Below, piece after piece: positions 1 through 38,633 of a stretch of DNA of 38,633 nt; position 1 is the stretch's first letter; every line of letters starts with the position of its first letter. The notes beneath the pieces are model-generated. The model made no database searches. It was given only the letters and a program-made list of their open reading frames with translations, and had not been told where the DNA came from. Source of the DNA: a virus; IMG/VR virus record IMGVR_UViG_3300044684_000360, positions 1-38,633 of that record; one strand, 5' to 3'. Position numbers and translations under genes: made by a program.

Positions 1-12
1 TGTTGGCGGCAG

Positions 13-1788
13 CTACATCGCCGATGCGCCGCCCGGGATCTGGCTCAGCGGGATCAGCCGCGGGTTGGCCAGCCAGCCGCGGGTCCAGACGCCGTTCCAA
101 TAGGACGGGGGCGCCATACCGGCATATTTGATCGCCATCGCGTTGCCGAGCACGCCGGCCGAGCAATTCAGCAGATGGTCGATGCATCCGGCGAAGTCCC
201 ACATCGCCAGCACATGGTTGTCCCACGCGCTGAAGAAGTCACCATGAAGCGAGCAGCCGCGGCCGGTGCATGCGGCCATGCTGTCGCTGGCGAGGTGCCA
301 GGTCCCGAGGTTCGCGTCGACCGTGAATGCCTCGGCGAGGTGGAATGCGGGAATGACGTAGGGATATCCGGCCGGGCACTTCAGATAGCCCCAACTGCCG
401 TAGCTCGCATAAGCGACGTGGCTGCGGTGATCGGGGCTGTCGAGATTGCGGCCATCCCAGCAATCCGGTGCATCGAGCTCGCCCAGCAGCTGGTTGTAGA
501 CCCCGGCCGCGTTCGGCGTCGTCGGGCAGTGCGCCATCGCATCGTCGATCGTCGGGTAATGGCCCTGGGTTGCCGTTGGCCCCGTGCAGTTCCAGTAATG
601 GGCACCAGCGGTCGCGGTCGAAACCGTTGTCGCCAGCATGTTGAAGCCGAAGATGAAGTCGAGCCCGTTGGGGATGGGAACCGCAATGCCCTGGAAGCGC
701 AGGTTGGCGGGATCGACGAACGAGCTGTTGGCCGGCAGGCGCTTGTAATAGATCGCGACGTAATCCGGTCGGACGGCATTGCCCTTGCCGTCGAGCATCA
801 GCGGCACCCAGTAGCCGGAGCGGTTGGGCGCAGGTCCGTCGCCGCCCGTCATGCACGTCGATTGGCCGCCGGCGCGAAGGCTCGCATAGGTGTAGGTCGA
901 GGCGTTGACGCTAGTGTTGCCGTAGAACTGGTGAAGGTGGCTCGCTCCTGGACGCCCAGGATAGACCACCGGATCGTCGGGAAGGATCTGTCCCGGACCG
1001 CAAAGGAAGCGGAACGCTCCCACGACGTCGGGCGCCGCGCTCCCCGGGACCGAGAAGCTGCCGACCGTCTGATTGAAGTCGAACTCGGAAGGGATGAACG
1101 GCAGGCCGCCAATCGCCTGGTTCGTGCCGTCCGCGCTGTCCGCGCCCGGCGATACCGCGATGATATCCGTTCGCCGAAGCGGCGGCGGGCAAGGCAGGGT
1201 GGTCGCGATGACCGTCCCGTCCGGGCATGTCTGGGTGGTCGGAGCGGGCGGCGGCGGTGGAACGGCGCAGGTCTGCGAAGCAAGGATTACCTGGCCGTCG
1301 GGGCACGTCTGGCCGGCGGGCTGGATGATGTTCGCGCCGGCGTTGCTGAGCAATGTGCCGTTCAAATAGATGCTGGAGCCGAAGGTGAGCGTCTTGCCCA
1401 GCGCGGCCATGTCGACGTGCGTCGGCACATGGACCGTCTGTGTGAGAATGCCGGCCGGCAGCGATACCGAAATGGCCGTGGCGTCGTAATCGGGTCCGGC
1501 CTTGGCGCTTCCGTCCTGGGTCCGGAACGTCACCGTCACCGCAGTCGGCGCGCGGGTGCGCTGGATCGTGAATATCTCGCTGTTGCCGGCGTTCGCTGTC
1601 CAGCCCGATAGCCCGTAGATCGGGCATTGGGCCGAGCTCGTCGCGGTCGACCCGTCGCGGCACAGGACCGCCGAGGAATAGACAATTGTCGGCGATGCGG
1701 CAGCGGCCGGCGAGCCACAGGCCGGCATCCCCATAGCGAGCGCGAGGAGCGCACCGCCGGTCAAATTGGCGAGATGGATCGTGCGCAT
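13..1788 (-). CDS. Secreted Calx-beta / DUF1996 protein
   Basis: A 591-residue exported protein. The first ~31 residues look like a Sec signal peptide (hydrophobic stretch 9-20, small residues AAAAS near 28-32). Residues ~68-125 resemble a Calx-beta domain (pattern TQDGSAKAGPDYDAT). Three Cys-x-Asp-Gly...Cys units occur at ~43-55, 162-174 and 188-200, the last two separated by a proline linker. Residues ~255-560 match the DUF1996 family (HLHQFYGN, GGDGPAPNRSGYW), best known from fungal and bacterial secreted proteins of unknown function. The ATG lies ~10 bases after AAGGGA and 3 bases past the spanin stop, so it is the last gene of the lysis block. Role unknown; a moron or a virion-associated surface protein are both possible. 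It is odd cargo for a phage. Confidence 0.85.
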   Translation of the reverse strand: MRTIHLANLTGGALLALAMGMPACGSPAAAASPTIVYSSAVLCRDGSTATSSAQCPIYGLSGWTANAGNSEIFTIQRTRAPTAVTVTFRTQDGSAKAGPDYDATAISVSLPAGILTQTVHVPTHVDMAALGKTLTFGSSIYLNGTLLSNAGANIIQPAGQTCPDGQVILASQTCAVPPPPPAPTTQTCPDGTVIATTLPCPPPLRRTDIIAVSPGADSADGTNQAIGGLPFIPSEFDFNQTVGSFSVPGSAAPDVVGAFRFLCGPGQILPDDPVVYPGRPGASHLHQFYGNTSVNASTYTYASLRAGGQSTCMTGGDGPAPNRSGYWVPLMLDGKGNAVRPDYVAIYYKRLPANSSFVDPANLRFQGIAVPIPNGLDFIFGFNMLATTVSTATAGAHYWNCTGPTATQGHYPTIDDAMAHCPTTPNAAGVYNQLLGELDAPDCWDGRNLDSPDHRSHVAYASYGSWGYLKCPAGYPYVIPAFHLAEAFTVDANLGTWHLASDSMAACTGRGCSLHGDFFSAWDNHVLAMWDFAGCIDHLLNCSAGVLGNAMAIKYAGMAPPSYWNGVWTRGWLANPRLIPLSQIPGGASAM

Positions 1789-1791
1789 GTT

Positions 1792-2271
1792 TCAGCGTCC
1801 CTTCTTGTCGCATTCGGGAAAGTCAGGAGCCGCAGCTGGCGGCAGCCCGGCGGCGACGAGCAGCAGCGGCCATGCCTTGATGACGAACGCGATCGCGTCG
1901 CAGCGGCCGGCGAGCGCCACGGCCTCGCCGTCGCGCGCATCCGCCGGGCGCGGGCCGAGCTGCGCGGGAAGCGGGGGAAGGTCGCTCACCCTGATCGGCT
2001 GAACGGCAACGGGCTTGTCGACGTAGACGATCCGGTCGCTGGGCGCCGCCGGATGCTGATCGCCGCACGCCGCGAGCATGAGCGCCAGGAGGATGATACC
2101 GACGATGGCGATCGAACATCCCTGGCGCCCGGCGGCATCGCCCTCCTCGGGCGCGTCCGACATGTTTCCGGCGAACCACCAGCCGACGCCGGTAATGATG
2201 ACGATGACGGCGATGATGCCGCCAAGCGCGCGCAGCAGCGCGCCGATCGTGACGGGATCGTTCACTGCCAT
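1792..2271 (-). CDS. Putative outer-membrane spanin (Rz1-like lipoprotein)
   Basis: A 159-residue protein. A lipobox (LMLAAC) at ~64-69 precedes a Pro-rich stretch (SDLPPLPAQLGPRP), as expected for an o-spanin that joins an i-spanin to fuse inner and outer membrane at lysis. Unusually, an additional hydrophobic segment (~17-34) lies ahead of the lipoprotein signal. An internal ATG at 2163 (MSDAPEEG) would give a more ordinary lipoprotein precursor. The full-length start overlaps the end of the coiled-coil gene at 2262-2768 by 10 bases, the usual adjacent i-spanin/o-spanin arrangement. Assignment rests on architecture and position. Confidence 0.65.
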   Translation of the reverse strand: MAVNDPVTIGALLRALGGIIAVIVIITGVGWWFAGNMSDAPEEGDAAGRQGCSIAIVGIILLALMLAACGDQHPAAPSDRIVYVDKPVAVQPIRVSDLPPLPAQLGPRPADARDGEAVALAGRCDAIAFVIKAWPLLLVAAGLPPAAAPDFPECDKKGR

Positions 2272-2768
2272 TGCTCCTTCACGGCCTCATTCGGCTCGCA
2301 AACAGGCCCTGTGGCCGCGCTGGAGCCTCGCTGAGCAGCGCTGGCGCGGAGCCGCTGTGCAGCAGCCGTTGCCGCGTCGGCGCGCTCTGTGGCAGCTCCC
2401 AGGGCCTTGGCGGCGATCTGCTGCTGCTGGGCTGACTTCGCGGACAGGGCTTCGAGCGACGCATTCTGCGCCGCGATCGCTTGGCGCAGCTTCGCCTCGT
2501 TCGCCTGCGAGGCCGCGAGGTCGGCGCGCGCGGCATTCAACTGTCCGACGGCGGCAGACAGCTGCGTCTCGACCTTCACACTATGCCGGTGCTGCGACCA
2601 GCGGCCGAACGTCTGCCATAGCGCGAACAGCGCGAGCGCGATGGCCATCACGTCCTTCGCATCAAGGCTCCCGAGCCAGGTGAGAAGGCCCTTGCCCATG
2701 TCGGCGGCTTTCCCGAGCAGGGTTCCGGCAACGGCCCTGAAGGCGACGCCGGCGACGAGGCCGGTCAC
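2262..2768 (-). CDS. Putative inner-membrane spanin (Rz-like)
   Basis: A 168-residue protein with an N-terminal amphipathic stretch, one membrane segment at ~38-54 (VMAIALALFALWQTFG) and a long Ala/Gln/Glu-rich coiled coil at ~65-150, the layout of an Rz-type i-spanin. It starts with GTG, overlapping the TGA of the 43-residue gene upstream (GTGA), so it is probably translationally coupled. Two Cys-free coiled-coil halves are followed by a short tail with one Cys (VCEPNEAVKEQWQ). The lipoprotein gene follows with a 10-base overlap. Alternative: a generic phage coiled-coil membrane protein. Confidence 0.65.
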   Translation of the reverse strand: MTGLVAGVAFRAVAGTLLGKAADMGKGLLTWLGSLDAKDVMAIALALFALWQTFGRWSQHRHSVKVETQLSAAVGQLNAARADLAASQANEAKLRQAIAAQNASLEALSAKSAQQQQIAAKALGAATERADAATAAAQRLRASAAQRGSSAATGPVCEPNEAVKEQWQ

Positions 2769-2896
2769 GCGGGAATCACCAGGAGCAGCGTCAGGAACAG
2801 CAAGCCCAGCGGCTCGAGATTGACGCGCGAGGGAACGCCCGCAGCGGCTCCGGCAAAGCAGAGCACCGCCAGGATGGCGAGGATGGTGTGCAGCAT
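2765..2896 (-). CDS. Small two-segment membrane protein, 43 aa
   Basis: A short ORF translating as two hydrophobic stretches (MLHTILAILAVLCFAGAAA and LGLLFLTLLLVIP) around a short polar hinge with one Arg. The ATG follows AAAGG with nine bases between, and the TGA overlaps the GTG of the i-spanin. It sits in the lysis block, so a small holin, antiholin or pinholin role is possible, but nothing in the sequence proves it. Confidence 0.6.
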   Translation of the reverse strand: MLHTILAILAVLCFAGAAAGVPSRVNLEPLGLLFLTLLLVIPA

Positions 2897-2909
2897 GGGA
2901 ACTTGCCTT

Positions 2910-3143
2910 TCAGGCTATCGACGAGGGCTTCGCGAGCTCGGGCGCGTCGGGGTCGAATTGCGGCGCCTGCTCGGGGTCGATCGCGCCGGGAGCGGAGTCG
3001 TCCCCATCGGGTGCCGGGTTTCCCTCGCAGATAGGAAAGGCGGCGTGCACGAGTGGCATCGGCGGCGGCCGATCGAAACGGTCGAGCGCGGCCATGATCG
3101 CCGCGCCGAGGAGCCCTGCGAGCGCGAGCCTAGCCGCCAGCAT
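2910..3143 (-). CDS. Small signal-anchored lysis-block protein, 77 aa
   Basis: Begins with a hydrophobic N-terminal segment (residues 1-19) and continues with a Pro/Asp-rich tail, so it is probably anchored in or exported across the inner membrane. The ATG at 3143 is chosen over an upstream one at 3206 because GGGAG lies seven bases before it and because the longer form would run deep into the holin-like gene; the chosen form overlaps that gene by 14 bases. No family recognised. One Cys (FPICEG) follows the segment. Confidence 0.6.
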   Translation of the reverse strand: MLAARLALAGLLGAAIMAALDRFDRPPPMPLVHAAFPICEGNPAPDGDDSAPGAIDPEQAPQFDPDAPELAKPSSIA

Positions 3144-3498
3144 TGCCGCTCCCTTCGCCGGCGTCGGTTTGCGTCGCGGCTGCCTGGGCATCTCCCTGGG
3201 CCTCAAGGCCGTCCGGCCCGATCTTCAGGGACCGGATCGCGACGAACATGGCGAGGCCGATCACCACGATCAGATGCGCGAGCGACACCTCCTGCGCGAG
3301 CGACTTGAAGACGTCGGTCAGCTTGGCCGCGAGCGCCTGCTGCATCGCCCAGATGACGAGCAACGTGAGCGCGGGCCCGGCACCGGCGAAGATCAGGTAG
3401 ATGAGCGTCTGCCGCCCGGCAAAGCCGAACGGAAACCAGCTGGCGATCGCTCGGAAGGGCGATCCCAGCCAGCGGAAGAAGGCGCCCCAGCGGTTCAT
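3130..3498 (-). CDS. Putative holin, 122 aa
   Basis: Two membrane segments are visible (about residues 29-52, YLIFAGAGPALTLLVIWAM, and 74-90, LIVVIGLAMFVAI), separated by a short charged amphipathic helix, and followed by a hydrophilic Ala/Asp-rich tail. Size, topology and position directly after the endolysin fit a holin that opens the inner membrane for muralytic enzyme release. The ATG at 3498 overlaps the endolysin TGA (ATGA); an upstream ATG at 3609 would read far into the endolysin and is rejected. No specific holin family recognised. Confidence 0.6.
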   Translation of the reverse strand: MNRWGAFFRWLGSPFRAIASWFPFGFAGRQTLIYLIFAGAGPALTLLVIWAMQQALAAKLTDVFKSLAQEVSLAHLIVVIGLAMFVAIRSLKIGPDGLEAQGDAQAAATQTDAGEGSGNAGG

Positions 3499-4010
3499 GC
3501 GGCCATCTCCCTGGCGCGAACTTCGACGCGGCCGACGCGGGCGATCCAGCCCTTGCCGAAGTGCGGGAATGTCGGGAGCTGCTCGAGATAGGCTTCCCGA
3601 TCGTCGCAAATGGCGTCGAGCAAATCGATCGGATCGCGGGCATTAGCCGCGGCGAGCGTCGCCGGGCCGATGAAACCGTCGGCGGCGACGCCAAGGATCG
3701 TCTGCAGGTGCTTGGCGGCTCGGCCGACCCCGCTGTTCACCGCGAAGTCCAGGACGGCATAGTCGACCCCGGCAGGCAGGCTGTCGCCCTGGATCGGTGC
3801 CCAATATTGCTGGCCATAGATGGCGCTCTCTTCTGCAGCCGAGATCGAGGCCACCGACTGGAGCGGAAGGCCGAGGCCTTGGCGATAGCGATCGTAGACG
3901 GCCTGGGTGACGCCGGCATCGGTCGCGCCGCCGGGATCCTGGGGATCGTCGACCCATCCGCCCTCGTCCTGGAGGACGAACGCCAGGATCGCTGGATAAT
4001 CCTTGATCAT
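3495..4010 (-). CDS. Endolysin, GH108-type N-acetylmuramidase
   Basis: A 171-residue muramidase expected to cleave the glycan backbone of peptidoglycan at lysis. The N-terminus carries the hallmark Glu-Gly-Gly pair (DEGGWVDDPQDPGGATDAGV, Glu16 the likely catalytic acid) followed by the PGG-T-G pattern of GH108. The C-terminal half has a peptidoglycan-binding-like stretch (AADGFIGPATLAA). No signal peptide is seen, so export through the holin next door (ATGA overlap) is expected. Full length for the family. Confidence 0.9.
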   Translation of the reverse strand: MIKDYPAILAFVLQDEGGWVDDPQDPGGATDAGVTQAVYDRYRQGLGLPLQSVASISAAEESAIYGQQYWAPIQGDSLPAGVDYAVLDFAVNSGVGRAAKHLQTILGVAADGFIGPATLAAANARDPIDLLDAICDDREAYLEQLPTFPHFGKGWIARVGRVEVRAREMAA

Positions 4011-4189
4011 GGATGGGCCTTCCCGGCGTATTGCGGCGGCGGATCGTTGAGCTGCGCCCGCAAGGCCGCGAAGTCCGCCTCGGCAGCTCGGGCGCCAAGG
4101 TGCACGTCCCCCGCGGGGCTTTCGGCGAAGGCCAGGCGGAGCGCCGCGCCGGTTCCGCGCAGCGTGTCGTGGTCGGGCTTGCGATTCAT
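4007..4189 (-). CDS. Small conserved-position hypothetical protein, 60 aa
   Basis: A soluble-looking 60-residue ORF immediately before the endolysin. Its stop overlaps the endolysin ATG (ATGA), and its own start lies one base past the previous stop, so it sits in a tightly coupled lysis operon. CGGGAA precedes the ATG. No domain recognised. Confidence 0.55.
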   Translation of the reverse strand: MNRKPDHDTLRGTGAALRLAFAESPAGDVHLGARAAEADFAALRAQLNDPPPQYAGKAHP

Positions 4190-4190
4190 C

Positions 4191-4592
4191 TCAGTTCCCG
4201 CGCTGCATCTGTTCGTCCGCTGCGTTGATCACGGCCCGCGCCTGCTCGCGCGCGGCGATCATGGCCGGCGACGGCTTCGGCTCCTGGTCGACCGCGAACA
4301 GCAGGATCCGCGCCATGGTGAGGGTGGCGTTCCCGCGGACCAGCGCCTTGTCGAGCTCGTGGCGGAGCAGGTCGACGAGGGCCTCGCGATCCTTGCGCTC
4401 GAGGCTGAGGCGCGCGATCTCGGCGACCAGGCGCTCGAGCTCTGCCGCCTCGCGCCGCGCTTCGGCATCCGCGACATGCTCGGCATGCTCGACATTGCCG
4501 AAGAACAGCCGCTTCAGCATCTTGCCGGCCCAGGGAAGGCCGGAACCCGAGAGAAAGGCGGCGCCCAGCGCCACGGCCGATGAGTTGGTCAT
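4191..4592 (-). CDS. Coiled-coil hypothetical protein at head of lysis block, 133 aa
   Basis: A short weakly hydrophobic N-terminus (MTNSSAVALGAAFLSGSG) is followed by a Glu/Arg/Ala-rich helical region at ~35-85, likely a coiled coil. The ATG at 4592 is preceded by GGGGAG at nine bases, better than the upstream ATG at 4625. It is the first gene of the lysis block, back to back with the plus-strand glycosyltransferase. Function unknown. Confidence 0.65.
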   Translation of the reverse strand: MTNSSAVALGAAFLSGSGLPWAGKMLKRLFFGNVEHAEHVADAEARREAAELERLVAEIARLSLERKDREALVDLLRHELDKALVRGNATLTMARILLFAVDQEPKPSPAMIAAREQARAVINAADEQMQRGN

Positions 4593-4728
4593 GGACTGGA
4601 TCTCCCCACTGGACGCGCTCCCCACGCGCCGGGCTGCATCGTTTCGGATTGGGACAAAGGAGCGGCGGAGCTTTGCGCCGCGGTTAAACTTGCGTTAGTT
4701 TCGCGCCCGCTCGGGGCAGGAGGGCGTG
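4593..4728. promoter_or_regulatory. Divergent intergenic region
   Basis: About 136 bases between the minus-strand lysis block and the plus-strand cassette. It should hold the promoter of the plus-strand genes. I see a perfect 6-bp inverted repeat (GCGGCG at 4662-4667, CGCCGC at 4676-4681) followed by an AT-rich patch (GGTTAAACTTGCGTTAG), but no convincing -35/-10 pair. Confidence 0.3.
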
Positions 4729-4836
4729 ATGTTCACAGCGATTGCGGCCGCGGCGGCGCTTCCCGTCGTCCTGGGGCTTCAACTCGGAGCGCCCGTTCCA
4801 GCCGGTGGTACGCACGATGAGGCCGGAAAGCATTAG
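4729..4836 (+). CDS. Short leader ORF before the glycosyltransferase, 35 aa
   Basis: An ATG at 4729 follows a near-perfect Shine-Dalgarno (GGCAGGAGGGCGTG). The frame gives 35 residues with a hydrophobic Ala/Leu/Val N-terminus and stops at TAG 4834-4836, 20 bases inside the glycosyltransferase start at 4817, which has no good ribosome site of its own. It may be a leader that couples translation into the downstream gene, or the stump of a truncated gene left at a recombination join. Confidence 0.45.
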   Translation: MFTAIAAAAALPVVLGLQLGAPVPAGGTHDEAGKH

Positions 4837-6022
4837 CGCCACTCAAATTCGCCCGATGGCGACCGCATTGCTTGTCGTCGCTGCCATCATCGTATGGGCA
4901 TATCCGTTCGCAACGATCGTGCCGTACGACTATTGGCACGCGCTGCTGCCATGGTGGCGCCAGATTGTGGCCACCGGCCGTATACGCGCCTTCGCTACGC
5001 CGATCGGCAATTACACGCCGCCCTACCTCTACCTCCTCAGCGCCACAACGTTGCTTGATGACCTTCTGCCGCCACTGATCGCGCTGAAGCTCCTCAGCAC
5101 GGCGGGTGCCGCGTGGCTGGTCTTCGCACTCTATCGGCTGCTCAGGGCCTGCGGCGCTCGCCATCCGGCCGAGGGCGCGGTCGTGTCGCTCATTCTCCCG
5201 ACGCTCATCATCAATGTGCCGGTGCTCGCGCAAGCCGACACTTTCTGGCTGGCACCTTGCGTCCTCGCCGTTTCAGCGTCGATACGGCGAAAAGCGTTGG
5301 CCATGGTGCTCTACGCGAGCCTCGCCTTCGCGGTGAAAGCTCAGGCGATCTTCCTCGCGCCGTTCGTCCTGTCGGCGCTGCTCGCCAACCGTGCGCCGTG
5401 GTGGCTATGGCTATTGCCGATCCCCGTCTATTGCGCCGCGATGTTACCGGCGTGGCTGGCAGGTTGGCCGGCCTCCGACCTTCTCACCGTATATGTCCGG
5501 CAAACGCAATGGCATTACGCGAGCGGTCTTACGTTCGTCAGCGACGCCGCAAATCCTTGGGCCGCACTCCGGTTCCTGGACTATGCTTTCGCGATCCGCA
5601 TCTTCTGGGCCGGCTACGCCGCAGCCGCGCTCGCCGCAGCGCTGTTCGTTTGGCGTTTTTCGAAGCCGATGCGGACCCCGCAGGCGCTCGCCGCAGCAAC
5701 TCTATCGGCGGCGATCATCCCATTTTTCTTGCCCGGGATGCACGAGCGCTTCTTCGCGCTCGCTGAGATTCTCTCGTTTGCGTTGGCGTGGACGCGACCC
5801 AAAAGAAGGACAGTGTTCGCCGCCATCGGGTTGCAGTTCTCCCTCATCGCCGCCTTCGCCGGATGGAAACTTGGCATGCCGCTGCTCTCCTCCTTCGCGT
5901 GGCTCTTCAGCGGAGCGGCGATGCTGCTGCTTGCAGGTTCAGGAAACGCGCCGGAACATGACGTCTGTGAAGTGATTGTTGACACCCGTCTGACCGATAT
6001 TCACGCCGAGGCCGTTGGATGA
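4817..6022 (+). CDS. Polytopic GT-C glycosyltransferase-like membrane protein (moron)
   Basis: About 401 residues with roughly ten membrane segments. Two patterns of bacterial GT-C enzymes stand out: an early acidic/aromatic loop ending in NYTPPYLYLL, and a late loop GMHERFF. Such enzymes transfer sugars from polyprenyl-phosphate donors on the outer face of the inner membrane. On a phage, inferred roles are modification of host surface glycan (seroconversion) and exclusion of other phages. It is alone on the plus strand within the late operon, the mark of a moron. The start is uncertain: ATG 4817 overlaps a 35-codon leader; ATG 4856 is an alternative. The last ~28 codons run antisense into the tail-fibre gene by 84 bases, so the native C-terminus may be replaced. 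Confidence 0.75.
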   Translation: MRPESISATQIRPMATALLVVAAIIVWAYPFATIVPYDYWHALLPWWRQIVATGRIRAFATPIGNYTPPYLYLLSATTLLDDLLPPLIALKLLSTAGAAWLVFALYRLLRACGARHPAEGAVVSLILPTLIINVPVLAQADTFWLAPCVLAVSASIRRKALAMVLYASLAFAVKAQAIFLAPFVLSALLANRAPWWLWLLPIPVYCAAMLPAWLAGWPASDLLTVYVRQTQWHYASGLTFVSDAANPWAALRFLDYAFAIRIFWAGYAAAALAAALFVWRFSKPMRTPQALAAATLSAAIIPFFLPGMHERFFALAEILSFALAWTRPKRRTVFAAIGLQFSLIAAFAGWKLGMPLLSSFAWLFSGAAMLLLAGSGNAPEHDVCEVIVDTRLTDIHAEAVG

Positions 6023-7462
6023 TACCGAGAGCTGGTGATAGGACTGCACGGCCACGTTCTTCTGCGCGGCGAGTGTGAAGCGGCCCATGACCATGGTTCG
6101 CTTTTCCATATTGGCGACGTTGTTCCAGTCGGTATTGCCGAGGATGATTACGGCGGAATCCGTCACATTGTAGAGCCGGATCGCTGACGAATAGCCTGCC
6201 GACCCCGAAAAGACCGGTGCGGTCGCCATGACATCGTAAGTCCCTGCAGGAAGCGTGATCTCGCTCGTGTTCGCCGTATGCGTCCCCGACTGCGAACCGC
6301 TCGTGTTCACGGCCGTGCCGCCCGGCGTCGTTGCAACGGTGAACGTGTTGGCCGTCGGCGACAGGACATAATAGATCGTCCCGACGCTCAGCCCGGTCGG
6401 CAACGCGCCGGTTGTCGTGAACATGACGGCCGAGCCGGCGGTGAGGCCGTGGCTCGTCCACGTGATGACCGCTGGCGAAGCTATGCTGATGGTGACGGTG
6501 CTTGAGGCTCGCTGAGCCCCGGAGATCGATCCGACCTGAGTCGTGTTGACGATACGCGGAAGCCACGTCGTCGCGATCGAGCTGCCGCCGGCCGTTCCGA
6601 CCGGCTCCTCTTCATAGACGTGGAGGACGCCCAAGTCGCCGCTTCCGCCGCCACCGCCCGACGGCGCGGCCCAGGTCCCGTCTGCCCGCAAGAAGTTGGA
6701 CGTCCCTCCGCCGGACGCCGGTACCGCCCCCGGCTGCGTCGAGGTGAACGGGGCGCTGGTCGCCAGCCCGATCGCGGCGCCATTGGTATAAACCGTCGCC
6801 GCGCTGCCCTGAGCGACCACGACCGACCCGGACGGCGACGTCGGGCACGCCTGCAGGGTCAGCGTGAACGCGCCGGTCGTGTTGTTGACGATGGTGTAGC
6901 GGCTGTTGAACGCCGCCGCGGAACCTGTGCCGAGATTGACCGTTGCGTTGCTGGTCAGCGTGCCGGAAACGACGATGATCCCGGCTTCGCACTGGGTGGC
7001 CGAGAGGTTGGTCGTTCCTCCGGTTGTCGAGACCGAGACGAGGCCGACGCCCGAACCGATGGGATCCCAGCTCGTACCGTTGTCGCGGAATATCCAGAAC
7101 GTGTCGGTCTCGACGTATACCGCGCCGGCGTTTCCGGCCGACGGGCGCGAGGCGTGCGTTCCTTCCTGAAGGCTCGGGGCGCCGCCCTGGTTCGCGACAT
7201 AGGCAGAATTTGGTCCCGCCGTCGTGATGTTGATCGGGCCTTCTGGCGTCGCCGATGCACCGACCGCATTGACCGCGACGATGTAATAGGTCCGCGCCTG
7301 GTTGAACGGCAGGCCGACGTCGGTCCAGGTCAGCCCCGAGACCGTCGCGAGGAGCGTGCACGAGCCGAACGCGACGCTCGTGCCGTTCGCGCCGAAAATC
7401 TCGTAGCTCTTGACGTTGTCGGACGCCGGGTTGGCGCTCCACGAGAGGGTGACGGTTGCCAT
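5939..7462 (-). CDS. Tail fibre / receptor-binding protein with fibronectin III domain
   Basis: A 507-residue protein. Residues 1-85 form a fibronectin type III-like domain (VTLSWSANPASDNVKSYEIF...ARTYYIVAVNAVGASA). The middle is rich in Gly/Thr/Ser beta repeats, with the phrase NFLRADGTWAAPSGG at ~255-270 that is common in phage fibre stalks before a Gly-rich hinge. The last ~220 residues are beta-rich and may form the receptor-binding tip. It follows the tail-tip hub with six bases between the genes. The 3' end overlaps the antisense glycosyltransferase by 84 bases. Confidence 0.8.
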   Translation of the reverse strand: MATVTLSWSANPASDNVKSYEIFGANGTSVAFGSCTLLATVSGLTWTDVGLPFNQARTYYIVAVNAVGASATPEGPINITTAGPNSAYVANQGGAPSLQEGTHASRPSAGNAGAVYVETDTFWIFRDNGTSWDPIGSGVGLVSVSTTGGTTNLSATQCEAGIIVVSGTLTSNATVNLGTGSAAAFNSRYTIVNNTTGAFTLTLQACPTSPSGSVVVAQGSAATVYTNGAAIGLATSAPFTSTQPGAVPASGGGTSNFLRADGTWAAPSGGGGGSGDLGVLHVYEEEPVGTAGGSSIATTWLPRIVNTTQVGSISGAQRASSTVTISIASPAVITWTSHGLTAGSAVMFTTTGALPTGLSVGTIYYVLSPTANTFTVATTPGGTAVNTSGSQSGTHTANTSEITLPAGTYDVMATAPVFSGSAGYSSAIRLYNVTDSAVIILGNTDWNNVANMEKRTMVMGRFTLAAQKNVAVQSYHQLSVSSNGLGVNIGQTGVNNHFTDVMFRRVS

Positions 7463-7468
7463 TACGCC

Positions 7469-9502
7469 CTACGATGAGGAGACGGCGACGCCGCCCGATG
7501 GAGTGCCGGGACCGCCGCCAGCGCCGCTGCCGTAGCCGGCGCCGGTCGGCGTGTAGGTATAGGCGGTGACCGTCGAGATGTCCTGCGCCGCCTGTCCGTA
7601 GATGTTGAAGCTGACGAACTTGAGATAGATCGTGCCGCCGATGTACGAGGTTGGCAGCTCGTACCTGAGCAGCGTGGTCGCGTTCGCCTGAAGGTCGATC
7701 CGGGTGAAGAGGTCGTTGGTCGAGTGAGCCGCAGGAGCGGTGCCATAGAGTCCGCGACGCAGATAGGTGAGGTTGTCCGTGTAGGTGCCGGTCGCGCTGA
7801 CTGCGCCATAGGCGATCAGTTCGCCGAGCGTCGGCAGCACGACGCCGGAGGCCGGTGCCGAGAGATAGGCGAGCGAGCGGAACGCGTCGGCATCGGCGTG
7901 AGTCACTGGATTGAGGACGCCCGCACTCTCGGTCAGGTCGACGCTCAGCGTGTCGGTCGTGTCCGGGTCCGCGTGGCTGGCGAGCGACGCGGTGAGTACG
8001 CCCTGCCGCGCCGGGCCGATCAGCGTCCCGATCGAAACGTAGGTGGTCCCATCGAAGCTGACGAAGACCTGCGCGCCGCCCCAGTATTGGCCGCCAGACG
8101 CCGCGATCCAGACTTCCGCGACGCCGTTGGTCAGGTTCGAATTGGGCTCGAAGACGCACGGCGTGTTGACGTTGCCGGGCGCGACGAGGTTGTTGAACGT
8201 GTTCGGCGTCGAGGGCTGCGGCGTCGAATTGTTGGGCGTCCCGGTCGTGGCGTTGCCGAAGAATTCTTCCGCGGTGATCGCGAGCTTGTAGTCGGCGCTC
8301 TCGTCGACCGTCTTCACGCGGACGGGGAGTTGGGTGATCGCCGCATTGTTGGGGTCGGTGATGGTGACGATGTCGCCCGGCTCGAGCCGGATGAACTTGT
8401 AGGGCAGCGTGAACGAATAGGTGTTGCGCTGGAATGCCGCGCGCTGGCCGATCAGGTCGGCGACGATCGTCCCGACCGCGGCGGACGCGATCTCGTCGGC
8501 CTGCTGCGTCGAATTGTCGCGCAAGCCATATTGGTCGAACAGCGTCTGGTCGCGGTACTCGATCGGGTTCGAATTGTAGCCGAGCGCGCGGTCGGTGATC
8601 TGGATGACGGTCCGGTTCGGAGCGTCGGCTGGGTCGATCCGCTGGACCTTGATCGGCGGTGTGCCGATGAAGTCGGCGATGGTGAGGTCGTACTGGACGG
8701 TGGTGAGCGGCGTATAGGTCGCGCTGTTCCCCGTAACTGGCGAATCCCCGAGCGGCACGAGCCGGAGCTGGTCGGCGCTCCAGAAGATCCAGCTGTTCGA
8801 CAGAATCGCCCAGCGGTCGATGATGTCGGTCGCCTTCTCCTGGCTGATGAGCGCGGGCGAGAAGAACAGGCCCTGGGCCTGCTGGTAGGTTTTGAAGAAA
8901 GCGAGGTCGGACGCATTGATGTCGCCCGACGCGAGCCCCATCCCGTAGATCGTGTTGGTCAGGAAATCCGGGATGATGTCGCCGAAATTGCAATCTGGCG
9001 TTCCCGGCATGGTGCCGGATAGATTGGCGACGACCTCGACGTCGATCTGCGGGAGCGCCGATGACGATCCGAGGTTGAGCGAGGATGCCGCGAGATAGGC
9101 CGTGTGAGCGTAGGACAGCGCCTGGCTGGGGTGCTTCGAGCTGACGTACGACCACGGCGTCTGTGTCGCCGAGCCGCCGAACAGCGTGAGGCCGACCGCC
9201 GAGAGGCTGGTGACGGCCTGGTTCTGCCAGACGTTGCCGATCGAGGAGACGACGCCTTCGCAAAGGCCGAGGATCACCGCGACGGTGTAGGTGTAGGAGG
9301 TCGACCCCTTGCCGCCGCCCTTGCCGCCGCCCTTGCCGCTGTCCTGGCTGTGGGCGGTGAAGTCGTTCTGCCAGATGAGGTTCCACGCGAGCCGCCGCTT
9401 GCCCCAGACGATGGGGATCGGGACGTTCAGCGCCGAGGTCTGGACCTGCAGTCCGGTGTACTTGGTGACCTGCGTGTTGTTGGTGCCGAGGAGACCGCTC
9501 AT
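7469..9502 (-). CDS. Tail tip hub protein (GTA gp15 / lambda gpJ-like)
   Basis: A 677-residue protein of the phage tail-tip attachment type. The N-terminus (SALNVPIPIVWGKRRLAWN) and the Gly/Lys loop (GKGGGKGGGKGS) near residue 55 are typical of the central hub of siphovirus and GTA baseplates. A later segment (LPYKFIRLEPGDIVTITDP, ~370-390) matches hub proteins, and the C-terminus continues into fibronectin-like folds. It sits directly after the NlpC peptidase and a 72-residue ORF with ATGA overlap, as in gene transfer agent clusters. It should form the tip channel and hold the fibre. Confidence 0.85.
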   Translation of the reverse strand: MSGLLGTNNTQVTKYTGLQVQTSALNVPIPIVWGKRRLAWNLIWQNDFTAHSQDSGKGGGKGGGKGSTSYTYTVAVILGLCEGVVSSIGNVWQNQAVTSLSAVGLTLFGGSATQTPWSYVSSKHPSQALSYAHTAYLAASSLNLGSSSALPQIDVEVVANLSGTMPGTPDCNFGDIIPDFLTNTIYGMGLASGDINASDLAFFKTYQQAQGLFFSPALISQEKATDIIDRWAILSNSWIFWSADQLRLVPLGDSPVTGNSATYTPLTTVQYDLTIADFIGTPPIKVQRIDPADAPNRTVIQITDRALGYNSNPIEYRDQTLFDQYGLRDNSTQQADEIASAAVGTIVADLIGQRAAFQRNTYSFTLPYKFIRLEPGDIVTITDPNNAAITQLPVRVKTVDESADYKLAITAEEFFGNATTGTPNNSTPQPSTPNTFNNLVAPGNVNTPCVFEPNSNLTNGVAEVWIAASGGQYWGGAQVFVSFDGTTYVSIGTLIGPARQGVLTASLASHADPDTTDTLSVDLTESAGVLNPVTHADADAFRSLAYLSAPASGVVLPTLGELIAYGAVSATGTYTDNLTYLRRGLYGTAPAAHSTNDLFTRIDLQANATTLLRYELPTSYIGGTIYLKFVSFNIYGQAAQDISTVTAYTYTPTGAGYGSGAGGGPGTPSGGVAVSSS

Positions 9503-9717
9503 CGCCGAGCGTCCATCTTGGCGAGTAGCTGCTGTGCTCGGTCGCGGTCAGGATTGGGCTGACAGGCGAGCGACAGCAGTAAGTAGCGACGCGCCTGCCG
9601 GGTCCACAGACCGTTTTGCTTGTAAGGTCGAGAGCCCGGCGATCCCGAGAGCCGGCCTTTGTCCATGCGATCGTCATCGAACTCGCGACCGGTGATCGGG
9701 CATCGGTCGCTCGTCAT
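9499..9717 (-). CDS. Small Cys/Arg-containing protein between peptidase and hub, 72 aa
   Basis: Starts MTSDRCPITGREFDDDRMDK; the stop overlaps the hub ATG (ATGA) and the start overlaps the peptidase stop. A longer open frame to 10125 exists but runs through the whole peptidase gene and is Arg-rich, so it is a shadow. Not one of the four standard GTA tail-tip genes; function unknown. Confidence 0.65.
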   Translation of the reverse strand: MTSDRCPITGREFDDDRMDKGRLSGSPGSRPYKQNGLWTRQARRYLLLSLACQPNPDRDRAQQLLAKMDARR

Positions 9718-10259
9718 CGCCGCACCTCGAAGCATTTGCGCCGGCGCGGCTTGCCGTCCGCCGTGAACGCGAGCTCGGTCTCGTCGAGGCGCGCGACCTG
9801 GACGATGCCGCTGCGCACCCAGGCGTGAACGACCTCTTCGGAATTGATCAGGATTCCGCCGTGCGAAAAGCAGAGGCCGAAGCGCCACACGATATTGTCG
9901 GCGACGCGCGGGCGATCGACCTCGATTCCGCCGAGGCGGTCGCGAATCCAGCCGAGGAACTTCTCCTCGCGCTGGTGGAGCATCCACGCGCTCGGATAGG
10001 GCCTCGGGTCGAATGGCGGGATACGTCCGGTGTCGACGTTCGCCCTGACCATCAGCATCGCGCAATCGACGCAGCCGTTCGGGCCCTTGACGTCGGCGCA
10101 GTTCTTGAACGGCGTCCCGACCCACGACATGGCTTCGATGATGACCGCCGCGCGGCTCCTCGCCTCTGCCTTGGTCTCGAACGGATGTTCCTCGGTCGCG
10201 CCGGACGCGCGGCGGATCATCACCGACTTGCCGTCGGTCCAGGTCTCCTGGTGCTGCAT
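9714..10259 (-). CDS. NlpC/P60 cell-wall peptidase of the tail tip
   Basis: A 181-residue cysteine peptidase. The catalytic-Cys segment reads GTPFKNCADVKGPNGCVDCA (nucleophile probably Cys66 in VDCAML) and the His segment reads FSHGGILIN (His133), both in NlpC/P60 order. In GTA and related tails this enzyme cuts peptide cross-links to let the tail through the wall. Start ATG 10259 is nine bases past the DUF2163 stop; the open frame to 10553 is an extension into that gene. Placed between DUF2163 and the hub as in GTAs. Confidence 0.9.
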   Translation of the reverse strand: MQHQETWTDGKSVMIRRASGATEEHPFETKAEARSRAAVIIEAMSWVGTPFKNCADVKGPNGCVDCAMLMVRANVDTGRIPPFDPRPYPSAWMLHQREEKFLGWIRDRLGGIEVDRPRVADNIVWRFGLCFSHGGILINSEEVVHAWVRSGIVQVARLDETELAFTADGKPRRRKCFEVRR

Positions 10260-10267
10260 GGGCTTGC

Positions 10268-11695
10268 CTAGACGGCGCTGTCGGCGGGCGGCACGTACGG
10301 GAAGCCGCGCCAGTTCTGGGTGTTGCTCCTTGCCGTGCAGTCCTGGCCGGAGCCGCTGCTCCGCTGCTTGTCGCAGCCCTCGAACGCGGTGAAGGCGTCG
10401 CCCGCGAGCGGATAGCCGATCAGCGGATGGGTGAGCGTGAGCCCGGTCGAATCCGCCGAGCGAACCGTCCGCGCCTGGCCCGCGCAATCGCCGGACGTGA
10501 AGGTGACCGTCCCGTAGCGATAGCGCCCGGGGTTCGATGGCGCTGACGTCCACGGAATGAACGTCCTTGTTGGCGTCGGCGTGCTACTCCCGACCGTGTA
10601 GGAAGTCGTATAGGCCGCGCGGTTGAGCGTGCAGCCCGCGTCGCAGAAGGCGTGCTCGCAGCCGAGCTGATAGAGGTTGCGCGGCGCATATTGATCGAGA
10701 AGGTTGACCTTGCCCTTGACGTTGATCGTCGCCTGGTTGCCGACGATCTCCATGTCCGCGACCCTGCCGCCGAACAGCCGGATGCCGGGGAATACGGCGC
10801 CGATCGACACGAGCGCCAAATCCTGATGCGCCTGGCTGAGCGCGGCGGTTGCGCCGCCGTAAAAGAAATAGTTCCCGGAATGCGCCGGATCGCCGGGCGA
10901 GCCGGGAGTTGCTGCGGGTGAGCCGATGTCGGTCGTCCAGCCCGTCATGCTCGCGGATTCCGCGCCGGGGTTGGTGATCGTTAGGGAGGTCGAGCCGAGG
11001 TTGAACGTCACATCGTCGATGCGCCCGTCGTTGCTCGTGCCCGTCCGCCGCACCATCTGCATGTAGATGCGAAAGGTCGCGCTGCCAGCTGGGGCGACGA
11101 CGTTCAACGAGCGCGCCGTCCACATGCCGGACGGGGTCGCGATGACCGGAGCCCATTTTGTGACGCCAAGCTGAGCGCCGGTGTGGTCGAAGAAGGCGAC
11201 GCCCATCGTCGCCTCGTCGTTCAAACCTTGTTCGAACGTCCCTTGCCACCAGCCAAGGGAGACCAGCGCATTGTAGGCGAGCACGGTCGTGCCGGCGATC
11301 GTCGTCGTGATCGCGTCGCTGAGCGAAACCGCGCCGTTCGACCCCACGTTCCCAGCCGCGAAGAACACGCGGTCGAGCGTCATGGCGGCACCGTCGAACA
11401 GGCCGTTCGTCAGTTGGCCCTTGATGTCGGTCCCGCCGGCGAAGCCGTCGTCGAGCGCGCGCAGAAACACCTCGAGCGTCGGCACCTGCATGGTGTTCGC
11501 GATGCTCCAGCGCGATCGCTCCAGCCAGGGCTTGCGCGAACCCCAGGTGTTGCCCTCGACCGTGATGTCGCGGTCGTAGCCGGTCCAGCGGTAGACCGCG
11601 CCGTTGAGGAGCGTGAAGGTGAAGAGGTCCGCCGAGCGCAAGTTGGGTGGCGGCGACGCGAGCAGCGCCGCGGTGACCGGAGAGCAGGCCCTCAC
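10268..11695 (-). CDS. Tail-tip protein, DUF2163 (BR0599/GTA gp13 family) with large insertion
   Basis: A 475-residue protein, against roughly 290 for ordinary family members. The N-terminal family domain covers ~1-113 (YRWTGYDRDITVEGNTW, FDGAAMTLDRVF). The family resumes at ~302 (FPGIRLFGGRVADMEI) and ends with the Cys-rich C-terminal domain (GCEHAFCDAGCTLNRAAY, ~345-361). Between lie ~185 residues that look like one or two carbohydrate-binding jelly rolls (NPGAESASMTGW, HSGNYFFYGGATA). The start is GTG at 11695, overlapping the DUF2460 TGA (GTGA). The insertion could present an additional glycan-binding lobe on the tail tip. Confidence 0.85.
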   Translation of the reverse strand: MRACSPVTAALLASPPPNLRSADLFTFTLLNGAVYRWTGYDRDITVEGNTWGSRKPWLERSRWSIANTMQVPTLEVFLRALDDGFAGGTDIKGQLTNGLFDGAAMTLDRVFFAAGNVGSNGAVSLSDAITTTIAGTTVLAYNALVSLGWWQGTFEQGLNDEATMGVAFFDHTGAQLGVTKWAPVIATPSGMWTARSLNVVAPAGSATFRIYMQMVRRTGTSNDGRIDDVTFNLGSTSLTITNPGAESASMTGWTTDIGSPAATPGSPGDPAHSGNYFFYGGATAALSQAHQDLALVSIGAVFPGIRLFGGRVADMEIVGNQATINVKGKVNLLDQYAPRNLYQLGCEHAFCDAGCTLNRAAYTTSYTVGSSTPTPTRTFIPWTSAPSNPGRYRYGTVTFTSGDCAGQARTVRSADSTGLTLTHPLIGYPLAGDAFTAFEGCDKQRSSGSGQDCTARSNTQNWRGFPYVPPADSAV

Positions 11696-12342
11696 GCGCC
11701 AGGCCTGCAGCTGTGGATGGTGACCTTCTGCATCGACCACAGGTTCGACATGAACTCGTCGAATTCCTCGGCATCGTCCGGGAACTTGCAATAGTACCAA
11801 TAGGACATGTCGCAGGTGATCGCGTGACCCGAGACCGGCGCGGTCGTGAAATTGACCATCTGCGCACAGGGTGTCGACTGGTCGAGTGTATAGTCCGTGC
11901 CGAGCGTCTTCAGGACACCGTTGTCGTAGACGTTGAGGCCGACGCTGTTAACGTAGCCAATCGGCTCCGTTCCGGCGAATCCCCCGGCGCCGAACGTGCG
12001 GACCAGCGTGAAGGTCGTAGTCGCGCCGTCGCCGGTGCCGATGTTCTGCCCGGTGACCGCATTGTCGACCGGGTTGGAGAACAGGAACCGGCCGGGCGTG
12101 CCCGCGATCTGAAGCACGAATCCCATCAGCGTCTTGAACTCGTCCGCCGGAGGCGCGGGCGTGAACGCGCTCCCCCTCAGAAACTCGTATTGCAGCTCGA
12201 AGTCGTGGAGCGGATATTCGGCAAGCGCGAGGTCGATGTCCGCGCCGGACGCGGTCGTCTGGGCGCCCATGTTGTAGAAGCGCGGGGTCCATTTCACCGG
12301 AAAGGTGAGGCCCTTCAGTGTCGGATAAACCGGCAGCGTCAT
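11692..12342 (-). CDS. Distal tail protein, DUF2460 (GTA gp12 family)
   Basis: A 216-residue protein with the family signature near the N-terminus (YPTLKGLTFPVKWTPRFYN, then EYPLHDFELQYEFLRG). In GTA and similar siphovirus tails this is the distal tail protein joining tube to tip. It follows the tape measure by eight bases and overlaps the DUF2163 start by four. Length and motifs are normal for the family. Confidence 0.88.
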   Translation of the reverse strand: MTLPVYPTLKGLTFPVKWTPRFYNMGAQTTASGADIDLALAEYPLHDFELQYEFLRGSAFTPAPPADEFKTLMGFVLQIAGTPGRFLFSNPVDNAVTGQNIGTGDGATTTFTLVRTFGAGGFAGTEPIGYVNSVGLNVYDNGVLKTLGTDYTLDQSTPCAQMVNFTTAPVSGHAITCDMSYWYYCKFPDDAEEFDEFMSNLWSMQKVTIHSCRPGA

Positions 12343-12350
12343 CTAGCGCC

Positions 12351-15300
12351 TCACGCGGGTTTGAGCTTCAGCTTTCCGTCCCTCACCGCTCGGTTGATGA
12401 ACGAGAGGAGATCGCCGCCGCCGGTGGCGAGCAACGACTTGAGGTCGAGGCGCTCGCGCTCGTGGATATGCGGACCATAGTGAAGGTGGACGTCGCTGCG
12501 ACCGCCTTCCCCTGCGCCCATCGCCAGCACCTGCATCAGCTGGCGGTTGTCGGCCTTGGGGATGATGCGCTCGCCTTCGTGGATCTGCGCGACCATGTCA
12601 TGCGGCAGGTAGTTCGTGCCGGTGTCGAGCGCGGCCATGGATTCGTAGGCCGCCGCTGCCGCCGCCATGGATGCGCCGAACGCCGGGGCGCCCATGTCGA
12701 TCGGCCACGGTGCCGCGGCAAACGAAGCTGTTCCGGCCGCGCCCGCAACGCCGGCGTATGAAGTGACCAATCCGATGTTCGTCGCGATCTGCGTCGCAGC
12801 GGCCGCGGCGTTCGCCGCGTCCTCCGCTGCGGCGCGCGTTGCCGCTCCGGCCGTCGTCGCTCCCGTTTTTTCGGCTTCCGCGCCGGTGTGCGTCGCAACG
12901 CTGATGCCGAGGAGCGACAGCAGCTTGGCGAAGAAACCGCTGTTCTCGACCGCGGCGCGGGTGGTCGCGCCGGCCGTCGTCGCGCCTGTCTTAGCGGTCT
13001 CCGCGGTCGCATGAACCGCCGTCGAGGTGGTTTCAAGCGCCGTGGTCTTCGCTGTTGCCGCTGTATCGACAGCCGTTCGCGTCGCGGTTCCCGCCGTCGT
13101 CGATGCGGTCTTTGCCGCTTCCGACGCGGCATGCGCCGCGTTCTGCGCCGCGAGTTGCGCCCGCTGCGCTGACGTCATGAAGACGTGCTCTACGACCCAC
13201 TTCGTGGCCATCTTGTCGAGCTGCTGCTCGACGGTAGTGACGAGCGACTGGTAGACACCGATCACCGCCTGCTGCCAAGTCTTCGTCTTCGAGACGATGC
13301 CGTCGAGACCCGAGACCGTCGCGCTGACCGTGCCGCTGACATAGCCGGAATAGGCGTTCTCGACCGCGATGATGTCGGCGATCTGTTGCTCGGACGATTT
13401 CGCCTGCAGAAGCGCGATCTGGTCGTAGAACGCCTTCGTGGCGTCGAGCTCGTCCTTGAGCGCGTTCTTGTAGCGCTCGTCGTCCTTGCCCCATGCGGCG
13501 AGCGCCTTGGCAAGCCCTTGCTGACGAAGAGTGTCTTCGGCGTTGAACACCGCCGTGGCGTCGGCGATCTCGTCCTGCGCGAGCTGGTGGTGAATATCGC
13601 CAAGCCGAGCCGCGGCTTGGACCTCGCCGAGGATCGTCCCGTCCGACTGCTCCTTGACCAGGTCTTCCTGGATTTTCGCGTCGGTCTGGCGAAGCTGGTT
13701 CATCGCCGAGAGGTGAGCCTTCAGGGCCGCGATGGACTTGGACTGCCCGCTCAGCTCCGCCTGGATCATCGCGTCTTCGTGCTGACGCATCTCCGATTCC
13801 ATCTGGCGGTGGGCGTCCTTGTATTCGGTCGATTCCTCCGTGAATTTGGATTTGATGAAGGCGAGCTTCGCCTCCCAGTCCGACTGGAACTTCTTGAAGT
13901 TGTTGCGGTCCGCCTCGAGGCCGTCGTTCAGGTCCGCGAGTTTCTCGTCATAGGCCTTGTGCGCCAGCGTCTTCTCGGCATCGTAAATCTTCGACTGGAT
14001 GTCGCGCCAGTCCTTCGATCCTTTCTTTACGAGGTCGAGCTTCGACTGCCAGAACTTGAGCTCGCTCTCGGTCTCGTCGGCGAAGAAGTTGTTGCTGTCG
14101 ACTTCCTGCTGATGAAGCGCCTCTTCCCAGATGGCGACCTGATCGTCCGCCGCCTTCTTCGTGCGGCCCGACCCCGTGCGTGCTCCGGCCACATCGCCCT
14201 TGCCGGCGGCTAGAGCCTTGGCGTCGGCGTCGCTCTCGACTTTGCCTGCTTCCTCAAGGAGCGCCTTCTGCTCGGTCAAATCGGCGACGAGCTGCTTGTT
14301 GTGCTTATGCCGCGCCTCGGCGATTTCGACGTCGAGCTTGTCCGCCGCAATCTTCTTCTGGACCGGCGTCATGTAGGTATTGACGGCGTGGGTGTAGTCT
14401 TCGATCGCCTGGCGGTCGCGAGCGAGGACGTCCGCGCTTTCGCGGCCCTGCTGGACGAGCCGCGTATCGGCCGCCAGCGCATTCTGCGCATCGTGGAGCT
14501 TGCCGATCAGCTCCGTCTTCTTGGCGATCGCTTCGCCTTCCGGCGTCGAGTTAAACGCTGCCGCGCCCTTGCCGGACAGTTCGTTGAGATGCGCCTGAGC
14601 CTGCGCCAGCCGCTCGGTCGCCGCCGCCGCACCGCGGGCCTTCTGATCCAATACACCGAACGCGAGTCCGCTGCCGGGGAGCAGCGAGTCCATGATCGAA
14701 AGCCCGATGTTGACCTTGCCGATCCATCCCCAGAGATTGCTCAGGGAGTTGACCATCTGGCCCCAGATGCCGATCGAGCCAACGCCGGCGCGGTTCGCCT
14801 CGTCCTCGCGCTCCTTGAGAGCGCCCATGAGAATCGCGAGCGCCTTCTCCTTGTCGCCAAGTTCGGTCAGGCGCTGGATTTGCTCGATCTGGTCGCCGTT
14901 GAGGATGCCGAGCTGGTCGTGAAGCTCTTTCGCGCCCCTGACGGGCTCCTCCATCGCCTTCGCCAGCGTTTCTTGCGCTTTGGCGAACTTCACGCCGGTG
15001 AGGTCGGCATAGGTCTGGACGCTGCCTGCGAGTTGCTTGATCGCGTCCTCGGACTTGACCCCGGCGGCGGCGAACGCCTCTGCGGCCTTGGTCGATTCAG
15101 AGATCGACTGCCCGGACCATTCGGCGGCGGCGCGTCCCGCTGCCTCGAGCTGATCGGACGTGAGGCCCGACTGAGCGCCCAGACCAATCGAGGTCGCAAT
15201 CAGCCTCTTCTGCGCTTCCTCATATTTGGCATGCGCGAGCACGGCCAGGCCGATCACGGCAACCGTGCCGAGGATCGCCGCGCCTTCCGCCGAGGTCGCG

Positions 15301-15734
15301 AACGCCACGGCCTTGGCAACATTCGCCTGTCCCGCGAGCTGCTGGGTCAGGATCATCGACGATCCCGCCATGCGGGTGAACCGGCCCTGCAGCGCCTCGT
15401 GGACCAGCACCAGGCTCTCGTAAGCGGCGCGGCTGTTAACGGTCGCCGTGGTGTTAGCGGCCCTCGCGGCGGTGTCGACAACCGTTGCCGCGGTATCCTG
15501 GGCCGTCGCAACGGCATCGGCCTGCTTCGCCGCGGCGAGCCCCAGCATCTCCGGCGTGATCGCCTTGAGATTGCCGCCGGTGGCTGCCATCGCGGCGGCC
15601 ATGCTTTTTGCCGATGCGTCGAAACCCGCACTGAGGCCGCCCATCGCAGCCTTGGCTTCGTTCGCCGAAGCCGCGACGCTCGGATCGACCGAGCCGGTGA
15701 TCCTGATCTCGACGCTGCCGTCCGAGTTGGCCAT
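12351..15734 (-). CDS. Tape measure protein, 1127 aa
   Basis: The longest gene of the window, between the tail chaperones and the distal tail protein. Predominantly helical with hydrophobic segments around 150-170 and 330-360. Long Lys/Glu/Gln coiled coils lie at ~380-780, and an Ala/Thr repeat block at ~865-1015 in which TAGTATRTA-like units recur. The C-terminal region carries QIHEGERIIPKADNRQL, a phrase common at the end of tape measure proteins. At about 0.15 nm per residue (known ratio for siphoviruses) the tail would be near 170 nm. Start ATG 15734. Confidence 0.9.
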   Translation of the reverse strand: MANSDGSVEIRITGSVDPSVAASANEAKAAMGGLSAGFDASAKSMAAAMAATGGNLKAITPEMLGLAAAKQADAVATAQDTAATVVDTAARAANTTATVNSRAAYESLVLVHEALQGRFTRMAGSSMILTQQLAGQANVAKAVAFATSAEGAAILGTVAVIGLAVLAHAKYEEAQKRLIATSIGLGAQSGLTSDQLEAAGRAAAEWSGQSISESTKAAEAFAAAGVKSEDAIKQLAGSVQTYADLTGVKFAKAQETLAKAMEEPVRGAKELHDQLGILNGDQIEQIQRLTELGDKEKALAILMGALKEREDEANRAGVGSIGIWGQMVNSLSNLWGWIGKVNIGLSIMDSLLPGSGLAFGVLDQKARGAAAATERLAQAQAHLNELSGKGAAAFNSTPEGEAIAKKTELIGKLHDAQNALAADTRLVQQGRESADVLARDRQAIEDYTHAVNTYMTPVQKKIAADKLDVEIAEARHKHNKQLVADLTEQKALLEEAGKVESDADAKALAAGKGDVAGARTGSGRTKKAADDQVAIWEEALHQQEVDSNNFFADETESELKFWQSKLDLVKKGSKDWRDIQSKIYDAEKTLAHKAYDEKLADLNDGLEADRNNFKKFQSDWEAKLAFIKSKFTEESTEYKDAHRQMESEMRQHEDAMIQAELSGQSKSIAALKAHLSAMNQLRQTDAKIQEDLVKEQSDGTILGEVQAAARLGDIHHQLAQDEIADATAVFNAEDTLRQQGLAKALAAWGKDDERYKNALKDELDATKAFYDQIALLQAKSSEQQIADIIAVENAYSGYVSGTVSATVSGLDGIVSKTKTWQQAVIGVYQSLVTTVEQQLDKMATKWVVEHVFMTSAQRAQLAAQNAAHAASEAAKTASTTAGTATRTAVDTAATAKTTALETTSTAVHATAETAKTGATTAGATTRAAVENSGFFAKLLSLLGISVATHTGAEAEKTGATTAGAATRAAAEDAANAAAAATQIATNIGLVTSYAGVAGAAGTASFAAAPWPIDMGAPAFGASMAAAAAAYESMAALDTGTNYLPHDMVAQIHEGERIIPKADNRQLMQVLAMGAGEGGRSDVHLHYGPHIHERERLDLKSLLATGGGDLLSFINRAVRDGKLKLKPA

Positions 15735-15743
15735 GCGCGCTCC

Positions 15744-16387
15744 TCAAACCTCGCAGTCGGCTTCGTCGAACACGACCTCGCCGATGTCCTCGTCCTCGGC
15801 GTCGTCGCCGGGAGCCTCATGGCCGAAATAGGCCGCGAGCCACGCATCGGCCGGCGGCTGCTCGATCAGCTCGCGCTGCCAGATTTCGCGCCAGTCCTGC
15901 AGCGTGCCGTGGTCCAGCCAATAGTCCTTCGTCTGCCCGAAGTAGCGGACCAGCCGAGCCAGAATGCGGTTGAAGTCTACGTCTGGAGCGTCTCCGGTCT
16001 CTTCGCTTCCCCCAGCTCTTCCCGACCCTCCATGATGGCCGCGATCTCTTCAGCCGTGGGCGGAATCCAGCCGCCGGTCTGGTAGCGAATCTGGATGAAG
16101 GCACCGATCAGCTCGCCGGGCGAGACCGCCCAGCCGTCGAATTCCTCGCGCTTGAGGTCAGGGTTCGCGGCCTCGGCCGCGAGGAAGCAGAGCTCGACCA
16201 GATCGTCGATCTCGTCGCCAGAGCAGTCGATGCACTCGCTCGACCCGCTCGCCGCCGCGATGCGCCTGGGAAGGTCGTTCGCCGTGAGCTTGCGGCAGAG
16301 TTTGTAGGCCGGGATGCCCTGCCGCAGCGGCAACGGCGGGACGTCGATCGTCTGGCCGGCAAGAATGATCGGTCTCGTGTCGGTCAT
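15744..16387 (-). CDS. Tail assembly chaperone GT, predicted -1 frameshift product
   Basis: The T part occupies the -1 frame downstream of G, open from a TGA about 55 bases before the G/GT join to TGA 15744-15746. It reads as good protein (DFNRILARLVRYFGQTKDY, TLQDWREIWQRELIEQ, acidic tail) but has no ATG, GTG or TTG where it could begin, so it should be made only as a fusion. Slippage at GGGGGAA (16007-16013) would give ~126 residues of G plus ~88 of T. This is the lambda G/GT layout, just ahead of the tape measure whose folding such chaperones serve. The exact slip site is inferred. Confidence 0.7.
15977..16387 (-). CDS. Tail assembly chaperone G, 136 aa
   Basis: An acidic 136-residue protein starting MTDTRPIILAGQTIDVPPLP, with two Cys in SSECIDCSGDEID. 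The stop TAG (15977-15979) lies about 30 bases past the proposed slip site. Position between tail tube and tape measure, size, and the overlapping -1 frame identify it as the shorter chaperone of a G/GT pair. The start overlaps the upstream stop (ATGA). Confidence 0.75.
   Translation of the reverse strand: MTDTRPIILAGQTIDVPPLPLRQGIPAYKLCRKLTANDLPRRIAAASGSSECIDCSGDEIDDLVELCFLAAEAANPDLKREEFDGWAVSPGELIGAFIQIRYQTGGWIPPTAEEIAAIMEGREELGEAKRPETLQT
16007..16013 (-). promoter_or_regulatory. Candidate -1 ribosomal frameshift site
   Basis: On the minus strand the G frame reads CTG GGG GAA GCG. The P-site GGG can re-pair perfectly with GGG one base back; the A-site GAA would re-pair with GGA through a middle G-U pair. 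It lies in the only interval where both G and T frames are open. Not a textbook heptamer, so the exact position is tentative. Confidence 0.5.
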
Positions 16388-16806
16388 CGGGCACTCACCT
16401 CAAGGTTGATCGACGGATTGCGGCCCTTCGCCTCCTGCATGACATGCGGGTCGTCGAGCGCGCCGATATAGATCTTGCCGATGACAAGGCTGGTCCCGAG
16501 GTAGATGTCACTGAGGCGCCCGAGGGTCTCGAGCAGGGCGAGCCTGTTCCAGGTGATTTCGGCCAAGGTCGAGCAGCCGAGCGGCGGCAGGGGGCACGGC
16601 CTTCCGAGCGGTTCCTTCTCGGTCGGCTTGGCCCGCCTGCTGAAGCGATATTCCGTGATCTTCTTCGCCACAAACCGAACATCGTCCATGACCTCCTTCT
16701 CGCTCTTGCGGAAGGCGGACATGACCTGCTGGATCGGAACGCCGTTGGCGACGTTCGTGAAGACCAGGCGACGCTCCTCGCCCAACTGCTCAACCCTGGA
16801 CATCAT
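16384..16806 (-). CDS. Tail-region hypothetical protein, 140 aa
   Basis: Lies between the tail tube and the tail chaperones. The N-terminal ~55 residues look helical and could form a helix-turn-helix-like fold (VANGVPIQQVMSAFRKSEKE). A Pro/Cys-containing middle (GRPCPLPPLGCS) is followed by a Leu-rich C-terminal part. Two consecutive ATGs (16806, 16803) may both serve. The stop overlaps the G start. In many siphoviruses an unnamed small gene sits here; I do not recognise the family. Confidence 0.6.
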   Translation of the reverse strand: MMSRVEQLGEERRLVFTNVANGVPIQQVMSAFRKSEKEVMDDVRFVAKKITEYRFSRRAKPTEKEPLGRPCPLPPLGCSTLAEITWNRLALLETLGRLSDIYLGTSLVIGKIYIGALDDPHVMQEAKGRNPSINLEVSAR

Positions 16807-16810
16807 GCGA

Positions 16811-17563
16811 TTACGCCGCCTGCGAAAAGGCGAAGGTTCCGAGCGTGTCGGTCGCGTCGGTCGCGGCCATGTAGCCGAACGTCGGCTTCACATAGTCGCC
16901 CTGCTTGGTGGCGATGCCGGCGTCGCTCGCGATGCAGTTGTTGAGCGTGAGCACGTCCTGGTCGGTGCCGTAGGGGAACACCGAGACGCCGGTGAACGCG
17001 CCGGCCGGGCCCTGCAGCGAGTTCGTCATCGTCATCTTCTCGCCCGTCGTGATCGTGTACAGGTAGCTGATCACGACATTGAGGTTCGCGTCGGCGGCCG
17101 CGAAAGTATAGACGCCGGCCGCGACGCTGTACTGCCCGGCCGCGGGCGAGCTAGCGACCCGCGTCATGACGGTGCCGTCGGCCGCTTTCATGACGCCGAG
17201 ATCGGTCGTCCACGTCGCGCTGTTGGCGACCGTGATGATGTACGTCGAGACGCCGGGAACGGTGCCTGCTTCACGCTCCTGCTCGACGATGGAGCCGGTG
17301 TTGCTGCCGATATTGAACATGAGGTCGGCGAACACGCGCGCGTTCTGGGCGCCGTAGGTGACCTTGCCGGTCACCGAGATTTCGCCCTGGGCGACGGCGA
17401 CCGGGAACTTGTTCTCGCCGACGAGGGTCTTGGTCGCGATCTTGAAGTCGATGCTGTTGTCCTGCGGCACGTAGAAGCGCGAGGGCGTCGGGTTCGAGAC
17501 GTTGTTGATCCCGAAGAACCGGCCCGCGCCGAAAATCTTCTTGCCGGTCATGCTGTTGGCCAT
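16811..17563 (-). CDS. Major tail tube protein
   Basis: A 250-residue beta-rich protein starting MANSMTGKKIFGAGRFFGIN. The segment PSRFYVPQDNSIDFKIATKT and later Gly/Thr-rich strands fit a siphovirus tube subunit. It comes after the head-tail joining genes and before the chaperones and tape measure, the standard place. GAGGAG precedes the ATG by seven bases, a strong site for an abundant structural protein. A C-terminal part (~150-200) may form an additional surface domain. Confidence 0.8.
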   Translation of the reverse strand: MANSMTGKKIFGAGRFFGINNVSNPTPSRFYVPQDNSIDFKIATKTLVGENKFPVAVAQGEISVTGKVTYGAQNARVFADLMFNIGSNTGSIVEQEREAGTVPGVSTYIITVANSATWTTDLGVMKAADGTVMTRVASSPAAGQYSVAAGVYTFAAADANLNVVISYLYTITTGEKMTMTNSLQGPAGAFTGVSVFPYGTDQDVLTLNNCIASDAGIATKQGDYVKPTFGYMAATDATDTLGTFAFSQAA

Positions 17564-17627
17564 GGTGGCTACTCCTCAAGAGGTGTGGGAAAAGGCGGCT
17601 CGAAACGGCCGCGGCGTTGCGAAAATT

Positions 17628-18158
17628 TCAGGCGGTGAGCCGCTCGGCGGTCCCGGCCGCATCCCAGATTTCGGGCCACTGCCGGTCGGTCGTGTGCTCG
17701 GCGTAGAAGGGCCACGCGATCGTCGCCGGAGCGATTTCGAGCGCAGGGCGTTCGAAGTGCCCGGAAAGCCGCTCGCCGACCGTTGGGCGGAACATCAGTC
17801 CGCGTTTGGGTTGATCGCTGAGCCGATGGCGAATGTCGGCCGGCTCGTGGTTGCGCTCGAAGATGCGTCCGGGCATCGAGCCCATGCGCACTAGGTCACC
17901 GGCAACGGGATTGGGCGTCGTCAGCCAGAATTTCCCTGGCTTGGCCGCCGAGGCAAGGCTCGATTGGCCGCGGCGCAGAAGATCGATCAGGTCGCCCGGG
18001 TGGATGCAGCCGCACCATGAGCAGATGCGGAAGTGCGAGATCGCGTAGATTTCTCCGCTGTAGGATCGGCAGACCCACGCCGGATGGTGGCCAACGAGCG
18101 CGCGCGCCCGTTTATGCACGCGAGCCGGAGGCGTCGTGAATGCGGGGCACTCGGCCAT
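17628..18158 (-). CDS. Hypothetical protein with Cys-rich motif, 176 aa
   Basis: A 176-residue protein with a compact CSWCGCIHPGD motif at ~47-57 that could bind a metal, followed by a Trp/Phe-containing C-terminal half. It lies between the tail terminator region and the tail tube. No family recognised; a metal-binding assembly factor is a guess from the motif only. Confidence 0.6.
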   Translation of the reverse strand: MAECPAFTTPPARVHKRARALVGHHPAWVCRSYSGEIYAISHFRICSWCGCIHPGDLIDLLRRGQSSLASAAKPGKFWLTTPNPVAGDLVRMGSMPGRIFERNHEPADIRHRLSDQPKRGLMFRPTVGERLSGHFERPALEIAPATIAWPFYAEHTTDRQWPEIWDAAGTAERLTA

Positions 18159-18212
18159 CGACGGCCTCCCTCACGCATGACTAACAGGCGTGGAGCCTTC
18201 ACGTCGCCAGCA

Positions 18213-18569
18213 TCAGGCTGCGGGCGGCTCGGCCGGCGCTTCCGCCTGCGGCTCGGGAGCGGGCGCAGGCGGCGCGACGCTCGCGATGTCGTCATGGAGC
18301 GGCTGAGCGATTGCCGTCGCCGCATCGTCGGCGGCGTCGAGCTGCTGCTGGAGCGCCTGGTTCTCGCTCGTCAGGTTGGCAATCTGTCCAGCGGCGCCCT
18401 GGTTGGCGGCCTGAAGGCGCGCGAACGCGGCGCGGGCGTCGTCCACGAGCGCCTGGAGTTTCTTGAATGCCATGAGGATCATCCTTTCGTCGATGGAGAT
18501 TTTCGGTTTACGACCGACGCACGCGAGCGCCGCGGCGTGGCCGCGCCAGAGGATCAGCGCGAGGCGCAT
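18213..18569 (-). CDS. Helical hypothetical protein with Pro/Ala tail, 118 aa (or 86 aa)
   Basis: Residues ~34-85 are a likely coiled coil (ALVDDARAAFARLQAANQ, SENQALQQQLDAADDAA); the C-terminus is Pro/Ala/Glu-rich (APPAPAPEPQAEAPAEPP). Start choice: ATG 18569 has GAGGAG eight bases before it; internal ATG 18473 has AAAGGATGAT at about nine. The longer start fills the gap to the previous gene, so it is reported. It precedes the tail tube and might assist assembly, but function is unknown. Confidence 0.55.
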   Translation of the reverse strand: MRLALILWRGHAAALACVGRKPKISIDERMILMAFKKLQALVDDARAAFARLQAANQGAAGQIANLTSENQALQQQLDAADDAATAIAQPLHDDIASVAPPAPAPEPQAEAPAEPPAA

Positions 18570-18586
18570 GGACGGTGCTCCTCGGC

Positions 18587-18841
18587 TCAGGCCGCGGACT
18601 TCGCCTTCGCGTCCGGTTGCGGTTTCTCTTCCGCCTCCGCAGGCTGCTCTACCTCGGGCTGAGGCGCCGCAGCGGGCTTGACGCCGAACAGCCCGGCAAT
18701 GCGTTCCTTGAGGCTAGAACGCGCTGCGTAGGCCTGGTTGTAGCTCTCGACGTCGTGCGAGATCGGCGGCCGCTGAAGATGCTCGGCGAACCACGCGTCG
18801 ACCTCGCTGAAAATGTCCTCGAGGGATGGTGTTGAAGGCAT
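18587..18841 (-). CDS. Small tail-region hypothetical protein, 84 aa
   Basis: Starts MPSTPSLEDIFSEVDAWFAE after AAGGAGCAATCG, an excellent ribosome site that decides ATG 18841 over the in-frame ATG at 18856. The C-terminus is Pro/Glu/Lys-rich and probably disordered. No family recognised. Confidence 0.6.
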   Translation of the reverse strand: MPSTPSLEDIFSEVDAWFAEHLQRPPISHDVESYNQAYAARSSLKERIAGLFGVKPAAAPQPEVEQPAEAEEKPQPDAKAKSAA

Positions 18842-18852
18842 CGATTGCTCCT

Positions 18853-19380
18853 TCATGAAGGGAGGATGAGCTGGAACGGCACGTAAGCGACCGCCTGGCG
18901 CACGTCCGGGCTCAGGTTGTTGTTGCCGAGGTTCTTGACCGAGAGGCCGACCAGCTGCGCCTCGTTGATGAAATCGCCCAGTCCGAGAAGATCGCCGTCG
19001 GTCGGCGCCAGTGCGCTTGTCAGCGTGTCGAGCAGCGGATTGAGGATCGTCGCCGCGGCCGTGCCCTTGGGCGACGTGCAGCCGACGTGAAAATAGACTG
19101 TCCAGACGTTGCGGACGAGCCCGACGCCACTGGAGCGATATTCCTCCATCGCCTCGTCCATGAAGAGGACGGGCTGGAGCTCGGGCGGCACGCGCTGGAC
19201 CTCGATCACCTCCCGACTGATGAGGTTGAACGGCTGCTGCGCTGTCGGCACGCCGGGAGCGGCGGTGACACCCTGCGAATTGGCCTCGCCGTCGGGCGAA
19301 CCTGCAACCGCTCCGGGCGCGAGCAGAGGCATCACCTTTGCGAGGAGCGCCTCGTAGACGGTCTCGCGGGCAACGATCAT
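18853..19380 (-). CDS. Putative tail terminator/completion protein, 175 aa
   Basis: A 175-residue protein with an N-terminal helix (VYEALLAKVMPLLAPG), then strands including NVWTVYFHVGCTSPKGT, of a size and composition like the tail terminator (lambda gpU-type) proteins that cap the tube. It directly follows the gp10-like gene with ATGA overlap, the usual place. Assignment is by position and general pattern rather than a clear motif. Confidence 0.6.
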   Translation of the reverse strand: MIVARETVYEALLAKVMPLLAPGAVAGSPDGEANSQGVTAAPGVPTAQQPFNLISREVIEVQRVPPELQPVLFMDEAMEEYRSSGVGLVRNVWTVYFHVGCTSPKGTAAATILNPLLDTLTSALAPTDGDLLGLGDFINEAQLVGLSVKNLGNNNLSPDVRQAVAYVPFQLILPS

Positions 19381-19913
19381 TCGGCGGCAATCGCGAAGCT
19401 CTCGCTCAGCGCCTCATTGACCACGTCCCGAATACCGCCCTCGACGGGAGCGCGCTGCTGGACCAGTGCCAGGCGCATGTACGATCGCTCAGGAATCCTC
19501 GAACCGGGGTGATTGACGCGCTTGGCGAAGATCAGCCCATTGGAGCCGCCGCCGCTGGAGAGGCCCATCGATCCCGGCGCCATGAACGCCAGCACGCGGG
19601 CGGTTACCGGCTCGATCACGTGCGGGGCAGTCTGGCCCCCATATTCCTGGATCGCCGCATAAGGGAGCGTGTCGATGAACACGCGACCGGTGACCGATCC
19701 GACTTCCTCGATCGTCTCGGCCTGCACCGCCTGCGGGAACTCGCCGCCGCGAACGCGGAAGCGCATGAAGATGTTGGACCTGACCTGGTCGCGCAGGCCG
19801 AGCGTGAACCGGGCGAAGAATACCCGCAGCTTGTCCTGAAGCGCCGGGGAGATCGCATCCAGCCTCGCGCCGAGGTTGGTGAGGCCGACGAGCTGAACCT
19901 GAACGTCAGACAT
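19377..19913 (-). CDS. HK97 gp10-like head-tail/tail completion protein
   Basis: A 178-residue protein with the gp10-like pattern: an N-terminal helix pair (LARLDAI-type), a conserved middle (YAAIQEYGG, then HVIEPVTARVLAF) and RSYMRLAL near the C-terminus. This family helps joining and completing the neck in siphoviruses. Start ATG 19913 overlaps the connector gene by eight bases; a longer open frame up to 20147 is an extension into that gene. Confidence 0.8.
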   Translation of the reverse strand: MSDVQVQLVGLTNLGARLDAISPALQDKLRVFFARFTLGLRDQVRSNIFMRFRVRGGEFPQAVQAETIEEVGSVTGRVFIDTLPYAAIQEYGGQTAPHVIEPVTARVLAFMAPGSMGLSSGGGSNGLIFAKRVNHPGSRIPERSYMRLALVQQRAPVEGGIRDVVNEALSESFAIAAE

Positions 19914-20385
19914 CGTCGCCCGTTTCGTCGCTGGTCGATGGGAGTGGCGTGCCCTCGTTGCCGACGGGCGCGACCGGCAGATAATTGTCGTCCATGCTGA
20001 CCGTGAAGGCCGGCTGGACGCGATCGGTATCCTGTTCGTTGGTGACCTTGTCGGCGATCGAGATGCCGCCGGCGTAAGGCATCGCGCCGCCGCGAACCGC
20101 CGCCTTGAGGTCGTACTCGTTCGCTCTCGCGGCGTAAGCCTTGGCACGGGCAGAGAGGACGGTGCGCAGATCCTTGTCGACCGTGTCCGCCTCGCGGCTC
20201 AGCCTTGAGGAGATCGAGCGGCACACCATTGCGGCGGCACCCCAGATCGAGGGCCGCTGCGTCAGGGCGAAATTGATCTCCTCGTCCTGGACCTGAGGAT
20301 CGGTCTGCTTGGTGTCGCCGACGATCAGGCGCACCTGCATCATCGGCGACGTCTCAAGCTGCGACGGATTGTAGGACCAGGACAA
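19906..20385 (-). CDS. Head-tail connector (adaptor) protein, 159 aa
   Basis: The N-terminus MSWSYNPSQLETSPMMQVRL followed by IVGDT...DPQVQDEEI is a common opening of head-tail adaptor proteins. The rest is helical with a Pro/Asp/Glu tail. Located between capsid genes and gp10-like protein, it should bind the portal ring after DNA packaging. Confidence 0.7.
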   Translation of the reverse strand: MSWSYNPSQLETSPMMQVRLIVGDTKQTDPQVQDEEINFALTQRPSIWGAAAMVCRSISSRLSREADTVDKDLRTVLSARAKAYAARANEYDLKAAVRGGAMPYAGGISIADKVTNEQDTDRVQPAFTVSMDDNYLPVAPVGNEGTPLPSTSDETGDDV

Positions 20386-20396
20386 TGGAGCAGGCC

Positions 20397-20786
20397 TTAC
20401 GCGCTCAGGTTCCGAAGCCAGTTGGTGCCGGCGCCGACACCCTCGGAGACGTAGAACGCGTGCTTGCCGGCGGGCTGGGAAACCCCGGTGGCCGTTGCAA
20501 CGCCGTTGATCGTGTCGGTTCCCGACCCGAACACCTGCATGGCATTCGCGCCGTTGTTGGCGACGACAATGATCTGTCCTGGAATTGTCGGGGGCGGCAA
20601 CTTGACCGAGTCCGCAGCCGTGGCGACGGTCCCGACGTCATTGATGTTTGCGGTGAGAAGCGTCGCACTCGCCTGGCCGCCGCCGGCGTGCGCGGTGATG
20701 CCGGTTACCGGCGTCCCGAGTGCGAGCGGCCCGATCGCCTCGAGCCTCTTGGTGGCGATACCGCCGTCGAAACGTTGCATTGCCAT
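20397..20786 (-). CDS. Beta-rich capsid-region hypothetical protein, 129 aa
   Basis: Short Gly/Ala/Thr-rich strands (GQIIVVANNGANAMQVFG, TDTINGVATATGV) suggest an all-beta fold, perhaps a head decoration or fibre-like protein. It lies between the connector and a 117-residue gene downstream of the capsid gene. No family named with confidence. Confidence 0.6.
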   Translation of the reverse strand: MAMQRFDGGIATKRLEAIGPLALGTPVTGITAHAGGGQASATLLTANINDVGTVATAADSVKLPPPTIPGQIIVVANNGANAMQVFGSGTDTINGVATATGVSQPAGKHAFYVSEGVGAGTNWLRNLSA

Positions 20787-20793
20787 GGGATTG

Positions 20794-21147
20794 CTACTCC
20801 TGGTTCGAGGCGGAGGCGGCGATCGCTTCCGCTTCCTGCCTGGTGACGGGCTCTGGCGTCAGGCGGCGTCCTTCGACGACGATCCATTTGCCGAAGCCGA
20901 GGTTGACGGGGATCCGCTCGGCCACGAACGTCAGCGGCCCATCGGCCGGAGGCGCCGGCCAAAGCTCGATCTTGCCGGTATTGATGAGCGCGGTGAGGTT
21001 TGCGCGCGGAATCGATGCGACCTCCTGGGCGGTGAGCGTGTCGCCGTACACCATCTCGCGCGTGCCGAAGGTGAAGCGGCGCCGGACATAGGCACCGCCG
21101 GCGTTGTCGAGCTCGTTGCTCGGCTTGGGCGCATGGGGAATGCCCAT
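20794..21147 (-). CDS. Capsid-region hypothetical protein, 117 aa
   Basis: Starts MGIPHAPKPSNELDNAGGAY. The middle (GDTLTAQEVASIPRANLTAL) looks helical and is followed by beta strands. The stop is seven bases before the next ATG. Position after the major capsid protein would fit a head-associated or head-closure role; no family recognised. Confidence 0.6.
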   Translation of the reverse strand: MGIPHAPKPSNELDNAGGAYVRRRFTFGTREMVYGDTLTAQEVASIPRANLTALINTGKIELWPAPPADGPLTFVAERIPVNLGFGKWIVVEGRRLTPEPVTRQEAEAIAASASNQE

Positions 21148-21218
21148 GGGTCAGCTCCTTGGATGAATGCGGATGATGCGGGGCGACGCAAGCGATGAAA
21201 CGCCGCCCCGCGCGATCA

Positions 21219-22241
21219 TCACGCGACGATGGACGTGAAGTAATAGCCCAAATCCGAGCCGACGATCTGCATGTCGAGCGCCATTTCGGCCTCGCAGCGG
21301 ACGGTCGATCCGGGCTTGCCGCGGTTCGGCACGGGCTCGGACCAGGCCGAGATGCCATCGGCATTGTTGCCCTCGAGGCCGGCCCATCCGAAGATGTAAC
21401 CCGCCGACGGGACCATGAGACCCGGCTCGGGAGCCGCGTGGCAGAGCAGCGCGACCTTGCCGACCGCGAAGCTGTAGCTCGGGCTGGCATTGCCTTCGTT
21501 CGAGCTGTTGTACGCGGCCTTGGCGACCACGACCCGATCGACGTCGAATGCCGCGGCGAGCAGTTCCGGCGTGATGTTCTTGGCGTCGGCCTGCATCGTG
21601 TACTTGATGCGGTCGATCACCAGCGGGTGCTTGCGCAGCGCCTGGTAGACGGGCCAGCCGAGCGTCAGGACGTTGGCTTCCTGGCCGGTGTTCTGGAGGA
21701 TCGCCGTCTGGCCAGCCGCAATGTCCGAGAACGGGTCGGAATTGGTGCCGTCGCTCCACTGGTAGACCTGGCCGCCCGATGGAGCCGAGGGAACGCCGGT
21801 GATGTCCGTTCCCCAGATACCGGTCGTGAGGTAGTTCGTTGCGAACAGGCGATCGCGGCGGATCAGGAGCTTCTGCATCAGGGCGCGCGTGACCGCGACC
21901 TCGATGTCGACCGCCGGATCGGCGTTGCGCCGCATCTGGTCGCCGATGTCCTTGTGAAGCGCCCAGACCTTCGCCGCGTAGGAGGCGGTGGTCAGGTTGA
22001 GGCCAGAGCCCGCCGATTCCTGTCCGTCGGCGCGGATCTGCGCTTCGTCACGGAAGAAGTCGTCCTTCGACCATTTGTAGTAGAGGTCGGACTGGAACTC
22101 GACCGGCACGATCGGGAAGACCTTGTCGGCGATGTAGTTCGCGTTGTCCTGCATGTAGGCAACGGCGATGTTGGTGAGCGGAGCGGCGACGTGCACCTGA
22201 GACAGCGTCGGCTGCGCTTTCCGGATGATACCAGAAGACAT
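21219..22241 (-). CDS. Major capsid protein, 340 aa
   Basis: A 340-residue protein with an N-terminal segment (ADKVFPIVPVEFQSDLYYKW, then DEAQIRADGQESAGSG) that I recognise from phage major capsid proteins, and mixed alpha/beta content fitting the HK97 fold. It follows scaffold-like and decoration genes. Start ATG 22241 is preceded by GAAGGAACC; an upstream ATG at 22346 would read through a hairpin region and is rejected. It has its own 190-base leader, which may help to raise or time its expression. Confidence 0.85.
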   Translation of the reverse strand: MSSGIIRKAQPTLSQVHVAAPLTNIAVAYMQDNANYIADKVFPIVPVEFQSDLYYKWSKDDFFRDEAQIRADGQESAGSGLNLTTASYAAKVWALHKDIGDQMRRNADPAVDIEVAVTRALMQKLLIRRDRLFATNYLTTGIWGTDITGVPSAPSGGQVYQWSDGTNSDPFSDIAAGQTAILQNTGQEANVLTLGWPVYQALRKHPLVIDRIKYTMQADAKNITPELLAAAFDVDRVVVAKAAYNSSNEGNASPSYSFAVGKVALLCHAAPEPGLMVPSAGYIFGWAGLEGNNADGISAWSEPVPNRGKPGSTVRCEAEMALDMQIVGSDLGYYFTSIVA

Positions 22242-22308
22242 TGGTGTGGTTCCTTCTTCGGGAAAAGGCGCGTCTCGCGACGGGCCGAAGCTGCTGAGCG
22301 GAGCGACA

Positions 22309-22346
22309 GTAACGGCAGCGGAAAAGGGGAAAACCGCTGCCGTCAC
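22309..22346 (-). terminator. Strong hairpin between decoration and capsid genes
   Basis: A 13-bp stem with one G-U pair (ACGGCAGCGG core) and a 12-base T/C loop lies about 70 bases before the capsid ATG. No long T-run follows, so full termination is doubtful; partial termination, RNA processing or mRNA stabilisation are alternatives. Confidence 0.45.
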
Positions 22347-22396
22347 GCCCGGCTGTCCATCTCAAGGGAATGCCCCGCTTCGCAGCGGTGCTCTTG

Positions 22397-22417
22397 GCGG
22401 CCGTGCCGACCGGCCGC
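22397..22417 (-). repeat. Inverted repeat after the decoration gene
   Basis: A perfect 7-bp stem (GCGGCCG / CGGCCGC) with a 7-base loop starts 14 bases past the decoration-gene stop. Together with the hairpin at 22309-22346 it fills the 190-base gap before the capsid gene. No T-run follows. Confidence 0.4.
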
Positions 22418-22431
22418 TTTGGCTGTGAGGG

Positions 22432-22809
22432 TTAGCCCGCCGTCGGAACGACGCGGACGAGGCCGATCTCGCCGGCGGCGCACGTCTCGCAGGCGATCGC
22501 GACCACGGTGTTGGTCGAGGTTTTGACGATCAGCTTGCCGGTTGCCGCTTCGGTCTGAAGCAGGTTGCCGGCCGCGAAGCCGCCGGTGCCTGCCTTGGCC
22601 TTGGTGAAGCCGTCATAGGTGACCTCGACGGCCTCGCCCGACTTGGGCGTGTTCTGGAGGATGCCGGTAATCGCTTCGCCGCCGGTGTTGGCGGAGGCGA
22701 CCTGGCGAGCGGTGCCGTTGAGTTTCACTGCGGTGAACTGAAGCGCAGAAAGGTCAGCGCCGGCGACGAGGTTGCCGCCTTCGGTGAGACCCGTTCCGTA
22801 GGTGCTCAT
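22432..22809 (-). CDS. Capsid decoration/stabilisation protein (DUF2190-like)
   Basis: A 125-residue small beta protein (LQFTAVKLNGTARQVA, TGILQNTPKSGEAVEVTYDG, GLVRVVPTAG) of the type that trimerises on capsid surfaces. It is found just before the major capsid gene. ATG 22809 follows AAGGAA; the longer ORF start at 22845 has no support. Confidence 0.75.
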   Translation of the reverse strand: MSTYGTGLTEGGNLVAGADLSALQFTAVKLNGTARQVASANTGGEAITGILQNTPKSGEAVEVTYDGFTKAKAGTGGFAAGNLLQTEAATGKLIVKTSTNTVVAIACETCAAGEIGLVRVVPTAG

Positions 22810-22870
22810 GAGAGTGTTCCTTCTGTGGGAGGAGCGCCGTCTCAAGGGCGGCGCGATTGGGAGTGGAAGG

Positions 22871-24232
22871 TTAGGCGCGCGCCTCTTCCTTCATGCGCTT
22901 GACGATCGGAGCGTTCGACCGGTCGGTGTAGGCCTTGGCATAGGCCTGCGCGTCGGTGAGGTTGGGGTTGGCCTTGCGGACCTCGTCGACCTTGGCCATG
23001 AACTCGGCCTCGGCGGAATCCGCCGCCGGCTGGTTGTGGCCGTAGCTCTTGAAGAGATCGCCCTCCTCGACCTGCTTCTGCAGGCCCTGGATGCGTTTCT
23101 CGAGCTCGGTCTGTGCGGCCGCGTCGCCGCTATAGGCCTTGCGGAGCGTCGGGCCGAATTCCTCGCCGTAGCCGAGCGCTTCGGCGCGCTTGGCGAACGA
23201 ACGCTCGGCCTCCACCTCCTGCGCCTTCTTGAGCTCGGCCTCGGCCTTCACGATCCGGTCGTTCTGGCTCTTGAGCACGGCATAGGTGCTCTCGCCGACC
23301 GCCTTCTTGGTGATGACGGAGCCTTCTGGCGTGCGGAACGCGTCGCCGGAAGCAAGCGCCTTCGACATCTCGGCGTCGTCGTCAGCGTCATCGTCGCTCT
23401 GGGCGTTGCCCTTGGCTTTCGCCTTTGCGATCTCCTCGTTCGCTTTCGCGAGCGCGGCGTCCTTGTCGGCGACGGCTTTCAGCACGTCCGCCTCGCTGGC
23501 CGTTTCAGGCAGGCCAAGCGCCTTCTTCAGTTCAGGGGTCATAACCTCTCCTGTGTGGTTGCCGGGCTGGCCGACTGATGCCGCAATGCCCGCGGCGAGG
23601 GACTTGCCGATGGTGCCGGGCACGATCTGCTCGACGTAGTCGGCGAATTGCTTGAGGGATTCCTCGATCTTGGCCGACTTGTCGGTGACCTCGTCGTCCT
23701 TGATGATCGAGCAGAGCGATTCCTGAAGCGCGGACGTGCCTTTGTACCAGGCGTCCCAGAAGGTCTGGGTCAGTTCCTGCTCGCCGAGCACTTCCTCGAA
23801 CGCCTGAGCACCCTCGTCGCCGTCCGGGTCGTTCAGCGGAATGCCCGATTTCTCAAGCGCGTCGTAGATCGACTTGGCGAGCTTGCCGCCGTCGCTCCAG
23901 GTGTCCGGAATCCTGTCGCTGAGGCCAAGCGCCTTCGCGCGGCTGATGATGTGATTGCGGATCGCGGTGTGGCTGTTGTTGCGGCCGCGACCGACCGCGC
24001 GGATCGCGTTCTCCAGGTCCTTCGCATCGGCGATCGGATAGGATCCGTCCTCCATCGCGGCGCCGGAGCTTGCCATCTCCTTGCGCTGGTTGGCGTCGTA
24101 CTTGGCCTTCCAGATCAGCTCGGCATCGGCGGCGCGCTTGATGAGGGCTACCGTCGCGCCTTCCTGGCAGGGGCGGTCGACGAAGGCGATCTTGCCGAGG
24201 CTGAGGCGGGTGAGGATGCGCTTGACGCTCAT
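22871..24232 (-). CDS. Scaffold-like head assembly protein, 453 aa
   Basis: The N-terminus (LSLGKIAFVDRPCQEGATVA) resembles the start of phage proteins that accompany XkdF-type proteases. A central part (~60-215) is mixed, and ~230-380 is a highly charged Lys/Glu/Asp/Ala coiled coil typical of internal scaffolds. It lies between the protease-like gene and the decoration/capsid genes. ATG 24232 overlaps the stop of the 62-residue gene (ATGA). Likely an internal scaffold removed or cleaved during maturation; this is inference from order and composition. Confidence 0.65.
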   Translation of the reverse strand: MSVKRILTRLSLGKIAFVDRPCQEGATVALIKRAADAELIWKAKYDANQRKEMASSGAAMEDGSYPIADAKDLENAIRAVGRGRNNSHTAIRNHIISRAKALGLSDRIPDTWSDGGKLAKSIYDALEKSGIPLNDPDGDEGAQAFEEVLGEQELTQTFWDAWYKGTSALQESLCSIIKDDEVTDKSAKIEESLKQFADYVEQIVPGTIGKSLAAGIAASVGQPGNHTGEVMTPELKKALGLPETASEADVLKAVADKDAALAKANEEIAKAKAKGNAQSDDDADDDAEMSKALASGDAFRTPEGSVITKKAVGESTYAVLKSQNDRIVKAEAELKKAQEVEAERSFAKRAEALGYGEEFGPTLRKAYSGDAAAQTELEKRIQGLQKQVEEGDLFKSYGHNQPAADSAEAEFMAKVDEVRKANPNLTDAQAYAKAYTDRSNAPIVKRMKEEARA

Positions 24233-24417
24233 TGAATGCGCTCCTTGCTGATGAGTTTGAGGAGCTTGTCGGCGAGCGCTTCGCGGACGTGTTCGACGCT
24301 CTGATGCGAGCGGACGTCCTTGTACAATTCGTACGTGTGGGCACCGCATGTTGCGGTGGCGATCACCCGAGTGCCGATCGCGGTTCTCTGAAGTGATGTG
24401 GCGATCTCTACGCTCAT
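24229..24417 (-). CDS. Small hypothetical protein between protease and scaffold genes, 62 aa
   Basis: Starts MSVEIATSLQRTAIGTRVIA and has ATGA overlaps on both sides (24414-24417 and 24229-24232), so it is translated in tight coupling with its neighbours. A single Cys (ATATCGAHTYELYKD) and a helical C-terminus are seen. No family recognised. Confidence 0.65.
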   Translation of the reverse strand: MSVEIATSLQRTAIGTRVIATATCGAHTYELYKDVRSHQSVEHVREALADKLLKLISKERIQ

Positions 24418-25391
24418 GCCTTGTGCTCCGTGTAAGCGAGGCGCGAACCCTCGATCGAAAATCCGGTGAACTCCCCGGAGCGGAACTTCGCGAGGACGTC
24501 CGCGGGGGGACGGAAGCCGACAATCAGGCCGGTCTTGGGCGGTTCGCTGTTCCCAAACAGGCCTTTGAAGAGCTCGGTCGTCATGGGCATGACGAACGGA
24601 AAGTCGCCGACATTGGGACCGTCGTGCATCTCGTTGCCGGGGGCGCCGCCGTCCACGAAGCCGAGCGCGCATTTGGCGAGCGTCGCCTCGGGAATGTGCT
24701 CGGGGACACGCTCGCCGGCATGCGGTCCGGCGTGATCGATATTGAGGTCGTAATAGGGCTGGCCGTTGACCTTGGAGACAACCGCCCAGCCGTAGACGAT
24801 ACCGTCGCCCTCATCGACCTTGAGGATCTTCGAGACGGCGATATCCACTTCAGGAGCGCGCTTCAGCGCGTGGTCGATCGGTTCCAAGTCCTTGTAGCCA
24901 ACCGTCACCGTGTCCTTGCCGGCGAGCCAGTCGGCTGCGAGGCGGTGGTGGCCGTCGGCAATGTAGTGCTTGCCGTTGTGGCGGACGACGACTGCGTGTT
25001 TCCCGCCGGTGCCGTTCTCCGCGATCGCCTTGACCTTCTCCGGGTCCACGCGGTCCTGCATCGCGTGGAGCTCGTCGAGTTTCACCTCCTGCTTGGGCAA
25101 CTTCTCGCTGTCGGTGAGCGCGCCGAAGAACCGCGGCACCTGGTCGGGCCGGAGTGAGCCGAGCGCGTTGGGGTCATAGAGGAACGGCGATTTGGCGGTG
25201 GCGCCATCGCCATTTGGCTGCAGCGTGCGAGCGCCCTCCTTCTCGAAGGCCTCACCGCGCTTTTTGACCTCGGCGATGATCGCTTTGAACGGGCGGAATT
25301 TGCCCTTCGGGTCCTCGTTACCCAGCGCCGTCGGCGTGTGCACCGACGAGACCGTCATGTCCTTCAGGATGGTGGAGAAGTCGCGAAACAT
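24414..25391 (-). CDS. ParB-like domain fused to XkdF-like prohead protease
   Basis: A 325-residue protein with two parts. Residues ~100-170 look like a ParB/sulfiredoxin-type domain (VKLDELHAMQDRVDPEKVKA, then HYIADGHHRLAADWL, the nucleotide-binding-like box). Residues ~190-322 resemble XkdF/S78_2 putative prohead proteases (GIVYGWAVVSKVNGQPYYD, HIPEATLAKCALGFVDGG, GLIVGFRPPADVLAKFRSGE, FTGFSIEGSRL). It precedes the scaffold, the right place for a maturation protease. The catalytic residues are not certain from the sequence. The joining of the two domains is unusual. Confidence 0.7.
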   Translation of the reverse strand: MFRDFSTILKDMTVSSVHTPTALGNEDPKGKFRPFKAIIAEVKKRGEAFEKEGARTLQPNGDGATAKSPFLYDPNALGSLRPDQVPRFFGALTDSEKLPKQEVKLDELHAMQDRVDPEKVKAIAENGTGGKHAVVVRHNGKHYIADGHHRLAADWLAGKDTVTVGYKDLEPIDHALKRAPEVDIAVSKILKVDEGDGIVYGWAVVSKVNGQPYYDLNIDHAGPHAGERVPEHIPEATLAKCALGFVDGGAPGNEMHDGPNVGDFPFVMPMTTELFKGLFGNSEPPKTGLIVGFRPPADVLAKFRSGEFTGFSIEGSRLAYTEHKA

Positions 25392-25476
25392 CGGCGGTGC
25401 TCCTTAATCGGCGCGGAATTGTGTCCGCGACTCAGCGACTTACTGAGCGGAATGCAGTTAAGCTTTTTTGGACACC

Positions 25477-26463
25477 TTAAGCGGCGAGCGCGAACGGCTG
25501 CTCGGTCAGCCTCGACACGTCGGCGACGTACCGCTCCGAGCATCGGCAGTTCGGATGCGCCAGCGGCGCGTCGAGCATGCCATTGACCGACCGATACTGG
25601 TCGTTCACGCCGATTCCTCCGGTGTTGAGCACCGGCACGCTCGAGCAGACGGGGCAGACCACCTCGTCGCCGGCTGTGAGCCAGAAGCGTTTCACCTCGC
25701 TGTCGAACAGTCGACCGGAATTCACCGCCTGGAGGTGCGCGTCGCGGATTCCCGACACCGCCGCCTGCATCGCTTCGGTTGCCGCCATGCGCTTGGCGCG
25801 CATCTGGAGCATCCGCTTGGCATAGTTCGCGACCATGCGCTCGATCACGTCCGGCGCGAGCTTGCGGTCGTTCCGGATGACGTTGCGAACGAGGTCGTCG
25901 AACCGCTGGTCGCGAAGCGCGCGGCGAAGTGCCGTGCGATCCCCTGATTCGAGCAGACGGCGGTAGTTCGCGACCGCCTTGGCCGACTGAGCATCGAGCC
26001 CGATCACCTGTTGCAGCCGTTCGGCGACCACCGTGGGATCGGCGCCCATACGAAGCCCGTCCAAGAGCAGCGACTGGATGACGCTCCGTGCGCCGTCCGT
26101 CACCGCATCCTGAAGCTCGCTCCTCAAGGCCTGCAACGCGGCGGCAGCGGCGAGCGGATCGTAGGGAACCGCGCCCTTGAGGTTGTCATTCGCTGCCTGG
26201 ACTGCCGCCGCGAGGAAGGTGTCCGCGATCGGCTGGTAGCCGGTCACGAAGAGGTCGTTCGCGTCCTGGCTTTTGAGCAGGTCGTTGAGGCCCTGCGTGT
26301 CGAGCCTTGCGATCATCTTCAGCACGAGCTCGCCAGCGAACAGCGCCGCGAGCCCGGCCAGCATCACCTCGATCGCCTTGCGGATGCGCTGCTCGCGCTG
26401 CTCGGCCAGCGTCCGCGCCGGATCGTCGGCGGGTTGAATGTCGGAGGCCTTGAGCAGGCGCAT
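25477..26463 (-). CDS. Head morphogenesis protein (Mu gpF / SPP1 gp7-like)
   Basis: A 328-residue mostly helical protein ending in the family's Cys/His cluster: VCPVCSSVP (~273-281) and HPNCRCSERY (~304-313). Proteins of this family sit next to the portal and are carried in small numbers inside the head. Located directly after portal and the orphan ORF; TAATG joins it to a 13-codon ORF upstream. Confidence 0.8.
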   Translation of the reverse strand: MRLLKASDIQPADDPARTLAEQREQRIRKAIEVMLAGLAALFAGELVLKMIARLDTQGLNDLLKSQDANDLFVTGYQPIADTFLAAAVQAANDNLKGAVPYDPLAAAAALQALRSELQDAVTDGARSVIQSLLLDGLRMGADPTVVAERLQQVIGLDAQSAKAVANYRRLLESGDRTALRRALRDQRFDDLVRNVIRNDRKLAPDVIERMVANYAKRMLQMRAKRMAATEAMQAAVSGIRDAHLQAVNSGRLFDSEVKRFWLTAGDEVVCPVCSSVPVLNTGGIGVNDQYRSVNGMLDAPLAHPNCRCSERYVADVSRLTEQPFALAA

Positions 26464-26504
26464 TAGCTCACCGTCTTCTGCTCGGCCACGGCCCAGTTGT
26501 GCAT
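26463..26504 (-). other. Thirteen-codon ORF coupled to the gpF-like start
   Basis: ATG 26504 opens a 13-residue frame (MHNWAVAEQKTVS) that ends in TAATG at the next gene's start. No good ribosome site precedes it. It is in the same frame as the ORF upstream and the portal, separated only by TAG. It could be a coupling peptide, a remnant, or chance. Confidence 0.25.
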
Positions 26505-26507
26505 CGG

Positions 26508-26751
26508 CTAGGCCAGCTGCCAGTAGGTGGCCGTCGCCGTCTGAGAGTTGACCTCGAGCACCGCCAGCGGGAGCACGACGGTGCCGACCGCAAGCGCGAT
26601 CGTCATCTGCGTGCCGCCGAGAAGCGTCACGGTCGCGTTACCCGCAACGGTCGCCGTGGCCGCGAAGCCCGCTATCGGCAAATCGTCGATTGTCGCCGGA
26701 TTTGGCGTGCCAACCGTCAGCGCGGCCGAGACAGGAATTCTGCTCCCTCAT
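26508..26751 (-). pseudogene. Small beta protein gene with no start in its coding frame
   Basis: From just after the portal TGA to TAG 26508-26510 the portal frame stays open for about 79 codons and reads as a plausible protein (PVSAALTVGTPNPATIDDLP, VAGNATVTLLGGTQMTIALA). It has no ATG or GTG before its middle; the first conventional start is a TTG some 20 codons in. An ATG at 26751, well placed after AGAGGAG and overlapping the portal TGA, is one frame off and stops after 37 codons. Removing one G from GAGGGAGC would join that start to the coding frame. So: a recent frameshift, a sequence error, a programmed +1 shift, AUU initiation or UGA readthrough. Confidence 0.5.
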
Positions 26752-28301
26752 TTGCGACTCCTCTTGCGCCGGCCGGCAGGCTGGGTCAGAAAGCCCTGAT
26801 TGATCATGCGCCGTGCGAGCATTCCGCCGACGCGCTTCTTGATCTCTTCGCTCGCGCCGGGTGCCTCCGGATCGGCCGCCGGGCCTTCGATGCCGCTAAC
26901 GTCCTGCAGCTCGCCCTCGCTGATCTCGGGCAGGTCAGCGACGTCGCGGAGGTAGTTCTCGAGGTCGTCGTCCGGGAACAGCCGCGCCCCGGCCTGAGCA
27001 ATCTGAAGCACGTATGTCCCGAGCGCATCGAGGTCGACGCGCTTCGGCATGTCCGGCTGAAGCTGCGGCATCGTGTCGTTGTCGAAGCCGTTGAATTCCC
27101 AAAGGCGGCGGATCGCCTGGTCGTTGATCACTGCGGCGTTGGACCCGAGCCAGCCCTCGGTTGCCTGGAAGAACAGGTCGACCTTGGTGACAGCGAGGTT
27201 CTGGGTTCCGCGCGACTGGTGACCTAGGACGAGGAAGTCGGCGAGGACGCTCGTCATGATGTCGAGCTTGTAGCGCTGGATCGACGGATCGAAGTTGGCC
27301 TGGGTTCGTGATCCGGCCGGCACGTTGTACCTGAACTCGTACATTGGCTGGTTCGAGTGCTTGCCGTCGGCGTCGACCCACGTATCCGACGGCAGGATCA
27401 GGCCCATCTGCTCGTCGACCTTGATGTTGGTGACGATGCGCTTGTACTGCTCGAGCACGGCCAATGCCGTGGCGTCGCCGGCGCTCGCCGCCTCCAGCAA
27501 TTCGTTCGGCACGCGAAGCTCCGGCGTGCCGCTCATCCGCTCGAGGCTGATCGCTTCCTGCTCTTCCAGGCGCTTGGTGAACCACCATGGGCGGTAGGCC
27601 GAGCGCAGGATCGAATAGCCCTCTGGATTATTCTTCCACGCCCTCGGGCGGAACAGCAGGATCTTCTCGATCGGGATGTCGATCAGGCCGCCGAACCACG
27701 GCTGCTGCGTCAATCCGGTGACATTGCCCTCTGAGTCGAAGAACCATTTGAGGATCGTGTCCTGGCCGCGAAGCGCGAGCTTTTCCCAGCCGATATAGCC
27801 GTCATCGTACTGGCTGGTCGGCTTTCCCGAATCCCGCCTCTGCACCCCCAGTCGGCGCTTGTAGACGATCTCGTGCGGCGCGAAGCCGAACGGCAGCATC
27901 GACAGCGATTCCGAGACGAAGTCGGGCCAGCTCTGCTGCATGTCGTCCATGCAGGATTCGACGAACTCGGCCGCCTGGACGCTCTCCGGCTTGTCGTCGG
28001 GCGCTTCGACGCGCCAGCTGACCTGCCGCATCGACTGCTGAATCGCGAACAGGATCGCCCCAACCGTCGGCGAGTTGTCCATCATCTCGCGGAAGGTGCG
28101 GGCCGCTTCCCGGCCGCGCAGCTGCGGGAGAAATTCCTCGCGGACCCATCCGCTATACTGGCGAAGGCCGGACGACCCGATCGAGTGCCACGCCATCTCC
28201 GGAACGAATGCCGGCGCCCGGTAGCCGAGGCTCTCGTCGGATGAGATTCCTCGCGAGATCGACCGCAGCGCCTGCTTCTTCTGGACCGGAGCTTTCGCCA
28301 T
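26748..28301 (-). CDS. Portal protein
   Basis: A 517-residue protein with portal-type segments: GAILFAIQQSMRQVSWRVEA (~80-100), LPFGFAPHEIVYKRRLG (~140-156), PIEKILLFRPRAWKNNPEGY (~210-230) and a helical C-terminus with an acidic then Lys/Arg-rich tail. It resembles the DUF935/Mu gp29-type portals, which fits the gpF-like protein next door. It follows the large terminase by six bases. It should form the dodecameric DNA channel and prohead nucleus. Confidence 0.85.
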   Translation of the reverse strand: MAKAPVQKKQALRSISRGISSDESLGYRAPAFVPEMAWHSIGSSGLRQYSGWVREEFLPQLRGREAARTFREMMDNSPTVGAILFAIQQSMRQVSWRVEAPDDKPESVQAAEFVESCMDDMQQSWPDFVSESLSMLPFGFAPHEIVYKRRLGVQRRDSGKPTSQYDDGYIGWEKLALRGQDTILKWFFDSEGNVTGLTQQPWFGGLIDIPIEKILLFRPRAWKNNPEGYSILRSAYRPWWFTKRLEEQEAISLERMSGTPELRVPNELLEAASAGDATALAVLEQYKRIVTNIKVDEQMGLILPSDTWVDADGKHSNQPMYEFRYNVPAGSRTQANFDPSIQRYKLDIMTSVLADFLVLGHQSRGTQNLAVTKVDLFFQATEGWLGSNAAVINDQAIRRLWEFNGFDNDTMPQLQPDMPKRVDLDALGTYVLQIAQAGARLFPDDDLENYLRDVADLPEISEGELQDVSGIEGPAADPEAPGASEEIKKRVGGMLARRMINQGFLTQPAGRRKRSRK

Positions 28302-28307
28302 AAAGGG

Positions 28308-29888
28308 TTAGCCTCCTGGTCCGGGGCGGGCGGCGGTGATGATGATCGGCGCGACGATGGGGATTTTCGGACTGCCGAGCGCGAGCTCGTCGAGCGCATC
28401 CACGAACGCATCCACCTGGTCATCGAACGCGCCGCTCGGGAACGCGCACAGTTCATCGAGGAACATCTGGTTCCATTCGCCGCGCAGCAGCTTGACGTTT
28501 CCGGCTTCCGCCTGCGCTGACGCCGGCCGAGCGCGAAGCGTCTTCTCGCCCGTGACCCGCTTGGTGATCACCGGATAGCCGGCGAGCAGGCGGGTCTTCG
28601 CCATGGCATCCGACTTGCCCGCCGCTCCCGGATCTTCCGGCTTGCGGATCGTCACCTGCTTGCCGTCCTGGCTAGCGGTGTTTTTCAGTTGCGTGTCGAC
28701 CTCGCCTGGGCTCCAGCGTCCTCGAACCACGTCCTCGACGTAGAAAGTCGAGCCGACCATCAGCATTCGAACACCGACCGTCCAGTCCGGATTTCGCCCG
28801 GGCTTGGGGATCGATGCGGCAAAGTCCCACGCCCGGACGCGCTTGCCGCCGCCTGGGACAGCGTCGACGATCTCGAAATCGCCCCTCTGGAACATGCCGC
28901 CGGAGCGCGGCTTGGGATTCTGGTCGTATTGACCAGAATAGGCGTAGCTGCCCATGTCGCGCTTCAGTCGTTCAACCTCGGACTTGGGGAAGCGCTTCGG
29001 GTCGAGCAGTTGGCCCTCGTCTGTTCGCGGATCCTTGAAGCCAATCGCCGTTTCGCAGGCGCGCACCGGATCGAACTCCATCGGCAGCATCAGGTGAACG
29101 TATTCCATGCCGAGCGAGAGGATCACGCCGCTGATGTCCTGCTCGTGCAAGCGCTGCATGATGACCACGATCGCGCTCTTGCGCTGGTCGTTCAGCCGGT
29201 TGACGGCGCCCTCTCGGAAGAGGCGCGTGGTTTCCGTTCGCTCAGCGTCCGATTCGGCCGTCTTGGTCGAATGGGGATCGTCGATGATCAGCCGGTCGCC
29301 GCGCTGCGAGGTCAGCGACCCGAATGGGATGCCTTCTCGCGTTCCGGTCGAAGAGTTGGCGAAGCTGGTCTCGGCGGTGCGGGTCAGCTCAACTTCGGGC
29401 CAGAGCCTGCGATACCACTCCGACGCGATGAGGTCGCGGCACTTGCGGGTGTCGCGCTTGACCGGAATCTCGTTAAACGCGGTGGCGAGGTAGCGAAGCG
29501 AGCGCCGCCCGCACGGGCCCCATTCCCAAGCCTGCCACATCACCGAGACGATCAGCGACTTCGATGAGCCAGGCGGAACGTTGATCATCAGCCGGTTGAT
29601 ACGGCCGTCTGTCACCGCCTCGAGGTGTTGGCAGATGGCTTCGATGTGCCAGCTGTGGACATACTCGGCCTCGGGCTCGAGTACGTGCCAGGCCTCCCGG
29701 ACGAAACCGGCCAGCGTCTTGCACCGCTTGCGGATCTGTTCGGCGTTCTTCTCGACGTCGCGAAGCTCGCCCTCCTGGCGCCGGATCTCTTCGCGCCGTT
29801 CCTTCTCGGCGAGGAGGGCGAGGAGCTCGCGTTTGCCCTCAGTGCTGAGTGGGGCGATCTGCGGTTGCATTGCCGGAGAGGAGAGCAT
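28308..29888 (-). CDS. terL: Terminase large subunit
   Basis: A 526-residue DNA packaging motor. ATPase part: Walker A NVPPGSSKS at ~103-111 and Walker B RLIIDDPH at ~199-206. Nuclease part: RAWDFAAS with Asp355 and FDDQVDAF at ~488-495 as metal-binding acidic positions. Full length for the family. ATG 29888 follows GGTGGAGG at nine bases and lies 50 bases inside the small-subunit gene. A long N-terminal charged helix (20-60) precedes the motor. Confidence 0.95.
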   Translation of the reverse strand: MLSSPAMQPQIAPLSTEGKRELLALLAEKERREEIRRQEGELRDVEKNAEQIRKRCKTLAGFVREAWHVLEPEAEYVHSWHIEAICQHLEAVTDGRINRLMINVPPGSSKSLIVSVMWQAWEWGPCGRRSLRYLATAFNEIPVKRDTRKCRDLIASEWYRRLWPEVELTRTAETSFANSSTGTREGIPFGSLTSQRGDRLIIDDPHSTKTAESDAERTETTRLFREGAVNRLNDQRKSAIVVIMQRLHEQDISGVILSLGMEYVHLMLPMEFDPVRACETAIGFKDPRTDEGQLLDPKRFPKSEVERLKRDMGSYAYSGQYDQNPKPRSGGMFQRGDFEIVDAVPGGGKRVRAWDFAASIPKPGRNPDWTVGVRMLMVGSTFYVEDVVRGRWSPGEVDTQLKNTASQDGKQVTIRKPEDPGAAGKSDAMAKTRLLAGYPVITKRVTGEKTLRARPASAQAEAGNVKLLRGEWNQMFLDELCAFPSGAFDDQVDAFVDALDELALGSPKIPIVAPIIITAARPGPGG

Positions 29889-30351
29889 TGATGCGCGCCT
29901 CCACCTCCTCGTCGCTCAAATCTCGGTATTCGATCGGACCGCCATTGGCGCCGGTGTGCTCAAGGCCGGTCCGCTTGCGCCAGTCAGGGCCGCCGCGGCG
30001 ATCGAGCCACATCTCGATCTTCTTCGCGTCGCCTTCGATCGCGCCCTCGAACAGCGTCTTGCCGACTTTGGCGTTTGCACGAACCGCGGCTTCATCGAGC
30101 TCGGCGCGGAAATGGCGTTCGAGCGTGTCGACGCTGATGCCGAGCTCGTCGGCAATCAGGCGCTGTAGTGTCCCGACCGCCGCCAGCAAAACCACCTTGT
30201 CACGCTGTTCATCGGTCGCGACGAATGGCGGGTTGCCGATGCGGCCCTTCTGCGTAGGCCCAGAACTTCGGACACCGGGGCCGCCTTGAATCGTGCCCTT
30301 CCCCTTGGGACAGCCGCGCCGATCGGAAGACTTTTTCGGCTCGCGTTTCAT
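29839..30351 (-). CDS. terS: Terminase small subunit
   Basis: A 170-residue protein with a basic, Gly/Lys-rich N-terminus (~1-40) and a helix-turn-helix at ~55-85 (LIADELGISVDTLERHF), then a helical segment (AKVGKTLFEGAIEGDAKKIE) common in small terminases. It recognises the packaging site and stimulates the large subunit. It overlaps the large-subunit gene by 50 bases. Packaging sites often lie near this gene, but I could not identify one. Confidence 0.85.
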   Translation of the reverse strand: MKREPKKSSDRRGCPKGKGTIQGGPGVRSSGPTQKGRIGNPPFVATDEQRDKVVLLAAVGTLQRLIADELGISVDTLERHFRAELDEAAVRANAKVGKTLFEGAIEGDAKKIEMWLDRRGGPDWRKRTGLEHTGANGGPIEYRDLSDEEVEARINALLSGNATADRPTQH

Positions 30352-30399
30352 CGTTCTTGCCCCGCTGCCTCGAATCGCCTTGCTCTTCCATTTTTCCAG

Positions 30400-30426
30400 T
30401 TGACAGGCCCATCGGGCCGGTATAAT
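30400..30426 (+). promoter_or_regulatory. Near-consensus promoter with operator-like dyad in the spacer
   Basis: TTGACA at 30400-30405 and TATAAT at 30421-30426 are both perfect boxes, with a short 15-base spacer. Thirteen of these 15 bases are an inverted repeat (GGCCC-ATC-GGGCC, 30406-30418), a likely operator. It drives the plus-strand cassette; the HTH protein encoded third in that cassette is a natural candidate to bind here. Confidence 0.7.
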
Positions 30427-30443
30427 CAGGACTCCTCAACCAC

Positions 30444-30456
30444 GGGGCCAAGCCCC
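30444..30456 (+). repeat. Leader hairpin of the plus-strand cassette
   Basis: A perfect GGGGC/GCCCC stem with a CAA loop lies between the promoter and the ribosome site of the first gene. It may stabilise the mRNA or serve as a second protein site. Confidence 0.4.
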
Positions 30457-30476
30457 ACCTGGCAAGGGAGAATGCG

Positions 30477-30818
30477 ATGTTTGTGGTTTCCTATTCCGTC
30501 TGCAACATGGTGCGCACCAGCCGCCATTCCACCTTGAACGAAGCGCTTGATGAGTGCCTTTGCCAGCTCGGCAAGGGCAATTCGTCCGCGCTCTGCGGCG
30601 ATGACTTCTCGGCCGCACCCACGGTCAAAAACAGATTTGCGGAGAAGCCGATTACCGAGTGGGCTATCAGCTTCGATCCGATCGGCATTTACAAATCCTG
30701 CCACTGTCGGCTCGGAGAGCGGTGCGGTATCCGTTACACCTCGCACCGGCGCGGCTATCGCGCATCGCTTCGCGCCTTCCGCACGTTCGCGACCGCCATC
30801 GACGGGGAGGCCGCATAA
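30477..30818 (+). CDS. Plus-strand cassette gene 1, hypothetical 113 aa
   Basis: Begins MFVVSYSVCNMVRTSRHSTL after AAGGGAGAATGCG, a strong ribosome site, 50 bases past a near-consensus promoter. Six Cys residues (two in CLCQ/CHCRL type pairs) and a basic C-terminus (RRGYRASLRAFRTF) suggest a small, possibly nucleic-acid-binding protein. It abuts the next gene with no gap. No family recognised. The opposite strand is also open here for 181 codons but lacks support. Confidence 0.65.
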   Translation: MFVVSYSVCNMVRTSRHSTLNEALDECLCQLGKGNSSALCGDDFSAAPTVKNRFAEKPITEWAISFDPIGIYKSCHCRLGERCGIRYTSHRRGYRASLRAFRTFATAIDGEAA

Positions 30819-31028
30819 ATGACAACAGCCGATCTTCAGCAGCTCATTCGCGAGCGCGAGTTCGCCTTCGATCACTGGTTCAGCGGCGAAGTCGGTCCCC
30901 ACTGGTGCATTGCTCCCCGCGCTACGCCGCGCCTCCTTGCTCGCTACGGCCATGTCATCACGCCGGGTCAAGCGCGCAAGATGCGCGAGCGCTGGGAAGC
31001 GGCCAATCCGGTCACCCTCGGAGCCTGA
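30819..31028 (+). CDS. Plus-strand cassette gene 2, hypothetical 69 aa
   Basis: Starts directly after the stop of gene 1 and ends directly before gene 3, so the three are one operon. Sequence features: DHWFSGEVGPHWCIAPRATP and a basic helix (PGQARKMRERWEAANP). No family recognised. Confidence 0.6.
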   Translation: MTTADLQQLIREREFAFDHWFSGEVGPHWCIAPRATPRLLARYGHVITPGQARKMRERWEAANPVTLGA

Positions 31029-31208
31029 ATGACGCCAGCGACCTTCAAGGCCATCCGCCAGCGAGCCGGGCTCTCACAGTCCGGCCTCGCCGCGCGCCTT
31101 CGCATCAGCGACATTCGCACGATCCGCAAATGGGAGGCCGGCGAACGCACGATCAGCGGGCCTGTCTCGCTCCTGATGGAGCTGCTCGACGCCGGGAAGC
31201 TGCCCTAG
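31029..31208 (+). CDS. Small HTH (XRE-type) DNA-binding protein, 59 aa
   Basis: A compact helix-turn-helix protein. LSQSGLAARLRISDIRTIRK covers the two helices, and WEAGERTISGPVSLLMELLD is the typical continuation in small alphaproteobacterial and phage regulators. It starts immediately after the previous stop. It could repress the cassette promoter through the dyad at 30406-30418, or act as an antitoxin-like partner of genes 1 and 2. Its TAG overlaps the TAG of the convergent minus-strand gene in a shared CTAG. Confidence 0.75.
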   Translation: MTPATFKAIRQRAGLSQSGLAARLRISDIRTIRKWEAGERTISGPVSLLMELLDAGKLP

Positions 31209-31435
31209 CCTTTCGCGAGAACGGTTAGCGTCTCGACAGCCCGCTTCACCGCGGCCGGCGGCACTGCTTCTGCGGCCATTTCGGCAAGCGCGACTTCCGC
31301 CGCCAGGCGCATCTCGCCGCGGCTCAGGTCCGGCGTTCGCTCGAGCCTCGGGAACAGGTGCCTGAGGCGCCCTTCGCGAATGCGGACCAGGTCGCGCTCC
31401 AGCAGCGCCGGATCGCGCCGACGATGAAGCGCCAC
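31205..31435 (-). CDS. Small hypothetical protein convergent with the HTH gene, 76 aa
   Basis: Starts with GTG at 31435 after GAGGT. Arg-rich N-terminus, then an Ala/Glu helical part (MRLAAEVALAEMAAEAVPPA). It lies downstream of the putative late promoter/terminator, in the place of lambda's first late-operon ORFs. Function unknown. Confidence 0.5.
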   Translation of the reverse strand: MALHRRRDPALLERDLVRIREGRLRHLFPRLERTPDLSRGEMRLAAEVALAEMAAEAVPPAAVKRAVETLTVLAKG

Positions 31436-31446
31436 ATTCTACCTCG

Positions 31447-31587
31447 TTATCCCCGGCCAAGCCGTTCGAGTTCGGTGCAGACCGATGCCACGTTCTGCGG
31501 CGTCGGGTCTTTCAGCAACCGCGCAAGCTCGAGGAGATATGGGCCCATGCGATCGCGATCGGCAAGAAACGTCGGTTTCCGCGCCAT
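31447..31587 (-). CDS. Very small hypothetical protein, 46 aa
   Basis: Starts MARKPTFLADRDRMGPYLLE; a G-rich stretch (CTGGGGGGCTC) precedes the ATG. Helical and basic at the start, ending 11 bases before the 76-residue gene. First ORF after the putative late terminator. Function unknown. Confidence 0.5.
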   Translation of the reverse strand: MARKPTFLADRDRMGPYLLELARLLKDPTPQNVASVCTELERLGRG

Positions 31588-31635
31588 GAGCCCCCCAGAG
31601 ACGAAAATGGCCCCGCACAGGATGTGCCGAGGCCC

Positions 31636-31671
31636 AAATAAAACCGCGCCTGAATCAGCTTCGGGCGCGGT
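31636..31671 (-). terminator. Rho-independent terminator just after the late-regulator gene
   Basis: On the minus strand a 12-bp stem (ACCGCGCCCGAA / TTCAGGCGCGGT, one G-T pair) with a five-base loop is followed by TTTATTT (31636-31642). It ends the transcript of the 299-residue gene and also lies about 10 bases downstream of the expected start of the promoter at 31689-31718, so it could act as an attenuator. Confidence 0.75.
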
Positions 31672-31688
31672 TACCGAGAATGGCGCGA

Positions 31689-31718
31689 TTTATGAAGTCT
31701 GGGTGCACCGACTGTCAA
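31689..31718 (-). promoter_or_regulatory. Candidate late promoter with dyad in the spacer
   Basis: Minus-strand TTGACA (31713-31718) and CATAAA (31689-31694) with an 18-base spacer holding the perfect palindrome GGTGCACC (31702-31709). It starts 15 bases past the 299-residue gene and points into the terminator and then towards the terminase genes. Confidence 0.55.
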
Positions 31719-31733
31719 GTGCTGTTTTCTGCC

Positions 31734-32615
31734 TCATGAAATTCTTCTTGGCTTTCTCGGCGCATCGATGTCGAGCAGCAGCTGACTTAGGTCCGGAGGG
31801 TTCTGGTCGACCACGAGCGAGGCGATCTCGTGCGCGACCCCCTGCACGATGACCAGCGCGGCGGCTTCAGCCTGCTTCGATTTGAACCCGAGCCTTGAAC
31901 CCGCAACCCCAGCCGCCTCGTCTCCGATCACGACGTTCTGCCACACGTTGAAATCGGGAAGGCCGCGGCGGAAGAAGATATCTTGGTCGAACAGGCGAAG
32001 GAGCTGCTTGGCGTCGAGCCGTCCCGCATAACAGCCCTCCATCACGGCGCTCACCGTTCGAACGATCACCGCATTCCAGTTCGCCGTCGTCCGCGGCTGG
32101 CCGATGTGCGCGTGCCAAGCGCGCTGGTAAATCTCGATTGCGGTCATTCTCCGATCGTCCAGCCTGTGGTTTCGATACCAACGCTCGATCGCTGTCCCAC
32201 CGAGATTGCGAACCACATTGACGGTCTTCTCCTTGCCCTTCTCGCCGATCGTGCGCTTGCCGCCTTCCGTCACCTCGACGATCTGGTGCGCAACGAGGTC
32301 GTATTGCCCATGCTGCTGGGCTTCCTTCGAGACCAGACGGTTGACCTCGATCCTCGCCTGAGCCTCGGCGAGCGCAGCCTTGCGGGATCCTCGAGCCTTG
32401 GAGCGTTTGGATGCCTTGGCCTTCGGCTTCTGCTTCGCCGCGGCTTCGGCCGCATTCGCCGCTTCCCGCTTCAACCGCAGCTTTTCGAGCTCGCGCTCCG
32501 CCCATTGCCTGCGGGCCTCGCGCTCCCTGTCGTGGCGTCCCGCTAGTCGAACGGCGCCGGAGCCTTTCAAATCGCCGCCAGAAAGCTCATCCACCCGCTT
32601 TGCCATCCTAAGCAC
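31734..32615 (-). CDS. Putative late regulator (Q-like position), 293-299 aa
   Basis: Residues ~25-95 are Arg/Lys/Glu/Ala-rich helix or disordered basic linker (KQKPKAKASKRSKARGSRK). The C-terminal ~170 residues are globular (YRNHRLDDRRMTAIEIYQRA, HAHIGQPRTTANWNAV). This pattern reminds me of the alphaproteobacterial DUF6456 family, but weakly. It lies between the replication block and the terminase genes and is followed at once by a promoter and terminator, as lambda Q is. Start: GTG 32615 has AAGGGAGG close by; ATGs at 32633 and 32606 are alternatives. Function is inferred from position, not from homology to Q. Confidence 0.6.
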   Translation of the reverse strand: MLRMAKRVDELSGGDLKGSGAVRLAGRHDREREARRQWAERELEKLRLKREAANAAEAAAKQKPKAKASKRSKARGSRKAALAEAQARIEVNRLVSKEAQQHGQYDLVAHQIVEVTEGGKRTIGEKGKEKTVNVVRNLGGTAIERWYRNHRLDDRRMTAIEIYQRAWHAHIGQPRTTANWNAVIVRTVSAVMEGCYAGRLDAKQLLRLFDQDIFFRRGLPDFNVWQNVVIGDEAAGVAGSRLGFKSKQAEAAALVIVQGVAHEIASLVVDQNPPDLSQLLLDIDAPRKPRRIS

Positions 32616-32922
32616 GCCGCCTCCCTTGCGCATGAGGTCCGCTCATGCGGCGTTCCGCCCACGCGGCTTCCTCGGCTTGCCCGATCACCCATTCGGCAAG
32701 CGCGGCCGGCGTTCGGTAGAGCGGCGTCTCGAAGATGCCGTCGGGCACGTCGACGCCGAACACGTCGCTGACGATGAGACAGACGCTGAGGAGCTCGAGG
32801 ACGTTGAGGTCGAGGTCCTCCTTCAAATCGTCGTCGGGCCCGATCGCCTCGAGCTCGATGTCGTCGGTCGCCTCGAACACGATCCGGCGGATTTTCTGGG
32901 TTGCTCCAGCGATCCTGCTCAT
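32608..32922 (-). CDS. Acyl-carrier-protein-like protein lacking the carrier serine
   Basis: A 104-residue protein whose residues ~8-82 follow the ACP pattern: DDDLKEDL...VLELLSVCLIVSDVFGVDVPD, then TPAALAEWVIGQ. In a true ACP the DSL motif would provide the Ser that takes phosphopantetheine. Here the aligned stretch reads LDLN with Asp38 at that place, so it probably cannot be loaded and may serve as a binding adaptor. A basic tail follows (GRRRA). The ATG overlaps the stop of a 14-codon leader (ATGA). Confidence 0.65.
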   Translation of the reverse strand: MSRIAGATQKIRRIVFEATDDIELEAIGPDDDLKEDLDLNVLELLSVCLIVSDVFGVDVPDGIFETPLYRTPAALAEWVIGQAEEAAWAERRMSGPHAQGRRRA

Positions 32923-32963
32923 CTGGGCCGGCTTTCCTGACGACAGCTAAGCCATTCCCACAT
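32919..32963 (-). CDS. Fourteen-codon leader ORF
   Basis: ATG 32963 follows AAGGGGGGACG, a strong ribosome site, and encodes a 14-residue peptide rich in Trp and Arg (MWEWLSCRQESRPR) whose TGA overlaps the next ATG. It may couple translation into the ACP-like gene. The frame is open further upstream to 33218, so a longer protein is possible. Confidence 0.4.
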   Translation of the reverse strand: MWEWLSCRQESRPR

Positions 32964-33006
32964 CGTCCCCCCTTTGTGCAGGCCCGCACACTCCAGCGGA
33001 CACGTC

Positions 33007-33043
33007 GGGTTATCCCATCCCCCTGAAAGGGGGTGGGTAACCC
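33007..33043 (-). repeat. Long near-perfect hairpin in the early/late junction
   Basis: GGGTTA-CCCA-CCCCC pairs with GGGGG-TGGG-TAACCC, 15 bp interrupted by two single-base bulges, around a TTTCA loop. No T-run follows on either strand. It lies 44 bases before the leader ORF. It may be an mRNA structure, a protein-binding site or part of a replication origin. Confidence 0.6.
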
Positions 33044-33149
33044 CGTGCGCCGGTCCGCGCGCGCGCACGAGGCAAGACCGATTTCGATCCGGGATTTGGG
33101 CATCTGGCCCGCTCCTGCTTCGGATCATAATCGGCAGAAAACCGCGATT

Positions 33150-33199
33150 TTGCCGGAGTGCCGGAGTTGTTTTTCGCGCACGTCCGGCAAGTCCGGCAA
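33150..33199. repeat. Tandem repeats arranged as an inverted repeat
   Basis: Two copies of TGCCGGAG in tandem (33151-33166) face two copies of GTCCGGCAA in tandem (33182-33199). The arms are reverse complements apart from the joining bases, across a 17-base spacer. It begins at the helicase stop codon. It could terminate the early transcript or be an iteron-like binding site near an origin. Confidence 0.6.
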
Positions 33200-34498
33200 T
33201 CAGTCGAGGACGACGCATCTGCCGACCTCCACATATTCGACGATCTCGCGCTTCTCATTCGCGCGCTCGACCGTCTTGAGGGCTCCATTGGCGCACCAGG
33301 TCGAGATCATCTTCTCGATCCGGCGTGCTTCGCCAATTTCGTCCAGGTTCGCGCCCAGGACATAGGCGACGATCTTGCCGACCCAGTAGCGGGACTTCGG
33401 GTGCTTGCGCGCCTTGTCCGGCTGCTCGTCGATGAGTTTCTGGATATGTGCGAGTTGGCGGCTGCTGACGCCACCGAACGCATCCGGGGGCGTCCAGCGA
33501 TTGAGCGCCCCGATATTGTCCTCCGGGCCCGTCTCATCGCCGTTGCCAAGACCGATCCCAACGAACTGGTACCACTCGGCGGCAAGGGCTGGGGGTGCCT
33601 TGTTGTTCTTGTCATCGTAGACACTGAAGAACTTCTTGCGCTCGCATTCCTCGACCCTGAGCTCCTGCGCGGTCTCTTTGCTCATCCGCTGGAGGATCAG
33701 GACCGAGCGAGCGGCGTTGATCATCGCGCCTGCGCCGCGGGCGTCGTTGGCCGTGAATTCCGCTCCGGTCGTTTTCCGAAGATGATGGGCAAGACCGATC
33801 GCACAATTAGCCTCGTGGGCGATCCGCAGCCATTCCTTCGAAACCGCGTCGATCGCCTGGTTGCTGTTCTCGTCCACCGAGTGGCTCGAGACGAACGGAT
33901 CGACGTCGAGGTAGTCGATTCCGAGTCGCGTCAGCTCTTCGATCAACGCTTCGCCGACCGGGCGCTGGATCCTGAAACCCTTTCCGAGATTATCCTCGAT
34001 CGCGAGCTTGAGACCGGCCGATCCAAAGCTGTCCGCGCCGTTGATGAACAGGCGCCCACCAAGGTCGATCTCATCGAGGTTCCAGAGCTTCAGGAATGCG
34101 TGGACGGTCTTCTCGACCTCCTCGAGCTCGTCTTCGAGGTTCCACAGCCAGACGCGATGCGGCCCGTTCCAGACGCGGTGCCCGAACAGGTCGCGGCCGG
34201 TCGCCATGCAGATCGCCCGCCCGACTTTGAAGGTCGTCTTGCCGGCAGCGCCTGGAGCGATTGTGGCACTGATCTGCTTGCGCCTCAGTTCGAAGCCATA
34301 GAGAAATTGGCGCCGCGGAATGCTTGCGGGATCGCGCCACGTGAAAGGGAGGGCGGTGAAACTGCGGCGTTCCTCTGGCTCATCGCCGATTGGCGGCGGG
34401 AACTCTGGACCCGGGAACCGCGCGGCTCCCAGAGCTTCGCGCACGGCCTGTCCGCCATAGTCGCGTTCCATGTCGTCGAAATCCGCCGCCACGTTCAC
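33200..34498 (-). CDS. RepA/RecA-like helicase ATPase
   Basis: A 432-residue AAA_25/RepA-type ATPase. Walker A APGAAGKTTF at ~81-90, Walker B DYLDVDPFV at ~195-203, and a sensor-like AHHLRKTTG at ~237-245. Residues ~330-432 form a separate C-terminal part with winged-helix character (VSSRQLAHIQKLI, GALKTVERANEKREIVEY). Together with the Toprim primase upstream (ATGA overlap) it should provide the phage's replicative helicase-primase pair. Confidence 0.85.
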   Translation of the reverse strand: MNVAADFDDMERDYGGQAVREALGAARFPGPEFPPPIGDEPEERRSFTALPFTWRDPASIPRRQFLYGFELRRKQISATIAPGAAGKTTFKVGRAICMATGRDLFGHRVWNGPHRVWLWNLEDELEEVEKTVHAFLKLWNLDEIDLGGRLFINGADSFGSAGLKLAIEDNLGKGFRIQRPVGEALIEELTRLGIDYLDVDPFVSSHSVDENSNQAIDAVSKEWLRIAHEANCAIGLAHHLRKTTGAEFTANDARGAGAMINAARSVLILQRMSKETAQELRVEECERKKFFSVYDDKNNKAPPALAAEWYQFVGIGLGNGDETGPEDNIGALNRWTPPDAFGGVSSRQLAHIQKLIDEQPDKARKHPKSRYWVGKIVAYVLGANLDEIGEARRIEKMISTWCANGALKTVERANEKREIVEYVEVGRCVVLD

Positions 34499-35349
34499 GC
34501 CGCCTCCGCCGAGCTGGTGACCGGAAGCGCGACCCTGGCGCCAATCTCCTGCGCGATCGCCTCAGCGGCCTCACGGCCGATGTTGCGCTCGAGATGATCG
34601 TCGTCGTCGGCGCAGACGATGAAGTTGAGGTCCGGCCTGGCCGCGTTCCACAACCTGCCTACCGCCGCCATGTTCTTTGCCGAGAACGACGCGATGCAGG
34701 GGTGTCCGCTCGCCCGGTGAACCGCGGCCATCGTGGCGTAGCCTTCACCGAGGCACGCGGTTTCGCCGCGGCGCGTGAAAGTCCCGATGATGCAGAACAG
34801 GCCTTCGCTTCGGCCGCCGCGCAGGAAGCGCTTCTCGCCGTCCGGCGCGATGCGCTGCAGGTTCCACAGCTTGCCGGTGCCGTCTACCATCGGAACCAGG
34901 AGCTTGTCGCCCAACTGACGCAGCGGCGCAGGATCCAGGCGCTTCTTCACGACATAGGGATGATCGGCACGCGCCCGATTGGCGCGATGCCACATCTCCA
35001 TCGCCTCGACGGCCGCTTCCTCCTCGCAGCGCTGTCGTTCGTCCTGTCGGCGCTGCTTCGCCTCGGCCCACTCGCGCTTGAGCGCCACGCGCTCCTCGGG
35101 CGAAAGCGTCGTTTCGTCGCCACTCTTCCATTTGCGATTGATGCCGAGCCGGTAATTGCCAAACGCGCCGGCCGGGCGTTCGTCCAGGTAAAGGATCGCC
35201 CATCCGTTCTGCCGGCCCTTGCCGTCGCCATCGCAGCGGAAACGGATAAGCTCTCCACCGGTCAGGCGGTTGGCTATAGGGTCGATCGGCTTCATGCCCT
35301 CGGCCTCCATGGCGGAGATCATCTCCTGGATGGCATCGAGCGCGTTCAT
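34495..35349 (-). CDS. Toprim-domain primase
   Basis: A 284-residue protein. The N-terminal part (~30-75) contains strands and an RLTGGELIRFRCDGDGKG stretch seen in phage primases. A Lys/Arg/Glu helix (85-125) links to the catalytic part. Toprim motifs: GEGYATM at ~201-207 and CADDDDHLERN at ~246-256. No zinc finger is seen, so it is the short phage type. ATG 35349 is taken because it overlaps the previous stop (ATGA); an open frame up to 35487 runs into that gene. Confidence 0.85.
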   Translation of the reverse strand: MNALDAIQEMISAMEAEGMKPIDPIANRLTGGELIRFRCDGDGKGRQNGWAILYLDERPAGAFGNYRLGINRKWKSGDETTLSPEERVALKREWAEAKQRRQDERQRCEEEAAVEAMEMWHRANRARADHPYVVKKRLDPAPLRQLGDKLLVPMVDGTGKLWNLQRIAPDGEKRFLRGGRSEGLFCIIGTFTRRGETACLGEGYATMAAVHRASGHPCIASFSAKNMAAVGRLWNAARPDLNFIVCADDDDHLERNIGREAAEAIAQEIGARVALPVTSSAEAA

Positions 35350-35537
35350 GAAGACCGCTCTTCCATGGCCATGAAGAGCTTCTTCCACTTTTCGTGGCGG
35401 CGCGTGTATTCGGCGTAGAATCTGCGGTCGGTGATAAGGCGCGGATCGTCGACCAGATCGCGCGCATATTCGACGAAGTCGCTCCATGCGCGTTCGACCG
35501 TCTGCGGGCTGACCAGCTGGACCACCTCGGCGCTCAT
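35346..35537 (-). CDS. Small hypothetical protein before the primase, 63 aa
   Basis: Starts MSAEVVQLVSPQTVERAWSD. Charged, helical, with four-base overlaps at both ends. Position suggests a replication accessory; no family recognised. Confidence 0.65.
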   Translation of the reverse strand: MSAEVVQLVSPQTVERAWSDFVEYARDLVDDPRLITDRRFYAEYTRRHEKWKKLFMAMEERSS

Positions 35538-37078
35538 GCCGCTCTCGCTTTCAGCCGCTCGGCGAAGGCGAACAGTCCCACTTCATCGACCAGGCGCGAG
35601 CCGACGAAGAACTTGCCTTTGCCCTTCTTCTCGCCAAGCTCGACCCGGGCATCGAAGCAGCGATAGCCGCTTCTGCGAATGAGAAGCTTGGCCTGCTCGA
35701 CCGGATCGGCAAGACGGGCCTGATCGGCGCGTTGCTCAGCAATCTCGATCATCGCCCCGCGAACGGCGGCGTTGCGACCGTCCTCGCCCGCGTCGAGCGC
35801 CTTGGCCGCCTGCTTGCGGATGCCGCGCCGGATCGCCGCAGCGATCTTCGCACCGCGCTCGGAACCGGCAGTGTTCGCCGAATAGGACGACCGGCGCGCG
35901 GAACAGCGCGGGCGCGGACGTTCGGGCAATCGCTCGGGCGCAACCGGATTGGCGAGGAACGCCGTCACCTTGTCGATCGTCGCCTGCTTGGGTCGCTTGC
36001 TTTCGCGGAGCGTGCGAATGCCGCTCTGCGAGCCGAACAGGTGAAGCGAGAGGCGGATTTGCGAGGCGCCGGACCCTTCGCACCAGCGAACGAGGGAATC
36101 GGCGAGCTCTGCACCGGATGGGCGGGTCGAGAGGCCCGACGGTGCGGGGCAAGACCGCACCGCCGGGCCGTGCAATGGAGCGCGACCTGTGGTCCTCGAG
36201 GCGGCGGTCGATTCCGCCGCGGCGGGGCCCTCGCGAGGCGTACCGCACGCTCCTGGGTATTCGTCGAAACGGGGTGAAGCGGCCGTATCTGGCCTCCGCC
36301 GCTTCGTATCGTTGGGACCATTGGCCAAGCCGACAGCCGGAGCGCGTGTCGACCCGCGCCCTTCGTCACCAGACGTCCCTCGGTTATTCCGCTGTTCCTC
36401 GAACCGCCGCGCGCGTTCCGCCATCGTCGGCGGACCCTTGCGCTTGTGATTATGGGCCGGCGTCCGCGAGGAAAACGCCGGCCCTTCCGCGCGAACGGGC
36501 GCAGGGGGGCAAGCCGCAGCTTCCGCCCGCGCGGATTGAATGAAGGAACGGACCTTCTCGACCGTGCTCTGCTTGACGGAGTGCGCTCGCTTCAGGCGGT
36601 TGCACAAGGCCGGATCGGCGCACGCGCGCCTCCCGAGTGCCGTGACCGGCATCTTCGCTTCCGCGCAGAAAAGCTCGATCTCGCGCAAGAGCTGGCGCGG
36701 AGCCGTGTCCGAATAGAAGCCTCTGGCGTTCGGGGGCGACGCCGCGCCGCACCGAGCATCGGCGCCGCCCCCTCCATCGACCGCCGCTGGCGCGGGCGGT
36801 TCCGACGGCCCAGCTAACGCAGGAAGCTGAGCCGGCGTCTCGAGCAAGCATTTCCGTTCAGTTTGATTTTCTGCGCAGGATTGCCGTGTCTGCCAATCGT
36901 GGAAGGCCCACGGCGTCGGCTCGAGGCTGTGCCAGCGGATCAGGGCGGCGTCGCGAAGGCGTTCAACTCGCACGCTGTCGGCGAAGCGCTTCAGACGCTT
37001 GACGCGCATGCCTCGCCGCGCGTGCACGGCGCAAAGGAAATCGAGGAGCTGCAGCGCCTCATGCGACAGCGCGTTCAT
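35534..37078 (-). CDS. Large protein with two HTH-like blocks, 514 aa
   Basis: Two similar blocks occur: ~127-183 (LLREIELFCAEAKMPVTALG, then SVKQSTVEKVRSFIQS) and ~321-377 (ELADSLVRWCEGSGASQIRL, then RPKQATIDKVTAFLAN). Each resembles small alphaproteobacterial helix-turn-helix proteins with the ATI/STV-KV-F ending. Between them is a low-complexity basic linker including KRKGPPTMAERARRFEEQ. The C-terminal ~130 residues are Arg/Ala-rich and end in a mixed domain (CFDARVELGEKKGKGKFF). Probably DNA-binding, perhaps a regulator or replication initiator. It may be a fusion of several small genes. Confidence 0.65.
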   Translation of the reverse strand: MNALSHEALQLLDFLCAVHARRGMRVKRLKRFADSVRVERLRDAALIRWHSLEPTPWAFHDWQTRQSCAENQTERKCLLETPAQLPALAGPSEPPAPAAVDGGGGADARCGAASPPNARGFYSDTAPRQLLREIELFCAEAKMPVTALGRRACADPALCNRLKRAHSVKQSTVEKVRSFIQSARAEAAACPPAPVRAEGPAFSSRTPAHNHKRKGPPTMAERARRFEEQRNNRGTSGDEGRGSTRAPAVGLANGPNDTKRRRPDTAASPRFDEYPGACGTPREGPAAAESTAASRTTGRAPLHGPAVRSCPAPSGLSTRPSGAELADSLVRWCEGSGASQIRLSLHLFGSQSGIRTLRESKRPKQATIDKVTAFLANPVAPERLPERPRPRCSARRSSYSANTAGSERGAKIAAAIRRGIRKQAAKALDAGEDGRNAAVRGAMIEIAEQRADQARLADPVEQAKLLIRRSGYRCFDARVELGEKKGKGKFFVGSRLVDEVGLFAFAERLKARAA

Positions 37079-37197
37079 TGCCGGCGCTCCCGGTCGATCT
37101 GGTCCTTGACCGCGGCGCAGGCGGCGGCGAGCACCGCCGCAGCGAGCCCGATCAGGCCGACGAACGCGACGATTCCGCCAAGAACCAGGAGGATCAC
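37075..37197 (-). CDS. Small membrane protein, 40 aa
   Basis: Starts with GTG overlapping the RusA stop (GTGA) and ends overlapping the next ATG (ATGA). One long hydrophobic segment (LLVLGGIVAFVGLIGLAAAV) and a charged C-terminus (KDQIDRERRQ). Function unknown. Confidence 0.6.
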   Translation of the reverse strand: MILLVLGGIVAFVGLIGLAAAVLAAACAAVKDQIDRERRQ

Positions 37198-37667
37198 AGC
37201 TCGACCACCGTGATTTCGAGGCGAGGCCGCGCCGAATAGAATTTCTCGGCCTTCAGCTCGACGATCTGCGAATCGTCGTGGAACACGATGCCGTTGAGGC
37301 AGTCGAGCTGCTTGACGTAATTGTCCAAGTCGGGCCTGGTCAGAGGCCGGATCACGCCAGCTTCGGCGCTTGGCCCCTTGACCTTGTGCCGGGCGATTGT
37401 CTGCGGCGTCTGGACATAGGCGCGCACGGTGACGGCGAGTGGCCCTTCGAGTTGCGGCTTGCCTTCTGTGATGCGTGCGGCTTCGAGGCGAACCAAGTCC
37501 TCGTAGCGGCGCGTTTTCGCCGGAGTGAAGAGCCGAGCCCGGCCGCCGATCGATGTTGCCCGCGCCCGGCCGCGAGCGACCGGAATGCCCGGCACGACGA
37601 TGGTGACTCCCGCCAGCGGTAGAGGAAGCTCGGGAACGATTGGCTGATCGAAGGCGGCGGACTGCAT
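37194..37667 (-). CDS. rusA: RusA-type Holliday junction resolvase
   Basis: A 157-residue member of the RusA family: TIVVPGIPVARGRAR near the N-terminus and the acidic core RPDLDNYVKQLDCLNG (~111-126) followed by FHDDSQIVEL (~129-138), whose aspartates bind the catalytic metal. It resolves branched DNA from phage replication or recombination before packaging. Full length. Confidence 0.92.
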   Translation of the reverse strand: MQSAAFDQPIVPELPLPLAGVTIVVPGIPVARGRARATSIGGRARLFTPAKTRRYEDLVRLEAARITEGKPQLEGPLAVTVRAYVQTPQTIARHKVKGPSAEAGVIRPLTRPDLDNYVKQLDCLNGIVFHDDSQIVELKAEKFYSARPRLEITVVEL

Positions 37668-37672
37668 CGGGG

Positions 37673-38266
37673 CTACAGCGGAAGAACGTGCTGGAGATCG
37701 AGCGCCCGCGCGTAGGTTTCGAGGAGCGCCGCGGCTTCCTGCCGGGCGTGCTCGTCCATCTTGCGCAGCTTGATGATCGTCTTGACGGTCTTCGTGTCGA
37801 ACCCGTCGCCCTTCATCTCGGAAAAGACGCTGCTCTTGTCCTCGTTCAAGCCCTTGATCTCGGAATCGAGCCGCTCGACGCGCTCGACATAGAGCTTGAG
37901 CTTCTTGGCTGTCGCTGTGTCGGCATCGCCGTTGATCGCGTTGCCGACGAACTTGCCGATCTCAGCCTTGGCCTCATCGTTGGCTGGATCGTCGATGTTG
38001 TCGAGATCGATCGGAAGCTCCGGCCCATCACCGATCCGCACCGTCGTGCGCACGTCTTCTCTCGCCATGTGTTCCTCTCCCTTGTGATGTTCCTCGCGTG
38101 CACCTGCACGCGCGCTCGCGCGAGGCAGCGTCAGCTCGCCCTTCTCGATATCGCGTTCGTGCAGCGCGGCTTCGCTGAGCGGGATGCCCGCGCGCGGCGC
38201 CGCCTGCTCCGGCGCCAAGCCGTCGGCGCGAAGCTGGAGGTAGTCGGAGAACTGCACGCTAGGCAT
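37673..38266 (-). CDS. GapR/DUF2312-like DNA-binding protein with N-terminal extension
   Basis: Residues ~123-190 match the GapR family (EIKGLNEDKSSVFSEMKGDG, then IIKLRKMDEHARQEAA). GapR in alphaproteobacteria binds AT-rich overtwisted DNA. A separate N-terminal unit (~1-48, SDYLQLRADGLAPEQAA, then SEAALHERDIEKGELTLP) looks like a small phage ORF of its own. An internal ATG at 38068 has an excellent ribosome site (GGGAGAGGAA), so a shorter 131-residue GapR-like protein is probably also made, or this is the true start. The frame is open throughout. Confidence 0.75.
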   Translation of the reverse strand: MPSVQFSDYLQLRADGLAPEQAAPRAGIPLSEAALHERDIEKGELTLPRASARAGAREEHHKGEEHMAREDVRTTVRIGDGPELPIDLDNIDDPANDEAKAEIGKFVGNAINGDADTATAKKLKLYVERVERLDSEIKGLNEDKSSVFSEMKGDGFDTKTVKTIIKLRKMDEHARQEAAALLETYARALDLQHVLPL

Positions 38267-38471
38267 TGGGCAGCACCGGCTTGGGCGTGTGGCGAAGCGC
38301 GGCCTTGCGGCGGCGGATGAACTCCTGCGTCCTGGGATCGCGGCGCGCGGCCTCGACGAGCCTTGCGAGGCGGCGAGCGGCTAGACGTTGGCGGATGCGC
38401 GCCGCGAGGCCAAGGTGGCGCTCACGCGCTGCGGCGAAAGCCGAGCGCGGATCGATGCTCTTACGTGCCAT
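38259..38471 (-). CDS. Small basic protein, 70 aa
   Basis: Arg/Ala-rich, helical (LAARIRQRLAARRLARLVEA), with GGGGAG seven bases before the ATG. The TAG overlaps the next gene by eight bases. Probably nucleic-acid-binding from composition; no family recognised. Confidence 0.6.
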   Translation of the reverse strand: MARKSIDPRSAFAAARERHLGLAARIRQRLAARRLARLVEAARRDPRTQEFIRRRKAALRHTPKPVLPNA

Positions 38472-38515
38472 TCACAGTCTCCCCGCGCCGCTCCCCCGAG
38501 CGGCCGTTTGAAAAG

Positions 38516-38633
38516 CTAGGTCAGTTCGTTCCGGATCAGCGCCGCCTCGCGCTCGATGCGGTCGAGGCGGTCGGCGACGGTCAGTTCTTCGACGGGCGCG
38601 CAGAGATAGAGCCGGCGCACCGGTTCGATCGCC
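38516..38633 (-). CDS. 3' end of a gene cut by the window edge
   Basis: The last 38 codons of a frame ending in TAG 38516-38518 (VRRLYLCAPVEELTVADRLD, then RIEREAALIRNELT). The start is outside the window. Helical end; no family can be named. Confidence 0.5.
   Translation of the reverse strand, partial: AIEPVRRLYLCAPVEELTVADRLDRIEREAALIRNELT

Follow-up and report, generated by a model that had tools for sequence, protein, structure and literature searches.

DUF6456 (PF20057) is the family of GafA and GafZ, of which GafZ is an antiterminator of gene transfer agents: in Caulobacter it requires a palindrome between the -35 and -10 elements and accompanies RNA polymerase and Nus factors, and the polymerase then passes terminators (PMC11150451). 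GafA contacts -10/-35 and the omega subunit (PMC9638019), while lambda Q and AlpA load at elements in a comparable promoter position (PMC7171158, PMC7969949). GafA homologs in roseophages have already been noted, without a promoter/terminator system (Fogg 2019; PMC6363796). A search of open-licence papers returned no description of a GafZ-like late switch in a phage, and in these papers late-gene activation in tailed phages of alphaproteobacteria is largely undescribed.

Here we analyse a 38.6-kb virus record (hereafter the window, meaning the whole stretch of 38,633 nt), which encodes GapR-like, primase, helicase, terminase and portal genes and represents a phage of alphaproteobacteria; related prophage loci are carried by Sphingomonadaceae genomes. 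The GapR-like domain forms the C-terminal part of a phage gene at 37673–38266 (minus strand), GapR being a nucleoid-associated protein of alphaproteobacteria.

The regulator gene and its surroundings in the window

The gene order on the minus strand is helicase, acyl-carrier-like gene, regulator, promoter, leader terminator, orf46, p76, terS, terL and portal, with regulator, late promoter, leader terminator and packaging genes arranged as in the Q–pR′–tR′ architecture. The reading frame of the regulator gene (32633–31734, minus strand) would give 299 aa from an ATG at 32633, the length assigned in an initial annotation of the same letters. A regulator gene is indeed present before the promoter, but its length has to be revised: the probable start is the ATG at 32603 (31734–32603, minus strand; 289 aa), as this codon comes after the stop codon of the preceding gene, has GGGAGG in front of it and yields the MAK... 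beginning that is common with the homolog in phage contig L082. The protein would consist of long N-terminal helices followed by a DUF6456/GafZ-like core, in which a helical C-terminal part resembles sigma region 4/Q21. It has no Pfam, PHROG or NCBIfam assignment, and as a single-sequence query (tblastn in phages, a first viral scan, Pfam, PHROGs and NCBIfam) it returned no usable family; matches to SMP_2, DUF3322 and VWA were weak and were set aside. Immediately upstream lies an acyl-carrier-protein-like gene (32608–32922, minus strand; PF00550, E 1.4e-5), which is kept in the phage contigs L082 and L092 and whose usual DSL serine seems absent in the window (DLDLNVLELL).

The -35 element TTGACA (31713–31718, minus strand) begins 15 nt past the regulator stop codon and is followed by a perfect palindrome in the spacer, GGTGCACC (31702–31709, minus strand), a candidate binding element for the regulator, and by a -10-like CATAAA (31689–31694, minus strand). 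The promoter thus reads TTGACA-N18-CATAAA, with its distance from the stop codon and its spacer palindrome as first described, and transcription would be expected to start near 31682. The pattern TTGACA-N16–19-NATAAA occurs once in the window and 0 times in 100 shuffles. A tR′-like leader terminator follows (31636–31672, minus strand): the 12-bp terminator and T-rich tract placed about 10 bases past the expected start in the initial annotation correspond to a hairpin at 31672–31642, interrupted by a mismatch (9 bp, a 1×1 mismatch and 3 bp; −19.1 kcal/mol), with TTTTATTT after it, the T tract lying at 31643–31636. A strict consensus scanner detected neither promoter nor terminator in the window, since the hairpin has a break in its stem and the sixth position of the -10 is not a T; the leader has no match in Rfam. 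TAGAAT stands after the start site in L082 and L092, where a sigma-dependent pause element would be expected, and TAGA-like letters are found in many leaders, with no clear counterpart in the window.

Past the leader terminator, and also on the minus strand, lie orf46 (31447–31587), a small conserved first gene with homologs at the equivalent place in L082 and L092, and p76 (31205–31435), a small late-operon gene with homologs immediately upstream of terS in L082, L092, L005 and L006. The leader terminator is often followed first by a very small ORF, as seen in the window, L082, L092, L126 and L088. The probable small terminase subunit (29839–30351, minus strand) was assigned from its position and its homology to the gene preceding terL in related loci, and the large terminase subunit (28308–29888, minus strand) is the first major late gene. 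Between p76 and terS the operon contains an antisense three-gene cassette (30400–31208, plus strand) that is absent from the equivalent place in L082 and L092; its last gene encodes an XRE-type helix-turn-helix protein, and the cassette has its own TTGACA/TATAAT with 15-nt spacing and a palindrome, GGCCCATCGGGCC. Given this orientation, late read-through would run antisense to the cassette.

Recurrence in related phages and prophages

Two phage contigs, L082 and L092, keep the order helicase, acyl-carrier-like gene, regulator, promoter, leader terminator, orf46, p76, terS and terL, with 0.8–1.0 kb of other genes between regulator and promoter, and TTGACA, a spacer, AATAAA, a leader and a terminator still precede the equivalent late genes. 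As the promoter stays with the late genes in both, it belongs to the late operon and is more than an appendage of the regulator gene's end. By eye, a GIY-YIG or T5orf172-type nuclease-like gene lies between regulator and late promoter in each (L082, ~9000–9540; L092, ~2640–3190).

A profile built from the regulator and three relatives gave seven clear homologs among 398 Sphingomonadaceae genomes, and a viral scan with a ten-sequence profile gave 52 loci. An automated test was applied to 48 non-duplicate loci, including seven prophage loci and the window: in the 1.5 kb downstream of the regulator, at least one TTGAC or TTGCA and then a terminator occur in 41 of the 48, as against 4 upstream and 3 on the reverse strand in the controls and a background in which 19 of 427 TTGAC sites have a terminator. 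An operator of the form TTG(AC/CA)N0–4TGCGCA lies downstream of the regulator in 18 loci (controls, 0 and 0), and a terminator follows such TGCGCA-type promoters in 17 of these 18. A stricter terminator scan gave 27 matches downstream versus 2 and 6 in the controls. Taken from the window alone, the distinction of promoter and terminator from chance is only suggestive, because the 66-nt fold has z = −1.4 and an 8-bp palindrome in a long spacer is not very rare; it is the comparative counts, both for promoter with terminator and for the TGCGCA operator, that lift the observation above chance. The initial annotation had likened this part of the window to the Q–pR′–tR′ switch of lambda, a reading supported by the recurrence, in order and across divergent relatives, of regulator, promoter with an operator in its spacer, leader terminator and terminase operon. 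The first long gene downstream is a terminase large subunit in all 10 loci tested, with four kinds by Pfam (HK97-like TerL, Terminase_3, Terminase_6N and lambda GpA), so that the cassette moves among phages whose packaging machines differ.

Alignment of 46 promoters, partly hand-chosen, gives a similar picture: GCG(C/T)C, the rise of the terminator stem, begins 45–50 nt past the -35 in most, and leader terminators of −13 kcal/mol or lower are found in 40 of the 46 versus 3.0% of 920 control windows. As hand-picking biased this set towards terminator-bearing loci, we base the main claim on the automated counts. In 21 of the 46 no more than 35 nt separate the promoter from the regulator stop, and in nine loci the regulator's TGA stop codon falls inside the TTGAC of the -35 element; most promoters among the relatives combine a good -35 with a poor -10.

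Perfect palindromes of at least 6 bp are present in 27 of 46 spacers (9.9 expected), and several types are non-palindromic (e.g. CCCCACCCCGCATG), which we counted against an antiterminator; a palindrome as a constant feature of regulator-linked promoters is thereby ruled out. Mapped on the protein tree, spacer type changes 12 times, as against a mean of 19.3 and a minimum of 15 in 500 shuffles, a grouping that may in part reflect common inheritance alone, since regulator and spacer are neighbours. The stretch TTGACAGTCGGTGCACCC is identical in the window and in homologous locus L133, though their regulators share 35% identity. Outside the sample, the complete phage PP496355.1 carries an unnamed regulator homolog, then, 156 nt later, TTGACGAACTGCGCAGCTAAGTGTATC (a TTGAC-TGCGCA promoter) with a terminator, then terS and terL, and in MT835566.1 the other spacer type lies 2 nt past the gene for the regulator homolog.

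Comparable late promoters also occur beside other genes. In six loci (L035 at 109–190, L022 at 7390, L081 at 5360, L023, L044 and L046) a TTGACA promoter and terminator lie upstream of the terminase, and no regulator homolog was detected in any of them; the spacer of L035 has ACGGTGCACCGT, with a core identical to that of the window. In L088 (2954–3080) the late promoter has an 11-bp inverted repeat, AGTTTCGGAAC-N8-GTTCCGAAACT, across its spacer, after which come a hairpin in the leader, a small ORF and terS, and the gene upstream encodes a protein that is unassigned and different from the regulator.

Distant homology to DUF6456

Below threshold, the four-sequence profile matched mostly DUF6456 proteins, with 14 weak matches in DUF6456 from the Sphingomonadaceae genomes. 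Aligned with hhalign, the regulator profile scored 96.7% against DUF6456 (10 versus 14 sequences) and a larger regulator set 94.7% (42 versus 14 sequences), with 60 column shuffles reaching at most 2.8% on one side and at most 4.9% on the other and a reversed profile 0.2%; a second DUF6456 set, with fewer sequences, gave 51% with the regulator profile. Neither the regulator nor any of 42 relatives matches PF20057 in Pfam at E ≤ 1, and in one related protein (L042) PF20057 is the best Pfam match at E 0.073, far under the cut-off. Thus, of the HMM searches that the initial annotation had advised, those against PF20057 and the Q families in Pfam came out negative, and the profile–profile comparison to DUF6456 positive (94.7–96.7%).

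Structure prediction had been advised in the same place. The models of the regulator (pLDDT 79) and of a DUF6456 protein from a phage contig (pLDDT 71) have an identical order of elements, namely two strands and two helices, then a stretch of disorder, then four helices, and Foldseek against viral models paired the regulator model with the phage DUF6456 protein A0A6J5KP95 at probability 1.00. The profiles and predicted folds support the regulator as a distant homolog of DUF6456/GafZ, and the initial annotation was right to raise a 'different kind of antiterminator' and to name DUF6456 for comparison.

A relation to lambda Q, on the other hand, is rejected at the sequence level, in line with the earlier remark that none was visible: the Q families PF06530 (phage 21), PF03589 (lambda) and PF06323 (phage 82) have no Pfam match in the regulator or its 42 relatives, and PF06530 is absent from the window. 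Among solved structures, VIA-align placed phage 21 Q (6p19_Q) in the top row for the regulator model (Z 7.2, rmsd 4.7, 113 residues; a Z in the unspecific range of the tool), with sigma region 4 domains ranked below it. For the DUF6456 model the best match is sigma region 4 (Z 8–9), with Q21 at Z 6.8, such values not being specific alone. Foldseek against the PDB returned no significant match for the regulator model, and a PDB sequence search with the regulator nothing relevant. As the regulator and its relatives fall below the cut-offs of PF20057 and the Q families, we file them under neither, and instead as a sister family of DUF6456.

A putative late antitermination switch and its counterparts

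We consider it likely that the regulator is a Q-like, GafZ-related processive antiterminator that loads at the late promoter. Sequence comparison establishes the elements, the conservation of their order, their association with the relatives of the regulator and the distant GafZ homology; DNA binding by the regulator, its loading on RNA polymerase, antitermination and the timing of these steps we infer. Antitermination is the most likely mode of action because a distant GafZ relative lies beside a promoter with a spacer element and a leader terminator. RNA polymerase would initiate at the promoter (31718–31689) and, without the regulator, halt at the hairpin (31672–31642) after ~40–46 nt. Once made, the regulator would bind the spacer element (GGTGCACC here) via its sigma region 4-like helix-turn-helix, pass onto RNA polymerase close to the promoter and then travel along, and with the leader terminator and later terminators passed, orf46–p76–terS–terL–portal and the remaining late genes would be transcribed.

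The regulator could instead act at initiation as GafA does, recruiting RNA polymerase near the -35/-10, with the leader terminator serving only to shield the late operon from transcription that arrives from upstream. The contacts made by GafA, the good -35 and poor -10 of most promoters in the group and the resemblance of the DUF6456 model to sigma region 4 all agree with this, yet we regard it as unlikely: in the great majority of loci (41 of 48) the promoter comes first and the terminator after it, often where the regulator gene ends at the promoter, and an insulator would sit better upstream, while GafZ, the nearest tested relative, requires its site for antitermination. The weak -10 of many members does leave room for an additional activating role of an antiterminator. 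Repressor operators typically lie between the -35 and -10, and an operator so placed could equally serve a repressor, be it the regulator or another phage protein, that blocks RNA polymerase, with the leader and its terminator yielding a small RNA of 40–90 nt; we think this very improbable, given the distant homology of the regulator to GafZ and the position of its gene, which closes the replication region, and it leaves the conserved leader terminator without a reason. A further possibility is that the regulator acts elsewhere, promoter and terminator being a constitutive pair unrelated to it that makes a leader RNA. This fits the merely predicted status of regulator binding and the 0.8–1.0 kb separation in L082 and L092, and is nevertheless scarcely credible when spacer type tracks the protein tree and nearly half of the promoters adjoin the regulator stop, even if linkage alone could explain part of both.

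An antiterminator of this kind may have a wider reach. We tentatively suggest that the relatives of the regulator are general late antiterminators of a large mobile class of alphaproteobacterial phages, with GafZ of gene transfer agents a domesticated member and the fold joining phage 21 Q, a view we hold with slightly less than even confidence. A self-contained cassette of regulator, operator and terminator in front of at least four terminase types would provide dozens of natural variants for antiterminator–promoter recognition. It would also point to phages as a possible source of the master switch of gene transfer agents, and allow annotation of a protein family that is named in no library.

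Compared with the Q proteins of phage 21, lambda and phage 82, the locus shares a gene immediately upstream of the late promoter, a putative binding element in or at that promoter, a promoter-proximal terminator and a late operon downstream, whereas the regulator lacks a Pfam Q match and its structural match to Q21 is weak. Pseudomonas aeruginosa AlpA (PMC7969949) is an antiterminator whose element lies between the -35 and -10, with terminators immediately beyond, but it serves a cellular lysis programme and not a phage late switch, and the likeness drawn here is one of arrangement. Unlike GafZ, the regulator is phage-borne, falls under the Pfam cut-off and has extra N-terminal helices; its gene lies directly at its own promoter with no GafY-like partner seen adjoining it (which we counted against antitermination), and the terminator lies in the leader, ~10 nt past the expected start, and not after the first gene. 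An inverted repeat between -35 and -10, as GafZ requires, is present in the window, though not in every sub-type. With Caulobacter crescentus GafZ and the C-terminal part of Rhodobacter GafA the regulator appears to share a distantly homologous core and an equal order of strands and helices, and with the GafZ system as a whole it shares an element between the -35 and -10, terminators downstream and, as the target, a phage-type structural operon (PMC11150451).
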